Shown here one piece after another: positions 1 through 64,000 of a DNA stretch of 64,000 nucleotides. Positions within the stretch are counted from its first letter, which is position 1; each line of letters opens with the position of its first letter. Position numbers and translations under genes: made by a program. The notes below the pieces were generated by a model that saw nothing but the letters and a program-made list of their open reading frames with translations, made no database searches and was not told the DNA's origin. This DNA comes from Tahibacter soli (GTDB lineage Bacteria; Pseudomonadota; Gammaproteobacteria; Xanthomonadales; Rhodanobacteraceae), in the NCBI RefSeq assembly GCF_025717065.2, contig NZ_JAOVZO020000008.1:62001-126000 (forward strand), read 5' to 3'.

Positions 1-800
1 GCGAGATCGGCGACGAGGTCGGCCGCGCTCGCGTAGCGCCGCGCCGGATCGGGCTCGAGGCAGCGGCGGCAGATCGCGTCGAGATCGGCGTCGGGCGCGT
101 CGCCGCGCAACAGTTCGGCGAGCATCGCGCCGAGCGCGTAGACGTCGGTGCGGCGATCGAGCCGGCGCGCCGCGTCGTGCTGCTCCGGCGCCATGTACGC
201 CGGCGTGCCCGACACGTCGCCGCCGTCGACGCCGCCGTCGGCGTCCATCGCGCGCGCGAGGCCGAAATCGGCGACGAGCGGCTCGCCGCGTTCGTCGAAC
301 AGCACGTTGCCGGGCTTGAGATCGAGGTGCAGCAGGCCCAGGCGATGCGCGTAGTCGACCGCCGAGCCGATCGTGACCATCAGCGCGATCGCCTCGTCGC
401 GTTCGACGCGTCGCTCGTCGAGCCGCTGCGCAAGCGTCGCGCCGGCCAGCATCGGCATCGAAAAATAGTGCAACCCTTCAACGACATCGACCTCGTACAC
501 CGGCACGATGTTCGGATGGTTGAGCCGCGCGGCGGCGCGCGCTTCGGCGACGAACCGCGCGACCGCCGCGGCGTCGTTCGCGCCGCCGACGACGAACTTC
601 AGCGCGACGTCGCGCGCGAGGCTCGCCTGGCGCGCGCGAAACACCACGCCCATGCCGCCGCGACCGAGGCGTTCGACGAGTTCGTAGTCGTCGAAGCGAC
701 GATCTTCGGGATCGTCGCTCGCGAGCGCCGCTTCGAGCTGCGCGGCGACGTCGTCGTGCGCGGCCACGCCGAGCTTGGCGGCGGCCGCCCAGTCGGTCAT
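1..800 (-). CDS. Serine/threonine protein kinase, N-terminal part (runs off the left edge)
   Basis: The minus-strand frame starting at 800 is open to the window edge, so only the first ~266 residues are visible. They contain a Hanks-type kinase domain: the glycine-rich loop LGRGGMGVVFRA (about residues 45-56), the ATP-binding lysine in DVALKFVV, the catalytic loop HLDLKPGNVLF, the DFGLA metal-binding motif and the GTPAYMAPEQ activation-segment end. The catalytic loop reads HLDLKPGN, where HRDLKPEN is usual. The protein should phosphorylate Ser/Thr residues in the cytoplasm; any C-terminal sensor or membrane segment lies outside the window. The ATG overlaps the stop of the upstream sigma-factor gene (ATGA), so the pair is probably translated as a coupled unit. 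A short acidic/alanine-rich leader precedes the kinase fold. Confidence 0.93.
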   Translation of the reverse strand, partial: MTDWAAAAKLGVAAHDDVAAQLEAALASDDPEDRRFDDYELVERLGRGGMGVVFRARQASLARDVALKFVVGGANDAAAVARFVAEARAAARLNHPNIVPVYEVDVVEGLHYFSMPMLAGATLAQRLDERRVERDEAIALMVTIGSAVDYAHRLGLLHLDLKPGNVLFDERGEPLVADFGLARAMDADGGVDGGDVSGTPAYMAPEQHDAARRLDRRTDVYALGAMLAELLRGDAPDADLDAICRRCLEPDPARRYASAADLVADL

Positions 801-1477
801 GCGTGCGCGCCGTCCGACGCCAGCGCGTCGCGCAGGGCCGCAAGGTCGGCGTCGGCCTGCGCGTCGTCGACGCACAGCTGCGTGAGGGCCGCGTGCACGG
901 CCTTCTGGAAGCGCGCGCGCAGACGCTTCAACTGCACAGCGAGCGTGTTCGGCGCTATGCCGAGCCGCGCGGCGAGCGCTGCCAGTTCGCCGTGCGCGGG
1001 CGCTTCGGCGAGCCACGGCTCGAGCGCGGCGAACAGCTCGCCGCGGCCGTCGGCGTCGTACTCTGCGCCGAGCGTGCGCCACGCGCCGCGCGTCAGGCAC
1101 AGCGCGAAGTCGAGATCGAACGCGCGTTCCGGCGTCGCGTCGCCGGCGGCGTCGAACGCGTCGGCGCCGCCTTGTTCGTAGCGTCGGTGCGCCGCGTCGC
1201 GCTGCTGCGCGGCGAACCGCGTCAACAGCGCGTACAGAAAGCGGCGGAATCCGCCGACGCCGGGATCGGCGCGCGACCACCAGCTTTCGCGAATCGAACG
1301 CAGCAGAAATTCCTGCGCGAGATCCTCGGCGTCGCGCGCGAGCGCGCCGCGCCGGAAGTACGCGACGATCGCCGGGCGATAGTCGCGCACGAGTTCGCCC
1401 CACGCCGCGCCGACGTCGCCGGCGGCGCGGTCGCTCGCGCGGATCAGGCTCCAGCGCGTGGTGGGAAAGGCCGGCAT
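797..1477 (-). CDS. ECF-type RNA polymerase sigma factor linked to a Ser/Thr kinase
   Basis: This 226-residue protein begins FPTTRWSLIRAS, an opening typical of sigma factors that neighbour Ser/Thr kinases. Region 2 is visible as RDAEDLAQEFLLRSIRESWWSRADP (in parts), with the EDLAQEF core motif and FRRFLYALLTRF after it. Region 4 is a C-terminal helix-turn-helix around HGELAALAARLGIAPNTLAVQLKRLRARF. It should direct RNA polymerase to a dedicated promoter set. No anti-sigma gene is next to it; instead the stop overlaps the ATG of the kinase gene, which suggests control by phosphorylation rather than by a classical anti-sigma factor. That regulatory reading is inference; the family call is firm from the motifs. 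Confidence 0.87.
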   Translation of the reverse strand: MPAFPTTRWSLIRASDRAAGDVGAAWGELVRDYRPAIVAYFRRGALARDAEDLAQEFLLRSIRESWWSRADPGVGGFRRFLYALLTRFAAQQRDAAHRRYEQGGADAFDAAGDATPERAFDLDFALCLTRGAWRTLGAEYDADGRGELFAALEPWLAEAPAHGELAALAARLGIAPNTLAVQLKRLRARFQKAVHAALTQLCVDDAQADADLAALRDALASDGAHA

Positions 1478-1487
1478 GCGCGGCAGT

Positions 1488-2402
1488 TTACGGCGACGGC
1501 GGCGCGGTGCGTTCCTCCGGCAGTTTCAGGAGATTCGGATCGCTCGGCGCCCACCCGGCCGGCGGCGTGCGCGAGCCGGTCTTGCGCTCGGCGGCGCGCT
1601 GCATCGCCTCCCACTCGCCGTGGCGCACGACGTCGTCCTGCAGCGCCTCGCGCTCGGCCGGCGACGCGTCGCGCAGCACCTCGCCCATCCAGGTGTAGTC
1701 GCGGCGCAGCGCCTGTGCGGCCGTGTCGTCCGGCGTGCCCGACGCGAGCCGCCGCACGATCGCGACGCCGACCATGCGCGCCAGGACCGCGCCGCCGCGA
1801 TCGGCGACGAGATGCTTGCCGACCGCGAGACAGTCGCCTCGCAGCGCGGCGGCCGGCGCCTTGCACAGCGACACGACCGCGCCGAACGTCGGCAGCGGCA
1901 CGGCGTCGATCGCCGCGCGGCGCTGTGCGCGCGCCGCGTCGTCGGCGGCCGGCAGCGCGTCGCGCACGATGCCGAACAACGCGCCGAGCCGCGAATCGGC
2001 ATAGCGGGCGGAAGCCGCCGCGTGCAGCTGCGCCGCGTCGGGCGCGGCGCCGGCCGGCAACAGCAGATGGCCGATCGCCTCGTCGGGCGCGGCGCGCACG
2101 AGCGCGTCGTAGCGCGCGCGGTCGCACGCCGCGTCGCGCTGGCACGCCCACGCGAGCGCGAGCGCGGCGAGCGGATCGTTGCCGTAGCGCTGCGCCAGCC
2201 GCTCGCGCGCGGCGGCCGGCGGCGCGGCGCTCGCAAGACCCAGGAGCGTCGCGGCGATCAGGCTGTCGCGGTCGGTCTTGCCGGCGAGACGCGCGGTCTC
2301 GCGCTCGCGCCAGGCGGCGTCGGACAACGGCGCGGCACCGGCCGCGAACGCGGCGCCGAGCGCGAACACCGCGGTCCAGCGGACTTTCTTCGAAACGGTC
2401 AT
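1488..2402 (-). CDS. Secreted protein of unknown function
   Basis: The 304-residue product starts MTVSKKVRWTAVFALGAAFA, a signal peptide with a probable AxA-type cleavage near residue 24. The mature part is alanine-rich, helical in appearance and has no motif I recognise; it carries a few cysteines (for example around WACQRDAACDR) that may form a disulfide. The ATG at 2402 was preferred over an in-frame start at 2489 because only the shorter form begins with an export signal. It ends 10 bp before the start of the sigma-factor gene on the same strand, so it may be the first gene of a three-gene unit with the sigma factor and kinase. Helical repeats are possible but were not shown. Confidence 0.7.
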   Translation of the reverse strand: MTVSKKVRWTAVFALGAAFAAGAAPLSDAAWRERETARLAGKTDRDSLIAATLLGLASAAPPAAARERLAQRYGNDPLAALALAWACQRDAACDRARYDALVRAAPDEAIGHLLLPAGAAPDAAQLHAAASARYADSRLGALFGIVRDALPAADDAARAQRRAAIDAVPLPTFGAVVSLCKAPAAALRGDCLAVGKHLVADRGGAVLARMVGVAIVRRLASGTPDDTAAQALRRDYTWMGEVLRDASPAEREALQDDVVRHGEWEAMQRAAERKTGSRTPPAGWAPSDPNLLKLPEERTAPPSP

Positions 2403-2481
2403 GCATGACTCCCCATCGGTTCGACGACCCGTCGCCGTCGTCTTGCCTATGCGGGCACCGCGCGAACGATGACACGCGCGG

Positions 2482-3906
2482 TTACGCATCCGACAGGCGC
2501 CGCGCGACGGCGCCGACGTCGCGCAGCGCCTTCTCGATCGCGGTGCTCCACGACAGCCCGCAGCCGACGCGCACGTGCCGCGCGTAGTCGCCGCGGTTCG
2601 AAAACAGGTGCCCCGGCAAGATGCCGACGCCCTTGGCGAGCGCCGCCTCGAACAGCGCCTGCCCGTCGATCGGCGGCGGCAGCTCGACCCACAGCGTCAT
2701 GCCGCCGGCGGGCTCGCTCGCGCGCGTGCCTTCGGGCCAGTGGTCGAGCACGGCCTGCCGGTACGCCTGCGCGTTGCTCGCCAGCGCGCGCCGCAGGCGA
2801 CGCAGGCCGCGTTCCAGATCGTGACGCGCGAAGAAATCGATCAGCGCGAGCTGCGGCAGCGTCGCGGTGGCGACGGTCGAGAAACTCTTGGTGCGCAGCA
2901 GCTCGGAACGGCGCCGGCCACCGAGCATCCAGCCCACGCGCAAACCCGGCGCGAGCATCTTCGAATACGAGCTGCAGGTGACGACGTGCTCGCCGTTGTC
3001 GTAGCGGCGCAGCGGCGACGGCCGCTCGCCCGAATACGCCAGTTCGCCGTAGAGATCGTCCTCGATGATGACCGTGCCGCGCGCCGCGCACGCCGCGACG
3101 ATCGCGCGCTTGTCGTCTTCGTTCGTGACGCTGCCGAGCGGGTTGTTGAAATTGGGCACCAGCAGCGCCGCACGCACGGGATGGCGCTCGATCAGCTCGC
3201 GCAGCTGCGCCGCGTCGATGCCGCGGCCGGGCAGATTCGGCACTTCGAGCACGCGCAGGCCTTGCGCCGCGACCGCCTGCAGCAGTCCGTGGTACGTCGG
3301 CGTTTCGAGCACGACGACGTCGCCGGGCCGCGTGACCGTGCGCAGCGTCAGGCTGATCGCCTCGAGCGCACCGGCGGTGATCACGACTTCGTCGGGGTCG
3401 ATCTCGACGCCGCATTGCGCGTAGCGCTGCGCGATGCGTTCGCGCAGCGCCGGCAGGCCCTGCGGCGACGTGTAGCTCAGCGCGGCGGCCGTGTCGCGCC
3501 GCATCGCGCGCGCGACCGACGCGGCGAGCGCGCCGGCCGGCAGCAGCGCGAGATCGGGCGTCGCCGCGTGCAGCGGCACGAGATCGCGCCGCGACTGCAC
3601 GTCGAGCACGCCGAGCAGCGCCGGATTGCGCACCGGCATCGGCGCGCGCGACAGGTGCCGCGCGCGAGTTGCCGCCGGCACCGCCGCCGGCGCCGAGCGC
3701 ACGTAGTAGCCCGATCGTTCGCGCGCTTCGACGAGCCCCTCGCGTTCGAGCTGCTGATACGCCTCGACCGCGGTCGCGAGGCTGATGCGCTGGTCGCGGC
3801 CGAGCCGGCGCAGCGACGGCAGACGTTCGCCGGCGCGCAGCACGCCGCGATGGATCTGGCGGCGCATGCGATCGGCGAGGCGTTCGTACAGCAGATCGCG
3901 GGTCAT
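2482..3906 (-). CDS. MocR-type (GntR/aminotransferase) transcriptional regulator
   Basis: Residues 1-70 form a GntR winged helix (LYERLADRMRRQIHRGVL, then AGERLPSLRRLGRDQRIS and the wing ending YYV). Residues ~100-474 are a fold-type I aminotransferase domain with the PLP lysine in SSYSKMLAPGLRVGW. The length of 474 residues is normal for MocR proteins, which bind PLP or an aldimine and change their DNA contacts. The gene is divergent from an EamA transporter, and two 16-bp direct repeats lie between the starts, the usual layout for a MocR regulator that controls its neighbour and itself. The effector cannot be read from sequence; an amino acid or amine exported by the neighbour is a reasonable guess. 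Confidence 0.9.
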   Translation of the reverse strand: MTRDLLYERLADRMRRQIHRGVLRAGERLPSLRRLGRDQRISLATAVEAYQQLEREGLVEARERSGYYVRSAPAAVPAATRARHLSRAPMPVRNPALLGVLDVQSRRDLVPLHAATPDLALLPAGALAASVARAMRRDTAAALSYTSPQGLPALRERIAQRYAQCGVEIDPDEVVITAGALEAISLTLRTVTRPGDVVVLETPTYHGLLQAVAAQGLRVLEVPNLPGRGIDAAQLRELIERHPVRAALLVPNFNNPLGSVTNEDDKRAIVAACAARGTVIIEDDLYGELAYSGERPSPLRRYDNGEHVVTCSSYSKMLAPGLRVGWMLGGRRRSELLRTKSFSTVATATLPQLALIDFFARHDLERGLRRLRRALASNAQAYRQAVLDHWPEGTRASEPAGGMTLWVELPPPIDGQALFEAALAKGVGILPGHLFSNRGDYARHVRVGCGLSWSTAIEKALRDVGAVARRLSDA

Positions 3907-3917
3907 CGTGACTATCC

Positions 3918-3964
3918 GAATCTGTACCGGTCGAAATCGATACTAGCTGAATCTGTATCGGTCG
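3918..3964. promoter_or_regulatory. Direct-repeat operator between mocR-type gene and EamA transporter
   Basis: GAATCTGTACCGGTCG (3918-3933) and GAATCTGTATCGGTCG (3949-3964) differ at one of 16 positions and start 31 bp apart, about three helical turns, so both lie on one face of the helix. They occupy the 105-bp gap between the divergent genes. The spacing and head-to-tail arrangement match known MocR operators. Confidence 0.75.
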
Positions 3965-4011
3965 GCTGCCGCGCCCTACCCTGAGCATCCCGTCAAGCCG
4001 CGTGCTCCGCC

Positions 4012-4917
4012 ATGACCCTCGCAACGCCCGCCGAATCGCGCACCGCCCTGATCCAGCTCTTCGTCGCCGAACTCCTGATCGGTTCGGTCGGCGTCTTCGT
4101 GCACGAAAGCGGCCAGAATCCGATCACCGCCGTGCTGTTCCGCTGCGTGTTCGGCAGCTTGTTCCTGCTCGTCTGGGGCGGCGCGCGCGGACTGTTTCGC
4201 GGCCTCGCCGCCGAACGCGCGCTGATCCGCTCGGCGATCGTCAGCGGCGTGCTGCTGGTGCTCAACTGGGTCGCGCTGTTCGCCGGCATGGCGCGCTCGT
4301 CGATCGGCGTCGCGACGATGGTCTATCACTTCTTTCCGTTCGTCATACTGGGTCTCGCCGCGCTGTTCTACGGCGAACGCACGCGCGCGGCCGACATCGG
4401 CTGGACCGCCGTCGCGTTCGTCGGCGTGCTGTGTTCGGCCGATCCGTTGAAACTTCTGGCAAGCGCCGACGCCGGCTACCTCCTCGGCGTGGGCCTGACG
4501 TTCGTCGCGGCGGTGCTGTGCGGCGCGTCGCTGCTCTTGTCGCGGCGCATCAGCCGCGAGCGGCCGCTCGCGGTCGTCACGATCCAGTGCCTCGTCGGCG
4601 TCGTCATGCTCGCGCCGTTCGCCGACTATGCCGCCGTGTGGAAAACCGGTCCGCACTGGTTCTGGCTCGCCGGGCTCGGCCTGATCCACAGCGGCGTGTG
4701 CTACGTGCTGTTCTACTCGTCGTATCCGCGCCTGAAAGTGGGCACGATCGCGGTGCTCGCCTTCATCTATCCGGTGATCGCGCTCGCGCTCGACTACGCG
4801 CTGTACGGCCGCACGCTCGCGCCGGTGCAATGGGCCGGCGTGGCGCTGATCGTCGTCGGCACGCTCGGCGTGAACCTCAAGTGGCAGTGGCGGCGGCAGG
4901 TCGTCGCGCGGGTTTGA
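4012..4917 (+). CDS. EamA/DMT-superfamily transporter (MocR-linked)
   Basis: The 301-residue protein has about ten hydrophobic helices in two homologous halves, as in EamA (DMT) exporters. The first half includes the RCVFGSLFLLVWG segment and SSIGVATMVYHFFPFVILGLAALFYGER; the second half repeats the pattern with VGTIAVLAFIYPVIALALDYALYGR. It sits in the inner membrane and probably exports a metabolite. It is divergent from the MocR regulator and preceded by its direct-repeat operator, so transcription is probably controlled by that PLP-binding protein. The ATG at 4012 follows the operator by 47 bp. The substrate is unknown. Confidence 0.88.
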   Translation: MTLATPAESRTALIQLFVAELLIGSVGVFVHESGQNPITAVLFRCVFGSLFLLVWGGARGLFRGLAAERALIRSAIVSGVLLVLNWVALFAGMARSSIGVATMVYHFFPFVILGLAALFYGERTRAADIGWTAVAFVGVLCSADPLKLLASADAGYLLGVGLTFVAAVLCGASLLLSRRISRERPLAVVTIQCLVGVVMLAPFADYAAVWKTGPHWFWLAGLGLIHSGVCYVLFYSSYPRLKVGTIAVLAFIYPVIALALDYALYGRTLAPVQWAGVALIVVGTLGVNLKWQWRRQVVARV

Positions 4918-4988
4918 ATACCGGAAGTCCGTCGACGCGGGCGGCAGGCGTCGCTACCGTGTCACACATCGCCATTACGGTTTTCGCC

Positions 4989-5477
4989 ATGAAATCCCCG
5001 ATGTCCGGCACCCGCGTGCAACGCGAATACCGCAACGACAAGGCGGTTTTCCTGTGGGGCTTCATGGCCGTGTGGCTCGCGATGCTCGTCGCGATGACTT
5101 ACGTGGCCGTACGCGACGGGGGCATTCCGGGTTCGCGCTGGGGCGTGCCGGTGCTCGTGCTGTTCTGGCTCTTCGGCATCGGCGCGGCGCGCTGGGCGGC
5201 GACGTTTTCGCGCGTGCGGGTGACGCTCAGGGCCGACGGCGTGCTCGTGCGCGAACGCTTTCCGTTCCACGCGATCGAAAAACGCTACCGCTCGCGCGAT
5301 CTCGCCGCGCCGCGCATCGACGAGAGCAAGGACGGCGACGGCGATCCTTACTTCAGCTGCGTGCTGGAACTGCCCGGCGGACGCCGCGTCGCCGTCGCCG
5401 AAAGCGGTCATCGGCCCGACGTGGAGGCGGCGCTCGACGCGTTGAAGGCGAGTCTGGCGAGCGTCAGGCGCGACTGA
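4989..5477 (+). CDS. Small membrane protein of unknown function, PH-like C-terminus
   Basis: This 162-residue protein begins MKSPMSGTRVQREYRNDKAV and has two transmembrane helices (about residues 20-42 and 50-70), followed by a soluble beta-rich part containing TFSRVRVTLRADGVLVRERFPF. That layout, two helices followed by a strand-rich domain, resembles small membrane-anchored PH-like proteins, but no catalytic motif is seen. The ATG at 4989 was chosen because the reading frame upstream only shadows the transporter gene. It lies 71 bp after the EamA gene on the same strand and is convergent with the next gene, separated by two bases. Confidence 0.65.
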   Translation: MKSPMSGTRVQREYRNDKAVFLWGFMAVWLAMLVAMTYVAVRDGGIPGSRWGVPVLVLFWLFGIGAARWAATFSRVRVTLRADGVLVRERFPFHAIEKRYRSRDLAAPRIDESKDGDGDPYFSCVLELPGGRRVAVAESGHRPDVEAALDALKASLASVRRD

Positions 5478-5479
5478 CG

Positions 5480-6220
5480 CTATCGCTCGCCGACGTTCGA
5501 CACCGCGTTGTAGATCACCGGCATTTTTCCCTGCCACGCGCGCCACGCGTCGCCGCCGGTCGCCAGCTCGGCCATGAAATGGGCGACGTTGATCCGGCTC
5601 GTCTTGCCGGGATCGAAGATCGCGCTTCGGATGGGCGAGGCATGCAACGCGTACTCGGTGACTTCGCCTTCGTCGATCAGCGAGTCCGGCCGCACCGCGC
5701 ACCATTGGATCGCCGCGTCGTCCCGGCCGATCCGCGTACGCAGATAATCCGCCGCGTCCTCGTTGTCGGCGTGGGGCGGCAGCAGCCGGCGAAAAAGCCC
5801 GACGATGCATCGTTCGCCGAACGACACCGGCTCGTGCAGATCGCGGTTGCCGTTTCCGGCGGTGTTCATGAGCACGAACCTGACCGACTTTTCCGGCTTG
5901 CCGGCCTTGACGGCATCGCACAACCGGCGGACGGCGTCGGTCACCAACCGTCGCGGAGCCCCGAACATCCCCTTGAGGCTGAGCGTGTGCCCGAGGCACG
6001 AGGCCAGTGCGTCGCAGCCGTCGACATGCCCGGCCACCTGCGCGTCGCTCAGTTCGAGAATGCCGGCGCGAATCACCGACAGGTTTTCATGGTTCCCGAC
6101 CGTCTCGATGAAACGGTCCGGCGAGCGAACCACTGCCCTTACGTTCTCGCCACGGTCGAGCAGCTGCTTCACGAGCAATCGACCGGTGGCGCCGCTGGCT
6201 CCAACCACAAGCGTCGTCAT
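5480..6220 (-). CDS. NAD(P)-binding Rossmann-fold reductase (atypical SDR, NmrA-like)
   Basis: The 246-residue protein starts MTTLVVGASGATGRLL; the GASGATG dinucleotide-binding motif at residues 7-13 is that of atypical short-chain dehydrogenases of the NmrA/SDR_a5 type. The rest fits a Rossmann fold (VRAVVRSPDRF after strand 2, then SLGHTLSL, FVLMNTAG and WCAVRPDSLIDEG). No clear Tyr-x3-Lys catalytic pair is visible, so it may be a redox sensor or an isomerase-like enzyme. The short 246-residue form is normal for this group. It lies 31 bp after the DUF2272 gene on the same strand and may be co-transcribed with it. Confidence 0.82.
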   Translation of the reverse strand: MTTLVVGASGATGRLLVKQLLDRGENVRAVVRSPDRFIETVGNHENLSVIRAGILELSDAQVAGHVDGCDALASCLGHTLSLKGMFGAPRRLVTDAVRRLCDAVKAGKPEKSVRFVLMNTAGNGNRDLHEPVSFGERCIVGLFRRLLPPHADNEDAADYLRTRIGRDDAAIQWCAVRPDSLIDEGEVTEYALHASPIRSAIFDPGKTSRINVAHFMAELATGGDAWRAWQGKMPVIYNAVSNVGER

Positions 6221-6251
6221 CTCGTTCCTTCGACCATGCGCGGGCGTTCCG

Positions 6252-6887
6252 TCACACGGTGCGCCGCTTGAGCACCGCGAACCAGAAGTGGCGAGCGTCG
6301 TCGATATGCCCCGCGCTGTCGAGACGCAGCGTCTTCTTCGTGACCGAGTCGAGCACGTTGGCGCCGACGACGTCGATCTCGCGAGCCCGTCTGGCAACGA
6401 CGACGTCCGAGTGGCTCTCGTACGAACGCGTGCTGTCGAACAGCGCGGCGGCCCTGGGCGCGGTCATGTTCGTGCCGCGCGCACAGGCGACGATGTCGCC
6501 CACGTCCGGCTGGCCGCCGGCTTCGCCGAGCCGAAAGCCCCAGTAGGCCGCGCCGGCGTCGCCAGTCTTCCTCGCCTTCACGAAATGGCGGATGAACACC
6601 GAATGGCTTTGTGCAAAAGGAAACTCCGCGCGGCGAAAGCCGGCGCCCTGCATGATCGCCGACATGCCGACGGCCGACCAGAAATACCGGTCGTCCTGGA
6701 TGTCGAGCAACGTCGGCGAACCGCCGCCGACCGAGCAATAGGCGTCGAGCACGTGCTGCGCAAAGGCTTCCTCGTCGTCGGTGTGGCCGATCGTCTTGCG
6801 ATTTTCGGGTACGTGCCACGCGGAAGCGCCCCAGTGCGCCCATTCGCGGTTCGCCGATTCGACGATGGACTGAAGGGTGGCGGGCAT
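6252..6887 (-). CDS. DUF2272 domain protein
   Basis: The 211-residue product matches the DUF2272 pattern: DDRYFWSAVGMSAIMQGAGF followed by FPFAQSHSVFIRHFVKARK and a later WGFRLGEAGGQPDVGDIVACARG. DUF2272 proteins resemble amidase/NlpC-like folds, where the WSA segment carries the position of the nucleophile helix, but here the position is Ser-Ala and no Cys is present, so catalysis is uncertain. The ATG at 6887 has a good GGAGAGG ribosome-binding site about 5 bases upstream and gives a protein that begins directly with the helical leader; longer in-frame starts would overlap the divergent winged-helix gene. No signal peptide is visible. Confidence 0.75.
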   Translation of the reverse strand: MPATLQSIVESANREWAHWGASAWHVPENRKTIGHTDDEEAFAQHVLDAYCSVGGGSPTLLDIQDDRYFWSAVGMSAIMQGAGFRRAEFPFAQSHSVFIRHFVKARKTGDAGAAYWGFRLGEAGGQPDVGDIVACARGTNMTAPRAAALFDSTRSYESHSDVVVARRAREIDVVGANVLDSVTKKTLRLDSAGHIDDARHFWFAVLKRRTV

Positions 6888-7026
6888 GTCGTCCTCTCCC
6901 GGTTGGCGGTCTCGCACGGTTTCCTTTCCAGTGCGGCGAAGCCGGCGAATCTCGCATCGTCGATGCGTGCGCATCGAACGGCGGGCTCCGGTGCTAAGGT
7001 CGGCTTTCGGTAGACGAAATTCCCGC

Positions 7027-8064
7027 ATGTCGCCCACACGACTCCCGCTTTCGCGATCGCAGATCCTCGACTTCCGGCGGCGCGTCGGTTCGCTTGACGA
7101 ACGCCTGCCGGCCGGCGCGGCCTCGTTGCGCCGCGCCGCGTGGGCCGGCCTGCAGGATTCCATGCCGCGCGCCGCGCTGCTGTCGATGCACGCGCGCGTC
7201 GACGGCGTCGATCCAACGGCCTGGGAGCACGACTCCCTCGTGCAGCTGTGGGGGCCCCGGTTCCACAACTACGTCGTCGCCGCGAAAGACGTCGCCGTAT
7301 TTTCGCTGGGACGCCTGCCCGACGACGCTCGCCGTCGCGCGCGGGCGCACGACCTCGCATCGCGACTGCACGCGCTGCTCGACGGCGGCGGCAGGCCGTT
7401 CGGCGAGGCGGGCCGCGCGTTGGGTGTCGTCCCCAACGGCCTGCGATACGCCGCCGCGACGGGAACGATCCTGATGCGCTGGGATGGCGCCAGACAACCG
7501 GTGATCCGGACCGTCACGGCGCCGGACGTCGATCCGGCAGACGCGCGCCTCGAACTCGCGCGGCGGTATCTCCATATCTTCGGCCCTGTCACCGCGGCGT
7601 CGTTCGCGGAATGGGCGGGCATCCACCCTGCCGAGGCGCGCGCGGCGTTCGCGATCCTCGCCGACGAACTCGTACCGGTGCTTGCGCCGATCGGCGACGC
7701 GGCGATTCTCGCGAGCGACGAGGCGGCTTTCCGGCTGCCGTCGTCGTCACCCGCGCCTGCCCGGCTGCTGCCGAGCGGCGACGCGTATTACCTGCTGTGG
7801 GGTCGCGACCGCGAGCTGCTCGTACCCGACTCAGGGCAGCGCAACGCATTGTGGACATCCCGCGTATGGCCCGGCGCACTGCTCGTGAACGGCGACATCG
7901 TCGGCACGTGGCGACGGACGGGGGCCGTCGTTACGGCGGAGCCCTGGCGTCGGTTGTCACCACCCGAACGCGAGGCCGTCGAGGCCGAAGCGCAAACCCT
8001 GCCGTTGCCGGATGCGGACGGCGCGATTGCCGTTCGCTGGCAACGAGGGGATGCGCGCGCCTGA
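7027..8064 (+). CDS. Winged-helix DNA-binding protein (AlkZ/YcaQ-related, HTH_42)
   Basis: The 345-residue protein shows the layout of the HTH_42/AlkX family: an N-terminal region with LLSMHARVDGV, the line LVQLWGPRFHNYVVAAKDVAVFSLGRLP, winged helices with RALGVVPNGLRYAAATGTILMRWDG, then a FGPVTAASFAEWAGI helix and a C-terminal beta-rich part containing LLVNGDIVGTWRRTGAVV. Relatives include DNA glycosylases that unhook interstrand crosslinks (AlkZ) and uncharacterised paralogues. The QxQ-type catalytic motif of AlkZ is not evident, so a repair activity should not be assumed. The ATG at 7027 was taken because the longer frame would extend into the divergent DUF2272 gene. Confidence 0.8.
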   Translation: MSPTRLPLSRSQILDFRRRVGSLDERLPAGAASLRRAAWAGLQDSMPRAALLSMHARVDGVDPTAWEHDSLVQLWGPRFHNYVVAAKDVAVFSLGRLPDDARRRARAHDLASRLHALLDGGGRPFGEAGRALGVVPNGLRYAAATGTILMRWDGARQPVIRTVTAPDVDPADARLELARRYLHIFGPVTAASFAEWAGIHPAEARAAFAILADELVPVLAPIGDAAILASDEAAFRLPSSSPAPARLLPSGDAYYLLWGRDRELLVPDSGQRNALWTSRVWPGALLVNGDIVGTWRRTGAVVTAEPWRRLSPPEREAVEAEAQTLPLPDADGAIAVRWQRGDARA

Positions 8065-8163
8065 CGATACGTTTTCATGGCGCTCCCGGACGGGAGTCGG
8101 ACCGGAAACGACAACGGCGACGGCACCGCCGTCGGATTCGCGCGCGAGCGCCGCGAGCGAACG

Positions 8164-8577
8164 TCACGACGCCTGGAACGGCAGCGGCTTGAGCGAAGCG
8201 GCCTTGAGATGGAACCAGCGCGGGCCTTCGGGCCATTTTTCGGGCGTGTCGAGGCGCCGGTCGGCCTGCTTGCCGATGATGAGATGGTGTGTCTGTCCGA
8301 CGACGAACGCTTCGAGATCGCCGGCTTTTGCGCCGAACGTCGCTCTGGGCATCTCGATACAGGGAACGACGACATTGATCCGTTTTCCGTTCAACGCCGC
8401 AGGCCCTTCGACGACGAGATACGTCGCGGTCGTTCCGACGAGCATGACGCCGCAGCCGGCCTGCCCGGGCTCCACGGACACGAGCTTGGCGACGACGCGC
8501 CCTTCGTCGGACTGCCGCGCCACGGCGTCGGCATGGAAGACGGCAAGCGGCAGGAGCAGTGCGGCAAGTACGCGCAT
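8164..8577 (-). CDS. Small secreted protein of unknown function
   Basis: The 137-residue product begins MRVLAALLLPLAVFHADAVA, a clear signal peptide, and the remainder is rich in beta-strand segments (KLVSVEPGQAGCGVMLVGTTATYLVVEG). Two cysteines in the mature part could form a disulfide. The start at 8577 is preferred over an in-frame ATG eleven codons upstream because it places the signal peptide at the N-terminus. It is convergent with the winged-helix gene and leaves a ~100-bp gap between the stops in which nothing else is seen. No family was recognised. Confidence 0.65.
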   Translation of the reverse strand: MRVLAALLLPLAVFHADAVARQSDEGRVVAKLVSVEPGQAGCGVMLVGTTATYLVVEGPAALNGKRINVVVPCIEMPRATFGAKAGDLEAFVVGQTHHLIIGKQADRRLDTPEKWPEGPRWFHLKAASLKPLPFQAS

Positions 8578-8685
8578 GTTCGACGGTCTCCTCGACAGGG
8601 GCGTCGGCACCGCCGATGCGGGCGCCGCCGGTGCCGAATCATAGTCCCGGCGACACCGGGCAACGACGACTTCGACGGCGTCGCG

Positions 8686-8883
8686 TCAGTCGCCGTTCGG
8701 TTTTGCCGCGAGAACGAATCGCCGCAACTGATGGGCCGCACCGAAGCACTCGGCATGGGCTTCCGGCAACACCTCGTCGGCTCGGGAACCGACGATGCCG
8801 GCGACGCGCTCGACCGTCGGGTCGAGTTCAAGGTGGTGCAGTGTCGGCAGGTCTGCGTAGCAAACGGGACAACCGCCGAACAC
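8686..8883 (-). CDS. Possible small protein (65 residues), weak call
   Basis: This frame encodes MFGGCPVCYADLPTLHHLE and continues as a plausible soluble sequence with a CPVC motif that could bind metal or be redox-active. It fills part of the 350-bp gap between the small secreted-protein gene and tRNA-Leu. No convincing ribosome-binding site or family match was found, and it may be a remnant or chance frame. The rest of that gap shows no other gene. Confidence 0.3.
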   Translation of the reverse strand: MFGGCPVCYADLPTLHHLELDPTVERVAGIVGSRADEVLPEAHAECFGAAHQLRRFVLAAKPNGD

Positions 8884-8927
8884 CGACCGGACGACGGCCT
8901 GCTGCGATCGTGAGACGAATCGTCGAT

Positions 8928-9016
8928 TGGTGCCCCGGGCCGGACTCGAACCGGCATGACGGTTGCCCGTCGACGGATTTTAAGTCCGTTGCGTCTACCG
9001 GTTTCGCCACCGGGGC
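8928..9016 (-). tRNA. tRNA-Leu (anticodon UAA)
   Basis: The minus strand folds as a class II tRNA: a 7-bp acceptor stem GCCCCGG/CCGGGGC, anticodon TAA inside ACTTAAAAT, a long variable arm, a GTTCGAGTC T-loop and an encoded 3' CCA. It has the position of leuZ in the usual gammaproteobacterial pgsA-Gly-Cys-Leu cluster. Confidence 0.96.
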
Positions 9017-9107
9017 AGAACGCGCGGCGATGTCGTGCGCGGCGGCGCGGCATCGTCGCGAAAGCATGCGGCAATCGTTGCGAAAGCGAAAGACGTCTCC
9101 GTCGCGC

Positions 9108-9138
9108 AAAAAAAAAGCCCCGGCCATGCCGGGGCTTT
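9108..9138 (-). terminator. Rho-independent terminator after tRNA-Gly
   Basis: On the minus strand an 8-bp perfect stem (GCCCCGGC with a 3-base loop and GCCGGGGC, 9117-9135) is followed by nine T residues. It lies directly downstream of the tRNA-Gly at 9148-9223 and separates it from tRNA-Leu. Confidence 0.9.
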
Positions 9139-9147
9139 GGTGTAGCG

Positions 9148-9223
<76 letters not shown>

Positions 9224-9464
9224 ACCGTGTTGCGATCTGCCGGAAGCGCAGCGCGTCGTCGTTGTTCGTACGACGCGCCGTCCGGGGGCGCGCATCATAC
9301 ACGAACGATCCGTGATGTCACTACCCCTGCGCGTGCAATCCGGCGTCGATCGTTCGTCGCCGCGCGACCGTGTCTTTGCTTCGACGACGGCTGTGTGCTC
9401 GGACCGGCACGTGCTCGGCTAGCATCGACAGCGCGCTGCGATCGTCTCGAACCGGAAGCCTTGC

Positions 9465-10568
9465 ATGAATCGATGGATCAACAAGATCGCCGGACACGTC
9501 GGCGTTGCGCTGATGTTCGGCTGCGGCGTCGTCGCCTGGGCGTTGTGCGCGTCGTGGTACGGCGGCCGGTCGCCGAACCTGGCGATGGGCGTGCTGCTCG
9601 TGATTGCGCTGGTGTCTGCGGCGATCGTCGTCCATGAGCTCGGCCACTATGCAGGCGCGCGTCTGGCGGGCATGACCGTGCTGATCGTGAACGTGCTCGG
9701 CCTGGAGGCGCATGCGCAACGCCGCGGATGGCGAATGCTGCTGCCGCGCAGACGATTGACGGGCATCTCGGGCTACGTGTTCGCCTCGCCGTCGCCGAAT
9801 CGGCCGATGCGTCCGCAGATGCTCGTGCTGATCGCCGGCGGACCGGCGGCCAATTTTCTGATCGCTGCGGCGTGCGGCATCGTGGGATGGCTCGTGTTTC
9901 CGGGGCCGGAAGGCCGGCTGCTGCTCGCGTTCGCAACGCTCAACGCGGGTTTCTGCGTGGTCAACCTGATACCGCGCCAGACCCCGATGCCGAGCGACGG
10001 CCTGTCGCTGTACACGTGGTTGCGCGGCGTCGACGAGAACGCGCCCGACCTCGCCTTCACGCGCATCCTCGCGCGCTCGATCGCCGGTCAAACGGCCGAT
10101 GAAATCGCCGGCGACGAACTGGCGGCGTTGGATTCCCTTCCTGCACAATTCCCCATAATCTCTTTGTGGTTTCGCTTCAGGGCGGACCAGAATCGCGGCG
10201 ACTGGCAATCGGCCGTTGCGCATGCCGATACGCTCGGCGCGCTCGTCAAGGCGCTCGATCCGGCGGTGAGAACGGCAATCTCGGAATTCCTGGCGCTGTT
10301 TCGCATGGAGCTTGCGTTCTCGCGCGCGATGCTGACCGGCGACGCGGCGTGGCTGGAAAACGGTCGCCTGACGCCGAAATTGCTGAAGTCGTCGCCGTGG
10401 TTGTTGCCGCGTTGCGAGGCGCTCAAGGCGACGTTGCGGGGGGATGAGCGCCGATGTGCGGAATTGCTCGAGATATCGAGGCGGTATGCCGACAACTCGG
10501 TCGAGGCAGCGGTGGGGCGTAGCGAGGCGCGTCTGCGGGAATATGTGGCGACTTCTCGCAAAAGCTGA
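9465..10568 (+). CDS. M50-family (site-2-protease-like) membrane metallopeptidase
   Basis: The 367-residue protein has an early transmembrane helix, then the zinc motif HELGH at residues 57-61 within VVHELGHYAGARLAGM. A second conserved stretch, AGGPAANFLIAAACGI, and NLIPRQTPMPSDG (the third metal-ligand/active-site region, where NxxPxxPxDG is usual) complete the M50 pattern. It should cleave a membrane-embedded substrate; no PDZ domain is present and the C-terminal ~170 residues are soluble and helical. It is the only plus-strand gene between the tRNA genes, flanked by two identical tRNA-Gly copies, and so appears to be inserted into a tRNA cluster that is normally contiguous. Confidence 0.88.
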   Translation: MNRWINKIAGHVGVALMFGCGVVAWALCASWYGGRSPNLAMGVLLVIALVSAAIVVHELGHYAGARLAGMTVLIVNVLGLEAHAQRRGWRMLLPRRRLTGISGYVFASPSPNRPMRPQMLVLIAGGPAANFLIAAACGIVGWLVFPGPEGRLLLAFATLNAGFCVVNLIPRQTPMPSDGLSLYTWLRGVDENAPDLAFTRILARSIAGQTADEIAGDELAALDSLPAQFPIISLWFRFRADQNRGDWQSAVAHADTLGALVKALDPAVRTAISEFLALFRMELAFSRAMLTGDAAWLENGRLTPKLLKSSPWLLPRCEALKATLRGDERRCAELLEISRRYADNSVEAAVGRSEARLREYVATSRKS

Positions 10569-10601
10569 CGGGCCGTAGCGGGAACGCGACGCCTGTTCGT
10601 G

Positions 10602-10621
10602 AATTTTTCTTAGAAAATTCA
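10602..10621 (+). other. AT-rich hairpin after the M50 peptidase gene
   Basis: GAATTTT (10602-10608) pairs perfectly with AAAATTC (10615-10621) around a 6-base loop, 33 bp after the stop at 10568. There is no long T tract, so it is at best a weak terminator. Confidence 0.4.
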
Positions 10622-10696
10622 ATCTAACGACGAGCGAGACGCGCCCCGTTCAAAGAAGCCCCGCGCTGCGGCCTTTGCCTCGTGCGAGGCATGGAA

Positions 10697-10726
10697 GCTG
10701 GATACCGGCCTGCGCCGGTATGACGC
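10697..10726. repeat. Single REP-like palindrome
   Basis: The sequence around TACCGGCCTGCGCCGGTA is a short imperfect palindrome flanked by CTGGA and TGACG. Elements of the CTGGATACCGGCCTGCGCCGG type are common between genes in many proteobacteria. It sits in the 262-bp gap between the peptidase and tRNA-Cys, where no gene is visible. Confidence 0.55.
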
Positions 10727-10792
10727 GCTGGAAAGAACGGCGCGAGCTTCATGGGCGATCCGGCGACACCGCCGATCCCGAATCCCACCCAA

Positions 10793-10816
10793 CAAAAAAC
10801 CCGCTTGCGCGGGCTT
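10793..10816 (-). terminator. Rho-independent terminator after tRNA-Cys
   Basis: Reading the minus strand, a 5-bp stem (CCCGC/GCGGG with a 4-base loop, 10800-10813) is followed by a run of T residues. It lies 15 bp downstream of tRNA-Cys. Confidence 0.75.
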
Positions 10817-10830
10817 CTGTCGAATCTTGA

Positions 10831-10904
10831 TGGAGGCCTGGGTCGGAATCGAACCGGCGTACACGGCTTTGCAGGCCGCTGCATGACCACTCTGCCACCA
10901 GGCC
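10831..10904 (-). tRNA. tRNA-Cys (anticodon GCA)
   Basis: A 74-base tRNA with encoded CCA: acceptor GGCCTGG/CCAGGCC, anticodon GCA in CCTGCAAAG and T-arm CCGGTTCGATTCCG. It corresponds to cysT in the usual Gly-Cys-Leu cluster downstream of pgsA. Confidence 0.97.
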
Positions 10905-10945
10905 GTCTACCGCGAGGCACCCGCTTTGCGGCGAGCACGTCACTT

Positions 10946-10975
10946 AAAAAACAAAACCTCGGAGGGCCGAGGTTT
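10946..10975 (-). terminator. Rho-independent terminator after second tRNA-Gly
   Basis: On the minus strand AAACCTCGG pairs with CCGAGGTTT around a short loop and is followed by TTTGTTTTTT. It lies 12 bp downstream of the tRNA-Gly at 10987-11062, between it and tRNA-Cys. Confidence 0.85.
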
Positions 10976-10986
10976 CGTTGAAATCG

Positions 10987-11062
<76 letters not shown>

Positions 11063-11230
11063 ACCGGAGACCGCGCATTTTAGGGATCGCGGCATCGATG
11101 TCAACTGTTTGTCGCAAACTTTCCCGCGCCGCCCGCCGATGCGGCCCGATTCTGCTCAATCCCTGAGCAATTTCGCGCAAGTCTGCTGAAATCTTGAACA
11201 AAATCGCCGCTTTCGCGACCTCGCCGCGTC

Positions 11231-11791
11231 CTACTGGTGGTCGCGCAGCACCGGCCAGGCCGCTCGTACGTACACGAACGCCGAATAGATCGTCAGGATC
11301 GCGGCGCCCACGAGCAGGTATTCGCCGATGCGGTACAGCCGCAGCTCGGAGAAATCGTGCTGATGCAGCAGCACCACGAGCGCGACCATCTGCACCACCG
11401 TCTTGACCTTGCCGACCAGCGCTACGCGCACGCGCGTGCGCTGCCCGATCTCGGCCATCCACTCGCGCAGCGCCGAGATGCTGATCTCGCGGCCGACGAT
11501 CACCGCACTCGTCACCGCGAGCATCGGCGTCGGGTTCTGCTGTACGAGCAAAAACAGCGTCACCGCCACCATCAGCTTGTCGGCGACGGGATCGAGGAAC
11601 GCGCCGAACGCCGACGTCAGCCCGTAGCGCCGCGCGATCCAGCCGTCGAGCCAGTCGGTCAGCGCCGCCGCGATGAAGATCGCCGCTGCGGCAAGGTTCG
11701 CGCCGCGAAACGGCAGGTAGAACACGACCACCATCACCGGCAGCAGCAGGATGCGGAACAGCGTCAAAATCGTCGGCAGGGTCAGGCGCAT
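11231..11791 (-). CDS. pgsA: CDP-diacylglycerol--glycerol-3-phosphate 3-phosphatidyltransferase
   Basis: The 186-residue inner-membrane enzyme transfers a phosphatidyl group from CDP-diacylglycerol to glycerol 3-phosphate, the committed step to phosphatidylglycerol. The CDP-alcohol phosphotransferase motif DGx2ARx8Gx3Dx3D is complete as DGWIARRYGLTSAFGAFLD followed by PVAD. Several transmembrane helices and the length fit PgsA. The ATG at 11791 gives the standard N-terminus MRLTLPTILTLFRILLLPV; a longer frame reaching 11839 adds residues without homology. It lies 60 bp downstream of uvrC and upstream of tRNA-Gly, the gene order seen in E. coli and its relatives. Confidence 0.96.
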   Translation of the reverse strand: MRLTLPTILTLFRILLLPVMVVVFYLPFRGANLAAAAIFIAAALTDWLDGWIARRYGLTSAFGAFLDPVADKLMVAVTLFLLVQQNPTPMLAVTSAVIVGREISISALREWMAEIGQRTRVRVALVGKVKTVVQMVALVVLLHQHDFSELRLYRIGEYLLVGAAILTIYSAFVYVRAAWPVLRDHQ

Positions 11792-11851
11792 GTCGTCTGC
11801 ATTGGGGGGCGGGCTGGCGGTGCGGGCCGAGTGTGACACGCGACTAGCAGT

Positions 11852-13684
11852 TCATCCATGGAACCGCGCATAGATGCGCTCGGCAAGGTCTCTGCTGACT
11901 CCTTTGACCCGCATGAGTTCCTCGACGCCCGCGTTGGCGATGCCGCCGAGGCCGCCGAAGTGCTTGAGCAGCGCGGCGCGCTTCTTCGCGCCGACGCCTT
12001 CGACTTCCTCGAGGCTGCTCTTTTCGCGCGCCTTCTCGCGGCGCTGGCGATGCCCCGTGATCGCGAAGCGATGCGCTTCGTCGCGCACCGCCTGGATCAG
12101 GTGCGACGCCGGCGAATCGGGGCCGGGCCACAGCGTGCGGCCCGAATCGCCGAGCACCAGCGTTTCGTGGCCCGATTTGCGCTCGCTGCCCTTGGCGACG
12201 CCGACCACGAGCACGCCGGTGACCGCAAGATCGGCCAGCACCGCAAGCGCCTGCGCGACCTGGCCCTTGCCGCCGTCGATCAGGAGCACGTCGGGCAGGT
12301 TGCCCTCGCCCGCCGCGAGCCGCTTGTAGCGGCGTTCGAGCGCCTGGTGCATCGCGGCGTAGTCGTCGCCGGGCTGGATGCCCGCAATGTTGAAACGTCG
12401 ATATTGGGATTTTTCCGGCCCCTCGGGACCGAACACCACGCACGAGGCGACCGTCGCCTCGCCCATCGTGTGGCTGATGTCGAAGCACTCGATGCGCTGC
12501 GGTACTTCGTCGAGTTCCAGCAGTTCGCGCAGCGCCTCGAAGCGGTCGCGCACCGTCTGGTGGCTCGACAGGCGCAGCGCGAGCGCGGCGTCGGCGTTCT
12601 TGATCGCAAGTTCGAGGAACCGCGCGCGTTCGGAACGCACGCTCGCCTTGATCTCGACCGCGTGCCCGGCCTGCCCCGCGAGCGCTTCGGCGAGCAGCGC
12701 GCCCTCTTCGGGCGCGTGGCTGACGATGATCTCGGACGGCACCGGGCGGTCGAGGTAGTACTGCGCGACGAACGCGGCCATGACGTCGGCCTCGCTCGCG
12801 TCGAGCGGCAGCTTCGGGAAGTAGTCGCGCGAGCCCAGGCTGATGCCGTTGCGGAAGTACAGCACCGAGACGCACGCGAGACCGTTGCCGATGCGGCACG
12901 CGAGCACGTCCATGTCGGCGCTCGCGCCCTGCACGTAGTGCCGCGCGAGAATCTGCTTGAGCGTGCCGATCTGGTCGCGCACCGCCGCGGCGCGTTCGAA
13001 TTCGAGCGCCTGGCTCGCGCGTTCCATGCGCGCGACGAGTTCGTCGATCACCGTCGTGCTCCTGCCTTCGAGGAACAGCGCCGCGTGGCGCACGCTCTGC
13101 GCATAGTCGTCGGGCTCGACGAGGCCGACGCACGGCGCGCTGCAGCGCTTGATCTGATACTGCAGGCACGGCCGCGAGCGATTCTTGAAGTAGCTGTCCT
13201 CGCACTGGCGCACGAGAAACAGCTTCTGCATGAGATTGAGGCTTTCGCGCACGGCCCACGCGCTCGGATACGGGCCGAAGTAGCGGCCCTTGCCGGTGCG
13301 CGCGCCGCGGTGGAACGTCATGCGCGGCACGTCGTCGCCGGTCGACAGAAAAATATACGGGTAGCTTTTGTCGTCGCGCAGCAGGATGTTGTAGCGCGGC
13401 TTGAGCGACTTGATCAGCTGCGCTTCGAGGATCAGCGCCTCGCCTTCGGTGCGCGTGAGCGTCACCTCGACGCGCGCGATCTGCGCGATCATCGCGTTGA
13501 TGCGCGGTTCCAGGCGCGGCTTGAGAAAATAGCTGCCGACGCGCTTCTTGAGGTCGCGCGCCTTGCCGACGTAGAGCAGCTCGCCGCCCGCGTCGATCAT
13601 GCGATAGACGCCCGGCGAGCCGGTGAGGTTGCGGACGAAGGCCTTGCCGTCGAACGGAACGGCGGGGTTCTGCGGTTCTTCCAT
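11852..13684 (-). CDS. uvrC: Excinuclease ABC subunit C
   Basis: The 610-residue protein makes the two incisions flanking a lesion in nucleotide excision repair, acting with UvrA and UvrB. Its N-terminal GIY-YIG domain is seen as GSPGVYRMIDAGGELLYVGK then ARDLKKRVGSYF; a UVR motif follows around residues 205-240 (VIDELVARMERASQALEFER), the RNase H-like domain carries CFDISHTMGE and LLIDGGKGQ, and the C-terminus has tandem helix-hairpin-helix elements (EEVEGVGAKKRAALLKHFGG). The start at 13684 was chosen over an in-frame start far upstream because only this one yields the canonical N-terminus; the upstream frame is antisense shadow of the next gene. Confidence 0.98.
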   Translation of the reverse strand: MEEPQNPAVPFDGKAFVRNLTGSPGVYRMIDAGGELLYVGKARDLKKRVGSYFLKPRLEPRINAMIAQIARVEVTLTRTEGEALILEAQLIKSLKPRYNILLRDDKSYPYIFLSTGDDVPRMTFHRGARTGKGRYFGPYPSAWAVRESLNLMQKLFLVRQCEDSYFKNRSRPCLQYQIKRCSAPCVGLVEPDDYAQSVRHAALFLEGRSTTVIDELVARMERASQALEFERAAAVRDQIGTLKQILARHYVQGASADMDVLACRIGNGLACVSVLYFRNGISLGSRDYFPKLPLDASEADVMAAFVAQYYLDRPVPSEIIVSHAPEEGALLAEALAGQAGHAVEIKASVRSERARFLELAIKNADAALALRLSSHQTVRDRFEALRELLELDEVPQRIECFDISHTMGEATVASCVVFGPEGPEKSQYRRFNIAGIQPGDDYAAMHQALERRYKRLAAGEGNLPDVLLIDGGKGQVAQALAVLADLAVTGVLVVGVAKGSERKSGHETLVLGDSGRTLWPGPDSPASHLIQAVRDEAHRFAITGHRQRREKAREKSSLEEVEGVGAKKRAALLKHFGGLGGIANAGVEELMRVKGVSRDLAERIYARFHG

Positions 13685-13758
13685 CGGTCGATTGTAGTGC
13701 GGCGCCGCGGCCGGATCGTGCCCTGATTGGGGCCCGCGGCCGCGTTGCAAGCCCCGGC

Positions 13759-15183
13759 CTACTCCCCGACCGGTATCCGCGTGCACGTGCCGTTGAAATC
13801 GACGCGGACGATTTCGTGCGCGTTGGTGTTGGCGATCCACAGCGCGCCGCCGCCGAGGCTGATGCCTTCGGGCTCGTGGAAGCGGTACGGCAGGTTGAAC
13901 GCGCGCACTTCGCCGGTCTTGATGTTCAGCGCCTTGAGCTTGCTGTTGTAGCTGTCGGCGATGAACACGATGCCGCGCGGATCGACGCACAGCCCCAGCG
14001 GGTGCTGCAAGCGTACGTCTTCGCGCTTGCCCGCGCTGTCGCCGAAGTCCCACGGGCCGTGGCCGATGATCGTCGTGACGCGGCGGTCCGAGAAGCGCAC
14101 CGCGCGGATCGCGCCCGCGCCCGCGTCGGCCACGAGCAATGCGTGCGCGAGCACGCCGACGCCGCTCGGCTGCGCGAAGCTCGCATACGCGCCCTCGCCG
14201 TCGTCGATGCCGAAGCGCCCGCTGCCGGCGAGGATGTCGAGGCTGCGCCGGGTCAGATCCAGATCCCACACCTGGTGCTGGCCCGACACCGTGAAGTACA
14301 CATGTTCGTTGTGGACCGCGACGTCGACCGGCGCGCACATCGCGACGGCGGCGGGATCGGGGTGGTTCTGCGGTCGTTCGCGGCCGAGCTTGCCGGTGCC
14401 GGCGACGGTATCGACGTCGCCGCTGAGAATGCGCACGCGACGGATCGCGTGGTTGCCGGTGTCGGCGATGTACAGCACGTCCTTGCCGAACGCGAGGCCC
14501 TGCGGCGACGACAGGCCGCAGTCGATCAGGCGTCCGTCCCAGTAGCCGGCGTTGCCGGAACCGAACTGGCGCAGGATGCGGCCCTCGTGCGTCGTTTCGA
14601 GCACGCGGTGGTGCGCCGTGTCGGCGATGTACAGGTGCTTTTCGTTGGCGATCACGCGCGCCGGAAACGCCAGCGGCAGCCGCGGCTCGGGCCGCGACAC
14701 GGCCGGCCACGGCTCGTAGATGCGGATGTCGCGCTGCGTCGCCTCGTCGAGCAGGCTCGCCACGCGGCGGTCGATTTCCTGGCGCCGCCCCTCGCCGGTG
14801 TACAGGCCCGCGAGGCGGCCTTCGGCATCGAGCAGCACGACGCTCGGCCACGCGCGCACGCCGAACTGCTGCCACAGCACGAAGCCGGGATCGCTCGCCA
14901 CGGGATGGCGCAGGTGATGGCGGTTGACCGCCTTGAGCACGGCGCGCGTGTCGCGCTGGCTCGTGTATTTGGGCGTGTGCACGCCGATCACGCAGAGGCC
15001 GTCGTGATAGCGGTTCTCAAGCCACGCGAGGTCGGCCAGGAGGTTGACGCAGTTGATGCAGTCGAACGTCCAGAAATAGATCAGCGTGACGCGGCCGTGC
15101 AGGTTCACCGGGCTCGGCGCGTGCGGCGTGTTGACCCATTCCAGGCCGGCCGGGAATTCGAAGGCTTCGGTGACTGCGCTCAT
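13759..15183 (-). CDS. Thioredoxin-like/NHL-repeat protein (NHLRC2-like)
   Basis: The first ~150 residues form a thioredoxin fold: LIYFWTFDCINCVNLLADLA holds a CINC motif at the CxxC position and a cis-Pro follows in VRAWPSVVLLDAEG. Residues ~170-474 are NHL-type beta-propeller blades (KHLYIADTAHHRVLETT, DVLYIADTGNHAIRRVR, GIVFIADSYNSKLKALN). The combination and length are those of NHLRC2-like proteins, cytosolic since no signal peptide is present. A disulfide-related or scaffolding role is plausible, but bacterial members are not well characterised. It follows the LMW phosphatase gene by 26 bp on the same strand. Confidence 0.88.
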   Translation of the reverse strand: MSAVTEAFEFPAGLEWVNTPHAPSPVNLHGRVTLIYFWTFDCINCVNLLADLAWLENRYHDGLCVIGVHTPKYTSQRDTRAVLKAVNRHHLRHPVASDPGFVLWQQFGVRAWPSVVLLDAEGRLAGLYTGEGRRQEIDRRVASLLDEATQRDIRIYEPWPAVSRPEPRLPLAFPARVIANEKHLYIADTAHHRVLETTHEGRILRQFGSGNAGYWDGRLIDCGLSSPQGLAFGKDVLYIADTGNHAIRRVRILSGDVDTVAGTGKLGRERPQNHPDPAAVAMCAPVDVAVHNEHVYFTVSGQHQVWDLDLTRRSLDILAGSGRFGIDDGEGAYASFAQPSGVGVLAHALLVADAGAGAIRAVRFSDRRVTTIIGHGPWDFGDSAGKREDVRLQHPLGLCVDPRGIVFIADSYNSKLKALNIKTGEVRAFNLPYRFHEPEGISLGGGALWIANTNAHEIVRVDFNGTCTRIPVGE

Positions 15184-15209
15184 GCGGGCGGCTCGTTCCG
15201 GGGAGCCGA

Positions 15210-15671
15210 TTATGCGCGCGCGGCGTGCTTCGCCAACAGCGCCCGGGCCACGTGTTCGGCGAGGTCGATCACCTGTTCGAAGCCGGCGGCGCTGCCGTAG
15301 TACGGATCGGGCACTTCGCGCGGCGACGCGACGCCGGCGAATTCGAGCGCCAGCGCGACCTGCGCGGTCGCGTCGGCCGGCCGGCGGCGTTCGATCTCGC
15401 GCAGGTTGGCCGCGTCTGCCGCGAGCAGCGCGTCGTAGCGGCGGAAGTCGTCGCGATGCAGCTGGCGCGCGCGATGCGCCGCGAGCGCGTAGCCGCGGCG
15501 CTGCGCCGAGGCGACCGTGCGCGGATCGGCGCCCTCGCCGACGTGCCAGTCGCCGGTGCCGGCCGATTCGATCGTCCAGTCGAGGTTCGCGCGGCGCGCG
15601 TGTTCGGCGACGACGGCCGCGAGCACCGGCGAGCGGCAGATGTTGCCGAGGCAGACGAACAGGATCTTCAT
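15210..15671 (-). CDS. Low-molecular-weight protein-tyrosine phosphatase
   Basis: The 153-residue protein begins [28 protein letters not shown] is the C-x5-R-S phosphate-binding loop with the nucleophilic cysteine at position 7. The general-acid motif DPYYG appears near residue 122, as expected. It hydrolyses phosphotyrosine or related phosphoesters in the cytoplasm; in bacteria these enzymes often control capsule or exopolysaccharide tyrosine kinases. The start overlaps the kdsB stop as ATGA, so the two proteins are probably coupled in translation. No tyrosine kinase gene is in view. Confidence 0.94.
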
Positions 15672-16435
15672 GCGCGCGCCCGAAACCACGCGTCGACGCG
15701 CGCGAGATCTTCTTCGGTGTCGACGCCGGCCGGAAACGCCTCCGGCGTCACGTCGAGGGCGATGCGATACCCGTGTTCGAGCACACGCAGCTGCTCGAGC
15801 GATTCGGCGGTTTCGAGCGGCGTGCGCGCGAGCGTCGTGTAGCGGCGCAGAAACCCGGCCCGGTACGCGTAGATGCCGATATGACGCAGGAACGGCACGC
15901 CGGCCGGAAGCGCGTCGCGCGTCGCGGCGAACGCGTCGCGCGCCCACGGCGCCGGCGCGCGCGTGAAGTACAGCGCGTGGCCGCCGGCCGCCACGACCTT
16001 CACGCAGTTCGGGTTGAAGAGCTCGGCCGCGTCGGCGATCGGCGTCGCGAGCGTCGCCATCGGCGCGTCGCTCGCGGCGAGGATTTCGGCCACGTGGCGT
16101 ACGCCGCTCGGCGGCGCCAGCGGTTCGTCGCCCTGCAGGTTCACCACGAGCGTTTCGTCGGACCAGCCCATCTGCTCGACACATTCGGCGAGGCGGTCGC
16201 TGCCCGAGGCGTGGTCGGCGCGCGTCATGCAGACGATGACGTCGTGGTCGGACAAGGCTTCGGCGATGCGCGCGTCGTCGGTCGCGACGATGACCTGCGC
16301 CGCGCCGGCTTCGACGGCACGGCGCGCGACGTGCACGATCATCGGCACGCCGGCGATCGGGCGCAGCGGCTTGCCCGGCAGGCGCGTGGCGCCGTAGCGG
16401 GCGGGAATGGCGACGACGAAGGGAACCTGGCTCAT
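15668..16435 (-). CDS. kdsB: 3-deoxy-manno-octulosonate cytidylyltransferase (CMP-KDO synthetase)
   Basis: The 255-residue enzyme activates KDO with CTP for lipopolysaccharide core assembly. The N-terminus [20 protein letters not shown] is the nucleotide-binding loop of the family; [10 protein letters not shown] and the C-terminal [12 protein letters not shown] segment are also diagnostic. Length matches the family. It is cytoplasmic. The stop codon overlaps the start of the LMW phosphatase gene, a pairing that ties LPS precursor activation to a phosphatase at the level of translation. Presence of kdsB confirms a Gram-negative host with KDO-containing LPS. Confidence 0.97.
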
Positions 16436-16567
16436 AGGCGCGGCGGCTGGCGGAGAGGCCGCACAGTGTAGCGATGCGAGTGGTTCCGCGCCGCGCGCCG
16501 AACGTGGCGCTGTCGCGGACGCCGGCCGGCACGTAGAATTGCACGGTTTTTCGTCTACGGAAGAGCC

Positions 16568-17518
16568 GTGACCGCCCCCGCCGACGCCGCCTTTCCCGGC
16601 GCGTCAACCGCAACACCGATGGTGCGCGCCGCGCTGTTCATGGTCGCCAGCGCCGTGCTGTTCGGCCTCATGGCCGTCACGATCCGCCTCGCCTCCAAGC
16701 AGCTGCACGCGTTCGAGATCGCGTTCTTCCGCAGCGCGTTCGGGTTTCTGTTCGCCGCGCCGCTGCTCCTGCGCCACGGCTTTGCGATCCTGCGCACCGA
16801 CAAGCTGCGCTTCTACGTGCTGCGCTGCGTGATCGGCATCGTGTCGATGCTCGCCGGCTTCTGGGCGATCGTGCACCTGCCGCTCGCGCAGGCGATTTCG
16901 CTGTCGTATTCGACGCCGCTGTTCGTAACGATCGGCGCGGTGCTGTTTCTCGGCGAAGTCGTGCGCGTGCGGCGCTGGACCGCGGTGCTCGTGGGCTTTC
17001 TCGGCGTGCTCGTGATCGTGCGCCCGTTCGGCACCGATTTCACGACCGGCAGCCTCGTGGCGCTGCTCGCCGCCGCGATGAGCGGCACGGTGACGATCAG
17101 CATCAAGGTGCTCTCGCGCACCGAATCGCCGGACGCGATCGTCCTCATCACCACGCTGCTGTGGGTCGTGCTCGCGCTGCCGGCGGCGATTCCGGTCTGG
17201 CAGTGGCCGAACGCCGAATCCTGGCTGTGGGTGTTCCTGGCCGGCGGATTCGGCACGATCGCGCACATGTGCTGGACGCGCGCGCTGTCGCTGGGCGAAG
17301 TGTCGGCGCTGACGCCGCTGAGTTTTCTGCAGCTGCCGGTGGTCGTTTTCGCCGCCTGGCTGCTGTTCGGCGAAAACCTCGACCTTTGGACCGGCATCGG
17401 CGCCGGCATCATCGTCGCCAGCAACGTCTACATCGCGCATCGCGAAACGCGTCTGGCACGGCCGCAGGCGACCGATCCGCAGGCCGCGGCGGCGGCGGCG
17501 GAGCGCAGCGGGTCGTAG
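16568..17518 (+). CDS. EamA/DMT-superfamily transporter
   Basis: The 316-residue inner-membrane protein has ten predicted helices in two EamA repeats: first half with [20 protein letters not shown] and [21 protein letters not shown], second half with [20 protein letters not shown] and a following LLFGE. It resembles RhaT/EamA-type carriers that export metabolites or drugs. An N-terminal extension of about 18 residues precedes helix 1; the internal Met at residue 18 ([13 protein letters not shown]) is an alternative start. It is divergent from kdsB with a 132-bp gap. The substrate is unknown. Confidence 0.85.
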
Positions 17519-17603
17519 CCGGCGCGAAAAACGCGGAATTATTTGCGCGATCGCAAGAAATAGTGGCGTTCAGTCATTGCTCCGAAACGAACTGATCGGG
17601 ACA

Positions 17604-18653
17604 ATGGGCGCTCCTACCCGGAGAATGCCTTTGAGCACTGCCGCCCGCCCGCAAGACCCGACCGCGCAACTGCGCCAGTTGGCCGCCCGTTTCGCCAAGC
17701 CCCATCTCGGGCGAGCGACGTGGCAACTCGCCAATACGGTGATCCCGTTTCTCGCGGTCTGGGCGCTGATGGCGTGGAGCGTCGTCGCGGGCTGGAGCTA
17801 CGGCTGGACTCTGCTCCTCGCGCTGCCGGCCTCGGGCCTGTACGTGCGCACCTTCATCATCCAGCACGACTGCGGCCACGGTTCGTACTTCGTCAACACG
17901 CGCACGAACGACCTCGTCGGGCGCTGCCTCGGCGTGATCACGCTGTTTCCGTACGGCTACTGGCGCAAGACGCACGCGATCCACCACGGCACGTCGGGCA
18001 ATCTCGACCGTCGCGAAGTGGGCGACATCGTCACGCTCACCGTCGAGGAATACCGCGCGCGGCCGTGGTTCGGCCGCATGCTGTATCGGCTGTACCGCTC
18101 CACGCCGGTGCTGCTCGGCATCGGCCCGTTCTACCAGTTCGTGATCAAGCATCGCTTTCCGTTCGACATGCCGTTCTCGTGGAAGAAGGAATGGGCGAGC
18201 GTGCTGATCAACAACGCGGTGCTGGCCGTCGCCGCGATCGCGCTGGGCTGGCTGATCGGCTGGAAAACGCTCGTGCTCGTGCACCTGCCGATCATCCTGA
18301 TCGCCGGCGCGCTCGGCGTATGGCTGTTCTACGTGCAGCACACGTTCGAGGATGCGTACTGGGCGCGCAAGGAAAACTGGTGCTCCGAGAAAGCGGCGAT
18401 TGCCGGCAGCTCGTACTACGACCTGCCGCGCGTGGTGCACTGGTTCACCGGCAACATCGGCTATCACCACCTGCACCACCTCGCGAGCCGCATCCCCAAC
18501 TACCGCCTGCGCGAAGCGTTCGAGTCGAGCCCGCTGCTGCAGCAGGCGCCGCGCCTGACCATCTGGAGCAGTTTCAAGAGCCTGCGCATGAAGCTGTGGT
18601 GCGAAAAAACGCAGCGGATGGTCGGGTTTCCGAAACGCGCGCAACAGGCCTGA
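17604..18653 (+). CDS. Membrane fatty acid desaturase
   Basis: The 349-residue protein has the three histidine boxes of di-iron membrane desaturases: HDCGH (in [13 protein letters not shown]), HAIHH (in [12 protein letters not shown]) and HHLHH (in [11 protein letters not shown]), separated by paired transmembrane helices. It should introduce a double bond into an acyl chain using O2 and an electron donor not encoded nearby. ATG at 17604 was chosen; another in-frame ATG at 17625 has GGAGA immediately before it and the frame also extends to a TTG at 17577, so the exact start is uncertain. Its stop overlaps the start of the ATP-grasp gene as TGATG. Confidence 0.92.
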
Positions 18654-19429
18654 TGCATTGGGTTCTGCAGGAGACCCTGTTCCGCGAGCACGAATGGGAA
18701 GCGCTCGTCGGCTGCCTCGAGCGGCACGCGATTCCCTATTCCGTCCATAAAGTGGTGCCGTTCGCGGGCACGCTCGTGCCCGCCGCCGAGCCGCGGCACG
18801 GCAAGGTCGTCTGCTTCGGCTCGTACTCGATGCGGCATTCCGCGCGCGCGAACGGCTGGACGCCCGGCGTCTACGATCTGTACGCGTGCGACTATCTCGT
18901 GCAGCGCGAGCGCTGGGGCGCGCAGCGGATGCTCAACGGCGACAGCGTCGTCGTCGCGTTCAAGGACGCGCGACTCGACCGGCCCGCGTTCGTACGGCCG
19001 GTCGACGACAGCAAATACTTCGCCGGCGCCGTGTTCGAACCCGACGCGTTCAATGCGTGGGTGCGCAAGGTCGCCGTGCTCGACGAAGACGTCGGCAGTT
19101 CGCTGACCGGCGATACGCGGGTGCAGATCTGCGCGCCGAAGACGATCTACGCCGAATACCGGTTCTGGGTCGTCGACGGCGACATCGTCACGCAGTCGGT
19201 GTACCGGCGCGGCGGCAAGTCGTACTTCGCGAGCGACGTCGACGAACGCTGCGCCGCGTACGTGCGCGAGATCGTCGCGATCTGGCAACCGGCGCGCGCG
19301 TTCGTCGTCGACATCGGCGACACGCCGGACGGCCTGCGCATCGTGGAGATCAATACGATCAACGCGGCCGGCTTCTATGCGGGCGACATCCAGGCGATCG
19401 TGCTGGCGCTCGAAGCGCTGGAGAACTGA
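18653..19429 (+). CDS. ATP-grasp domain protein (R2K-type, formerly DUF4343)
   Basis: The 258-residue cytosolic protein fits the compact R2K clade of ATP-grasp enzymes: an N-terminal alpha/beta part (HGKVVCFGSYSMRHSARANG), a central nucleotide-binding region ending TIYAEYRFWVVDGDIV and the C-terminal metal-binding segment RAFVVDIGDTPDGLRIVEINTINAAGFY, where D and E-x-N match ATP-grasp Mg ligands. Such enzymes form an amide, peptide or thioester bond from a carboxylate and ATP. Its start overlaps the desaturase stop (TGATG), so the two are coupled. The substrate is unknown; a role on an acyl or peptide substrate supplied by the partner is conceivable but inferred. Confidence 0.8.
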   Translation: MHWVLQETLFREHEWEALVGCLERHAIPYSVHKVVPFAGTLVPAAEPRHGKVVCFGSYSMRHSARANGWTPGVYDLYACDYLVQRERWGAQRMLNGDSVVVAFKDARLDRPAFVRPVDDSKYFAGAVFEPDAFNAWVRKVAVLDEDVGSSLTGDTRVQICAPKTIYAEYRFWVVDGDIVTQSVYRRGGKSYFASDVDERCAAYVREIVAIWQPARAFVVDIGDTPDGLRIVEINTINAAGFYAGDIQAIVLALEALEN

Positions 19430-19435
19430 CGCGCT

Positions 19436-20143
19436 TCAGCCTTTCGCGGCGAACACCGCGGCGCGGCCCGCCTCGTCGAGCAGACGCCACTGCCCCGCCG
19501 CGAGATCGCCCAGATCGAACCCGCCGATCGCGCTGCGGTGCAACGCTTCGACGTGATTGCCGACCGCCGCGAACATCCGCCGCACCTGGTGGTAGCGCCC
19601 CTCGTCGAGTGTCAGGCGCGCGCGGCGAGCGCCGAGCACGTCGAGTCGCGCGGGCAGTAGCGGCGTCTTTTCCGATTCGAGCATCAGCGTGCCCGACGCG
19701 AAGATCGCCGCCTCGTCGCCGCGCAGATCCTGCGCGAGCGTCGCTTCGTATACCTTGGCAATATTCGACTTCGGCGAAATGATCCGGTGCAGCAGCGCGC
19801 CGTCGTCGGTCATCAGGAGCAGGCCCGACGTGTCGCGGTCGAGCCGCCCGACCGTCGACAGCACGGGATTGCGATAGCGAAAGCGCGCCGGCAGCAGGTC
19901 GTACACGAGCCGCCCGGCGTCGCGCGTCGAGCAGGTGTAGCCGGTCGGCTTGTTGAGCGCGATCAGCATGCCGGCCGCGGGATCGAGCGGTTCGCCGTCG
20001 CAGCGGATGTCGGCGTGCGCGATGCGCGCGTCTTCGTCGATCGCGTTGCCGGCGGCGTCGGTGAACGCGCCGTCGCGCAGCATCGCCGTCACTTCCTTGC
20101 GGCTGCCGTAGCCGAGATTCGCCAGCAGTCGGACGAGTTTCAT
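19436..20143 (-). CDS. rsuA: 16S rRNA pseudouridine(516) synthase
   Basis: The 235-residue enzyme has an S4-like N-terminus (MKLVRLLANLGYGSRKEVTA) and the RsuA catalytic motif GRLDRDTSGLLLMT with the essential aspartate, followed by KVYEATL and YHQVRRMFAAVGNHVEALHR. It isomerises U516 of 16S rRNA. Members of this family include RluB/E/F, so the exact site is a family-based assignment; length and N-terminus favour RsuA. The start at 20143 overlaps the stop of rsmC as ATGA, giving a two-gene 16S rRNA modification unit. It is convergent with the ATP-grasp gene. Confidence 0.88.
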   Translation of the reverse strand: MKLVRLLANLGYGSRKEVTAMLRDGAFTDAAGNAIDEDARIAHADIRCDGEPLDPAAGMLIALNKPTGYTCSTRDAGRLVYDLLPARFRYRNPVLSTVGRLDRDTSGLLLMTDDGALLHRIISPKSNIAKVYEATLAQDLRGDEAAIFASGTLMLESEKTPLLPARLDVLGARRARLTLDEGRYHQVRRMFAAVGNHVEALHRSAIGGFDLGDLAAGQWRLLDEAGRAAVFAAKG

Positions 20144-21177
20144 GCCGCTCCCTTCGTAGCGCCGATCACCTTGAAGCCTTGTTCGTCGGCGAGCACGTCG
20201 CGCGTCGCGAAGTGCTCGGCCAGCGTACGTTCGTACGGCAGATGCCGGTTCGCGACCAGCAGCAGACGGCCGCCGGGCCGCAACGCCGCCGCGGCCGCGC
20301 GCACGAACGCCTGGCCGAGCTCCGGCAGGTCGGCGCGGCCGGTCGCGTGGAACGGCGGATTGGTCACGACGAAATCGTAGCGGCGCGAAAGGCCCCGCGC
20401 GACGTCGTGCCAGCGAAAGTCGAACGCGATGCGCGGCGCGTACTCGGCAAGATTTTCGCGCGCGAGATCGAGCGCCATCGCCTGCGCCTCGTACAGATCG
20501 AGCGCGGCGACGCCGGCGCAGCGGCGCGCGACTTCGCTCGCGAGATACCCGTAGCCGCTGCCGAGATCGGCGCCGTGCCCGGCGAGATCGACCGGCAGAT
20601 GCGCGGCGAGCAGCGCCGAGGCGGCGTCGATGCGATCCCACGCGAACACGCCGGGCCGGCTCAGATAGCGCCCGTCGGCGATGCGCTGCGGCGCGGCGGC
20701 GTCGGTCCAGGCGTCGGCCAGCGTGGTATCGACGCGCGCGGGGTCGAGGTCGGTCCAGAACGCGCGACAGCGGTGCTTGGACAGTGAACCCGCGGCGCCG
20801 AACAGCGCCTTGAAGTCGGACTCGGCCGAACGCGCGCCTTCGTCGTTCGCGACGCTCGCGACGATGCGCGCGCCGGGCGCGGCGCGGCGCAGCGCGCGCA
20901 CGAGATCGGCGCGCGATTCGACGCGCTGGCGCGGGGGCAGCAGCCAGACTTGGTCGAAGCCGTTCGCTTTGTCGCCGACGCGCGACACGACGTCGATACC
21001 GGCCTGCATCAGCACGTCGGCATGCGGCTTGAAGCCCTGCTCGCAGACGGGCTTGCCGTGCGTGGCGCGCCACAGCGCGAATGCGACGCCGTCGCGCGCG
21101 CGCAGGAACAGCGGGCGCCGCGCGGGCGGCGCTTCGGCGACGGCGAGGAACAGGGTTTCGAGGGCGGGGTCGGTCAA
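20140..21177 (-). CDS. rsmC: 16S rRNA (guanine(1207)-N2)-methyltransferase RsmC-like
   Basis: The 345-residue protein has the two-half layout of RsmC: a degenerate N-terminal methyltransferase-like half with WLLPPRQR, then a catalytic C-terminal half where ADLGSGYGYLASEVARR is the SAM-binding motif I and VVTNPPFHATGR is the N-P-P-F motif of N2-guanine methyltransferases. Length is within a few residues of E. coli RsmC (343). Closely related RlmG shares the fold, so the target base is inferred. It overlaps rsuA by four bases; both proteins modify 16S rRNA. Confidence 0.85.
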   Translation of the reverse strand: MTDPALETLFLAVAEAPPARRPLFLRARDGVAFALWRATHGKPVCEQGFKPHADVLMQAGIDVVSRVGDKANGFDQVWLLPPRQRVESRADLVRALRRAAPGARIVASVANDEGARSAESDFKALFGAAGSLSKHRCRAFWTDLDPARVDTTLADAWTDAAAPQRIADGRYLSRPGVFAWDRIDAASALLAAHLPVDLAGHGADLGSGYGYLASEVARRCAGVAALDLYEAQAMALDLARENLAEYAPRIAFDFRWHDVARGLSRRYDFVVTNPPFHATGRADLPELGQAFVRAAAAALRPGGRLLLVANRHLPYERTLAEHFATRDVLADEQGFKVIGATKGAA

Positions 21178-21199
21178 GGCGATGCGCCAGGGTTGGACT

Positions 21200-21335
21200 C
21201 CCTCTCCCCCGCGCTTGCGCGGGGGAGAGGGTCGGGGTGAGGGGGAGGTGCCACGGCCTTCGTCGAGATCGAGGAAGTGCGGAGCGTCGCCCCCTCACCC
21301 TCGCCCTCTCCCCAAGCGAGCTTGGGGGCGAGGGA
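21200..21335. repeat. Hairpin-pair repeat, locus 1
   Basis: Two G/C-rich hairpins (first arm CCCTCTCCCCCGCGC, second CCCTCTCCCCAAGCGAGC) are arranged as mirror images around a ~55-bp spacer that includes the flanks GGGGTGAGGGGG and CCCCCTCACCC. It fills the gap between rsmC and ispG. Similar units lie at 30213, 40011 and 58215. Confidence 0.85.
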
Positions 21336-21336
21336 A

Positions 21337-22590
21337 TCAACCCACCTTCCGCGCAAACTTCCCTTCCACATACTTCTCCAGCACCCCGACGAACTCCTGC
21401 GCGATGTTTTCGCCGCGCAGCGTCATCGTCTTCACGCCGTCGACGAACACCGGCGCCGACGGCGCCTCGCCCGTGCCCGGCAGCGAAATGCCGATGTTCG
21501 CGTGCTTGGATTCGCCCGGTCCGTTGACCACGCAGCCCATCACCGCGAGCGTGAGGTTTTCGACGCCGTCGTACTGGATGCGCCATTCCGGCATGCGCGC
21601 GCGAACGTGATCCTGCACCGTCTTGGCCAGTTCCTGGAAGAACGTGCTCGTCGTGCGTCCGCAGCCCGGGCACGCCGTGACGAGCGGCGTGAACGCGCGC
21701 AGGCCCATCGTCTGCAAAAGTTCCTGCGCGACGATCACCTCGCGCGTGCGCGACTCCTGCGGCTCGGGCGTCAGCGAAATGCGGATCGTGTCGCCGATGC
21801 CCTCCTGCATCAGCACCGCGAGCGCCGCGCTCGACGCGACGATGCCCTTCGAGCCGATGCCCGCTTCGGTGAGGCCCAGGTGCAGCGCGTAGTCGCTGCG
21901 CGCGGCGAGATCGCGGTACACGGCGATGAGCTCCTGCACGCCCGACACCTTGCACGACAGCACGATGCGCTCGCGCGCGAGCCCCAGTTCCTCGGCGCGC
22001 GCGGCCGAGTCGAGCGCCGAGCGGATCAGCGCCTCGCGCATCACGCGCGGCGCGTCCCACGGTTCGGCGCGCGCGTGGTTCTCGTCCATCATGCGCGCCA
22101 GCAGTTCCTGGTCGAGCGAGCCCCAGTTCGCGCCGATGCGCACGGCCTTGCCGTGCCGTATCGCCAGCTCCACGATCGTGGAGAACTGCACGTCTTTCTT
22201 TTTGCCGAAACCCACATTGCCCGGATTGATGCGGTATTTCGCGAGCGCCGTCGCCGCGGCCGGCTCGTGGGTCAGGAGCTGATGCCCGTTGTAGTGGAAG
22301 TCGCCGATCAGCGGCACGCCCACGCCCATCATGTCGAGGCGTTCGCGAATGCGCGGCACGGCTTCGGCGGCCTCCGGCGTGTTGACGGTGATGCGCACGA
22401 GCTCGGAGCCGGCGCGCCACAGTTCGGCGACCTGCTTCGTCGTCCCTGCGACGTCGGCCGTATCGGTGTTCGTCATCGACTGCACGACGATCGGCGCGCG
22501 ACCGCCGACCCTGACGCCGGCGATGTCGACGCCGACGCTGCCGCGGCGCGGTTCTGTCGAGGCGGCGCGGACTTCGGTTGCGTTGTTCAT
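21337..22590 (-). CDS. ispG: Flavodoxin-dependent (E)-4-hydroxy-3-methylbut-2-enyl-diphosphate synthase
   Basis: The 417-residue iron-sulfur enzyme converts MEcPP to HMBPP in the MEP isoprenoid pathway. Diagnostic segments are [38 protein letters not shown] and the [4Fe-4S] ligands in [10 protein letters not shown] and [18 protein letters not shown]. It has the insertion typical of the longer proteobacterial (beta/gamma) form: FDVL-type spacers around [20 protein letters not shown] are present. It is cytoplasmic and depends on reduced flavodoxin or ferredoxin. It lies 37 bp downstream of the PilZ-like gene on the same strand, and its 3' end abuts a repeat unit. Confidence 0.97.
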
Positions 22591-22627
22591 GGAGCGGGTT
22601 TCGTTGAGGCCAACGCGCTATGGTACC

Positions 22628-24367
22628 TCAGCCGCCGGTCCCGTCCGCCGGTTCGGCCTGGTGTTCGTCTTCGGCCGCCTCGGCTTCCGCCAGTTCCTCG
22701 GGCGTCGGCGCGCGGCCGATCAGCACGCGCTGATACGCGTTGCTCGCGTCGACGACGCTGACGTCGCCCAGGCGCGCGACGCTCGCCTGCCCTTCCCAGT
22801 CGAGCGGGTCGGCCGGCCGCGTCAGTTCCAGCTCGTGCGCATTGCGGTCGAACAGGTGCGGCGCGAGCACCGTCAGCGCGTGTTCGCCGTCCTGGTCGAG
22901 CAGGAGGATGCCGCGCATCGCCGCGCGCACCTGCCCGCCCGCGTCGAAGCTCGACAGGCCGACCGGCTGCGCGCGGCGCGCGAGCAGTTCGACGCCCGCG
23001 TCGACCGCGTCGTCGTCGTCGACGCGGATCCAGCGGATCACGCCGACCATCCAGTCCTGCGGCTCGTCCTCGTCGACGACGGGCGCGAGACCCACGAGTT
23101 CGCCGACCTTGGCGCGCGCGACGTCACCCTTTTCCCAGACGAGCCGGTAGCCGCCGAGGCTCTGGTCGAGCACCTTCGCACGCTGCACGGTCGGGCGCGC
23201 CTCGGTCGACTGGCTCGCCCACGGCGCGACCGAGTCGCGCTCGGACAGGCTGATGGCCTGCCCGCGCACGCGGCGCAGGAACGCGTCGAAATCCTCGTTG
23301 CCGGCCAATACGTAATGCAGGCCGTGCAGGCCGATCACCGTATCGAGCGCGTGACCGGCGGCGAGGCGTGCATGGCCGCGCTCGGCGCTGCCGGCCCAGC
23401 TGCGCATCAGCCGTTCGACGAAATGCCGCCGCGCCTGTACCGGCGGGCCGCCCTTGAGCCGGAAACTGACGATGTCGGCGCCGGGCGGCAGCAGCCGCAG
23501 ATGCGCATCGACCGTCGCATGCACCGGCTGCGGATCGAACGCGAGCAGGCCCTCGGCCGCCGCTTCGCGCTCTTCGGGCACGTAGCCGGGCCCCTGGTCG
23601 AGTTCGATGTGCACGGCGAACGCCCCGCCGCCGGCGCGCGCGCCGCCGACCCGGCAGAACGGCGCCCAGGCACGCGTCAGCGCGAACAGATCGCCCATTT
23701 CTCGCTGCGTATAGCGGTACGGATTGCACAGCGCGAGCAGCAGCGCATGCGCATAGGCCTGACCCGCCGACAGTTCCGAACCGCCGAGCAGCGGATCGGT
23801 CACGGGCTTGTCGTCGATGCGCAGCGTCGCGGCGATCACGTAGCAGTCGTGGATGCGCTGCCAGACGCCGACCGGCGGCGTGTGGTACAGCACGTAGCTT
23901 TTCGCGAGCAGCGAGCCCATGTGCTGCAGCGCCCGCACCGCGGCGAGCGCGACCGATTTTCCCTTGAGAAACGGCACCTTGCCGGCCGGCGCGCAGAAGT
24001 CGAACAGCGCCTGGCCGTAGCCTTGCGCGAGTTCGCGTTCGAAATCCTGGATGCTGCGCGCGAGCTGCAGCTTCGCCGGCGGCAGCGGAAAGCTTTCGAT
24101 CAGCACTTGGCGGTCGAGCGAACCGACCACCTGCTCGACCGGGCCGCGCAGGATTTCCAGCGCGTCGAGCCGCTGCTGCGGATCGATGCGCAGGCGGTTC
24201 ATCAGCATCAGCGCGTCGAGCAGCTGGCGCATGGTCGCCTGCGGATTGGCCAGCGGCAGATGCGACAGCCACGCGCGCAGCGACTTCGCGTCGGTCGCGA
24301 AATCGTTCTTGGCCGGCGCGTGCCGCTCGGGCCAGTCGGCGGCGAGGCGGTGGAACAACTCGTTCAT
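22628..24367 (-). CDS. Conserved protein with a PilZ-like C-terminal domain
   Basis: The 579-residue cytosolic protein begins MNELFHRLAADWPERHAPAK and is mostly helical for ~380 residues with no known catalytic motif. Around residues 385-475 the pattern changes: ARPTVQRAKVLDQSLGGYRL contains arginines followed by D401-x-S403-x2-G406, matching the PilZ D/N-x-S-x2-G signature, and it continues into WMVGVIRWIR and AGVELLARRAQPV, as in PilZ domains. I infer c-di-GMP binding. Family members in proteobacteria are mostly annotated only as hypothetical or chaperone-like. No flagellar or pilus genes are adjacent. Confidence 0.7.
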   Translation of the reverse strand: MNELFHRLAADWPERHAPAKNDFATDAKSLRAWLSHLPLANPQATMRQLLDALMLMNRLRIDPQQRLDALEILRGPVEQVVGSLDRQVLIESFPLPPAKLQLARSIQDFERELAQGYGQALFDFCAPAGKVPFLKGKSVALAAVRALQHMGSLLAKSYVLYHTPPVGVWQRIHDCYVIAATLRIDDKPVTDPLLGGSELSAGQAYAHALLLALCNPYRYTQREMGDLFALTRAWAPFCRVGGARAGGGAFAVHIELDQGPGYVPEEREAAAEGLLAFDPQPVHATVDAHLRLLPPGADIVSFRLKGGPPVQARRHFVERLMRSWAGSAERGHARLAAGHALDTVIGLHGLHYVLAGNEDFDAFLRRVRGQAISLSERDSVAPWASQSTEARPTVQRAKVLDQSLGGYRLVWEKGDVARAKVGELVGLAPVVDEDEPQDWMVGVIRWIRVDDDDAVDAGVELLARRAQPVGLSSFDAGGQVRAAMRGILLLDQDGEHALTVLAPHLFDRNAHELELTRPADPLDWEGQASVARLGDVSVVDASNAYQRVLIGRAPTPEELAEAEAAEDEHQAEPADGTGG

Positions 24368-24452
24368 CGCTCGATTCCTTGCCCCCTGCGAGGGCTTGCA
24401 AGTTTAGAGCCCGATGACGGCCTTTGGATTAAAACCGTGTCACAAGGTATGG

Positions 24453-26615
<2,163 letters not shown>

Positions 26616-26839
26616 CTCAGTCCTTTGATTCCCGGGGCGGGTTTTTCGGGGGTTGCGAGCGAGTATGATCGGAACCGCGCGGGACTGTCATCGGTATTTT
26701 GCGCGTTCGCGCCGGCAACGCCGGTGCGTCGCCTGACGCCCGTCGCGACGTTTTTGCGTATAGGTAACGATTGGTAAACCCCGCACAGCCAGGCAGTACC
26801 CGGTCCGTCGCCGACGGACCGTGACCCGAGCGAGCGCCA

Positions 26840-29251
26840 ATGACGGATCGTTTTCGCATCGCCATCGTCGGATCGGGACCGGGCGGCCTGTCGGCCGCCG
26901 CACGCGCCGCCGAGCGCGGCGAGTCGCACGTGCTGCTCGAGGCCGAGCCGCACCTGTCCAACACGATCTACCGCTATCAGAAGGGCAAGTTCGTCATGGA
27001 CGAGCCCGGGATCCTGCCGCTGCGTTCGCCCGTGCCGTTCAAGGCCGGCTCGCGCGAGACGATCCTCGGCGCCTGGGACGAAGCCGCCGCGCGGCTCAAG
27101 ATCAACGTGCGCCACGGCCACGAAGTGTCGGCCATCGCCAAACGCCCCGACGGCCTGTTCGAACTCAAGTGCGCGAACGGCAAGGTCGTCGAAGCGCAGT
27201 TCGTGGTGCTCGGCATCGGCCTGCAGGGCAACATCCGCAAGCTCGGCGTGCCCGGAGAAGACCTGCCGTTCGTGCAGTACCAGCTCGACGACCCCGACGA
27301 ATACGAGGGCGAAACGATCGTCGTCGTCGGCGCCGGCGACGCCGCGATCGAAAACGCGATCGCGCTCGCGAAACAGAACAACGTCGTCATCGTCAACCGC
27401 CGCGACGAGTTCGCGCGCGCCAAGAAAGGCAACGAGGCGGGCATCTTGAAGGCCATCGAAGACGGCCTGATCGAGTGCTACTACAACGCCGGTCCCGAGC
27501 GCGTCGACGCGCTCAGCGTCGGCCGCAAGAAAGGCCGCATGATCCTCGCCACCGCGAACGGCAAGGCGCAGATCCTGATCGACCGCGTCATCGCCCGCCT
27601 GGGCGCCACCGCGCCGCGCGGCTTCGTCGAGGCGTGCGGCGTCGAGTTTCCGAGCAAGGACCCGGCCTCGGTGCCGGCGATCAGCCCGCAGTACGAATCG
27701 AACGTCAAAGGCCTGTACATCGTCGGCGCGCTCGGCGGCTATCCGCTGATCAAGCAGGCGATGAACCAGGGCTACGAGGTCATCGAGTACATCCGCGGCG
27801 AAAAGGTCGAACCGGCCGACGAGCCGCTGCTCAAGGCCAAGTTCGCGCCGATGCCGGGCTTTCGCTCGGTCGACGAGGCGCTCGCGCGCGTGCAGAAGAA
27901 CGTGCGCCTGCTCTCGCACATCACGCCGCTGCAGCTGCGCGAGTTCATGCTCGACTCCGACGTGCGCACGCCGAAATCCGGCGAGACCGTTTTCGCGCGC
28001 AACGACTACACCAACAGCTTCTACTCGATCGTCGACGGCGAGGTGCAGGTGGTCGTCGACGCGGCGACCGACCAGCGCATCACGCTCAGACGCGGCGAAT
28101 TCTTCGGCGAGATGGGCCTCATCTCCGGCCGGCGCCGTTCCGCGACCGTCATCGCCGGCGCCGGCTGCGTGCTCGTGGAAACCCCGCGCCGGTCGATGAA
28201 CCGGCTGATCAATTCGGTGGCCGCGGTCAAGCGCGAGATCGACCAGGTGTTCATCCTGCGCGCGATCCAGTCGCGCTTCGTGCCGGAAGCCGACGCGGCG
28301 CAGCTCGCCGACGTCGTCGCGAGCGCGACGCTGCAGAAATTCGCGGCCGGCGACGTGCTGTTCAACGAGGGCGAAGTCGGCGACTGCCTGCATCTCGTGC
28401 GCGTCGGTTCGCTGACGATCTCGCGCAACATCGGCGGCAAGGAGGTCGTGCTGTCGTACGTGCCGGCCGGCAACTACGTCGGCGAAATGGCGCTGCTCGG
28501 CGACTCCAAGCGCTCGGCCACCGCGCGCGCCTCGATCGCGACCGAAACCGTGCGCCTGACCGGCGAGAGCTTCAAGAAGCTCGTCGCGCGGATGCCGGTG
28601 CTCAAGCTGCGGCTGCAGGCCGAGTACCGCCAGCGCGCCGCGGCGAATCTCGCGATGCAGGCGCTGCCGAGCGGCGGCGACGTGATCCAGTTCCTGCTGT
28701 CGCAGGGCGCGGGCGAAGCGACCGACATCCTGCTGATCGACGAATCGCTCTGCGTGCGCTGCGACAATTGCGAGAAGGCCTGCGCCGAAACGCACGGCGG
28801 CACCTCGCGACTCGACCGCGAGGCCGGGCCGACCTACGCGAGCGTGCACGTGCCGACGTCGTGCCGGCACTGCGAGCATCCGCACTGCATGAAGGACTGC
28901 CCGCCCGACGCGATCCGGCGCGCGCCGAACGGCGAGGTGTACATCGCCGACAACTGCATCGGCTGCGGCAACTGCGAGCGCAACTGTCCTTACGGCGTGA
29001 TCCACATGGCGTCGAAGCCGCCGAAGAAGCCGGGCCTGCTGTCCTGGCTGCTGCTGGGCCTCGGCCCCGGCCCCGGCGAAGCGCCGGTCGATCCGAAAAA
29101 GAAAAAAGAGGCAAAAGAGAAAAAAGCGGTCAAATGCGACATGTGCAAGGACGTCGGCGGCGGCCCCGCGTGCGTGCGCGCGTGCCCGACGGGCGCCGCG
29201 ATCCGCATCTCGCCGGAGGAATTCCCGGCCTATGCGCAGTCGCGGCGATAG
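26840..29251 (+). CDS. Flavoprotein fused to two cNMP-binding domains and four [4Fe-4S] clusters (protein A)
   Basis: This 803-residue protein has no signal peptide and should be cytoplasmic. Residues 1-340 form a thioredoxin-reductase-like FAD/NAD(P) module with GSGPGG at 11-16 and a second dinucleotide motif, VVVGAGDAAIEN, near 160. Residues ~370-480 and ~495-575 are two cyclic-nucleotide-binding domains; each has the phosphate-binding cassette pattern (GEFFGEMGLISGRRRSAT and GEMALLGDSKRSAT). From residue 638 there are four cysteine sets: CVRCDNCEKAC, CRHCEHPHCMKDC, CIGCGNCERNC and CDMCKDVGGGPACVRAC, 16 cysteines in all, as in NrfC/DmsB-type ferredoxin subunits. It could move electrons from NAD(P)H to a membrane partner under nucleotide control. 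It starts a six-gene co-directional cluster; the next gene begins 12 bp downstream. Confidence 0.9.
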   Translation: MTDRFRIAIVGSGPGGLSAAARAAERGESHVLLEAEPHLSNTIYRYQKGKFVMDEPGILPLRSPVPFKAGSRETILGAWDEAAARLKINVRHGHEVSAIAKRPDGLFELKCANGKVVEAQFVVLGIGLQGNIRKLGVPGEDLPFVQYQLDDPDEYEGETIVVVGAGDAAIENAIALAKQNNVVIVNRRDEFARAKKGNEAGILKAIEDGLIECYYNAGPERVDALSVGRKKGRMILATANGKAQILIDRVIARLGATAPRGFVEACGVEFPSKDPASVPAISPQYESNVKGLYIVGALGGYPLIKQAMNQGYEVIEYIRGEKVEPADEPLLKAKFAPMPGFRSVDEALARVQKNVRLLSHITPLQLREFMLDSDVRTPKSGETVFARNDYTNSFYSIVDGEVQVVVDAATDQRITLRRGEFFGEMGLISGRRRSATVIAGAGCVLVETPRRSMNRLINSVAAVKREIDQVFILRAIQSRFVPEADAAQLADVVASATLQKFAAGDVLFNEGEVGDCLHLVRVGSLTISRNIGGKEVVLSYVPAGNYVGEMALLGDSKRSATARASIATETVRLTGESFKKLVARMPVLKLRLQAEYRQRAAANLAMQALPSGGDVIQFLLSQGAGEATDILLIDESLCVRCDNCEKACAETHGGTSRLDREAGPTYASVHVPTSCRHCEHPHCMKDCPPDAIRRAPNGEVYIADNCIGCGNCERNCPYGVIHMASKPPKKPGLLSWLLLGLGPGPGEAPVDPKKKKEAKEKKAVKCDMCKDVGGGPACVRACPTGAAIRISPEEFPAYAQSRR

Positions 29252-29263
29252 GAACGTTCGCGG

Positions 29264-30175
29264 ATGAGCGCACGGCACGAGTCGATACTCAATCATGCGC
29301 GGTCGCGCTACTTCTGGGTCGCGCTCGCGCTGTCGCTCGCGTCGATCGTCGCGTACGTGTGGCACGCCCCCGACGTCGGCCCGAACGGCGGCACGTGGCT
29401 CGGCTACACGCTCGGCACGATCGCGGCGCTCCTGATCGTCTGGCTGATGCTGTTCGGCGTGCGCAAGCGCAGCTATTCCGGCGCCGGCGGCACGCTGCGC
29501 GGATGGCTTTCGGCGCACGTCTACCTCGGCACGTCGCTGATCCTGATCGCCCTGCTCCACTGCGGTTTCCAGTTCGGCTGGAACCTGCACACGTTCTGCC
29601 TCGTGCTGATGCTCGTGGTGATCTTTTCGGGGTTCTTCGGCGTGTACTCGTACCTGCGCTATCCGACCCTGATGACGCGCAACCGCGAAAGCGCGACGCG
29701 CGCGGCGATGCTCGAGGAAATCGGCGAACTCGACCAGAACGCGCTCGCGCTCGCCGACGGCATCGACCCGAAGATCCACGCGATCGTGCTGCGTTCGATC
29801 CAGAACACGCGGCTCGGCGGCGGCGTGTTCTCGCAGCTCTCCGCGCGCGACGATTCCGACGCCGCGCTCGCCTCGGTGCGCGCGGCGATCGCGGCGCGCG
29901 AGACGCAGGCGAAGGCGACGACGAATCCGCAGTCGGGGCAGACGATCTTCGCGATGGTCGATTTTCTCGCGAGCGGCGCGAACGACCGGCAGACCGAGGC
30001 GCTGCGCAAGCTGATCGACCTGCTGTCGCAGAAGAAGGCGATCGCGACGCGCGTGGCGCGCGACATTCAATACCAGGCGGTGATGGAGATCTGGCTGTAC
30101 GTGCACGTGCCGCTGTCGTTCGGGTTGCTGGCGGCGTTGATCGGGCATGTGGTTTCGGTGTTTTTCTATTGGTGA
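29264..30175 (+). CDS. Membrane di-haem cytochrome b-like protein (protein B)
   Basis: The 303-residue protein has about five transmembrane helices and a soluble loop of ~140 residues between the fourth and last. Two histidine pairs share the same spacing: H85-x13-H99 (in SAHVYLGTSLILIALLHC) and H281-x13-H295 (in VHVPLSFGLLAALIGHV). This is the arrangement of bis-histidine b haems stacked across a membrane. It probably passes electrons between the cytoplasmic protein A and periplasmic haems. The short distance (12 bp) to the preceding stop argues for one operon. The overall family was not recognised; ferric-reductase-like or cytochrome b561-like are alternatives. Confidence 0.75.
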   Translation: MSARHESILNHARSRYFWVALALSLASIVAYVWHAPDVGPNGGTWLGYTLGTIAALLIVWLMLFGVRKRSYSGAGGTLRGWLSAHVYLGTSLILIALLHCGFQFGWNLHTFCLVLMLVVIFSGFFGVYSYLRYPTLMTRNRESATRAAMLEEIGELDQNALALADGIDPKIHAIVLRSIQNTRLGGGVFSQLSARDDSDAALASVRAAIAARETQAKATTNPQSGQTIFAMVDFLASGANDRQTEALRKLIDLLSQKKAIATRVARDIQYQAVMEIWLYVHVPLSFGLLAALIGHVVSVFFYW

Positions 30176-30212
30176 TGGAATGAAGATCGCGCTGACGTTT
30201 CTTTGCTCAAAG

Positions 30213-30347
30213 CCCTCTCCTCCAAGCTCGCTTGGGGGAGAGGGTTGGGTGAGGGGGCGACGCTCCGCACTTCCCCAACATCGAGGAAATACAAGGCGTA
30301 ACCCCCTCACCCCAACCCTCTCCCCCAAGCAAGCTTGGGGGCGAGGG
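30213..30347. repeat. Hairpin-pair repeat, locus 2 (inside the electron-transfer cluster)
   Basis: Hairpin 1 (CCCTCTCCTCCAAGC...GCTTGGGGGAGAGGG) and hairpin 2 (CCCTCTCCCCCAAGC...GCTTGGGGGCGAGGG) face each other around GTGAGGGGGCGACG, a spacer and CCCCCTCACCCC. It fills most of the 186-bp gap between genes B and C and so is transcribed if the cluster is a single operon. Confidence 0.87.
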
Positions 30348-30361
30348 AGCGGGAGCCACCC

Positions 30362-32029
30362 ATGCGCTGGCTGATCCGCCGAGTCCTCAAACAAGGCAAA
30401 GGCGCCGTCTCCTACGAAGAAGACGTGCATTTCGGCGATACGCTCACGATCGGCCGCGCCGCCGATCAGGCGATCTTCCTGTCCGACCTGCGCGCCGCGC
30501 TGAACCACGCGCGCGTCAGCGCGGAATCCGGCGGCCGCTACAAGGTCGAATCGCTGATCCTCGCCGGTATCCGCGTCAACGGCCAGCTCACCTACGGCAT
30601 CGACGTCGGCCCGGGCGCCACGATCGAGATCGCCGGCACGCGCCTCGTGCTGCTCGACCCGCCGCGCGACTTCGACGCCGCCGTCGAAATCTCGACGCTC
30701 GACAAGACCGAACAGGCCGCCGAAAAAGCCAAGCGCTCCAAACCCACCACGCTTTCGCAAACCTGGATCGGCAAGCGCGTGCCGTCATGGCTCTTGTTCG
30801 CTACGATCCTCGCGCTCGGCCTCGTGCTGCCGGCGCTGTCGCACTTCAGCGCACCGCTTGCGAAACTGCTCGCGCACTCGCCGCTGCCGACCACCCGCAG
30901 CTGGAACCCCGGCCCGCTCGACGCCGCGCACCGCTTCTTCGGCGACGACTGCAAGCAATGCCACCCGCGCGCGTTTCTCACCGTGCGCGACGAATCGTGC
31001 CTCGCCTGCCATTCGACGATCGCGGCGCACGCCGACCCCGGCGCGTTCAACCTGCCGGCGCTCGGCGAGGCGCGCTGCGCGAGCTGTCATCAGGATCATC
31101 TCGGCCCCGCCGGCATGGTGCGCACCGACCAGCGCCTGTGCGGCGACTGCCACACGAACCTGCCCGCGCGCACGCAGAACGCCAGCCGCCTCGGCGACGC
31201 GACCGACTTCGGCACGAACCATCCGCCGTTTCGCGTGCGCCTGCCCGCCTGGGACGCGAACGGCGCCTTCGCGCCGCAGGTCGCCGTGCCGGCCGCCGGC
31301 ACGCGCGAAAATTCCGGCCTGAAATTCAACCACGAAAAACACCTCAAGCCCGACCTCAACACGCCCAAAGGCAAGCAGACGCTGGTCTGCGCGAGCTGCC
31401 ACAAGCCCGACGCCGGGGGCCTGGCGATGAAGCCGATCGCGTTCGAGACGATGTGCCACGACTGCCACACGCTCGGCTTCGACACGTTCGCGCCCGACCG
31501 CGAGGTGCCGCACGCGAAGGTGGCGGAGGTGTCGTTCATGCTCGACGAGTTCTACGCGCGCCGCGCGCTCGAGGGCGGCGTGGAGGATCGCGAGGCGCCG
31601 GGCTTCGTGCAGACCCGCCGGCGTCCCGGCGATCCGCCGCTGTCGCGCCAGGAACAGACCGAAGCGCTCGCGTGGGCGCGCGACAAGGCGCGCAAGGTCG
31701 CCGACAGCGTGTTCACCGGCCGCGCCTGCGTGACGTGCCACACGGTGACGCCGCCCGCGGCCGACCGCGGCTACCGCATCGCGCCGGTGCGCGTGGCGGG
31801 CGTCTGGTACGACACCGCCCGATTCAGCCACAACAAGCATGAAACGATGTCCTGCAAGGATTGCCACGCGGCGGCGACGTCGCCGGTCGCCAGCGACCTT
31901 CTGATACCGGACATCGCCAACTGCCGCCAATGCCACGCGGGTGCGCGCGGCGGCGGCAAGGTCGCCAGCACGTGCATCGACTGCCATGCGTACCATCAGT
32001 CGACGACGCTGAAATTGAAGACGCTGTAG
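30362..32029 (+). CDS. FHA-domain, transmembrane, decahaem c-type cytochrome (protein C)
   Basis: The 555-residue protein combines three parts. Residues 1-115 look like an FHA domain (TIGRAADQAIFLSDLRAALNH, then RVNGQ); the usual Ser of the S-x2-H element is replaced by Ala, so phosphothreonine recognition may be weak or lost. Residues ~140-162 (WLLFATILALGLVLPALSHF) form one transmembrane helix. The rest holds ten CxxCH haem-binding motifs, CKQCH to CIDCH, and must be periplasmic, leaving the FHA part in the cytoplasm. The start at 30362 was chosen because a longer frame would begin inside the repeat. It probably receives electrons from protein B. Confidence 0.9.
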   Translation: MRWLIRRVLKQGKGAVSYEEDVHFGDTLTIGRAADQAIFLSDLRAALNHARVSAESGGRYKVESLILAGIRVNGQLTYGIDVGPGATIEIAGTRLVLLDPPRDFDAAVEISTLDKTEQAAEKAKRSKPTTLSQTWIGKRVPSWLLFATILALGLVLPALSHFSAPLAKLLAHSPLPTTRSWNPGPLDAAHRFFGDDCKQCHPRAFLTVRDESCLACHSTIAAHADPGAFNLPALGEARCASCHQDHLGPAGMVRTDQRLCGDCHTNLPARTQNASRLGDATDFGTNHPPFRVRLPAWDANGAFAPQVAVPAAGTRENSGLKFNHEKHLKPDLNTPKGKQTLVCASCHKPDAGGLAMKPIAFETMCHDCHTLGFDTFAPDREVPHAKVAEVSFMLDEFYARRALEGGVEDREAPGFVQTRRRPGDPPLSRQEQTEALAWARDKARKVADSVFTGRACVTCHTVTPPAADRGYRIAPVRVAGVWYDTARFSHNKHETMSCKDCHAAATSPVASDLLIPDIANCRQCHAGARGGGKVASTCIDCHAYHQSTTLKLKTL

Positions 32030-32284
32030 GAAGGTTCACGGCCCCGGTCGACGCGCCTTGCGTTATGATCGGGTTCATGGGGAGTTGCGGAAGAACGCCG
32101 CGCAAGCGGCCGGATTTCTGGGGTTTCGCAGGTTCGAGTCGTCGGTTTGCGGTTGCGTACGCCAGTTCTGCGGTCCGCTCGGCGGATCGTCCGGCCAGGC
32201 CGGAACGGGACAAGCAAGAGCACCATCCGTCGGAACGCGTGAGCCGTCGCCCGATCGTCCGGCCTTGCCGACGGAGGGGGTGCG

Positions 32285-34339
32285 ATGGGAATGTCGCGTT
32301 ATTGCGTTCTGGCCGCGTGCGTCGGCCTCGCGTTATCCGCCTGTAGCGGCGGCAGCAATTCCGGCAGTCCGGTCGGCACGTCGCCGCCTCCGCCGCAGAA
32401 CACCAGCGATTCGGGTTGCAGCGGCTTCTGCGGCAACGCCGATTCGTTTTTGACCGAAGACGACGTGCGCAAGGCGATCGCGCAGGCCGTCGCCGAGGCG
32501 CGCGCGCAAGGCAAGCCTTCGGTGATCACGGTCGTCGACCGCGTCGGCAACGTGCTCGCGGTCTACCGCATGGCCGGCGCGCCGCCGACGGTCAAGGTCA
32601 GCTCGGGGCGCAACGTCACGGGCGGGCTCGAAGGGCTCAACGTGCCGACCGAGTTTGCCGCGATCGCCAAGGCGCTGACGTCGGTGTACTTCTCGTCCGA
32701 AGGCAACGCGTTCACGTCGCGCACCGCGGGCCAGATCGCGCAGGAGCATTTCAACCCCGGCGACCGCACGGCGCCTTCGGGGCCGCTGTTCGGCGTGCAG
32801 TTTTCGCAGCTGCCGTGCTCGGACATCAGCGCGCGCTTCTCGGGCTCGGGCACGAACGCGGGGCCGCACCGCTCGCCGATCGGCCTGTCGCCCGACCCCG
32901 GCGGCGTGCCGCTGTTCAAGGCCGGCGTGCCGGTGGGCGCGATCGCAGCGTCGGGCGCCGACGATCTCTACGGCCTCGACGACAACGCCGGCGACCGCGA
33001 CCGCAATCTCGACGAATTCGTCGCGCTGGCCGGCACGTTCGGCTTCGCCGCGCCGCAGGACCGTCGCGCCGACCGCATCACCGCCGGCGGACTGAGCCTG
33101 CGTTTTACCGACGTGGAATTCAACGAGCTCGCGCGCGATCCCGCGTCCGCGCCGGCGTTCGGCTCGCTCGGCCCCGCCGACGGCGAGCTGATCAAGGTGC
33201 CCGGCTACGCCGAACCCGTGGTGCTGCGCGGCCTCGCGCTCGGCACCGTCGAATCGGGCATCCGCCCCGACACGACCGACTACCCCGGCCTCGACGCGTT
33301 CGTGCTCGACGACGGCACCGGCACGAACCGCTATCCGCCGCGCGCCGGCACCGACGGCGCCGCGGCGCTGTCGGCGAACGAAGTGCGCACGATCGTGCAG
33401 GAAGCGCTCAAGGTCGCCGCGCGCACGCGCGCGCAGGTGCGCAAGCCGCTCGGTTCGCGCGCCGGCGAAACGGTGGTGGTCGTCGACACGAACGGCGTCG
33501 TGCTCGCGCTCGCGCGCTCGCGCGACGCGCTCGTCGACGCGGTCGACGTGACGACGCAGAAGGCGCGCTCGGCCGCGTTCTTCTCGGGCACGTACGCGGC
33601 CGGCGACATCCTCGGCACCGGATCGGCCCGTTATCTCTCGGCCGCGCTGAACCTCGCCCAGCTGCGCGTCGACTTTTCCACGGTTGCACAAAGCGCGCCG
33701 AGCCAGTACGTCGCCAACCTGCGCACGTTCCTCGGTCTGCCGCAGGCCTGGGCCGACGGCCAGGTGGCCTACTCGCTGCGCACGATCGGCAATCTGTCGC
33801 GGCCGTTCTATCCCGACGGCGTGCCCGACAATCCGCCCGGACCGCTGTCGCTGCCGTTCAATCGCTGGAGTCCGTTCCAGGACGGCCTCGAACTCGATCT
33901 CGTGTACAACCAGATCGCGGCGCACGTCGCGTTCTACCTCAACCAGAAAGGCCTCGCGCTGACGCTCGACGGCGCGCCGCTCGCGCCGGCGCCGACGCCG
34001 GGCAATCCGAAACCGATCGACGACGTCGGCTTCAACTGCACCGGCATACCGCGCCTGCCGAACGGCATCACGCTGTTCGGCGGCAGCTTCCCGATCTATC
34101 GCGGCGGCGTGCTCGTCGGCGGCGTCGGCGCGTCGGGCGACGGCACCGACCAGAGCGACCTCGTCGCGTTCCTCGGCCTGCACAACGCGGGCGCGGCGCT
34201 CAACGGCGCGATCGGCAACGCGCCGATACCGCTGCGCGCCGACCGCCTCGTGCCGCAGAACGTGCGCCTGGGCTACGTTCAGTGCCCGCAGTCGCCGTTC
34301 CTCAATTCGAACGAACAATACGTCTGCGAGGGCAAGTGA
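32285..34339 (+). CDS. Lipoprotein with two GlcG/HbpS-like (DUF336) haem-binding domains (protein D)
   Basis: The 684-residue protein begins with a lipoprotein signal (VGLALSACSGGS; lipidated Cys20) and a Ser/Pro-rich linker. Two GlcG/HbpS-like regions follow: the first from EDDVRKAIAQAVAEARAQG with VITVVDRVGNVLAVYRM (about residues 55-250), the second from ANEVRTIVQEALKVAAR with TVVVVDTNGVVLALAR (about 360-640). HbpS binds haem at the cell surface in streptomycetes; in this context it could hold or supply haem. It starts 255 bp after gene C, where no gene is seen, so it may also have its own promoter. Its stop is followed one base later by gene E. Confidence 0.82.
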   Translation: MGMSRYCVLAACVGLALSACSGGSNSGSPVGTSPPPPQNTSDSGCSGFCGNADSFLTEDDVRKAIAQAVAEARAQGKPSVITVVDRVGNVLAVYRMAGAPPTVKVSSGRNVTGGLEGLNVPTEFAAIAKALTSVYFSSEGNAFTSRTAGQIAQEHFNPGDRTAPSGPLFGVQFSQLPCSDISARFSGSGTNAGPHRSPIGLSPDPGGVPLFKAGVPVGAIAASGADDLYGLDDNAGDRDRNLDEFVALAGTFGFAAPQDRRADRITAGGLSLRFTDVEFNELARDPASAPAFGSLGPADGELIKVPGYAEPVVLRGLALGTVESGIRPDTTDYPGLDAFVLDDGTGTNRYPPRAGTDGAAALSANEVRTIVQEALKVAARTRAQVRKPLGSRAGETVVVVDTNGVVLALARSRDALVDAVDVTTQKARSAAFFSGTYAAGDILGTGSARYLSAALNLAQLRVDFSTVAQSAPSQYVANLRTFLGLPQAWADGQVAYSLRTIGNLSRPFYPDGVPDNPPGPLSLPFNRWSPFQDGLELDLVYNQIAAHVAFYLNQKGLALTLDGAPLAPAPTPGNPKPIDDVGFNCTGIPRLPNGITLFGGSFPIYRGGVLVGGVGASGDGTDQSDLVAFLGLHNAGAALNGAIGNAPIPLRADRLVPQNVRLGYVQCPQSPFLNSNEQYVCEGK

Positions 34340-34340
34340 C

Positions 34341-36155
34341 ATGCGCGGTCTTCGCTATGCCGTGATTCCCCTCGCCGTCGCCTGCGCGATCGCGTCTTCA
34401 GACGCGCGCGCGCAGAGCGCGAGCGTCGCCGCGAGCTGGCTCGAGATCGCCGGCATCGTGCCCGCGCCGACGTACGATCCGCGCGCCTCGCAGATACCGC
34501 GCCGCCGTCCGGGCCATCCGTACGAGCCGTGGGTCGACGCGCCGCCGCAGAATCCCGACGCGGTCGATCCCGCGCCGGTCGACCTCGCCGGCGAGTTCAT
34601 CCCGGTGCCCGACCGCTGGCGCATCATGGAATCGCTCGGCTTCAAGCATCCTTGGTACGACCCGTACAACCAGAACGTGCTCAAGGCCGACAAGCCGGTC
34701 GACGGCGAAGACCACTTCTTCAATCTGCAGATCGTCTCCGACACGCTCGTCGAACCGCGCAGCATACCGACGCCGGTCGCGCCGCAGTCGGGCAGCACGC
34801 CGGGCACGAACGACACGCTCGGCGACGTCAACCAGCTGATCCTCGCGCAGACGGTGATCGCCACCGCGCTGTACTACGAGGGCGATACGACGTTCAAGCC
34901 GCCCGATGTCGAATACAAGGCGACGCTCGCGTTCAACTACAACCGCGTGCGCACCGACGAGGTGCGCGCGCTGCAGGTCAACCCGCGCTTCGGCAAGGTG
35001 CGCGACGACGCGTTCGTCGGCGTGCAGGAACTCTTCGTCACGTGGGATCTGCGCAACCTCGGCACGCGCTACGACTTCGACGACCTGCGCATCGGCGTGC
35101 AGCCGTTCTCGACCGACTTCCGCGGCTTTCTGTTCCAGGACAGCCAGCCCGGCATCCGCCTGTTCGGCACGCGCGACAACAACCGCTGGCAGTACAACCT
35201 GGCACTTTTCCGCAGACTGGAAAAAGACATCAATTCCGGCCTCAACGACGTGACGATCGCGCCGCGCAAGGACGACATCTTCGTCGCGAACCTGTACCGC
35301 CAGGACTTTCCGTTCACCGGCTTCACGTCGCAGGGCATCGTGCTCTACAACCGCAACCGCGAAACCGACTCGTTCTACGATTCCAACGGCTTCATCCAGC
35401 GCCCCGCCGCGATCGGCCGCGAAGCGCCGCGCACGTATCACGTCACGTATCTCGGCTACAACGGCGACGGACACATCGGGCGGCTGAACCTCACCGCGTC
35501 GGCGTACTACGCGATCGGCCGGCAGTCGGCCGGCGTGTTCGTCGCCGAAGGCACCGACATCCGCGCGGGCTTTCTCGCGGCCGAAGCGTCGATGGACTTC
35601 GACTGGATCCGGCTGCGCGCGTCGGCCGCGTACGCGAGCGGCGACGACGATCCGTTCGACGACCGTTCGACCGGCTACGACGCCGTGTTCGAAAACCCGA
35701 TCTTCGCCGGCGCCGACACGAGCTACTGGATCCGCCAGAACGTGCCGTTGATCGGCGGCGGCGGCGTGGCGCTCGCGCAGCGCAACGCGCTCTTGCCGAA
35801 CCTGCGCCCGTCGAAGGAACAGGGGCAGTCGAATTTCGACAACCCGGGCCTGCGCCTCGTCGGCGTCGGCGCCGATTTCGACCTCACGCCGCAGTCGCGC
35901 CTCTCGGGCAACGTCAACGGCCTGTGGTTCGACAAGACGCAGATCCTCGAAACCGCGCGCAACCAGGCCGACATCGGCAAGAGCATCGGCACCGATGTCT
36001 CGGTCGCGTGGATCTGGCGACCGCTGTTCACGCAGAACGTCGTGCTGCGCCTGTCGGGTGCGGCACTCCTGCCCGGCGACGGCTTCAAGGATCTGTACGG
36101 CGACCGGCGCAACAGCTACTACACCGTGTTGGGCAACTTGATCCTGACGTACTGA
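34341..36155 (+). CDS. Outer-membrane beta-barrel protein (protein E)
   Basis: The 604-residue product has a Sec signal peptide (CAIASSDARAQS, cleavage after ARA) and no lipobox. The mature region consists of alternating hydrophobic/polar strands with aromatic girdle residues (ATLAFNYNRV, YNLALFRRLEK, GIVLYNRNRET, LTASAYYAIGR) and ends YTVLGNLILTY, with the C-terminal aromatic residue recognised by the BAM machinery. It is therefore an outer-membrane barrel, of unknown family. Size and place beside multihaem cytochromes suggest the sheath of a porin-cytochrome conduit. The gene begins one base after the stop of D and ends ten bases before F. Confidence 0.82.
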   Translation: MRGLRYAVIPLAVACAIASSDARAQSASVAASWLEIAGIVPAPTYDPRASQIPRRRPGHPYEPWVDAPPQNPDAVDPAPVDLAGEFIPVPDRWRIMESLGFKHPWYDPYNQNVLKADKPVDGEDHFFNLQIVSDTLVEPRSIPTPVAPQSGSTPGTNDTLGDVNQLILAQTVIATALYYEGDTTFKPPDVEYKATLAFNYNRVRTDEVRALQVNPRFGKVRDDAFVGVQELFVTWDLRNLGTRYDFDDLRIGVQPFSTDFRGFLFQDSQPGIRLFGTRDNNRWQYNLALFRRLEKDINSGLNDVTIAPRKDDIFVANLYRQDFPFTGFTSQGIVLYNRNRETDSFYDSNGFIQRPAAIGREAPRTYHVTYLGYNGDGHIGRLNLTASAYYAIGRQSAGVFVAEGTDIRAGFLAAEASMDFDWIRLRASAAYASGDDDPFDDRSTGYDAVFENPIFAGADTSYWIRQNVPLIGGGGVALAQRNALLPNLRPSKEQGQSNFDNPGLRLVGVGADFDLTPQSRLSGNVNGLWFDKTQILETARNQADIGKSIGTDVSVAWIWRPLFTQNVVLRLSGAALLPGDGFKDLYGDRRNSYYTVLGNLILTY

Positions 36156-36165
36156 GGGGGCGGTC

Positions 36166-39100
36166 ATGACGATCAGGACGATGCTTTTTGTCAAAATCAC
36201 TTTTGCCGCAGCGGCGCTCGCCGCGGTCGCCTGGCTGATGCCGGCGTTCGCGAGCGGCGGCCCGGAGAAAGTCGAGCGCACGTACGTCACGGCGCCGAAC
36301 GCGCCGGCGTTCCAGACGTGGGCGCAGGCCGACGCGAAATCGGCCGGCTGCGTCAGCTGCCACACCGCATCGGACCGCAAGACGATGCACGCATCCGAAG
36401 CCGTCGTGCTCGGCTGCACCGACTGCCACGGCGGCGATCCCACGGTGTTCGGCGCGGCCGGCACCGAGTCGGCCGGCAACCGCAGCGCGATGGAAAAGGC
36501 GCACGTGCTGCCGCAGTATCCCGACCGCTGGCCGTCGAGCGCGAACCCCGAGCGCAGCTACACGCATCTGACGCAGGAGTCGCCGGAGTTCACGCGCTTC
36601 ATCAACCCGGGCGACCTGCGCATCGCGCGCGAAGCCTGCGGCGCGTGCCACCTGCCGATCATCCAGCAGGCCGAGAAGAGCCTCATGGCGAACGCCGCGA
36701 TGTTCTGGGGCGCGGCGGCGTACAACAACGGCATCCTGCCGTACAAGCACTCGATCCTCGGCGAGGCGTATACGCGCGACGGCGAGCCGTCGGCCGTGAC
36801 GAACGGCGCGCCGAACGACGCGGCGATGGACGATCGCGGCATCCTGCCGAAGATCAGCCCGATGCCCGCGTGGGAAACCGTGCCGCCGGCCGACGTGTTC
36901 CGCGTGTTCGAGCGCGGCGGCCGCAACATCTCGAACCTGTTTCCGGAAATCGCCGTGCCGAGCGAAACCGGCTCGATCCAGCGTCTGGAAGAGCCGGGCC
37001 GCCCGGACCTCAAGCAATCCAACCGCGGCCCCGGCACCGGCAGCCGCGTGTCGATTCCGGTACTGAACATCCACAAGACGCGCTTGAACGATCCGTTCAC
37101 CTGGTTCCTCGGTACGAACGACAACCCCGGCGACTATCGCTCGTCCGGCTGCAGCGCGTGCCACGTGATCTACGCGAACGACCGCGATCCGCGGCATTCG
37201 GCGATCTACGCGAAATTCGGGAACATGGGACAAAGCCAGCAGGCCGACCCGACGATTCCGCGCAACGTCTCCGGGCACCCGATCAAGCACGAGTTCACGC
37301 GGCAGATTCCGACGAGCCAGTGCATGATCTGCCACATGCACCAGCCGAACATGTTCATCAATTCGATGCTCGGCTACACGATGTGGGACTACGAATCGGA
37401 CGCGCCGTTCATGTGGCCGGAGAAGCAGCACTACCCCGACGACATCGAAATGCGCAAGACGCTCGACCGCAACCCCGAAGAAGCCGCGATCCGCGGCAAG
37501 TGGCGGGACGTGGAATTCTTAAAAGACGTCTCGCTGATGAATCCGCAGCTGAAAGACACGCAGTTCGCCGACTACCACGGCCACGGCTGGAACTTCCGCG
37601 CGATCTTCTCGCGCGACCGCAAGGGCAACCTGCTCGACGCGAAGCAGGAAAAGATCGACGACACCGATCCGGACAAGTGGAAAAAAGCCGTGCACATGTC
37701 GTCGATCCACGTCGACGTCGGCATGCAGTGCGTCGACTGCCACTTCGCGCAGGACGCCCACGGCAACGGCTATCTCAAGGCCGAGGTCATGGGCGCGGTC
37801 GAAATCCAGTGCCAGGACTGCCACGGCACGGTCGACGCGCTGCCGACGTTGAAGACGTCCGGTCCGAACGCGTCGAAATACGGCAAGGATCTTCTCCTGA
37901 TCCGGAACCCGGACGGCAAGAAGCGCTTCGAATGGGTCGGCGACGCGCTGATCCAGCGCTCGGCCGTGACGCCGGGCCTGGAATGGACCATGAGTCTGAC
38001 CAAGGACGTGTCGGACCCGGCGTCGCCGCGCTACAACGAAAAGGCCACGCGCGCGCACGCGATGTCGCGCGACACGGCGAGCCAGAAGTTCGGCGCCGAC
38101 GTGCCGCTCGGCGAGCGCGCGCACGGCGAAGACAAGATGCTGTGCTACACCTGCCACACGTCGTGGACGACGAGCTGCGGCGGCTGTCATCTGCCGATCC
38201 AGGCGAACTGGAAGACCGAGCGGCACAAGTACGAAGGCGGCTTCACGCGCAACTTCGCGACGTACAACCCGCAGGTGGCGCGCGACGACATGTTCTTCCT
38301 CGGCGTGCACGGCGGCATCAAGGACCACAAGATCGCACCGGTACGCTCGTCGTCGGCGCTCGTGCTGTCGTCGACGAACATCAACCGCGAACGCATCTAC
38401 ATCCAGCAGCCGCCGATCGCCGCCTCGGGCTATTCGTCGCAGGCGTTCGCGCCGCACTACCCGCACACCGAGCGCAAGACCGAAACGAAAACCTGCACCG
38501 ACTGCCACCTCTCGGCGCAGAACGACAACAACGCGATCCTCGCGCAGACGCTCCTGCTCGGCACGCGCTTCATCGATTTCATCGGCTTCAACGCGTGGGT
38601 CGGCGGCGACGGCGAAATCAGCGCGATCCGCGTCACCGAATGGGACGAACCGCAAGCCGTCGTCGGCAGCTATCTGCAACGCTATGCGTATCCCGACTGG
38701 TTCAAGCAGCACCAGGACCGCGGCCTGAAGCTGCCCGACGCGAGCGAGCACAAGGCGGGCAAGGCGCAATGCATCCAGCTGCGCGGCGAATACCTTTACG
38801 TCGCCGAAGGCAGCGAGGGCATGCGCGTGTACGACGTCGCGAGCGCCGGCAACAAGGGCTTCTCGCAGAAGCTCGTGACGGCGCCGTTCTCGCCGCTCGG
38901 GCAGAACACGCGCATCAAGTCCGCGAACGCGACGTGCGTCGTGCTGCCGACGACGCAGCCGGTCGCGCCGTCGCGCAGCGTCAGCGAACTGATGCAGGGC
39001 GCGAACGCCGAGCAGCCGATGCATCCGTTGTACAAGTACGCGTTCATCACCGATGCGACCGAAGGGCTGATCGCCACCGACATCGAAACGCTCGCCGACC

Positions 39101-39900
39101 TCGAACCGCGCAACAACTTCCTGAAGCGCGCGGTGACGTGGAACGAGAACGGCGTGCTCAACGGCGCGCGGCACCTGGCGATCGCCGGCACGACGTTCTA
39201 CGTCGTCGCCGACGCGGGCGTCGTCGTGCTCGATCTCGCCGATCCGGTGAAGCCGCGCTACCTCGCGACGATACCGATCGCCGGCGCGCGCGCCGCGGCG
39301 CTGCAGTTCCGCTATCTGTTCGTCACCGCGAAGGACGGCCTGCACGTCGTCGACGTGACGACGCCGGCGCAGCCGCGCGAAATCGCCGGCGCGCTCGTGC
39401 CGCTGCGCGACGCGCGCAAGCTGCATCTGGCGCGCACGTATGCCTATGTCGCCGACGGCGCCGACGGCATCGCGATCGTCGACATCACGCGGCCGGAGCG
39501 GCCGGCGCTGTATCAGCTCTACAACGCCGACGGAAAGATCAACGACGCGACCGACATCGTCGTCGGCACGACGAACGCGTCGCTGTTCGCGTACGTCGCC
39601 GACGGCAGGAACGGCCTCAAGGTGATCCAGCTCACGAGCCCCGAATCGCAGCCGAAGTTCTACGGTTTCAGCCCCGACCCGAAGCCGCAGCTGATCGCGT
39701 GGCGCGCGACGGACAAGCCGGCGCTGTCGCTGTCGCGCGGACTCGAACGCGATCGCGCGGTCGACGAAACGGGACACCAGATCGCGGTGTTCGGGCGCAT
39801 CGGTTCGCGGCCGTTCAATCAGGCCGAGATGCAGAAGCTGTATCTGCGGCCGGACGGGACGCCGTGGACGGTGGAGGACAAGCCGCAGGGACCGCGGTAG
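36166..39900 (+). CDS. Decahaem c-type cytochrome with LVIVD-repeat C-terminus (protein F)
   Basis: This 1244-residue secreted protein begins with a signal peptide (LAAVAWLMPAFASGG). Ten CxxCH motifs lie between residues 62 and ~781 (CVSCH, CTDCH, CGACH, CSACH, CMICH, CVDCH, CQDCH, CYTCH, CGGCH and CTDCH), unevenly spaced, unlike compact tetrahaem repeats. The C-terminal ~370 residues hold about five LVIVD-type blades (EYLYVAEGSEGMRVYDVAS, TYAYVADGADGIAIVDIT, LFAYVADGRNGLKVIQLT), probably a beta-propeller for protein or surface contact. It is likely the terminal, outer-facing electron carrier or a substrate reductase/oxidase of the cluster. It is the last gene before a hairpin and a repeat unit. 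Confidence 0.9.
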   Translation: MTIRTMLFVKITFAAAALAAVAWLMPAFASGGPEKVERTYVTAPNAPAFQTWAQADAKSAGCVSCHTASDRKTMHASEAVVLGCTDCHGGDPTVFGAAGTESAGNRSAMEKAHVLPQYPDRWPSSANPERSYTHLTQESPEFTRFINPGDLRIAREACGACHLPIIQQAEKSLMANAAMFWGAAAYNNGILPYKHSILGEAYTRDGEPSAVTNGAPNDAAMDDRGILPKISPMPAWETVPPADVFRVFERGGRNISNLFPEIAVPSETGSIQRLEEPGRPDLKQSNRGPGTGSRVSIPVLNIHKTRLNDPFTWFLGTNDNPGDYRSSGCSACHVIYANDRDPRHSAIYAKFGNMGQSQQADPTIPRNVSGHPIKHEFTRQIPTSQCMICHMHQPNMFINSMLGYTMWDYESDAPFMWPEKQHYPDDIEMRKTLDRNPEEAAIRGKWRDVEFLKDVSLMNPQLKDTQFADYHGHGWNFRAIFSRDRKGNLLDAKQEKIDDTDPDKWKKAVHMSSIHVDVGMQCVDCHFAQDAHGNGYLKAEVMGAVEIQCQDCHGTVDALPTLKTSGPNASKYGKDLLLIRNPDGKKRFEWVGDALIQRSAVTPGLEWTMSLTKDVSDPASPRYNEKATRAHAMSRDTASQKFGADVPLGERAHGEDKMLCYTCHTSWTTSCGGCHLPIQANWKTERHKYEGGFTRNFATYNPQVARDDMFFLGVHGGIKDHKIAPVRSSSALVLSSTNINRERIYIQQPPIAASGYSSQAFAPHYPHTERKTETKTCTDCHLSAQNDNNAILAQTLLLGTRFIDFIGFNAWVGGDGEISAIRVTEWDEPQAVVGSYLQRYAYPDWFKQHQDRGLKLPDASEHKAGKAQCIQLRGEYLYVAEGSEGMRVYDVASAGNKGFSQKLVTAPFSPLGQNTRIKSANATCVVLPTTQPVAPSRSVSELMQGANAEQPMHPLYKYAFITDATEGLIATDIETLADLEPRNNFLKRAVTWNENGVLNGARHLAIAGTTFYVVADAGVVVLDLADPVKPRYLATIPIAGARAAALQFRYLFVTAKDGLHVVDVTTPAQPREIAGALVPLRDARKLHLARTYAYVADGADGIAIVDITRPERPALYQLYNADGKINDATDIVVGTTNASLFAYVADGRNGLKVIQLTSPESQPKFYGFSPDPKPQLIAWRATDKPALSLSRGLERDRAVDETGHQIAVFGRIGSRPFNQAEMQKLYLRPDGTPWTVEDKPQGPR

Positions 39901-39968
39901 CGCTTTGGATCGCGCACGTCATCCCGGCCAAGGCACACTGGCGTCCGCAATAAATGTGCACGTTGCCG

Positions 39969-39988
39969 GCTGACGGCTTTCCGTCAGC
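39969..39988 (+). terminator. Hairpin at the end of the electron-transfer cluster (possible terminator)
   Basis: GCTGACGG and CCGTCAGC form a perfect 8-bp stem with a CTTT loop, 69 bp after the stop of gene F. No T tract follows, so a Rho-independent role is uncertain. Confidence 0.45.
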
Positions 39989-40010
39989 GCAACGAACACT
40001 TCGGCGTCGC

Positions 40011-40132
40011 CGCCTCACCCCACCCTCTCCCCCAAGCAAGCTTGGAGGAGAGGGCTCAAGCACGCAGGGCCTGAACCCTCCGCTCCTTCTCCCCCAACCA
40101 CGTTGGGGGAGAAGGTTCGGATGGGGGCGACG
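40011..40132. repeat. Hairpin-pair repeat, locus 3
   Basis: Hairpin 1 is CCCTCTCCCCCAAGC...GCTTGGAGGAGAGGG (40023-40054); hairpin 2 is CTTCTCCCCCAACC...GTTGGGGGAGAAGG and ends with ATGGGGGCGACG. The spacer is shorter than at loci 1 and 2. It lies in the 265-bp gap between gene F and the convergent TonB-like gene; nothing else is seen in that gap apart from the hairpin at 39969. Confidence 0.8.
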
Positions 40133-40165
40133 TGCACGATCGCGTCGAGTTCCGGTTTTCGCCGC

Positions 40166-41005
40166 CTACCCGTGCGGCTCGATCGTCGAGCCCCACGGTG
40201 GCGGCGCATCGACGGCTTCCGGCGATTCCTCGCGCACGGGCTTGACCGGCACATCGACCCGCACGCGCCGCATCCCTTCCGGATTCGGCGGCGCGTAGCC
40301 CCAGCCGCAGCCGCCGACGAAGAGCGACCACGAGCACGAGAAGCCGCCGCCCCATTTCGTGCGCCACGACTTCGTGACGGTGCGCTTGCGCACGAATTCC
40401 TGAAACGCGTTCTCGCGGTCGGACGGCCATTGCGACGCGAACGCGCTCGGGCGGTACGGCAGCGGCGACGCCTTGCGCGTCTGCGGCACTATCGCCGGCG
40501 CGGCGAAGTCGGACGTCGGCGCTTGCGGCAAATGGGAAACGTCTATTTTTCCGTCGACACCGTAGATGCGCACCGACGGCGCGGCGTCGACCGGTGCCGC
40601 GGGCGCCGCCTCGACGATTCGCGCCGTCGGCGTCCGCGTCGCAACCGTCGACGGTGCCGCGACGCCGGCCGCGCGAGGCACCGGCCGCACCACGACCGGC
40701 TCGACGCGCGGCGGCGGTTCCGGCAGCGGCGGCGGCGCGAGCGCTGCCGGTTCGACGGCGTCGACCAGCCGTACGGCGATGACGCCGCGACTGTCGTCGA
40801 TCGGCCGCAGCCGCATCCAGTCGCGCACGAGCCACGCGGCGACGAGGTGCAGCAAGAGCGCGATGACGAGCGCGATCGCGATGCCGCGCCGGTCGTGCTG
40901 GCGGCGCTGCCAGCGCGTCTGGCGCAGGCGCGCGAGATCGGCGTAGTCGGAGCGCACGGGGTCGGAACACACGGGGTCGGAACACACGGGGTCGGCGGTC
41001 TGCAT
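40166..41005 (-). CDS. TonB-like inner-membrane protein
   Basis: The 279-residue protein has a basic N-terminus, one transmembrane helix (AIALVIALLLHLVAAWLV, about residues 42-60) and a proline-rich stretch (PPPLPEPPPRVEPVVVRPVP), the general layout of TonB-type energy transducers. The C-terminal region does not show a clear TonB domain: instead it has GGGFSCSWSLFVGGCGWGYA with two cysteines, so the call is by layout only. The N-terminus carries a 15-bp tandem repeat that encodes DPVCSDPVCSDPV. No exbB/exbD genes are adjacent. Another function in the periplasm is equally possible. Confidence 0.6.
   Translation of the reverse strand: MQTADPVCSDPVCSDPVRSDYADLARLRQTRWQRRQHDRRGIAIALVIALLLHLVAAWLVRDWMRLRPIDDSRGVIAVRLVDAVEPAALAPPPLPEPPPRVEPVVVRPVPRAAGVAAPSTVATRTPTARIVEAAPAAPVDAAPSVRIYGVDGKIDVSHLPQAPTSDFAAPAIVPQTRKASPLPYRPSAFASQWPSDRENAFQEFVRKRTVTKSWRTKWGGGFSCSWSLFVGGCGWGYAPPNPEGMRRVRVDVPVKPVREESPEAVDAPPPWGSTIEPHG
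40954..40998. repeat. 15-bp tandem repeat at the start of the TonB-like gene
   Basis: Three copies of ACACGGGGTCGGAAC (the first begins GC, the last ends CGG) lie just inside the start codon and encode repeated DPVCS units on the minus strand. Copy number could change by slippage without shifting the frame. Confidence 0.85.
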
Positions 41006-41014
41006 GGCCGTGCG

Positions 41015-41257
41015 CTACAGGTCGTCGGCGTCGTCGGCGAGATCGTCCGGCGCGTCGGGCACGTATTCGAGGATGTCGCCGGGCTGGCAAGCCAGCGCCT
41101 CGCAGATCTTCGACAGCGTCTCGAACCGCACGCCGCGCACCTTGCCGGACTTGAGCAGCGACACGTTGACCTCGGTCAGCCCGATGCGCTCGGCCAGCTC
41201 CTTCGAGCGCATCTTGCGCTTGGCGAGCATCACGTCGAGGTTGACGGTGATGCTCAT
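41015..41257 (-). CDS. XRE/Cro-type HTH regulator (DUF2975-linked)
   Basis: The 80-residue protein starts MSITVNLDVMLAKRKMRSKE and contains a five-helix HTH with ELAERIGLTEVNVSLLKSGK as the recognition element, then FETLSKICEALACQPGDILE, the usual ending of YozG-like small regulators. Its start codon shares one base with the stop of the upstream membrane protein gene (TAATG). This two-gene pair, DUF2975 plus a small XRE regulator, is common in bacteria; the membrane partner may sequester or signal to the regulator. An AT-rich palindrome upstream of the pair is the likely operator. Confidence 0.9.
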   Translation of the reverse strand: MSITVNLDVMLAKRKMRSKELAERIGLTEVNVSLLKSGKVRGVRFETLSKICEALACQPGDILEYVPDAPDDLADDADDL

Positions 41258-41808
41258 TACAAAAACGTCCGGTTCTCTTCGTCGATGCGCAGCGCTTCGC
41301 GCATCACATGCGCGAACACGAGCAGCAAGAGGCCGGTGATCACCGATGTGATATCGCCCGAGCTGATGCTGATCACGAGCTGCCGCTGCCCCGGCGGATT
41401 GCCGCTCGTCAGCGCGAGCGCGATGACGGTGCGCGCGACGACGCCGGCAACCGCCGACGCGAACGCGAGATGGCCGATGCGCGTGAGCAGCACCGGCACG
41501 TCGGGATGGAACACCCGCGCGCTGCGCAGCAGACGGAACAGCCGCACGACGCTCCACATCGCGAACAGGAACAGCGCGACCGGTGCGAGATCGGCGAGCC
41601 ACGCGGCGAACACGAGATCGCCGGTCGGCACGTTCGCGAGTTCCGGCACGCCGCGCTTCAAGTACTCGAGCATCGCGGCGGGATCGGTCCACAAATAAAT
41701 TTCGTAGATGACGACGACCGCGATGCCGGCGAGCGCGAGCGCCTCGCCCGTCAGCGCGAATCGGCGCACGCGACGATGCGTCTCGTCGAGCGGAGTTTTG
41801 GCGTTCAT
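41257..41808 (-). CDS. DUF2975 membrane protein
   Basis: The 183-residue protein has four transmembrane helices (including FALTGEALALAGIAVVVIYE, AWLADLAPVALFLFAMWSVV, AFASAVAGVVARTVIALALT and a final VITGLLLLVFAHVMREALRI) and the conserved DUF2975 ending with AHVMREALRIDEEN. Function is unknown; genes of this type are nearly always followed by a small XRE regulator, as here. The start at 41808 follows an AT-rich promoter region. Its stop overlaps the regulator's start as TAATG, so translation is coupled. Confidence 0.85.
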   Translation of the reverse strand: MNAKTPLDETHRRVRRFALTGEALALAGIAVVVIYEIYLWTDPAAMLEYLKRGVPELANVPTGDLVFAAWLADLAPVALFLFAMWSVVRLFRLLRSARVFHPDVPVLLTRIGHLAFASAVAGVVARTVIALALTSGNPPGQRQLVISISSGDITSVITGLLLLVFAHVMREALRIDEENRTFL

Positions 41809-41828
41809 GGGACTTGTCGAGTGACGAT

Positions 41829-41862
41829 TGATAATTAACGTATCACGATAATTTTTTATCGT
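41829..41862 (-). promoter_or_regulatory. AT-rich promoter/operator with two inverted repeats upstream of DUF2975-XRE
   Basis: ACGATAA (41845-41851) and TTATCGT (41856-41862) form a perfect inverted repeat around TTTT; TGATA (41829-41833) and TATCA (41841-41845) form a second. The region is strikingly AT-rich for this genome and lies 20-54 bp upstream of the DUF2975 ATG. It is the likely promoter and autoregulatory site of the XRE protein. Confidence 0.6.
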
Positions 41863-41959
41863 CAATGAACCGAGGTCACGATTGCGCCGAAGATCCGCGA
41901 GACACGGCCCGGAAATCGACGTAACCTCCTTAATTAATTTCATCAGTTACGAGGCAACC

Positions 41960-42277
41960 ATGATCGCGCGCATCTGGCGCGGCCGTACGAAGGCCGAGCA
42001 CACCGACGAATACCTGGACATCCTGCGCACCACCGGCGTCGCCGACTACCGGGGCACGCCGGGCAATCGCGGCGTGTGGGTGCTGACGCGCCCGCTCGGC
42101 GACGCGACCGAATACACCGTGCTGACGCTGTGGGAATCGCGCGAAGCGATCGCGCGATTCGCCGGCGACGACATCGACATCGCGCGCTACTACCCCGAAG
42201 ACGCGCGCTATCTGCTCGACTTCGCCGAGACGGTGGAACACTACGACTGCGCGATCGCGGCGCCGCCCGAGGCCTGA
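41960..42277 (+). CDS. Antibiotic-biosynthesis-monooxygenase-like small protein
   Basis: The 105-residue protein starts MIARIWRGRTKAEHTDEYLDI and has the ferredoxin-like layout of ABM-domain proteins: an initial strand, a helix with the conserved W, then WVLTRPLGDATEYTVLTLWES and a helix with IARFAGDDIDIARYYPED. Such proteins include haem-degrading HmoA-like enzymes and unrelated stress proteins; the Asn/His/Trp haem site was not recognisable, so a specific activity is not claimed. The start at 41960 follows AGGC-rich sequence and gives the canonical N-terminus. It is divergent from the DUF2975-XRE pair and upstream of an EamA gene. Confidence 0.75.
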   Translation: MIARIWRGRTKAEHTDEYLDILRTTGVADYRGTPGNRGVWVLTRPLGDATEYTVLTLWESREAIARFAGDDIDIARYYPEDARYLLDFAETVEHYDCAIAAPPEA

Positions 42278-42362
42278 CGCCGCGGGCGACGCACGACCTT
42301 CGGCGCATCGCCGCGCGCGGCGCGGCGCGCTACCATCGCGCGCCCTCGCCGCCTCTGTCGCC

Positions 42363-43235
42363 ATGTCGCCGCATACGAAAGCCCAGCTGCAAATCCATTT
42401 CTGCGTCCTGCTCTGGGGCTTCACGGCGATCGTCGGAAAACTCATCACGCTCGCGGCGCTGCCGCTCGTGTGGTGGCGCATGCTGATCGCCGCCGGCGCG
42501 CTCGCGGTGCTGCCGCGCGTGTGGCACGCGTGCCGGCGCATGTCGCCGCGGCTCGTCGCCGGCTACGCGTTCGTCGGCGTCGCGCTCGCGCTGCACTGGC
42601 TCACGTTCTACGCGTCGGTGAAGCTTGCCAACGCCTCGGTCGCCGCGACGTGCATGGGCCTTGCGCCCGCGTTTCTCGCGCTGATCGAACCCGTGATCAT
42701 GCGTCGCCCGTTCGACCTGCGCGAACTCGCGCTCGGCATCGCGGTGATTCCCGGCGTCGCGCTCGTCGCCGGCGGCCTGCCCGACGCGATGTTCGAAGGA
42801 CTCGTCGTCGGCATCGTGTCGGCGTTCTTCGTCGCGATCTACGGCGTCGTCAACAAACGGCTCGTCGACGCGAGCGACCCGCTCGCGATCACCGCGCTGG
42901 AGCTTGCGACCGGCGTCGTCGTGCTGGGCCTTGCGATGCCCTTCGTCGCGTCGACCGGCGAGGCGTTCGCCGTGCCCGGCGCGGCCGACGCGTTCTGGCT
43001 CACGGTGCTCGCGCTCGTACTGACGGTGCTGCCGCTGACCTTGTCGCTCGTCGCGATGCGGCACATCAGCGCGTTCGGCGTGCAGCTCGCGACGAACCTC
43101 GAACCGGTCTATGTCGTGCTGATCGCGATGGTGCTGTTCGGCGAGCATCACGAGCTGACGTGGCAGTTCTACGCGGGGCTTGCGGTGATCCTCGGCGCGG
43201 TGCTCGCGTATCCGCTGATCAAGCGCGCGGAATAG
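42363..43235 (+). CDS. EamA/DMT-superfamily transporter
   Basis: The 290-residue inner-membrane protein shows ten helices in two EamA repeats. The first contains IHFCVLLWGFTAIVGKLITL, LVWWRMLIAAGALAVLPRVW and ASVAATCMGLAPAFLALIEP; the second contains VVGIVSAFFVAIYGVVNKRL and SAFGVQLATNLEPVYVVLIA followed by LFGEHHEL, typical of the family's last helices. Members export small metabolites; the substrate is unknown. It follows the ABM-like gene by 85 bp and is convergent with the next gene, which starts one base after its stop on the other strand. Confidence 0.87.
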   Translation: MSPHTKAQLQIHFCVLLWGFTAIVGKLITLAALPLVWWRMLIAAGALAVLPRVWHACRRMSPRLVAGYAFVGVALALHWLTFYASVKLANASVAATCMGLAPAFLALIEPVIMRRPFDLRELALGIAVIPGVALVAGGLPDAMFEGLVVGIVSAFFVAIYGVVNKRLVDASDPLAITALELATGVVVLGLAMPFVASTGEAFAVPGAADAFWLTVLALVLTVLPLTLSLVAMRHISAFGVQLATNLEPVYVVLIAMVLFGEHHELTWQFYAGLAVILGAVLAYPLIKRAE

Positions 43236-43610
43236 CTACGCGAATCGCACCAGCGCCGCGACGGCGAGCAGCGCGATCCATCCCGGATGACGCCCGCGCG
43301 TGCCGACGAGCACGAGCGCGGAACCGCCCAGGTGCGATGCGACGATCGCGTTGACGGCGATCGTTCGCAGATCGTCGGCGCCCGATGCGATTGCCAGCAG
43401 CATGCCGGCGAACGCCCAGCCGAACACGCTCACGAGGTGCCACGACGCCCAGATTATCCGCACGTGCCGCTCGCGCAGCGGCGGCGCCGGCTGCGAAGGC
43501 ACGACGCCGTTTTCGCGCAGATGGCGGAAGATCAGGATCTCGCCGAGCACGGAGTGCGCGATGCCGGTCAATATCGCCAGCACGCCCGCCATCAGATAGG
43601 TCGTCTGCAT
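43236..43610 (-). CDS. Small membrane protein of unknown function
   Basis: The 124-residue protein has four hydrophobic segments (YLMAGVLAILTGIAHSVLGE, WHLVSVFGWAFAGMLLAIAS, AIVASHLGGSALVLVGT and WIALLAVAALVRFA) and conserved-looking His residues in GIAHSVLGE, RHLRENG and SWHLVSV. No family was recognised, but the G-x2-HS-x-GE start is typical of a widespread group of small membrane proteins. It is followed by nothing on the same strand and its stop lies one base past the EamA gene's stop. It is upstream of, and on the same strand as, no obvious partner except the uup gene 45 bp away. Confidence 0.72.
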   Translation of the reverse strand: MQTTYLMAGVLAILTGIAHSVLGEILIFRHLRENGVVPSQPAPPLRERHVRIIWASWHLVSVFGWAFAGMLLAIASGADDLRTIAVNAIVASHLGGSALVLVGTRGRHPGWIALLAVAALVRFA

Positions 43611-43655
43611 CGCCGTCTTCTCCGTTGCCGTCGGCGCCTTCGCGCCGGCGGATCG

Positions 43656-45539
<1,884 letters not shown>

Positions 45540-45696
45540 TGCGGGTACCGCGAGACTCGGGGCGCGAAGGATAACCCGTGCGGCATGCGTCCGGCGCCCG
45601 GATACGATCGACCGCTTGGGGGTGCGCGGTCCGTCGCGCGTCCCTGCGCATGACCGCCGCGCAGGCTCGGCAGGCATTCACTCCACAGGGGACGGC

Positions 45697-47040
45697 ATGT
45701 ACGGCACCACCATCGTACACGGACTCGCGCGGCTCTCCCTCGGGTTTTTCGCGCTGTTTTCGGCGGCAGCCGACGCGCAGACCGCGGACCTCGCCGTCTC
45801 GATCGACGACGGCATCGAACGCGTCGTGGCCGGCGCGACGCTGAGCACCTATCGCGTCGACGTGACCAACCGCGGCCCCGACGCGGCGCAGGCGCGCGTG
45901 CTCATCGCCGAAACGTATCCCGAACTCCTGTGCGTCTGGCAATGCGCGAGCGCCGCCGGCGGCGCGGCCTGTCCCGTGCTGCCGCAGAACTACTACGTCA
46001 ACCAGACGCACGAGCTGCCGGCCGGCAGCTCGCTCGTGTACACCGCCGACTGTCGCACCGACTGGACCGCTTCCGGCACCGTGCGCGGCACCGCGAACGT
46101 CGATGCCGTCGACGGCGGCACCGACCCGGCGCCGGCCGACAACCGCGACGAAGACGTCAACGTGGTCGACCGTATCGCGGATCTCGCGGTCACCACGACG
46201 ATCGACCCTCCCGAAGCGGTCGCCGGCAGCAGCGCGAGGGCCATCGTCGTCGCCGAGAATCTCGGTCCGAGCCGCGTCGACGACGTGCGGCTCTTCAGCG
46301 CGGTTCCGACGGCCGCGTCGTCGTGCCGCTGGCAATGTCTGAGCAGCACTTCGGGCGCGCCGTGCAACGCCGGCGGCGGCGGCGCGCTCGACCACACGAT
46401 GCGCCTGGAGCCGCGCGAGCGCGTAACCTTCCAGCTCGGCTGCGAGCTGTCGGGGTATGCGCGCGGCACGCTCGTCCAGACCGCGACCATCGGCTCGTCG
46501 GTGCCCGATCCCGACCCCGCGAACAACAGCGCGAGCGACACGCGACCGCTGGCGCTGCGCGCCCGCTACGGCACGGAAGTAAGTGCCGACGCCGACCGCG
46601 TGCGGCCCGGCGACGTGCTGAACTACCGCATCTTCGCCGTTGCCAACGGGCCGACGCAGCTGCTTCGGTCGCACCTCGACATCCGCTTCGCGCCGCACTG
46701 CGCCGACGTGCAGTGGCAGTGCCGGTCGGACGGCGCCGCGTGCCCCGTCGCCGGCGGCAGCGGCGACGTCTCGCTCGATCCCATGGCGTCGCGCTACGCG
46801 ATGATGATTACCGCCACGTGCCGCGTCGCCGCGTCGACGCCCGACGGAACGCTCCTCCTGACCGCCGCGACGCTGACCGATGCCGAGGTGACCAACCTCG
46901 ATGCGAACGGCACGTCGAGCCACGGCGCGATCGTCGGCACGCCGGCGTCGATCCCGGCGCTGTCGCCGCTCGCGCTCGCGGCGCTCGCGTGCGGCATCGC
47001 GCTTGCCGGCTGGCGGCGCGGACGCGCCCGCGGCCCGTAG
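45697..47040 (+). CDS. DUF11-repeat surface protein with IPTL-CTERM-like sorting signal
   Basis: The 447-residue product has a Sec signal peptide (ARLSLGFFALFSAAADAQ) and three Ig-like DUF11 modules beginning ADLAVSIDDGIERVVAGATL, ADLAVTTTIDPPEAVAGS and GTEVSADADRVRPGDVLNYR. Each module has paired cysteines around W-x-C (CVWQCAS, CRWQCLS, VQWQCRS). The C-terminus is IPALSPLALAALACGIALAG followed by WRRGR: a short motif, a hydrophobic helix and a basic tail. That is the IPTL-CTERM layout recognised by exosortase H, here with the variant IPALSP. The protein is probably anchored or released at the cell surface. It is divergent from uup. Confidence 0.82.
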   Translation: MYGTTIVHGLARLSLGFFALFSAAADAQTADLAVSIDDGIERVVAGATLSTYRVDVTNRGPDAAQARVLIAETYPELLCVWQCASAAGGAACPVLPQNYYVNQTHELPAGSSLVYTADCRTDWTASGTVRGTANVDAVDGGTDPAPADNRDEDVNVVDRIADLAVTTTIDPPEAVAGSSARAIVVAENLGPSRVDDVRLFSAVPTAASSCRWQCLSSTSGAPCNAGGGGALDHTMRLEPRERVTFQLGCELSGYARGTLVQTATIGSSVPDPDPANNSASDTRPLALRARYGTEVSADADRVRPGDVLNYRIFAVANGPTQLLRSHLDIRFAPHCADVQWQCRSDGAACPVAGGSGDVSLDPMASRYAMMITATCRVAASTPDGTLLLTAATLTDAEVTNLDANGTSSHGAIVGTPASIPALSPLALAALACGIALAGWRRGRARGP

Positions 47041-47137
47041 CGATTTGACCGATCGCCGCGCGCTGCGCGGGACTTTCGTCATTTACCGCTTGCAGCTCGC
47101 GCGGCTATGTTCACGGCTTTCCCCAGCCGTGAATACC

Positions 47138-49567
47138 ATGAAGCCGAATCCGCACTGGATGCTCGCCGTGCTGTTGCTGCTGCCGCTCGGCAGCGCCAAC
47201 GCGAAACGCGACGAGAAGACGCCCGATCCGCTCGCGGGCAGCACGCGCAAGGACGGCTTCTTCGAGGTGTGGACCGATCCGGCCAAGGGTCGCGTACTGC
47301 TCGGCGTCGAAAAACTCGACGAACCGTTTCTGCTCGTCACGTCGCTGCCGCACGGCCTCGGCTCGAACGACGTCGGGCTCGATCGCGGACAACCCGGCAA
47401 TGTGCGCGAAGTGGAATTTCGCCGCGCCGGCCCGCGCCTGCTGCTGGTCGAGCGCAACACGCGCTACGTCGCCAGCGCCGACGACGCGGCCGAGCGGGCC
47501 AGCGCGCGCGAGGCGTTCGCCGAGTCGGTGCTGTGGGCCGGCGACATCGTGGCATCGAAGCGCTCGACGCGGATCGTCGTCGACTTCTCGTCGTTCCTTT
47601 CGTCCGACCGCCACGGCGTGGCCGAACGCCTCGACGCGACCAAGCAGGGCAAATACCTCGTCGACGACAAGCGCAGCGCAGCACTGCTCGACGACGCGAA
47701 GACGTTTCCCGACAACACCGAACTCGAAGCGATACTGACGTTCAACGGCGACGGCAAGGGCGAGTTCGTGCGCCAGGTCGCGATGGACCCGACAGCGCTG
47801 TCGGTGCGCCAGCACGTCAGTCTCGTGCGCCTGCCCGGCGCCGGCTACAAGCCGCGCGCGTTCCACCCCGGCTCCGGCGCGTTCGGCCAGGGCGCGATCG
47901 ACTTCTCGCAGCCGCTCGCCGCGAGCCTCGACGTGCGCTGGCAGCCGCGCTTCCGCCTCGAGAAAACCGATCCGACCGCCGCGGTCAGCACGGTGAAGAA
48001 ACCGATCGTGTTCTATCTCGATCCCGGCACGCCCGAACCGGTGCGCTCGGCGCTGCTCGACGGCGCCAACTGGTGGAAGAGCGCGTTTGAGAAGGCCGGC
48101 TACAAGGACGCGTTCCGCGCCGAGCTGCTGCCCGCCGACGCCGACCCGATGGACATCCGCTACAACACGATCCTGTGGGTGCACCGCGCGACGCGCGGCT
48201 GGTCGTACGGCGCGGCGCTGACCGATCCGCGCACCGGAGAAATCATCAAGGGCGCGGTGACGCTCGGCTCGCAGCGCGTGCGCCAGGACATCCTCATCGC
48301 CGAAGCGCTGACCGCGCCGTACGACAAGCGCAACGCGAACGAACTCGCGCAGCGCGCCGAAGCGATGGCGCTCGCGCGCCTGCGCCAGCTCGCCGCGCAC
48401 GAAGTCGGCCACGCGCTCGGCTTCGCGCACAACTTCGCCGCGAGCCGCGAAGGCAACGGCTCGGTGATGGACTATCCGCATCCGATGCTGCGCGTGGCGT
48501 CCGACGGCGCCGTCGCGCTCGCCGATGCCTACGGCGTCGGCGTCGGCCCGTGGGACGACTACATCGTCAAGTACGGCTACGCCGATTTCGGCGGCGCCGA
48601 CGAAACCGCGGCGCTCGCGCAGCTGCGCCGCGACGCCGAGGCCGCGGGCCTCGAATATCTCAACGACGCCGACGCGCGCTCGCCGGGCATGGCGCATCCC
48701 GACGCATTGCTGTGGGACTACGGCAAGAACTCGCTCGCGACGTTCGACCTCCTGCTCGACGTGCGGCGCCGCGCGCTGGCCGGCTTCGGCACCGGCGCGC
48801 TGCCGCCGGCGCGGCAGCTCGGCGAACTCGAAGCGCGTCTCGTACCGATTTATCTTTTGCATCGCTACCAGACCGAAGCGGTCGCGCGCCTGCTCGCCGG
48901 CGCGAGCTATCGCTACGGTCTTGCCGGCGACACGAAGCCGGGCACGCAGGCGGTCGCGGCGAGCGACCAGCGTGCGGCGCTCGACCGGCTCGTGCGCACG
49001 CTGTCGGCGGCCGAACTCGCGCTGCCGCCGAACGTGCTCGACAGCCTGACGCCGCCGGCCGCCGACTACGAACGCGGTCGCGAATATTTCGCCACTCGCA
49101 CCGCGCCGCTGTTCGATCCGTTCGCCGCGGCGCAGGCCGCGAGCGCGCAGACGCTGACGTTTCTGTTCGATCCGGCGCGCCTGAACCGGCTCGCGTGGCA
49201 GCACGCGCGCGACGCGGCGCAGCCCGGCGTCGACGACGTGCTCGACGCGGCATTCCGCGGCACGTGGCAGCGCGATACGAAGACCGACGCCGCCCCGGGC
49301 GCCGCCGCGGTACAGATTGCCGCAAACTGGACGATGCTCGACGCGCTGCTCGCCGTCGTCGACGCCGGACAGCTGCATGCGCAGGTCGAAGCGCAGGCGC
49401 GCGCACGGCTCGCGTCGTGGCGCGAGTGGCTCGCCGCGAACCCGGGCGGCGCGACGACCGCGGCGAACCGCAAGCAAGCGGCGACGCTGATCGGGCAATA
49501 CCTTGCCGATCCGAAGTCGGTGAAGCTGCGGCCGTTGCCGCCGGTGCCGCCGGGCGCGCCGATCTGA
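47138..49567 (+). CDS. Secreted zinc-dependent metalloprotease (DUF5117/DUF4953 family)
   Basis: The 809-residue protein has a signal peptide (MLAVLLLLPLGSANAKR) and a metzincin zinc motif, HEVGHALGFAHN, at residues 421-432, with the third His ligand in the right place. The region GSVMDYPHP downstream fits the Met-turn of metzincins. The N-terminal ~380 residues match the beta-rich DUF5117 part (KGRVLLGVEKLDEPFLLVTS) and the C-terminus is helical, as in this family. It probably acts in the periplasm or outside the cell. ATG at 47138 was chosen; a GTG nine bases upstream is an alternative. Substrates are unknown. Confidence 0.9.
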   Translation: MKPNPHWMLAVLLLLPLGSANAKRDEKTPDPLAGSTRKDGFFEVWTDPAKGRVLLGVEKLDEPFLLVTSLPHGLGSNDVGLDRGQPGNVREVEFRRAGPRLLLVERNTRYVASADDAAERASAREAFAESVLWAGDIVASKRSTRIVVDFSSFLSSDRHGVAERLDATKQGKYLVDDKRSAALLDDAKTFPDNTELEAILTFNGDGKGEFVRQVAMDPTALSVRQHVSLVRLPGAGYKPRAFHPGSGAFGQGAIDFSQPLAASLDVRWQPRFRLEKTDPTAAVSTVKKPIVFYLDPGTPEPVRSALLDGANWWKSAFEKAGYKDAFRAELLPADADPMDIRYNTILWVHRATRGWSYGAALTDPRTGEIIKGAVTLGSQRVRQDILIAEALTAPYDKRNANELAQRAEAMALARLRQLAAHEVGHALGFAHNFAASREGNGSVMDYPHPMLRVASDGAVALADAYGVGVGPWDDYIVKYGYADFGGADETAALAQLRRDAEAAGLEYLNDADARSPGMAHPDALLWDYGKNSLATFDLLLDVRRRALAGFGTGALPPARQLGELEARLVPIYLLHRYQTEAVARLLAGASYRYGLAGDTKPGTQAVAASDQRAALDRLVRTLSAAELALPPNVLDSLTPPAADYERGREYFATRTAPLFDPFAAAQAASAQTLTFLFDPARLNRLAWQHARDAAQPGVDDVLDAAFRGTWQRDTKTDAAPGAAAVQIAANWTMLDALLAVVDAGQLHAQVEAQARARLASWREWLAANPGGATTAANRKQAATLIGQYLADPKSVKLRPLPPVPPGAPI

Positions 49568-49588
49568 ATCCCGGGAGGCCGGCGCCGT

Positions 49589-50566
49589 TCAGGCGGCCGG
49601 CCACTCCCCCGTCGCCAGCGACTGCGGCGACCAGCCCTCGGGCTCGAACGCGAAGCGCAGCGGCAGCGCCTCGGGCCGGTGCACGACGCGGCGCGGCGTG
49701 AAGCGCCACAGCCGCTCCGCGCCGCGGAACGTCGCGATCTCCGGTGCGTCGAGCAAAACTCGCGCATCGCCGGTCAGTTGCAGCAGATCGCCCGTTTCGA
49801 AGTCGACGAACACGAGCCCCGCGCGCGGATTCGCGACGAGATTGCCGAGCGTGTTGAAAAACCGGTTGCCGGCGAAATCCGGAATCGTCAGCGTGCCGTC
49901 GTCGTCGACGCGCACGAACCCCGGGCGTCCGCCGCGATGCGAGACGTCGACCTGCCGCTCGCCGTTCTCGCGGTCGACGTACGAGGCGACGAAGAACGTG
50001 TCGGCGTGCGCGATCGTCGTGCGCGCCGCGTCGTCGAGCCCGTCGCTCGTGCGTGCCGGCAGCGGCGACGGCGCGAACGGATCGCGCGCGAAACCGAATT
50101 CCCGCCGCTGGATGTATTGCGGGCAGTTGCCGTAGCTCTGCACGACGCCGACGTCGAAGCCGTCGTCGCGCTCGCGCCGGATCGTGCCGTTCATCCGGTT
50201 GCGCCGGCGCGTGTGCAGCTCGATGCCGAGCATGCCGATCGCATCGCCGTCGTTCATGCCGGCGTCCGCCGGATCGCTCGCGTCGCGCGGCAGCCGCACG
50301 CGCAGGCGATGCGCGTCCGGCGCGGCAAGAAAACCCGGCGCACCGGCGCGCAAGGTCGCCCACGCGTCGCCGTTCGCATCGACCGCGCCGAACACCGCGA
50401 ACGGCAGCTGCGGATAGAACAGCCGGTGCTGTTCGATCAGGTGATCGCGGACGACGCGCCGGCCGATCTCGTCCATGCGCTCGGCCGCGCCGATCGACCG
50501 CTGCAGTTCGATCTCGCCGGCATGCCACGGCGACCCCGGCACTCGCTGCTCGTCCTGCGCGTTCAC
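49589..50566 (-). CDS. Pyridoxamine 5'-phosphate oxidase family protein
   Basis: The 325-residue protein carries a split-barrel FMN-binding domain in its C-terminal half: [20 protein letters not shown], then [36 protein letters not shown]. This matches the PNPOx-like group seen beside GST or ferredoxin-reductase genes, not PdxH itself. The N-terminal half (about 170 residues, with [19 protein letters not shown]) is a related barrel of unknown role. The start is GTG at 50566, overlapping the TGA of the GST gene (GTGA). Flavin-dependent reduction of a small molecule is plausible; the substrate is not known. Confidence 0.85.
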
Positions 50567-51180
50567 GCGACGGCCTCCAGGCCCACCGCCGAGCGCACGA
50601 ACGGCACGAAGCCCGGCAGCGCCTCGACGCGCGCGAGCCACGCGTTCACGTTGGCATAAGACGACAAATCCACATTGCCCTCCGGCGCGCGCGCCACGTA
50701 GCTGTACAGCGCGACGTCGGCGATCGTCGCACGGTCGGTCGCGATCCACCGCCGTCCCGCGAGCGTCGCGTCGATGACGCCGAGCACGGCATGCGCGCGC
50801 GCGATCACCTCGTCGGCGGCGAACGGCGCGCCGAACAGCGTCACGAGCCGCGCCGCCGCCGGTCCGTACGCGATCTGTCCCGCCGCGACCGACAGCCAGC
50901 GCTGCACCTGCGCCGCGGCGAACGGTTCGTCGGGTAGCCAGTCGGTCAGGCCGAACTTGCGCGCGACGTAGACGAGAATCGCGTTCGAATCGGAAACGAA
51001 GACGCCGCCGTCGTCGAGCACCGGAATCTGCCCGAACCGGTTCAGCGCGAGAAATTCCGGCGCCTTGTGCGCGCGGCTTCCGAGATCGACCGGCACCAGC
51101 TCGTACGGCACGCCCACGAGCGACAGAAACAGCTGCGCGCGGTGCGCGTGGCCGGACAGCGGGTGGTGATAGAGCTTCAT
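50563..51180 (-). CDS. Glutathione S-transferase
   Basis: The 205-residue protein has the N-terminal thioredoxin-like GST domain ([20 protein letters not shown], cis-Pro in [11 protein letters not shown], the glutathione-binding [16 protein letters not shown]) and an all-helical C-terminal domain with the conserved N-capping and aspartate region [11 protein letters not shown]. It conjugates glutathione to electrophiles in the cytoplasm. It is divergent from a LysR regulator and coupled to the PNPOx-like gene by a GTGA overlap, an arrangement often seen in detoxification units. The precise substrate class (theta/zeta/beta-like) was not resolved. Confidence 0.93.
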
Positions 51181-51229
51181 CGCGAGACTCCGAATGGGAC
51201 TGCGCGCAGTTTCGCCGTTCCGGTCGAGG

Positions 51230-51254
51230 CATTGAATACGCAACGAAGGCAATG
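51230..51254. promoter_or_regulatory. Candidate LysR operator between GST and LysR genes
   Basis: CATTG (51230-51234) and CAATG (51250-51254) form an inverted repeat with a 15-bp gap in the 109-bp divergent intergenic region. The size and dyad resemble LysR sites, but only one dyad is seen, so support is weak. Confidence 0.35.
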
Positions 51255-51289
51255 GACTATTACGCCAACTGGAATGATCGGAGTCGATC

Positions 51290-52285
51290 ATGGATCGCTG
51301 GCAGGCGATGCGCGTCTTCGCCAAAGTCGCCGAAACCGGCGGCTTCGCGCCGGCCGCGCGCGCGCTCGACCTGAGCCCGCCGGCCGTGACGCGCGCGGTC
51401 GCCGCGCTCGAAGCGCAGATCGGCACGCGCCTTCTCGTGCGCACGACACGCACGGTCAAGCTGACCGAGGCCGGCGCGCGCTACTACGACGACTGCCGGC
51501 GCATCCTCGCCGACATCGACGAGGCAGAGGCCGCGGCGGCCGGTTCGTACGCGACGCCCAGCGGCACGCTCACGGTCACCGCGTCGGTGCTGTTCGGGCA
51601 GCTGTACGTGCTGCCGATCGTGACGGAATTTCTCGACCGCCATCGCGCGGTGACGGCGCGCACGCTGTTCGTCGACCGCATCGTCAACCTCGTCGACGAG
51701 GGCATCGACGTGGCGGTGCGCATCGGCCCGCTGCGCGATTCGGACTACCGCGCGACGCGCGTCGGCGCAGTGCGGCGCGTCGTCGTCGCATCGCCGTCGT
51801 ATCTCGCGCGCGCCGGCACGCCCGAGGCGCCGGCCGATCTCGCGCGGCACGACATCGTCGCCTCGGTGGCCGCGCGCGGCACGAACGACTGGACGTTCGG
51901 CCGAGACTCGCGAAGCGTCGTCACGGTGAAGCCGCGGCTGACCTGCAATACGAACGCGGCGGCCATCGCCGCGGCGATCGAGGGGCGCGGACTGACCCGC
52001 GTGCTGTCGTACCAGGTCGCGCCGGCGCTCGCGGCGGGCCAGATCGTCGCCGTGCTCGAAGCGCACGAGGAAGCGCCGTGGCCGATCCACGTCGTGCACG
52101 GCGAAGGCCGGCGCGTGACGGCGAAGGTGCGCGCGTTCGTCGACCTCGCGGTCGAGCGCCTGCGCGGGAACGCGCTGCTCGATCAACACGAACGCGACAA
52201 CGCACTGCTCGATCAGCACGAACGCGGCAACGCGCTGCTCGATCAGCACGAACGCGACAACGCGCCGCCCGATCAGCGCGAATAG
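51290..52285 (+). CDS. LysR-family transcriptional regulator with a repeat tail
   Basis: The 331-residue protein begins [20 protein letters not shown] with the typical LysR winged-helix, followed by [21 protein letters not shown] and the effector-binding domain that contains [13 protein letters not shown] and [16 protein letters not shown]. The normal domain ends near residue 293. It then continues into a tail made of repeated [10 protein letters not shown] units, about 37 residues long, encoded by a 30-bp tandem repeat. It is divergent from the GST-PNPOx pair and probably controls it. The 3' end overlaps the convergent Nudix gene by 13 bp, so the tail may be a recent extension. Confidence 0.9.
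52171..52282. repeat. 30-bp tandem repeat at the 3' end of the LysR gene
   Basis: Three near-perfect copies of a 30-bp unit (52171, 52201 and 52231) and a partial fourth (52261) run up to the LysR stop. Each encodes a ten-residue LLDQHER-containing unit in frame. Unit 4 reads PPDQRE, a degenerate copy. Confidence 0.92.
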
Positions 52286-52758
52286 CGCCAGGAAACCATG
52301 CGGCCGTCTTTGTAAGGCATCACGCCGTGGAACGGCCTTGGATCGCCGTCGAACACGAGCGGCAGGAAATGGCGGTCGCCTTCCCACAGCGGCAGGTCGA
52401 GCATGCGCGCGCGGTCGACCCATTCGAGCGCGCCCTCGGCGTTGCGCGTCAAAGGCGTGCCGGTGTAGCGCGTCACGACGAAGAGGAAGCCGAGCCAGTC
52501 CTCGCCGTGCTTGCCGAAGCCGGGCCAGCTGATCGTGCCGCGCAGCGACAGCTCGTCGCAGTCGATGCCCGCCTCTTCGTGGATTTCGCGGCGCATGCCG
52601 GCGAGCACGTCCTCGTCGGGTTCGAGCTTGCCGCCCAAGCCGTTGTATTTGCCGAGCTGGTGGTCGTCGGGACGCGCGTTGCGGTGGATCATCAGCACGC
52701 GCTCGCCGTCCGGCGACAGCACGTAGCCCAGGGTCGCTACGATCGGTGTATAGGGCAT
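52273..52758 (-). CDS. Nudix hydrolase
   Basis: The 161-residue protein has a full Nudix box, G-x5-E-x7-REUXEEXGU, visible as GKLEPDE then DVLAGMR REIHEEAGI (residues ~42-65). The surrounding fold (TLGYVLSPDGERVLMIHRNA, ISWPGFGKHGEDWLGFLFV, WEGDRHFLPLVFDGDPRPF) resembles 8-oxo-dGTP diphosphatases of the MutT/MTH1-like group. It should hydrolyse a nucleoside diphosphate linked to another moiety. It is cytoplasmic. The last 13 bases overlap the end of the convergent LysR gene, so a change in the repeat tail there would also alter this gene's 3' end. Confidence 0.93.
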   Translation of the reverse strand: MPYTPIVATLGYVLSPDGERVLMIHRNARPDDHQLGKYNGLGGKLEPDEDVLAGMRREIHEEAGIDCDELSLRGTISWPGFGKHGEDWLGFLFVVTRYTGTPLTRNAEGALEWVDRARMLDLPLWEGDRHFLPLVFDGDPRPFHGVMPYKDGRMVSWRYSR

Positions 52759-52888
52759 TGTTGCTTTCTATCTTTTTGTGGAACGGCCGCGGACATGTGC
52801 CGAAAGGCACGGGCGTGTGCGCAGTATCCGGCAAACGCGTGACGTCGGTTGCGTCTAGACTTCACGCGCCGCATCGGAGAATAGCGTC

Positions 52889-53881
52889 ATGAGCATCGTC
52901 ACGGGGAGTCTCTTCGCACTCGCGCTGGCCGCTTCGCCGGCGACTCCTGCGCCACCGAAGCCGGCAACGACAACGCTCGCGCCCGGCGTAACGCTGCTGC
53001 GCGGCGAATTCGTGCCCGGCCGCCAGCCCGACGGCAACACGATCGTCGTCGACGCCCCGCAAGGCCTCATCGTGTTCGACACCGGCCGCCACGCCGAGCA
53101 CGCGCAAGCCGTGCTCGATCTCGCCAAGGCGCGCGGCAAGCCGATCGCCGCGATCGTCAATTCGCACTGGCATCTCGATCACGTCGGCGGCAACGTGAAG
53201 CTGCGCGCGGCGTTTCCCGAGGCGAAGGTGTACGCCACCGGCGCGATCGACGCGGCGCTCGGGGGCTTTCTCGCCAGCTACCGGCGCCAGCTCGCGCAGG
53301 CGATCGACATGGCCGCGAGCGATCCGAAAAAGCAGGACGGCTATCGCGCGGAACTCGCGCTGATCGATGCGGGCGAACGCCTGCAGCCGACCGAGCGGAT
53401 CGCGGCTTCGGGCCCGCGCGACATCGCGGGCCGGCGCGTCGAACTGCAGGTCGTCGCGCCGGCCGTCACCGGCGGCGATCTCACGCTGTTCGACACGGTG
53501 ACGCGCACGCTCTTCGCCGGCGATCTCGTCACGCTGCCGGCGCCGCTGTTCGACACTGCGTGCCCCGCGCGCTGGAGCGCGGCGCTCGCCGCACTCGACG
53601 CGTCCGATTTCAAACGGCTCGTGCCCGGCCATGGCGCGCCGATGCCGCACGAGCAGCTGTCGCAGTACCGGCGCGCGTTCGACGGACTGCTCGCCTGCGC
53701 CGCGAGCAAGCGCGCGGCGGCCGAATGCACCGCGGGCTGGATCGCCGACGCCGGCGCGCTGATTCCCGACGCCGAACAGGCGTTCGCGCGCACGCTCGTC
53801 GACTACTACGTCGGCAACGTGCTGCGCGGCGACGCATCGCGACTGGAAGCCAACTGCGCGGCGCCGAACGATCTACACTGA
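52889..53881 (+). CDS. Secreted MBL-fold metallo-hydrolase
   Basis: The 330-residue protein has an N-terminal signal peptide (SLFALALAASPATPA) and a metallo-beta-lactamase fold with H93-x-H95-x-D97-H98 in NSHWHLDHVGGNVKL, the canonical dinuclear zinc motif. Further ligands appear in LFAGDLVTLPAP (Asp) and LVPGHGAP (His). Family members include class B beta-lactamases and many lipid or sulfur hydrolases; residues for antibiotic binding were not checked, so a resistance function is not claimed. It lies 131 bp after the divergent Nudix gene and 27 bp upstream of a VOC protein gene on the same strand. Confidence 0.88.
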   Translation: MSIVTGSLFALALAASPATPAPPKPATTTLAPGVTLLRGEFVPGRQPDGNTIVVDAPQGLIVFDTGRHAEHAQAVLDLAKARGKPIAAIVNSHWHLDHVGGNVKLRAAFPEAKVYATGAIDAALGGFLASYRRQLAQAIDMAASDPKKQDGYRAELALIDAGERLQPTERIAASGPRDIAGRRVELQVVAPAVTGGDLTLFDTVTRTLFAGDLVTLPAPLFDTACPARWSAALAALDASDFKRLVPGHGAPMPHEQLSQYRRAFDGLLACAASKRAAAECTAGWIADAGALIPDAEQAFARTLVDYYVGNVLRGDASRLEANCAAPNDLH

Positions 53882-53907
53882 CGTCCCTTGCCGCCAGGAG
53901 TCGTGAC

Positions 53908-54252
53908 ATGCCCGTCGAACTCGGCTATTTCGTCGTCACCGTGCGCGATCTTGCGCGCGCGCAGCGCTTCTTCGGCGAGCTCATGGGATGGGAATACGCC
54001 AACGAGCACGGCCACGCGAACTACGCGCACGTCGCCAACACGAAGCTGCCGATGGGCCTGTTCGTCGGCGAGCCGGCGCGGTTCGAATCGCTGTCGTTCC
54101 GCGTCGACGATCTCGACGCGATGCTCAAGCGCGTCGTCGATCTCGGCGGCTCGTACCGCGACGTCTACGACAGCCAGTCGGGCCGCGGCGCGGTCTGCCG
54201 CGACGACCAGGACACCGAATTCAGCCTGTGGCAGCCCGCACCGGGATACTGA
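53908..54252 (+). CDS. VOC (glyoxalase/bleomycin-resistance-like) family protein
   Basis: The 114-residue protein has one VOC module of the beta-alpha-beta3 type: PVELGYFVVTVRDLARAQRF, then MGLFVGEPARFESLSFRVDD and AVCRDDQDTEFSLWQPAPG. Members of this size form dimers and bind a divalent metal; E/H ligand positions are visible (H in NEHGHANYAHV, E in FESLSFR) but the substrate is unknown. A CAGGAG ribosome-binding site precedes the ATG at 53908 by 9 bases. It follows the MBL-fold gene by 26 bp and is convergent with an EamA gene. Confidence 0.85.
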   Translation: MPVELGYFVVTVRDLARAQRFFGELMGWEYANEHGHANYAHVANTKLPMGLFVGEPARFESLSFRVDDLDAMLKRVVDLGGSYRDVYDSQSGRGAVCRDDQDTEFSLWQPAPGY

Positions 54253-54259
54253 CGCCGCG

Positions 54260-55138
54260 CTACGGATGTTCGGCTTCGGTATGCACGCGCTCGCGCCGCA
54301 ACAGGTACAGGCCGGCGAGCACGATCACGGCGGCGCCGGCCAGCATCCGCGCGTCGGGCAGCGTTTTCCACAATACCCAGTCGAGCGCCATCGCCCAGGC
54401 GAGCGCCGTGTATTCGAACGGCGCGACGATCGACGCCGGCGACGCGCTGAATGCGTACGTCACGAGAAACTGTCCGACCGCGCCGGTCGCGCCGATGCCG
54501 GCGAGCACCCACCAGTCCTCGGGCCGGATCGCCTTCCAGTCGTTCCACGCCGCGATCGTCGCGAACAGCGACAGCATCGCGAGCATCCAGAACACCATCG
54601 ACTGCGTGCTGTCGGTGCGGCCTAGCACGCGCACGGCGATCGCCGACACCGAATAGCCGAGCGCCGCGACGAGCATCGCCGCGCCGCCCAGCGTGAGCAT
54701 GCCCGCGCCGCTGGGCTTGAGCACGATCAGCACGCCGCACATGCCCACGCCGATCGCTGTCCAGCGCCGCCAGCCCACCTCTTCGCGCAGAAACAGCGCG
54801 GCGATCGCGGTGATGAGGAGCGGCGCCACGAAGAAGATCGCGTAAGCCTCGGCGAGCGGCATCAGGCGCAGCGCGTAGGCGAACGCCGCGAGCATCACGA
54901 CCGCGAGTACGCCGCGCAGCAGATGCAGCGCCCAGCGCACGCGCACGAGCTGCGCGAAGCCGCCGTCGGCGAGCGCCCAGACGAAGACGAGCGGCAGCGA
55001 CGCGAGGCCGCGCAGCGCCGCGACCTGCATCGGCGGGTAGTGCGGCGACAGCAGCTTCAGTCCCGAATCCATCAGCGCGAACAGCGCGACGGCGCCGACC
55101 ATGCTGGCGATGCCGCGCAGGCGGCCGGTTTCCGACAT
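54260..55138 (-). CDS. EamA/DMT-superfamily transporter
   Basis: The 292-residue inner-membrane protein has the two EamA repeats: GIASMVGAVALFALMDSGLK, YPPMQVAALRGLASLPLVFV and EAYAIFFVAPLLITAIAALF followed by LREEV in the first half, and AVGQFLVTYAFSASPASIVA followed by PFEYTALAWAMALDWVLW in the second. It is the fourth EamA-type carrier in the window. The substrate is unknown, though sequences of this subgroup often export cysteine metabolites or purines. Its stop lies 7 bp from the convergent VOC gene. Confidence 0.87.
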   Translation of the reverse strand: MSETGRLRGIASMVGAVALFALMDSGLKLLSPHYPPMQVAALRGLASLPLVFVWALADGGFAQLVRVRWALHLLRGVLAVVMLAAFAYALRLMPLAEAYAIFFVAPLLITAIAALFLREEVGWRRWTAIGVGMCGVLIVLKPSGAGMLTLGGAAMLVAALGYSVSAIAVRVLGRTDSTQSMVFWMLAMLSLFATIAAWNDWKAIRPEDWWVLAGIGATGAVGQFLVTYAFSASPASIVAPFEYTALAWAMALDWVLWKTLPDARMLAGAAVIVLAGLYLLRRERVHTEAEHP

Positions 55139-55253
55139 GACGCGATACTCGATGCGACGATCGATCGAGCATACCAGCGGCCATCGTGTTTCTGTTCAAA
55201 GCACAGTTAGCCGAATCAGGTCATGCTTGCGCATCCCGTTCGCGAGACTAGGC

Positions 55254-55958
55254 ATGAACTATCGACTGTTTTTTCTGACGGCCTGCACGGCGCTCGCCGG
55301 CTGCGCGACGACCACCCGCACCGTCTACGACGAGCCGCGCGAAGAAGATCGTCCCGTCGTCGCGGCAACCGACCGCTACGAGCCCGTGCCCGGCCGCGGT
55401 CCCGACGTGATCGACCCGCTGCGTGCCGCGGCGCCGCCGGATCAGCCGGAAATCTCGGCGGGCAAATCGCCCGCGGCCGATCTCGATCAGCTGACGCCGC
55501 AGTCGTACGTGCTCGTCGGCAACAGCCGCCACGCGCGCGACGACGACGACGCGCGACGCTGGATCTTCGACCAGGGCCGCGCCGTCGGCGCCGACAAGAT
55601 TCGTCTGTATGCGCCGATCGATCCCGCGTCGGCCGACGCGCTCGCGGCCGCGTACTTCGTACACGTGCGCCTCGTGTTCGGCGCGAGCTTCCGCGATCTC
55701 AACGCGGCCGAACGCGCCGCGTATCCGGCCGGCGGCGTGCGCCTGGGCGACATCGTCGGCGCGAGCCCCGCGTCGCGCGCGAACCTGCGCACCGGCGACC
55801 TAGTCACCGCGCTCGACGGCCGCACCGTCGCCGATCGCGCCGCGTTCCAGGCGATGCTCAAGGACAAGATGGGACGCACCGTCGCGCTGACCGTCGTCCG
55901 CAACGGCGAAACGATCGAGCGCAAGGTTCAGCTCGGCCGCACGTTCGCGGCGCAATAG
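55254..55958 (+). CDS. PDZ-domain lipoprotein
   Basis: The 234-residue product begins with a lipoprotein signal (TACTALAGCATTTR; the lipidated Cys is about residue 17) and ends in a PDZ-type domain: GVRLGDIVGASPASRANLRT GDLVTALDGR (split), then FQAMLKDKMGRTVALTVV. The middle part has no known motif. PDZ lipoproteins of this kind usually anchor peptidases or chaperones in the periplasm, but no protease domain is present. It starts 115 bp after the divergent EamA gene. The ATG at 55254 was chosen because a longer frame would shadow the EamA gene. Confidence 0.78.
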   Translation: MNYRLFFLTACTALAGCATTTRTVYDEPREEDRPVVAATDRYEPVPGRGPDVIDPLRAAAPPDQPEISAGKSPAADLDQLTPQSYVLVGNSRHARDDDDARRWIFDQGRAVGADKIRLYAPIDPASADALAAAYFVHVRLVFGASFRDLNAAERAAYPAGGVRLGDIVGASPASRANLRTGDLVTALDGRTVADRAAFQAMLKDKMGRTVALTVVRNGETIERKVQLGRTFAAQ

Positions 55959-56130
55959 CGCGCAAGATCGGGCACCCTGCAAGCCGCGCCGTGCCGATTG
56001 GGCTTTCTGCCTTTTGGCGAGCGCAACCGCTGTCTGAAAAAAGCGCGCTGGCCCAAGCGCTTGCCGAAACGTCGTCCGATGGCATGAAACCTGTTGCACC
56101 GGTGCTACCGACGAGCACTGGAGTCAGGTC

Positions 56131-56526
56131 ATGGCGCGCAAGACCACGAACACACGCAAGCCCGAAGCGAGCAAGACCGACGCTGGCAAGACCGACGCTG
56201 GCAAGACCGCGGCAAGCAGGACGACCCGCCGCAAGGGCAAGGTAGCCGCCAGCACGACTGCTGCGATGAAGCGCTCGAGCGAAATCGTGCCGAAGCGCGC
56301 GCCGTTCGCGCGCACCGCGCAGCAGCTCAAATCGCCCAAGGTGTTCGTGCCGCTGGCGGTCGCCCTGGGTATCGGCGTCGCCGCCGTGCGCAAGATCGCC
56401 GGCGTCGCCGCCGCCCGCGGCCCGCGCGCGCTGCCGCGCATGGCCAGGGAAATCTCCCCGCGCTTCTCCGAAGCCGTGCACGCGCTCGCCGAACTCGGCC
56501 GCGAACTGCGCGCGAAACTGCGCTGA
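56131..56526 (+). CDS. Small basic membrane protein of unknown function
   Basis: The 131-residue protein has a Lys/Arg-rich N-terminus with a repeated KTDAG unit (SKTDAGKTDAGKT), one hydrophobic segment (VPLAVALGIGVAAV, about residues 73-90) and a basic amphipathic C-terminal helix (FSEAVHALAELGRELRAKLR). It resembles small membrane proteins that bind nucleic acid or the envelope, but no family was recognised. It lies ten bases upstream of the EF-hand gene on the same strand and so may be the first gene of a short envelope unit. Confidence 0.6.
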   Translation: MARKTTNTRKPEASKTDAGKTDAGKTAASRTTRRKGKVAASTTAAMKRSSEIVPKRAPFARTAQQLKSPKVFVPLAVALGIGVAAVRKIAGVAAARGPRALPRMAREISPRFSEAVHALAELGRELRAKLR

Positions 56527-56536
56527 GGAGTTTTCC

Positions 56537-56854
56537 ATGAAACCACTTTTCGTCATTGTTGTTCTTTGTCTCGGCGCTTCCTGCGCGCACGCGCAGGCCG
56601 ACCGGCCGCTCGACAATGCCACCCTCAAGCAGGCCGAATACCCGCATCCGACGGGCACGCTCGTCGTGACGACCGGACAACCGGCCGCGCGCGCACCCGA
56701 GGCACGGCCGCCGTTCGACGCGCTCGACCGCAACGGCGACGGCCAGATCGACGAGCGCGAGGCTGCCGCCTACATCACGCTCGCGAACGATTTCGACTAC
56801 GCCGATACGAATCGAGACCACCGCGTGTCTCGTCGCGAGTTCGACCGCTGGTAA
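56537..56854 (+). CDS. Periplasmic EF-hand protein
   Basis: The 105-residue product has a signal peptide (LFVIVVLCLGASCAHAQAD) and two calcium-binding EF-hand loops: DRNGDGQIDERE (complete DxDxDG-type, with Glu at position 12) and DTNRDHRVSRRE, which lacks the glycine at position 6 and may not bind. The protein should be periplasmic. EF-hand proteins of this kind are often calcium-responsive partners of envelope enzymes, a role only inferred here. It sits between the small basic membrane protein gene and the DUF4398 gene, with short gaps, so all four genes may form one operon. Confidence 0.82.
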   Translation: MKPLFVIVVLCLGASCAHAQADRPLDNATLKQAEYPHPTGTLVVTTGQPAARAPEARPPFDALDRNGDGQIDEREAAAYITLANDFDYADTNRDHRVSRREFDRW

Positions 56855-56879
56855 CCACGAAAACGCAAGGAGCCCCGTC

Positions 56880-57242
56880 ATGAACGTCAAAGCTGTGTTG
56901 TTGAGCGCCGCGCTCGCGCTGCCCGGCATCGCCGGCGCCGCGTCGCGGCACGATGCCGAACTTGCGATGACCGCGGCACAGAGCGCGATCGACGCTGCCG
57001 AACGCGCCGGCGCCGCGCAGTACGCGATGCCCGACCTGACCACCGCCCGCGGCGGCATGGCGAGCGCCGTGGGCCTCGCCGACCGGCGCGACTGGACCGG
57101 CGCGATGCTCGCGTCGGAAAAGACCGGCGTCGACGCGAACCTCGCCGAAGCGCGCAGCCGTCAGGCGCGCGCCGAAGCGGCTACCCAGGAAGTGGAAGAC
57201 GCGGTGCGCACGCTGCGCGCCGAACTTGGCGCCGGAGGCTGA
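56880..57242 (+). CDS. DUF4398-domain periplasmic protein
   Basis: The 120-residue product has a signal peptide (LLSAALALPGIAGAASRHDA) and a DUF4398-type helical hairpin: ELAMTAAQSAIDAAERAGAA, QYAMPDLTTARGGMASAVGLADRR. Function unknown; DUF4398 proteins typically pair with OmpA-like lipoproteins, as here, where the next gene begins four bases after this stop. It is probably periplasmic and may bind or support the OmpA-like partner at the outer membrane. The ATG at 56880 has an AAGGAG-type sequence upstream. Confidence 0.85.
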   Translation: MNVKAVLLSAALALPGIAGAASRHDAELAMTAAQSAIDAAERAGAAQYAMPDLTTARGGMASAVGLADRRDWTGAMLASEKTGVDANLAEARSRQARAEAATQEVEDAVRTLRAELGAGG

Positions 57243-57245
57243 ACC

Positions 57246-58106
57246 ATGAAACGCACACAGATAGTATTTGTCGCCTTGTTCACGACGCTGCTCGGCGCGT
57301 GCGCCAGCACGCCGCGCGGCCCGCTGCCCGAAGTGGTGCGCCTGCAGACCGAACTCGACCGGCTGCACGGCGATCCGCGGATCGCGCCGAACGCGCAGGC
57401 GGAACTGGCCAAGGCCGATCAGGCCGTCGGCATGCTGGCCGCGAACGGCCGCAGGCTCGATCGCGAGCTGTTCGATCACGGCGTCTACATCGCCGATCGC
57501 CTCGTGCGCATCGCCGAGGCCGAAGGATCCGCGCGCTACGCCGAACAGCACGCGCAGGAACTCGGACGCGAACGCGAAACGCTGCTGACGCAGGCCCGGT
57601 CGCGCGACCTGTCGATTGCCCGCGCCGACGCGAACGCCGCGGCGGCCGCCGCGCGCGACGCGCAGGATCAGGCCGCCGCGGCCCGCTACGACGCGCTGAC
57701 CGCGCGCCAGCAGCTCGCCGAGCTGCAGGCGAAGGAAACGCAGCGCGGCACGGTCGTGACGCTCGGCGACGTCCTGTTCGAAACCGGCCGCGCCGAACTC
57801 AAGCCGGGCGCGACGCGCAGCCTCGACCAGCTCGCGCAGGTGCTGCGCAACGACGCGCGCTCGATCGTGTCGATCGAAGGCCATACCGACTCGGTCGGCT
57901 CGCGCGAATACAACGTCGACCTGTCGCTGCGTCGTGCCGAATCGGTGCGCGCGTATCTGACCGGTCCGGGCGGCGTGTCGCCGAGCCGCGTCAACGTGCG
58001 CGGCCTGGGGCCGGACTTCCCCGTCGCGGACAACGCGAGCATGAGCGGTCGCCTGCAGAACCGGCGCGTCGAAGTGATCGTGCAGAACAGCGTGGCGCTG
58101 CGCTAG
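57246..58106 (+). CDS. OmpA-like lipoprotein with DUF4398 N-terminal region
   Basis: The 286-residue product has a lipobox (TTLLGACAST; Cys19), a DUF4398-like helical region (LQTELDRLHGDPRIAPNAQA then ELAKADQAVGML), a long alanine-rich coiled segment (RADANAAAAAARDAQDQAAA) and a C-terminal OmpA/MotB domain with IEGHTDSVGSREYNVDLSLR and RAESVRAYL. The OmpA domain binds peptidoglycan through DAP, so the protein links the outer membrane to the wall. It ends the group begun by the small basic protein gene at 56131 and is followed by a repeat unit. Confidence 0.92.
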   Translation: MKRTQIVFVALFTTLLGACASTPRGPLPEVVRLQTELDRLHGDPRIAPNAQAELAKADQAVGMLAANGRRLDRELFDHGVYIADRLVRIAEAEGSARYAEQHAQELGRERETLLTQARSRDLSIARADANAAAAAARDAQDQAAAARYDALTARQQLAELQAKETQRGTVVTLGDVLFETGRAELKPGATRSLDQLAQVLRNDARSIVSIEGHTDSVGSREYNVDLSLRRAESVRAYLTGPGGVSPSRVNVRGLGPDFPVADNASMSGRLQNRRVEVIVQNSVALR

Positions 58107-58214
58107 AGGGCCGCGCCACGTTGCGGCCTTGACGATCCGAGCTCGTTCGGACGCAAGGCCGGGCCAGGGGCGCCGCTACCGGACAATGCTCTCGCGCCGG
58201 CCGCGGCATCACAC

Positions 58215-58406
58215 CTCCCCTCGCCGCCCCTCTCCCCCGTGCTCGTTCGGGGGAGAGGGATTTTGCTTAAGCCCTCTCCCCCAACGCCGTTGGGGGAGAG
58301 GGTTGGGTGAGGGGGCGACGCCAAGTACTTCGTCGCACTCGACGAAGTGCACAGCGCCCTCCCCCTCACCCCGCCCCTCTCCCCCAAGCAAGCTTGAGGG
58401 AGAGGG
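58215..58406. repeat. Hairpin repeat array, locus 4 (three hairpins)
   Basis: Three hairpins of the family lie in the ~310-bp gap between the convergent OmpA-like and multicopper oxidase genes: CCCCTCTCCCCCGTGC..., CCCTCTCCCCCAACGCCGTT... and CCCTCTCCCCCAAGCAAGC.... Between them are GTGAGGGGGCGACGC and a second, mirrored flank. The array probably forms a strong structure at both transcript ends. Confidence 0.85.
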
Positions 58407-58417
58407 AGTATCGGCCG

Positions 58418-60475
58418 TCAGTGATGCCCCATCACCCCGCCGCCGTCGCCGTCGGGCAGCACCATGCGGATGTTCTGCATCATGCCGTTGTCTTCGTGAT
58501 CGAGGATATGGCAATGCAGCACGTACTCGCCGATGTAGCGTTCGTAGCGTGAGCGCACGTACAGCTTGTAGCCCTGCTTGACGAACAGCGTGTCGCGCCA
58601 CGTGTTCTTGAGCGTCGAATACTGCGTGTCGGGCTTCTCGCCGGGTTTCTTGCAGTCGTCCTTCGTCTTCCAGTTCGTGTAGTCGGGGTTCTTGCCGTCG
58701 CTGACGTCCTGGTCGCACACATTGAGGATTTTCACGACCTGGAACGGATTGACGTGGATGTGGAACGGATGGTTCGCCACCTTCGATGACAGCTCCCATT
58801 CCTCGACGCGACCCAGCACGAGTTCGCGTGCGGTTTTCGGGTCGTACGGTTTGTCGTTGACCTGGAACTCGGTCACGGGCGGATCGGGAGGCACGGCCTC
58901 CTTGGTGACGATATTGAATTCCACCTTTTGCGCAACCGTGCCGGGCTTGGTCAACTCGCCGTCGGTGATCGTCTTGTGCGGTTCGAAGTTCGTCAGCTTC
59001 AGGCCGTTGACGAGATCGGTCTTGATCGCGTCGCGCATTTCCGGCCGCTGCGTGACGCCGGCCGCTTCGACCAGCCGCTGCGTCAGATACTGCTTCGGAT
59101 CGGCGATCACGGCGCCGCCCTTGACCACGACCGTGCCGAGCAGCTGGCGGCTTTCGGCCTGCACGTTCACCGTCGCCTCCGGCGGCGCTTCGGCGTCGAT
59201 GACGCAGTAGCGCCCGGGCTCCGGGAATACGACGAGCACGTCGCTGCGATAGCCCGGCTGCAGCGTGTTCTGCGTCTTCTCGATGATCTGCGCGTGCGTC
59301 AGGCCGTCGGCCGCGATTTCCCACTGCCGCAGCGGATCGCCGACGCAGTTCGCCTTCGCCCACTCGGCCTGATCGACCGCCGCCAGGCGCTCGAACGCCG
59401 GCGCGCCTTCCCTGAGGCGCTTGAACTGCAGGCTGATCGTATTGCGCACGCCGGCATGCACCGCGCGCCAGCGCTCGATAGTGCCGGTGTCGGTCACTTC
59501 GAAGATCGGCAGCACGCGGCCGTTGACGCTGGTGTAGCGGCCCGACTGCTTCCACGACGACGGACCGAACTGGTCGTAGCTCGTGATGCGGCCGATATCG
59601 CCCGGATCGCAGATCCACGCGATCACTTCGCCCTTGTCGTTCTTCTTGACCTTGATCTGGTTGGTGACCTTGTCGCGGCACGCGTACTGCACCTGCTGGA
59701 ACTGCGCGACGCGCTCGCTGAACGCCTTGCCGACGAGCAGCGTGTCGATGTCGCCGGTCTTCTCGCGCGTCGGCTGGCGGCTGCCGCGCACGATCATCGT
59801 ACCGGCCATGCCGCTGGCCACCTGCAGCGCGGTCGAGCCGTGCAGGTGCGGGTGATACCAGAACGTGCCCGACGGATGATCGAACGGAATGTTGTACTCG
59901 TACTGGAAACTGACCTTGGGCCTGATCGTGATCAGCACGTTGTCGCTGTTGCCGGTCGGGCTGACCCACAGGCCGTGCGAATGCAGGTTCGTCGAGTTGA
60001 AGCAATGCGGGGTGTTGATGTTCGGCGGCTTGCAGTTCGGCTCTTTTTCCAGATTGTTGTTGAGCGTGATGCGCACGGTTTCGCCGGGCTGCGTCTGGAT
60101 CGTCGGCGCGACGAACGGCACGGCCGGATCGGTCTTGGGGCTCTTGTACGAACGCAGTTCGACCGTGTCGTAGACACCGGTCGCCGGATTCAGGATGCGC
60201 GACGTCGTCAGCTGGATGTCGAGCGTCAGCGGCGCCTCGTGCGGCCCGAGTTCGGGCAGGCCGAACGCGGTCGCCGGCGTCACCGCAGCGCCCTCCACCG
60301 CCGCCTTCTTCACCGCGCCGTCGCGCACGATCGTCGCGAGCACCGGCGGCGTGTCGATGCGCTCGGCGTCCTGCGCGCTCGCGGCCCCGCCGACCGCGGC
60401 GAGCAGCGCCGCTATCGCATAGTCGAGGCGAACCTGCGCCCGGCGCGGACGCGACGCGTTTGTCGTCTTGTTCAT
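58418..60475 (-). CDS. Multicopper oxidase (laccase-like)
   Basis: The 685-residue secreted protein has three cupredoxin-like domains and all four copper-ligand motifs: HSHG at 165-168, WYHPHLHG at 206-213, HPFHIH from residue 569 and HCHILDHEDNGMM from residue 654, the last holding the type 1 copper Cys and Met. It oxidises a phenolic, metal or reduced electron donor and reduces O2 to water in the periplasm. The N-terminus (RRAQVRLDYAIAALLAAVGG) is probably a Sec signal; an RR-like pair occurs, so Tat export is possible. ATG at 60475 was chosen over an in-frame start at 60517. It is divergent from a cytochrome gene. Confidence 0.93.
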   Translation of the reverse strand: MNKTTNASRPRRAQVRLDYAIAALLAAVGGAASAQDAERIDTPPVLATIVRDGAVKKAAVEGAAVTPATAFGLPELGPHEAPLTLDIQLTTSRILNPATGVYDTVELRSYKSPKTDPAVPFVAPTIQTQPGETVRITLNNNLEKEPNCKPPNINTPHCFNSTNLHSHGLWVSPTGNSDNVLITIRPKVSFQYEYNIPFDHPSGTFWYHPHLHGSTALQVASGMAGTMIVRGSRQPTREKTGDIDTLLVGKAFSERVAQFQQVQYACRDKVTNQIKVKKNDKGEVIAWICDPGDIGRITSYDQFGPSSWKQSGRYTSVNGRVLPIFEVTDTGTIERWRAVHAGVRNTISLQFKRLREGAPAFERLAAVDQAEWAKANCVGDPLRQWEIAADGLTHAQIIEKTQNTLQPGYRSDVLVVFPEPGRYCVIDAEAPPEATVNVQAESRQLLGTVVVKGGAVIADPKQYLTQRLVEAAGVTQRPEMRDAIKTDLVNGLKLTNFEPHKTITDGELTKPGTVAQKVEFNIVTKEAVPPDPPVTEFQVNDKPYDPKTARELVLGRVEEWELSSKVANHPFHIHVNPFQVVKILNVCDQDVSDGKNPDYTNWKTKDDCKKPGEKPDTQYSTLKNTWRDTLFVKQGYKLYVRSRYERYIGEYVLHCHILDHEDNGMMQNIRMVLPDGDGGGVMGHH

Positions 60476-60752
60476 CGTTCCTTCCCCCTGAGTCGTGGAA
60501 CCGCCGATGGGCGGCACGAGCGTTCGGTGCCGCCGCCGCGGGCAAGCATATATTGACTTTTACAACTAATCCACTACACGATTTTGACGCAAGTCGGCGT
60601 AGATTCGGTGATAGTTTGCGTCGCCGGACTGCGCTGAGCCTGACGGGGAAAGCGCCTCGAACCGCGCGGGTCGGCAGCGAGGCTTGAAGCTGAGCAAAAC
60701 GGGACCGCGGCGCCGCCGCGGCGATCGACTATTGCCGAAAGGAAACCGTGCC
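60476..60752. promoter_or_regulatory. Divergent promoter region between multicopper oxidase and cytochrome genes
   Basis: This 277-bp gap contains an AT-rich stretch around 60549-60585 with a TTGACTTTTACAACTAATCC segment. It must carry promoters for both divergent genes, but no -10 element was convincing enough to call. Two small GC-rich dyads are present; no operator was recognised. Confidence 0.4.
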
Positions 60753-62477
60753 ATGCCCGCCGTATCGAAACTGCTGCTCGCGCTCGCGCTGACCGTCGCG
60801 AGCGCGAGCGCCGCCGCGCAAGAACCCAAGGTCTGTTCCGGAACCGCCAGCGGCATCCAGGGCGTCATGTACTTCAACAGCAAGCCCAAGGACGCCGTCG
60901 CGTGCCAGATGCACGTCAAGGACGGACGCATCGCGTTCGATCCGATCGTGTCGAATCCCGGCATGAGCTGCCCCGACGCGTCGGCGTGGAAACTGTTCGC
61001 CGACGCGGTCAAGCAGGAGTTCTGGACGAAGTGGGCGTCCGACCAGCAGACGTGGCCGGGCACGCCGCTGGCGCTGTGCGGCACGGGCACGACGGCCAAC
61101 TGCTGCACGTTCGGCGCCGCGACGAATCCGGGCTACGACAACAAGGACAACCCGGCGGTGAGCTGCCCGTATTTTCCGGGCGATCATCTGAAGCGCGGCG
61201 CGCTGCCGCCGGTGCGCAACGCGAACCCGCCGTCGAAGGCGCACTTCAACACGTTCACGCACGGCATCGCGATGATGAAGCTCGCGTCGCCCGACAGCAA
61301 CGACACCGGCCGCGAGATCCGCCAGTCGATGGCCGAACTCGTGTTCCGCAACAAGCCGATGTTCGACTTCGTCTTCCGCAACGACCTGTACAACCAGGAA
61401 GGCATCCAGCAGGTGTTCGCCCGCAACGCGAACAACATCACGGCGAAGAACAGCCTGCCGTATCGCGCCAGGTCGACGACCGGACAGCTCACCGAAATCG
61501 ACTTCCCGATCGATTCGGTGATGATCAAGAGCAACTGGATCGAAAAGACCCGCGCCGAGAAGCTCGGCCTGCGCGACGACCCCGACGCGCCGTACATCAA
61601 GATGACGATCGCGACGGCGGTGAACGACAACAACGCGCCGATCTTCAAGGCCGGAGAGCACTGGCTGGTCGCGTTCCACATCTCGTCGAAGGACACGCCG
61701 AACTGGATCTGGGCGACGTGGGAGCACGTCAACAATCCGGGCCGCTGCGACTACATCGGCTGCAACGATTCGTTCGGCTACGCCTCGGCCGACAAGGTCG
61801 GCGCGAACCAGGAGACGAACTACACGACGCCGCACACGCAGTGCGATCATCTGGATCTCGCGAGCTGGGTGTTCAGACTCAACGAAACCTACGAGAGCGG
61901 CCCGCGCAGCAAGAACCTCGCCGACACGTTCAACGCGCTCGGCATCGGCACGAAGGTGCCGGCGTACGACGAGGCGAAGCAACTCGTGCCGAACGCGAGC
62001 GACCGCGGCTGGCTGAGCTATCGACTGAAGGGATCGCAGGTCGACTTCACCGATTCGTACGGCGTGCCGACGCTGCTCGGCAATTCGGTGACCGAAGGCG
62101 GCTTCATGCAGACGTCGTCGTGCATCACCTGCCACGCGCGCGCCGGCACCAACGCGGCCGGCACGATTCCGCTCGCGCTCGGCGTGTTCGTCAATTCGTT
62201 GAACGAAACCGGTTATCTGCAAAGCATCAACGGCGCGCCCGATCCGAACCTGTACTTCGCGAGCAATCAGCCGCCCGCGCTGCAGGTGCTGCAGACCGAC
62301 TTCGTCTGGGGCTTCCTCACGGCCGGCTGCGTCGGCAATCCGAAGGGTCCGCCGTGTCCGCCGGCGGCCAAGGCCGCGCCGTCGCTCAAGTCCGAGGCGG
62401 CACCGGCGCCGGGCGAGCGGCGTTCCGTTCGCGACCTGATCCAGTCCGGCGCCGGCCGGGCCGAAAACAACGACTAG
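60753..62477 (+). CDS. Secreted mono-haem c-type cytochrome of unknown family
   Basis: The 574-residue product has a signal peptide (MPAVSKLLLALALTVASASA) and one haem-binding CITCH motif at residue 457 in SSCITCHARAGTNAAG. Most of the protein has no motif I recognise; it contains many conserved-looking Trp and Cys residues (SCPDASAWKLFADAVKQEFW and NCCTFGAATNP). Multiple Cys pairs could form disulfides in the periplasm. It starts 277 bp from the divergent multicopper oxidase, and a small protein gene follows by nine bases, so the three may act as one oxidase system. The role of the single haem is unknown. Confidence 0.78.
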   Translation: MPAVSKLLLALALTVASASAAAQEPKVCSGTASGIQGVMYFNSKPKDAVACQMHVKDGRIAFDPIVSNPGMSCPDASAWKLFADAVKQEFWTKWASDQQTWPGTPLALCGTGTTANCCTFGAATNPGYDNKDNPAVSCPYFPGDHLKRGALPPVRNANPPSKAHFNTFTHGIAMMKLASPDSNDTGREIRQSMAELVFRNKPMFDFVFRNDLYNQEGIQQVFARNANNITAKNSLPYRARSTTGQLTEIDFPIDSVMIKSNWIEKTRAEKLGLRDDPDAPYIKMTIATAVNDNNAPIFKAGEHWLVAFHISSKDTPNWIWATWEHVNNPGRCDYIGCNDSFGYASADKVGANQETNYTTPHTQCDHLDLASWVFRLNETYESGPRSKNLADTFNALGIGTKVPAYDEAKQLVPNASDRGWLSYRLKGSQVDFTDSYGVPTLLGNSVTEGGFMQTSSCITCHARAGTNAAGTIPLALGVFVNSLNETGYLQSINGAPDPNLYFASNQPPALQVLQTDFVWGFLTAGCVGNPKGPPCPPAAKAAPSLKSEAAPAPGERRSVRDLIQSGAGRAENND

Positions 62478-62486
62478 GAGCCGGCC

Positions 62487-62915
62487 ATGCACGCACTGCA
62501 GGACATCTTCGTCGGCAAGTGGAGCTATCGCAGCTATCGCAACGATCCGGATCTCGCGAAGGAACCGAACAAGCTCCTGTTCGGCAAGGGCACGATCGAG
62601 ATCGTCGAGGCGCCGCCGGCGCTGCTCGCCGGCACGATCGGCGGTCCGGGCTGGCAGCTCGCGCTCAAGGGCTCGCGCAGCTACGGCAATCCCATGGAGA
62701 TCCGCTTCGAGGGGCGCGGCGACGTCGGCGGCGCGCCGTGGATCTACTCGTACGTCGGCTGGCTCGTGCCCGCGTGGCCGAACGGCATCGACCAGCGGCC
62801 CGCGATGGTCGGCTCGATCGTGCGCGTGATTCCGCACCCCAGCACCGACGAGCACGGCAACCCGATCACCGCGCCGGCCGGCGTCACCGCATCGTGGATC
62901 GCGGTGCGCCAATAG
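62487..62915 (+). CDS. Small beta-rich protein of unknown function (linked to cytochrome gene)
   Basis: The 142-residue product starts MHALQDIFVGKWSYRSYRND and contains repeated strand-turn patterns with GxW motifs (FVGKWSYRSY, GPGWQLALKG, PWIYSYVGWL), similar in appearance to small lipocalin-like or avidin-like barrels that bind a ligand. No signal peptide is present, so it is probably cytoplasmic unless exported by another route. It follows the cytochrome gene by nine bases and is the last gene before the channel gene at 62998. No function is assigned. Confidence 0.6.
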   Translation: MHALQDIFVGKWSYRSYRNDPDLAKEPNKLLFGKGTIEIVEAPPALLAGTIGGPGWQLALKGSRSYGNPMEIRFEGRGDVGGAPWIYSYVGWLVPAWPNGIDQRPAMVGSIVRVIPHPSTDEHGNPITAPAGVTASWIAVRQ

Positions 62916-62997
62916 CGCGGTAAGACGGCCGCGGGAGCTCGCTCCCGCGGCCGGTCGCGTTGCGGTATCGTGCGCGCTTCGCCGCAAGGACGCCCGC

Positions 62998-64000
62998 ATG
63001 TCGCAACCTCTCGTCACCTGGCGCGACCGCCTGCGCTATCGCTTCGAAAACACGCTGTCCAAAGGCGCCGTCGCGATCATCGGCTGGCTCGCGCTCGTCT
63101 CGACGGCGATCGTGCTCGTCGCCGCGCTCGTGCTCACGCTGCTCGGCGTCGCGCAGGAACCGGCCGACCCCGCGTCGCGCCTGGACATCGGCGAGGGCGC
63201 GTGGCTGAGTCTCATGCACGCGCTCGACTCGGGCAATCTCGCCGGCGACCACGGCTGGCTGCTGCGCCTTCTGATGCTGCTCGTGACGATCGGCGGCATC
63301 TTCATCGTCAGCATCCTGATCGGCACGATCACGTCGGGCCTGGAATCGCGGCTGGCCGAGCTGCGCAAGGGCCGCTCGCGCGTGATCGAGCGCGACCACA
63401 CGCTGATCCTCGGCTGGTCGAGCAAGGTCTATTCGATCATCGGCGAGCTGATCGTCGCGAACGAAAACCAGAAAAAGCCGCGCATCGTCATCCTCGCCGA
63501 CCGCGACAAGGTCGAGATGGAAGACGACATCAAGGCGAAGTTCGCCGACACGAAGAACACGCTCGTGATCTGCCGCCGCGGCGACCCGCTCGATCTCGAC
63601 GACCTCGCCGTCGTCGATCCGCACGGCGCGCGCTCGATCGTCGTGCTCGCGCCGGAGATCGACAATCCCGACATCTACGTGATCAAGTCGGTGCTCGCGG
63701 TGACGAACAATCCCGCGCGCAAGGACGAGCCGTATCACATCGTCGCCGAGATCCGCGACGCGCGAAACCTCGAGGCCGCCGCGCTCGTCGGCGGCGACGA
63801 GGCGATCTACGTGCAGGGCGAAGATCTCATCGCGCGCGTCACCGCGCAGACGTGCCGGCAGTCGGGCCTGTCGGTCGTCTACACCGAACTTCTCGACTTC
63901 GACGGCGCCGAAATCTATTTCCGCGACGAACCCGCGCTCGCCGGCCGCAGCTACCGCGAGGCGATCGGCGCGTACGAGGATTCCGCGCTGATCGGCCTCA
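62998..64000 (+). CDS. CASTOR/POLLUX-like ion channel, N-terminal part
   Basis: The first ~334 residues are visible. After a basic leader (MSQPLVTWRDRLRYRFENTL) come hydrophobic helices (VAIIGWLALVSTAIVLVAAL and MLLVTIGGIFIVSILIGTIT) flanking a loop with HALDSGNLAGDHGW, where a pore helix would sit. A Rossmann-like RCK-type domain follows (HTLILGWSSKVYSIIGELIV and PRIVILADRDKVEMED), as in CASTOR/POLLUX/SYM8-type cation channels. Bacterial homologues probably regulate cation flux in response to a nucleotide or ion. The frame is open at the right edge. It starts 82 bp after the previous gene. Confidence 0.88.
   Translation, partial: MSQPLVTWRDRLRYRFENTLSKGAVAIIGWLALVSTAIVLVAALVLTLLGVAQEPADPASRLDIGEGAWLSLMHALDSGNLAGDHGWLLRLLMLLVTIGGIFIVSILIGTITSGLESRLAELRKGRSRVIERDHTLILGWSSKVYSIIGELIVANENQKKPRIVILADRDKVEMEDDIKAKFADTKNTLVICRRGDPLDLDDLAVVDPHGARSIVVLAPEIDNPDIYVIKSVLAVTNNPARKDEPYHIVAEIRDARNLEAAALVGGDEAIYVQGEDLIARVTAQTCRQSGLSVVYTELLDFDGAEIYFRDEPALAGRSYREAIGAYEDSALIGL

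Follow-up and report, generated by a model that had tools for sequence, protein, structure and literature searches.

A conserved proteobacterial gene set that may spend NADPH on electron transfer through the envelope under cyclic-nucleotide control

We analysed a 64-kb stretch of Tahibacter soli DNA (the window) in which six consecutive open reading frames, A to F, lie on the plus strand at positions 26840-39900 (Table 1). Their sequences suggest that these six proteins, together with an unlinked multihaem cytochrome, X, make up a single system for electron transfer at the expense of NADPH, probably under cyclic-nucleotide control, and we put the probability of this reading at about 0.5. The set is apparently new to the literature and conserved in a range of proteobacteria. 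An initial annotation had placed the six genes and their domains here, and the open reading frames, Pfam matches and CXXCH counts bore this out.

In the mechanism that we infer (electron direction, C-X-F hand-over, location of F, gating and substrate included), NAD(P)H would give up electrons to A, where they would run over FAD and four [4Fe-4S] clusters to reach the haems of the inner-membrane protein B, and B would hand them to C, a membrane-anchored decahaem wire. X, a small soluble multihaem cytochrome, would probably ferry them from C to F, which, with the barrel E and the lipoprotein D at the outer membrane, would be the terminal reductase for one specific substrate. A cyclic nucleotide bound to A would probably switch or tune the flow. 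The electrons could also run in the opposite direction. Of the trans-envelope multihaem systems described, most occur in bacteria that respire metals or oxidise iron, and quinones are their electron source. The A-F system differs in starting at NAD(P)H, and the protein that takes in its electrons bears a pair of conserved cyclic-nucleotide pockets. If the reading is true, regulated envelope reduction would extend to ordinary bacteria, presumably aerobic heterotrophs, and there would be a defined gene set for knock-out and, in F, a highly conserved terminal protein for a substrate hunt.

Table 1. Positions of the six genes and of smaller features in the window.
Feature	Position	Strand	Description
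A	26840..29251	+	803 aa; FAD/NAD(P) reductase domain, two cNMP domains, ferredoxin-like region; cytoplasmic
B	29264..30175	+	303 aa; membrane protein with five hydrophobic segments; His invariant at five positions
C	30362..32029	+	555 aa; degenerate FHA, hydrophobic segment 144-162, ten CXXCH
D	32285..34339	+	684 aa; lipobox-like start (by eye), HbpS-like domains
E	34341..36155	+	604 aa; presumed outer-membrane beta-barrel, without haem motif
F	36166..39900	+	1244 aa; exported decahaem cytochrome, C-terminal LVIVD repeats
Phosphate-binding cassette, cNMP domain 1 of A	28106..28150	+	Residues 423-437; Arg433 67/67, Glu424 65/67
Phosphate-binding cassette, cNMP domain 2 of A	28481..28525	+	Residues 548-562; Arg558 67/67, Glu549 59/67
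FHA domain of C	30446..30631	+	Residues 29-90; GR Arg 55/65, Ser at pThr-binding position 4/65
Best LVIVD stretch of F	39406..39525	+	Residues 1081-1120, Pfam
Palindromic intergenic repeat, two copies in B-C gap (30213..30347)	30213-30244, 30316-30347	.	Incidental

The search for relatives of F found 159, of which 80 loci entered the count of complete sets. All six genes were present in 55 of these 80, in one case (L034) with E split into two open reading frames, and the contig broke off no more than 4.6 kb upstream of F in 21 of the 25 loci without the full set. The six-gene order is not due to chance; it is a conserved set, and the earlier proposal that A to F work together gained from this shared order and from co-occurrence where the genes are unlinked. 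The hosts belonged to the alpha-, beta- and gammaproteobacteria, among them Tahibacter, Dokdonella, Solimonas and Alcanivorax, and the cluster was also found on Sphingobium megaplasmids. Among the F relatives, the MAG names Bordetella parapertussis and Klebsiella pneumoniae were, in our judgement, mislabels and treated as such; the labels Marinimicrobia and Acidobacteria may be mislabels too. Sequences covering less than 80% of the query were excluded from family counts, and the structure and profile alignments held 45 E, 31 F and 33 C rows picked for diversity.

The 255-bp gap between C and D, which had raised the question of a split between A-C and D-F, is real in the window; it was 60 bp or less in 38 of the 55 relatives, with starts taken as the first possible. 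ABC and DEF lie apart in some relatives, so the view of two modules is right. ABC without a detected F occurred in three genomes of a 299-genome sample (G001, G034 and G153), and two loci (L201 and L203) held A-B-C and a phosphoesterase without D-E-F within the locus stretch examined; the inner module may therefore serve other partners. Co-occurrence in the same order across genomes was looked for and found, and the homologues do not occur only separately, though these few genomes hold ABC without F.

To the six genes first described, co-occurrence with C and F adds a seventh, X, a multihaem cytochrome with four CXXCH motifs that is unlinked to A-F in this genome. Of 97 family genomes, 13 had C, and precisely these 13, from three genera only, also had X; F was present in 12 of them. 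In the thirteenth (G154), F was found nowhere else in the assembly, and the idea that it is truly missing was rejected because the contig stops just after E. Summed over C, X and F there are at least 24 haem motifs.

Protein A matched the Pfam families pyridine nucleotide-disulphide oxidoreductase, cNMP_binding (two stretches) and Fer4, and its ferredoxin-like region had four Cys groups, counted by eye. Taking the cassette Glu and Arg to be the hallmark residues of a cyclic-nucleotide-binding domain, both pockets of A look binding-competent (Table 1). The N-R pair after the second GxGxxG (N in 62 and R in 66 of 67 sequences) is presumably NADPH-like. The two ends of A match the four-cluster ferredoxin subunits AegA/DmsB/NrfC and the YpdA/TrxR-like flavoproteins, but A scores far below the cut-offs, its ends are joined via two cNMP domains, and in one genus it is fused to B (two genomes, G153 and G034).

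In B, His 85, 99, 109, 281 and 295 were invariant in all 68 sequences, and H85/H99 and H281/H295 form pairs with a spacing of 14 positions, located at two hydrophobic segments, again in 68 of 68. This is the pattern that we take to denote a di-haem b membrane cytochrome, and B is predicted to be one; in Pfam it had only a sub-threshold cytochrome b561 match. Protein C matched FHA (21.7 bits against a cut-off of 20.7) and cytochrome c3/c7, its ten CXXCH motifs in the window were kept in 63 of 65 sequences, and eight further His were invariant in 33 of 33 aligned sequences. The FHA protein GarA was its sole match among solved structures (E 0.0057). An alternative TTG start of C is possible at 30335. 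Two cytoplasmic signal-reading domains had been claimed for the set, and the claim was supported for the cNMP domains of A, with the pocket Arg in 67 of 67 sequences twice over, and fell for the FHA domain of C: we assume that the GR Arg and the Ser of the SxxH motif make up the phosphothreonine-reading FHA signature, and since the pThr-binding Ser was found in just 4 of 65 sequences, the idea that this domain reads phosphothreonine was rejected.

Of the proteins presumed to lie at the outer membrane, D was HbpS-like in Pfam, and E had a signal-peptide-like start (by eye) and, by a count too rough to rely on, 23 candidate beta-strands. E matched no Pfam family at E 0.01; at E 0.1, 45 E members together matched six Pfam families, and MtrB_PioB was not among them. 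Alginate_exp (PF13372) was matched by 5 of the 45 at E 0.1 (best 1.4e-6), and the window E reached 12.8 bits against a gathering score of 25.2. In hhalign the E profile gave 77% with Alginate_exp over E residues 223-590, against 0.3% for three two-partner-secretion barrels and 0.1% each for a TonB-dependent-receptor ORF (by eye) and a reversed template, these controls having thinner alignments than the E comparison. The E profile matched no solved structure at E 1; a single-sequence structure match of E, to an enzyme (E 0.016), was taken as chance. Since E lacks the MtrB/PioB signature and its likeness to alginate-export barrels is remote, a path for electrons through the outer membrane is hypothetical, and this part of the conduit proposed in the initial annotation stands unsupported.

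Protein F matched LVIVD and cytochrome c in Pfam, had a signal-peptide-like start (by eye), and carried ten CXXCH in the window that were kept in 88 of 90 sequences. It was the most conserved member over 55 loci, with a median identity of 64% and 301 invariant positions, compared with 35% and 48 for C. Judged by these figures, F is conserved in enzyme fashion, unlike a wire, which changes the initial reading of it as part of a conduit. The F profile matched no solved structure at E 1 and the single F sequence none at 0.01, and a pattern search of viral contigs for F gave no match.

Several of these results also suit a possible but doubtful account in which no wire crosses the outer membrane: E would be a channel admitting a soluble substrate to the periplasm, where F, together with D, would reduce it with electrons that A-B-C-X bring from NADPH. 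The missing MtrB_PioB match and the remote Alginate_exp likeness of E agree with this account, as does the conservation of F, far above that of C, which is expected of an enzyme. LVIVD repeats, on the other hand, are known in cell-surface proteins, which argues against a periplasmic F. A passage of PMC2447325 speaks of cell surface proteins. A parallel to the channel account is found in Geobacter, where ExtI and its cytochromes have been proposed to act on selenite and tellurite: passages of Jahan 2018 describe ExtHIJKLMNOPQS, with the porin ExtI, cytochromes ExtM/ExtN, cytochrome b ExtP and Rieske protein ExtO, and report that loss of extI impairs selenite and tellurite reduction. The ExtM model matched all 31 aligned F members, which favours the channel account, but the best ExtM stretch in F is just 52 residues and the window F reached 70.6 bits against a cut-off of 800.

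The proposed NADPH-spending system and Ext are alike in combining a small porin, multihaem cytochromes and a membrane cytochrome b in one cluster, but no rhodanese or Rieske family was among the A-F matches, and A-F includes an FHA-decahaem protein and joins cNMP domains to an NAD(P)H-FAD-FeS chain in one protein. With MtrCAB/MtoAB/PioAB the set shares decahaem cytochromes and a presumed outer-membrane barrel; unlike them, it has no MtrB_PioB match in E, no MtrC/OmcA family match in F and no MtrA-type decahaem protein (C scored 27 bits with the DmsE/MtrA model, cut-off 192.2, over 64 residues only), and its inner end is NAD(P)H-linked. Unlike Cyc2, no haem motif is fused to the barrel, CXXCH being absent from E in 77 of 78 sequences. 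PCC3 of Gallionellaceae likewise pairs a porin with multihaem cytochromes on its periplasmic and outer sides, but those of the periplasm carry 21, 24 or 27 haem motifs (passages of PMC10734462), so that at least 21 are needed, whereas C and F have 10 and X has 4. The initial annotation had recognised no MtrCAB, PioAB, Cyc2 or other named conduit; the sequence tests made agree for MtrCAB and Cyc2 and set A-F apart from PCC3 and Ext as well. Among the matches listed by a literature search, the set was undescribed beyond an unanalysed table entry, a decahaem forkhead-associated protein.

Of 110 loci, 10 had an NADP-specific glutamate dehydrogenase gene next to or within the cluster, and all three tested scored above the NCBIfam cut-off. 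The glutamate dehydrogenase queries recurred in 6-7 distant loci, compared with 0 (30 genes) or 1 (2 genes) for 32 control flanking genes. An acetolactate-synthase-like TPP enzyme and an aldehyde dehydrogenase were also linked in some lineages; none of the three was found in the 64-kb window. The glutamate dehydrogenase linkage favours export over reverse flow, so that of the direction given earlier, from NAD(P)H or back, the first half is favoured and the second disfavoured. Electron uptake, with F oxidising Fe(II), Mn(II) or a similar extracellular donor and electrons running inward to NAD(P)+ or another acceptor, is unlikely: the linkage suggests NADPH supply, the named hosts Tahibacter, Dokdonella, Solimonas and Alcanivorax are heterotrophs, and uphill NAD(P)+ reduction requires an energy coupling, of which none is visible in B. 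Such uptake would agree with Table 1 of PMC10734462, where 27 of 87 iron oxidisers of the Gallionellaceae are listed with a 10-haem 'Forkhead-associated protein', a putative counterpart of C.

Signalling genes were linked to the cluster in relatives and varied by lineage. A CpdA/SpdA-like phosphoesterase adjoined C in nine loci, although the linked phosphoesterases scored far below family cut-offs. Four loci had a cyclase domain close to the cluster, not counting L092, whose cyclase-like match was weak (32-37 bits). No cyclase, phosphoesterase or PP2C gene stood beside A-F in the 64-kb window. That the chain is chiefly a sensor, which tells cyclic-nucleotide and phospho-signalling proteins how oxidised or reduced the envelope is rather than moving bulk electrons, is very improbable, since at least 24 haem motifs would be costly for a sensor and F is conserved like an enzyme, even though cNMP domains are built into A and cyclase, phosphoesterase, PP2C, FHA-FHA and kinase genes are linked in relatives. 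For the NADPH-spending system we tentatively suggest second-messenger-gated electron export: NADPH would drive electrons through the envelope to a conserved decahaem propeller enzyme, switched by a cyclic nucleotide whose synthesis and breakdown fall to linked genes, and in some lineages the NADPH would come from a linked glutamate/2-oxoglutarate pathway (NADP-specific glutamate dehydrogenase, TPP enzyme and aldehyde dehydrogenase). In this genome X-PP2C is located elsewhere. The accessory FHA-FHA proteins kept the phosphothreonine-reading pattern in at least one domain in nine of nine cases.

The six open reading frames A to F of the window (G000:C8:62001-126000, genome size 6.65 Mb) and their domains matched the initial annotation. 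Its reading of them as one set also held in relatives. A pattern-based scan with one genome per species found 159 relatives of F, the exported decahaem LVIVD protein, and all six genes lay together in 55 of the 80 loci kept. A-F is a real set. Among the remaining 25 loci, an upstream contig end lay within 4.6 kb of F in 21, and in four (L022, L035, L037 and L039) the stretch examined contained D-E-F alone. In L087, C was followed directly by E, without D. The hosts were alpha-, beta- and gammaproteobacteria; one locus bore the label Acidobacteria and one Marinimicrobia. By F, the nearest named relative was Tahibacter aquaticus (82%). The F tree (61 rows, midpoint-drawn) placed the alphaproteobacteria broadly apart from the beta/gamma sequences.

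The order was B-C-D-E-F-X-A in eight loci, assigned to betaproteobacteria from their labels or from their place next to loci so labelled; X is a seventh gene encoding a multihaem cytochrome. On Sphingobium plasmids and in genomes of family f38, ABC and XDEF formed separate, divergent or joined blocks. F matched 15 plasmid records, 12 from Sphingobium and one from Sphingopyxis (identity 53.8-60.0%), the other two being weak matches in Gloeothece. The Sphingobium loci L019 and L020 were carried on plasmids near 1 Mb, where their neighbours included a hypothetical protein of very large size and genes annotated as hemolysin-type secretion/activation proteins.

X had four CXXCH motifs in 44/44 sequences and one CX4CH in 43/44. 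Of the 80 loci, 44 had X close to the cluster, in some cases as fragments; in the window's genome X was unlinked to it (G000:C20). Among 97 genomes of the window's family, C and X occurred in the same 13 and F in 12 of those; the 13 represent only three genera, although in two of these some members had neither C, F nor X. The thirteenth genome, G154, had C and X without F, and its contig stopped after E. C and F were about 85 kb apart in G332 and on different contigs in G387, so the genes are kept together in genomes without being neighbours.

G153 and G034, which belong to the same genus, encode A and B as a single polypeptide, followed by C. The membrane protein B had five invariant His (68/68), with two pairs 14 positions apart at separate hydrophobic segments. 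Median identity to the window's protein was 59% for A, 47% for B and 35% for C, the FHA-decahaem protein. C was low in overall identity, but its ten CXXCH sites were retained in 63/65 sequences and eight further His in 33/33, the pattern that would be expected of a bis-His wire. A TPR protein adjoining A (L132:16274-17215) matched the CcmH/CycH cytochrome c biogenesis TPR domain.

A phylum sample of 299 genomes, including the window's own, had C in 10 and F in five. C was present without F in G001, where A-B-C lay close to the end of a contig; in G034 and G153, where C accompanied the A-B fusion; in G154, where the contig ended; and in G159, which gave a weak partial match. A profile search with C found it in 16/398 genomes, one partial. 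Six of these loci were fetched: D-E-F lay beside A-B-C in four (L200, L202, L204 and L205), and two (L201 and L203) had A-B-C plus a phosphoesterase, with D-E-F not found within the stretch. ABC may therefore also work without DEF.

F was the most conserved member, with ten CXXCH, a median identity of 64% and 301 invariant positions of 1244 (55 loci). Of thirteen conserved His outside CXXCH, all but H532 (89/90) were invariant across the 89 or 90 sequences that have the column. This conservation favours a specific function for F. All 31 aligned F members matched the ExtM model; for the window's F the score was 70.6 bits and the cut-off 800. ExtI and its cluster are described in PMC5877670, and ExtM homologues are reported from cable bacteria in PMC11976967. 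Median identities of E and D were 54% and 51%. A Pfam comparison of E, the presumed barrel, found no MtrB_PioB match. Profile comparison of E with Alginate_exp relatives gave 77% over 303 columns. Controls gave 0.1-0.3%; their alignments, from two other barrel sets and the template reversed, were thinner or served as decoys. Either electrons or a substrate may pass through E. Four E relatives (A2 members) matched a bacterial SH3 domain.

Because of the A-B fusion, the gene order and the motifs, we infer that electrons would pass from NADPH to FAD, [4Fe-4S], haem b and C. Beyond C they would probably reach X and then F together with E and D, and nucleotide binding to A would be the switch. The binding cassette Arg was kept in 67/67 sequences in both cNMP domains of A; these domains and the FHA domain of C had been proposed as signal readers. 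The FHA domain retained the GR Arg in 55/65 sequences but the Ser in only 4/65, and so it is probably structural.

Among 110 loci longer than 6 kb, a group that includes overlapping loci and some outside the cluster family, 10 had NADP-specific glutamate dehydrogenase (GDH) beside or inside the cluster, at differing positions. The family call was over cut-off in all three tested. In L202 GDH separated X from D, all on one strand, and L204 carried the run TPP enzyme, aldehyde dehydrogenase, GDH, A, B, C, phosphoesterase, X, D, E, F. The TPP enzyme was acetolactate synthase-like (PRK08322, over cut-off for L053); such enzymes may act as 2-oxoglutarate decarboxylases. It recurred in 15 loci, namely L053, L093, L131, L204 and eleven Lysobacterales-like loci, where it may reflect shared synteny. 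The L053 aldehyde dehydrogenase was only 36% identical to the others. As a control, recurrence in distant loci (F <75% identical) was scored for 36 flanking genes from seven loci: the TPP enzyme recurred in 9 such loci and the three GDH queries in 6, 7 and 7; of the 32 others, 30 recurred in none and two in one. GDH, TPP enzyme and aldehyde dehydrogenase were not found in the window.

Linked signalling genes varied by lineage. On Sphingobium plasmids and in f38 genomes, nine loci had a CpdA/SpdA-like phosphoesterase next to C, and in L094 and L099 it adjoined F; the 3 tested all scored under the family cut-offs. A cyclase domain occurred at L019, L020, L131 and L088. Pfam confirmed CHASE2 in L131 and L088, and the annotation did so for L019; L131 had cyclase and phosphoesterase in one run. 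In L088 (15103-17799), an FHA protein and then a CHASE2-cyclase lay 3' of X. X was followed by PP2C in 10/80 loci, four of them close relatives (L058, L062, L070 and L101), and nine of the ten also had an FHA-FHA gene. In the window's family PP2C lay within 1.5 kb of X in 10/13 genomes and a Ser/Thr kinase adjoined X in two others, a count weakened by kinship among the genomes; PP2C, where observed there, was convergent with X. The whole genome had 48 Ser/Thr protein kinase family matches, one at the window start (93-686).

Locations of the intergenic repeat and of recurrent neighbouring genes
Feature	Location
32-bp palindromic intergenic repeat (window)	30213-30244, 30316-30347, 40023-40054, 58375-58406
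GDH beside or inside cluster	L021, L043, L053, L078, L092, L131, L132, L134, L202, L204
Phosphoesterase next to C	L019, L020, L132, L133, L135, L201, L203, L204, L205

Literature searches gave no description of the gene set among the matches listed. Under 'Other', PMC10734462 reports that 27/87 iron oxidisers have a 'Forkhead-associated protein' bearing 10 haem motifs; its main text uses the word once. Term searches for forkhead, FHA and cyclic nucleotide found no occurrence in PMC5566968 or in the accessible part of PMC8788666.

The palindromic repeat was observed four times against 0 expected from shuffles. Two copies lay in the B-C gap and one 3' of F, and a related copy was seen at 21312.
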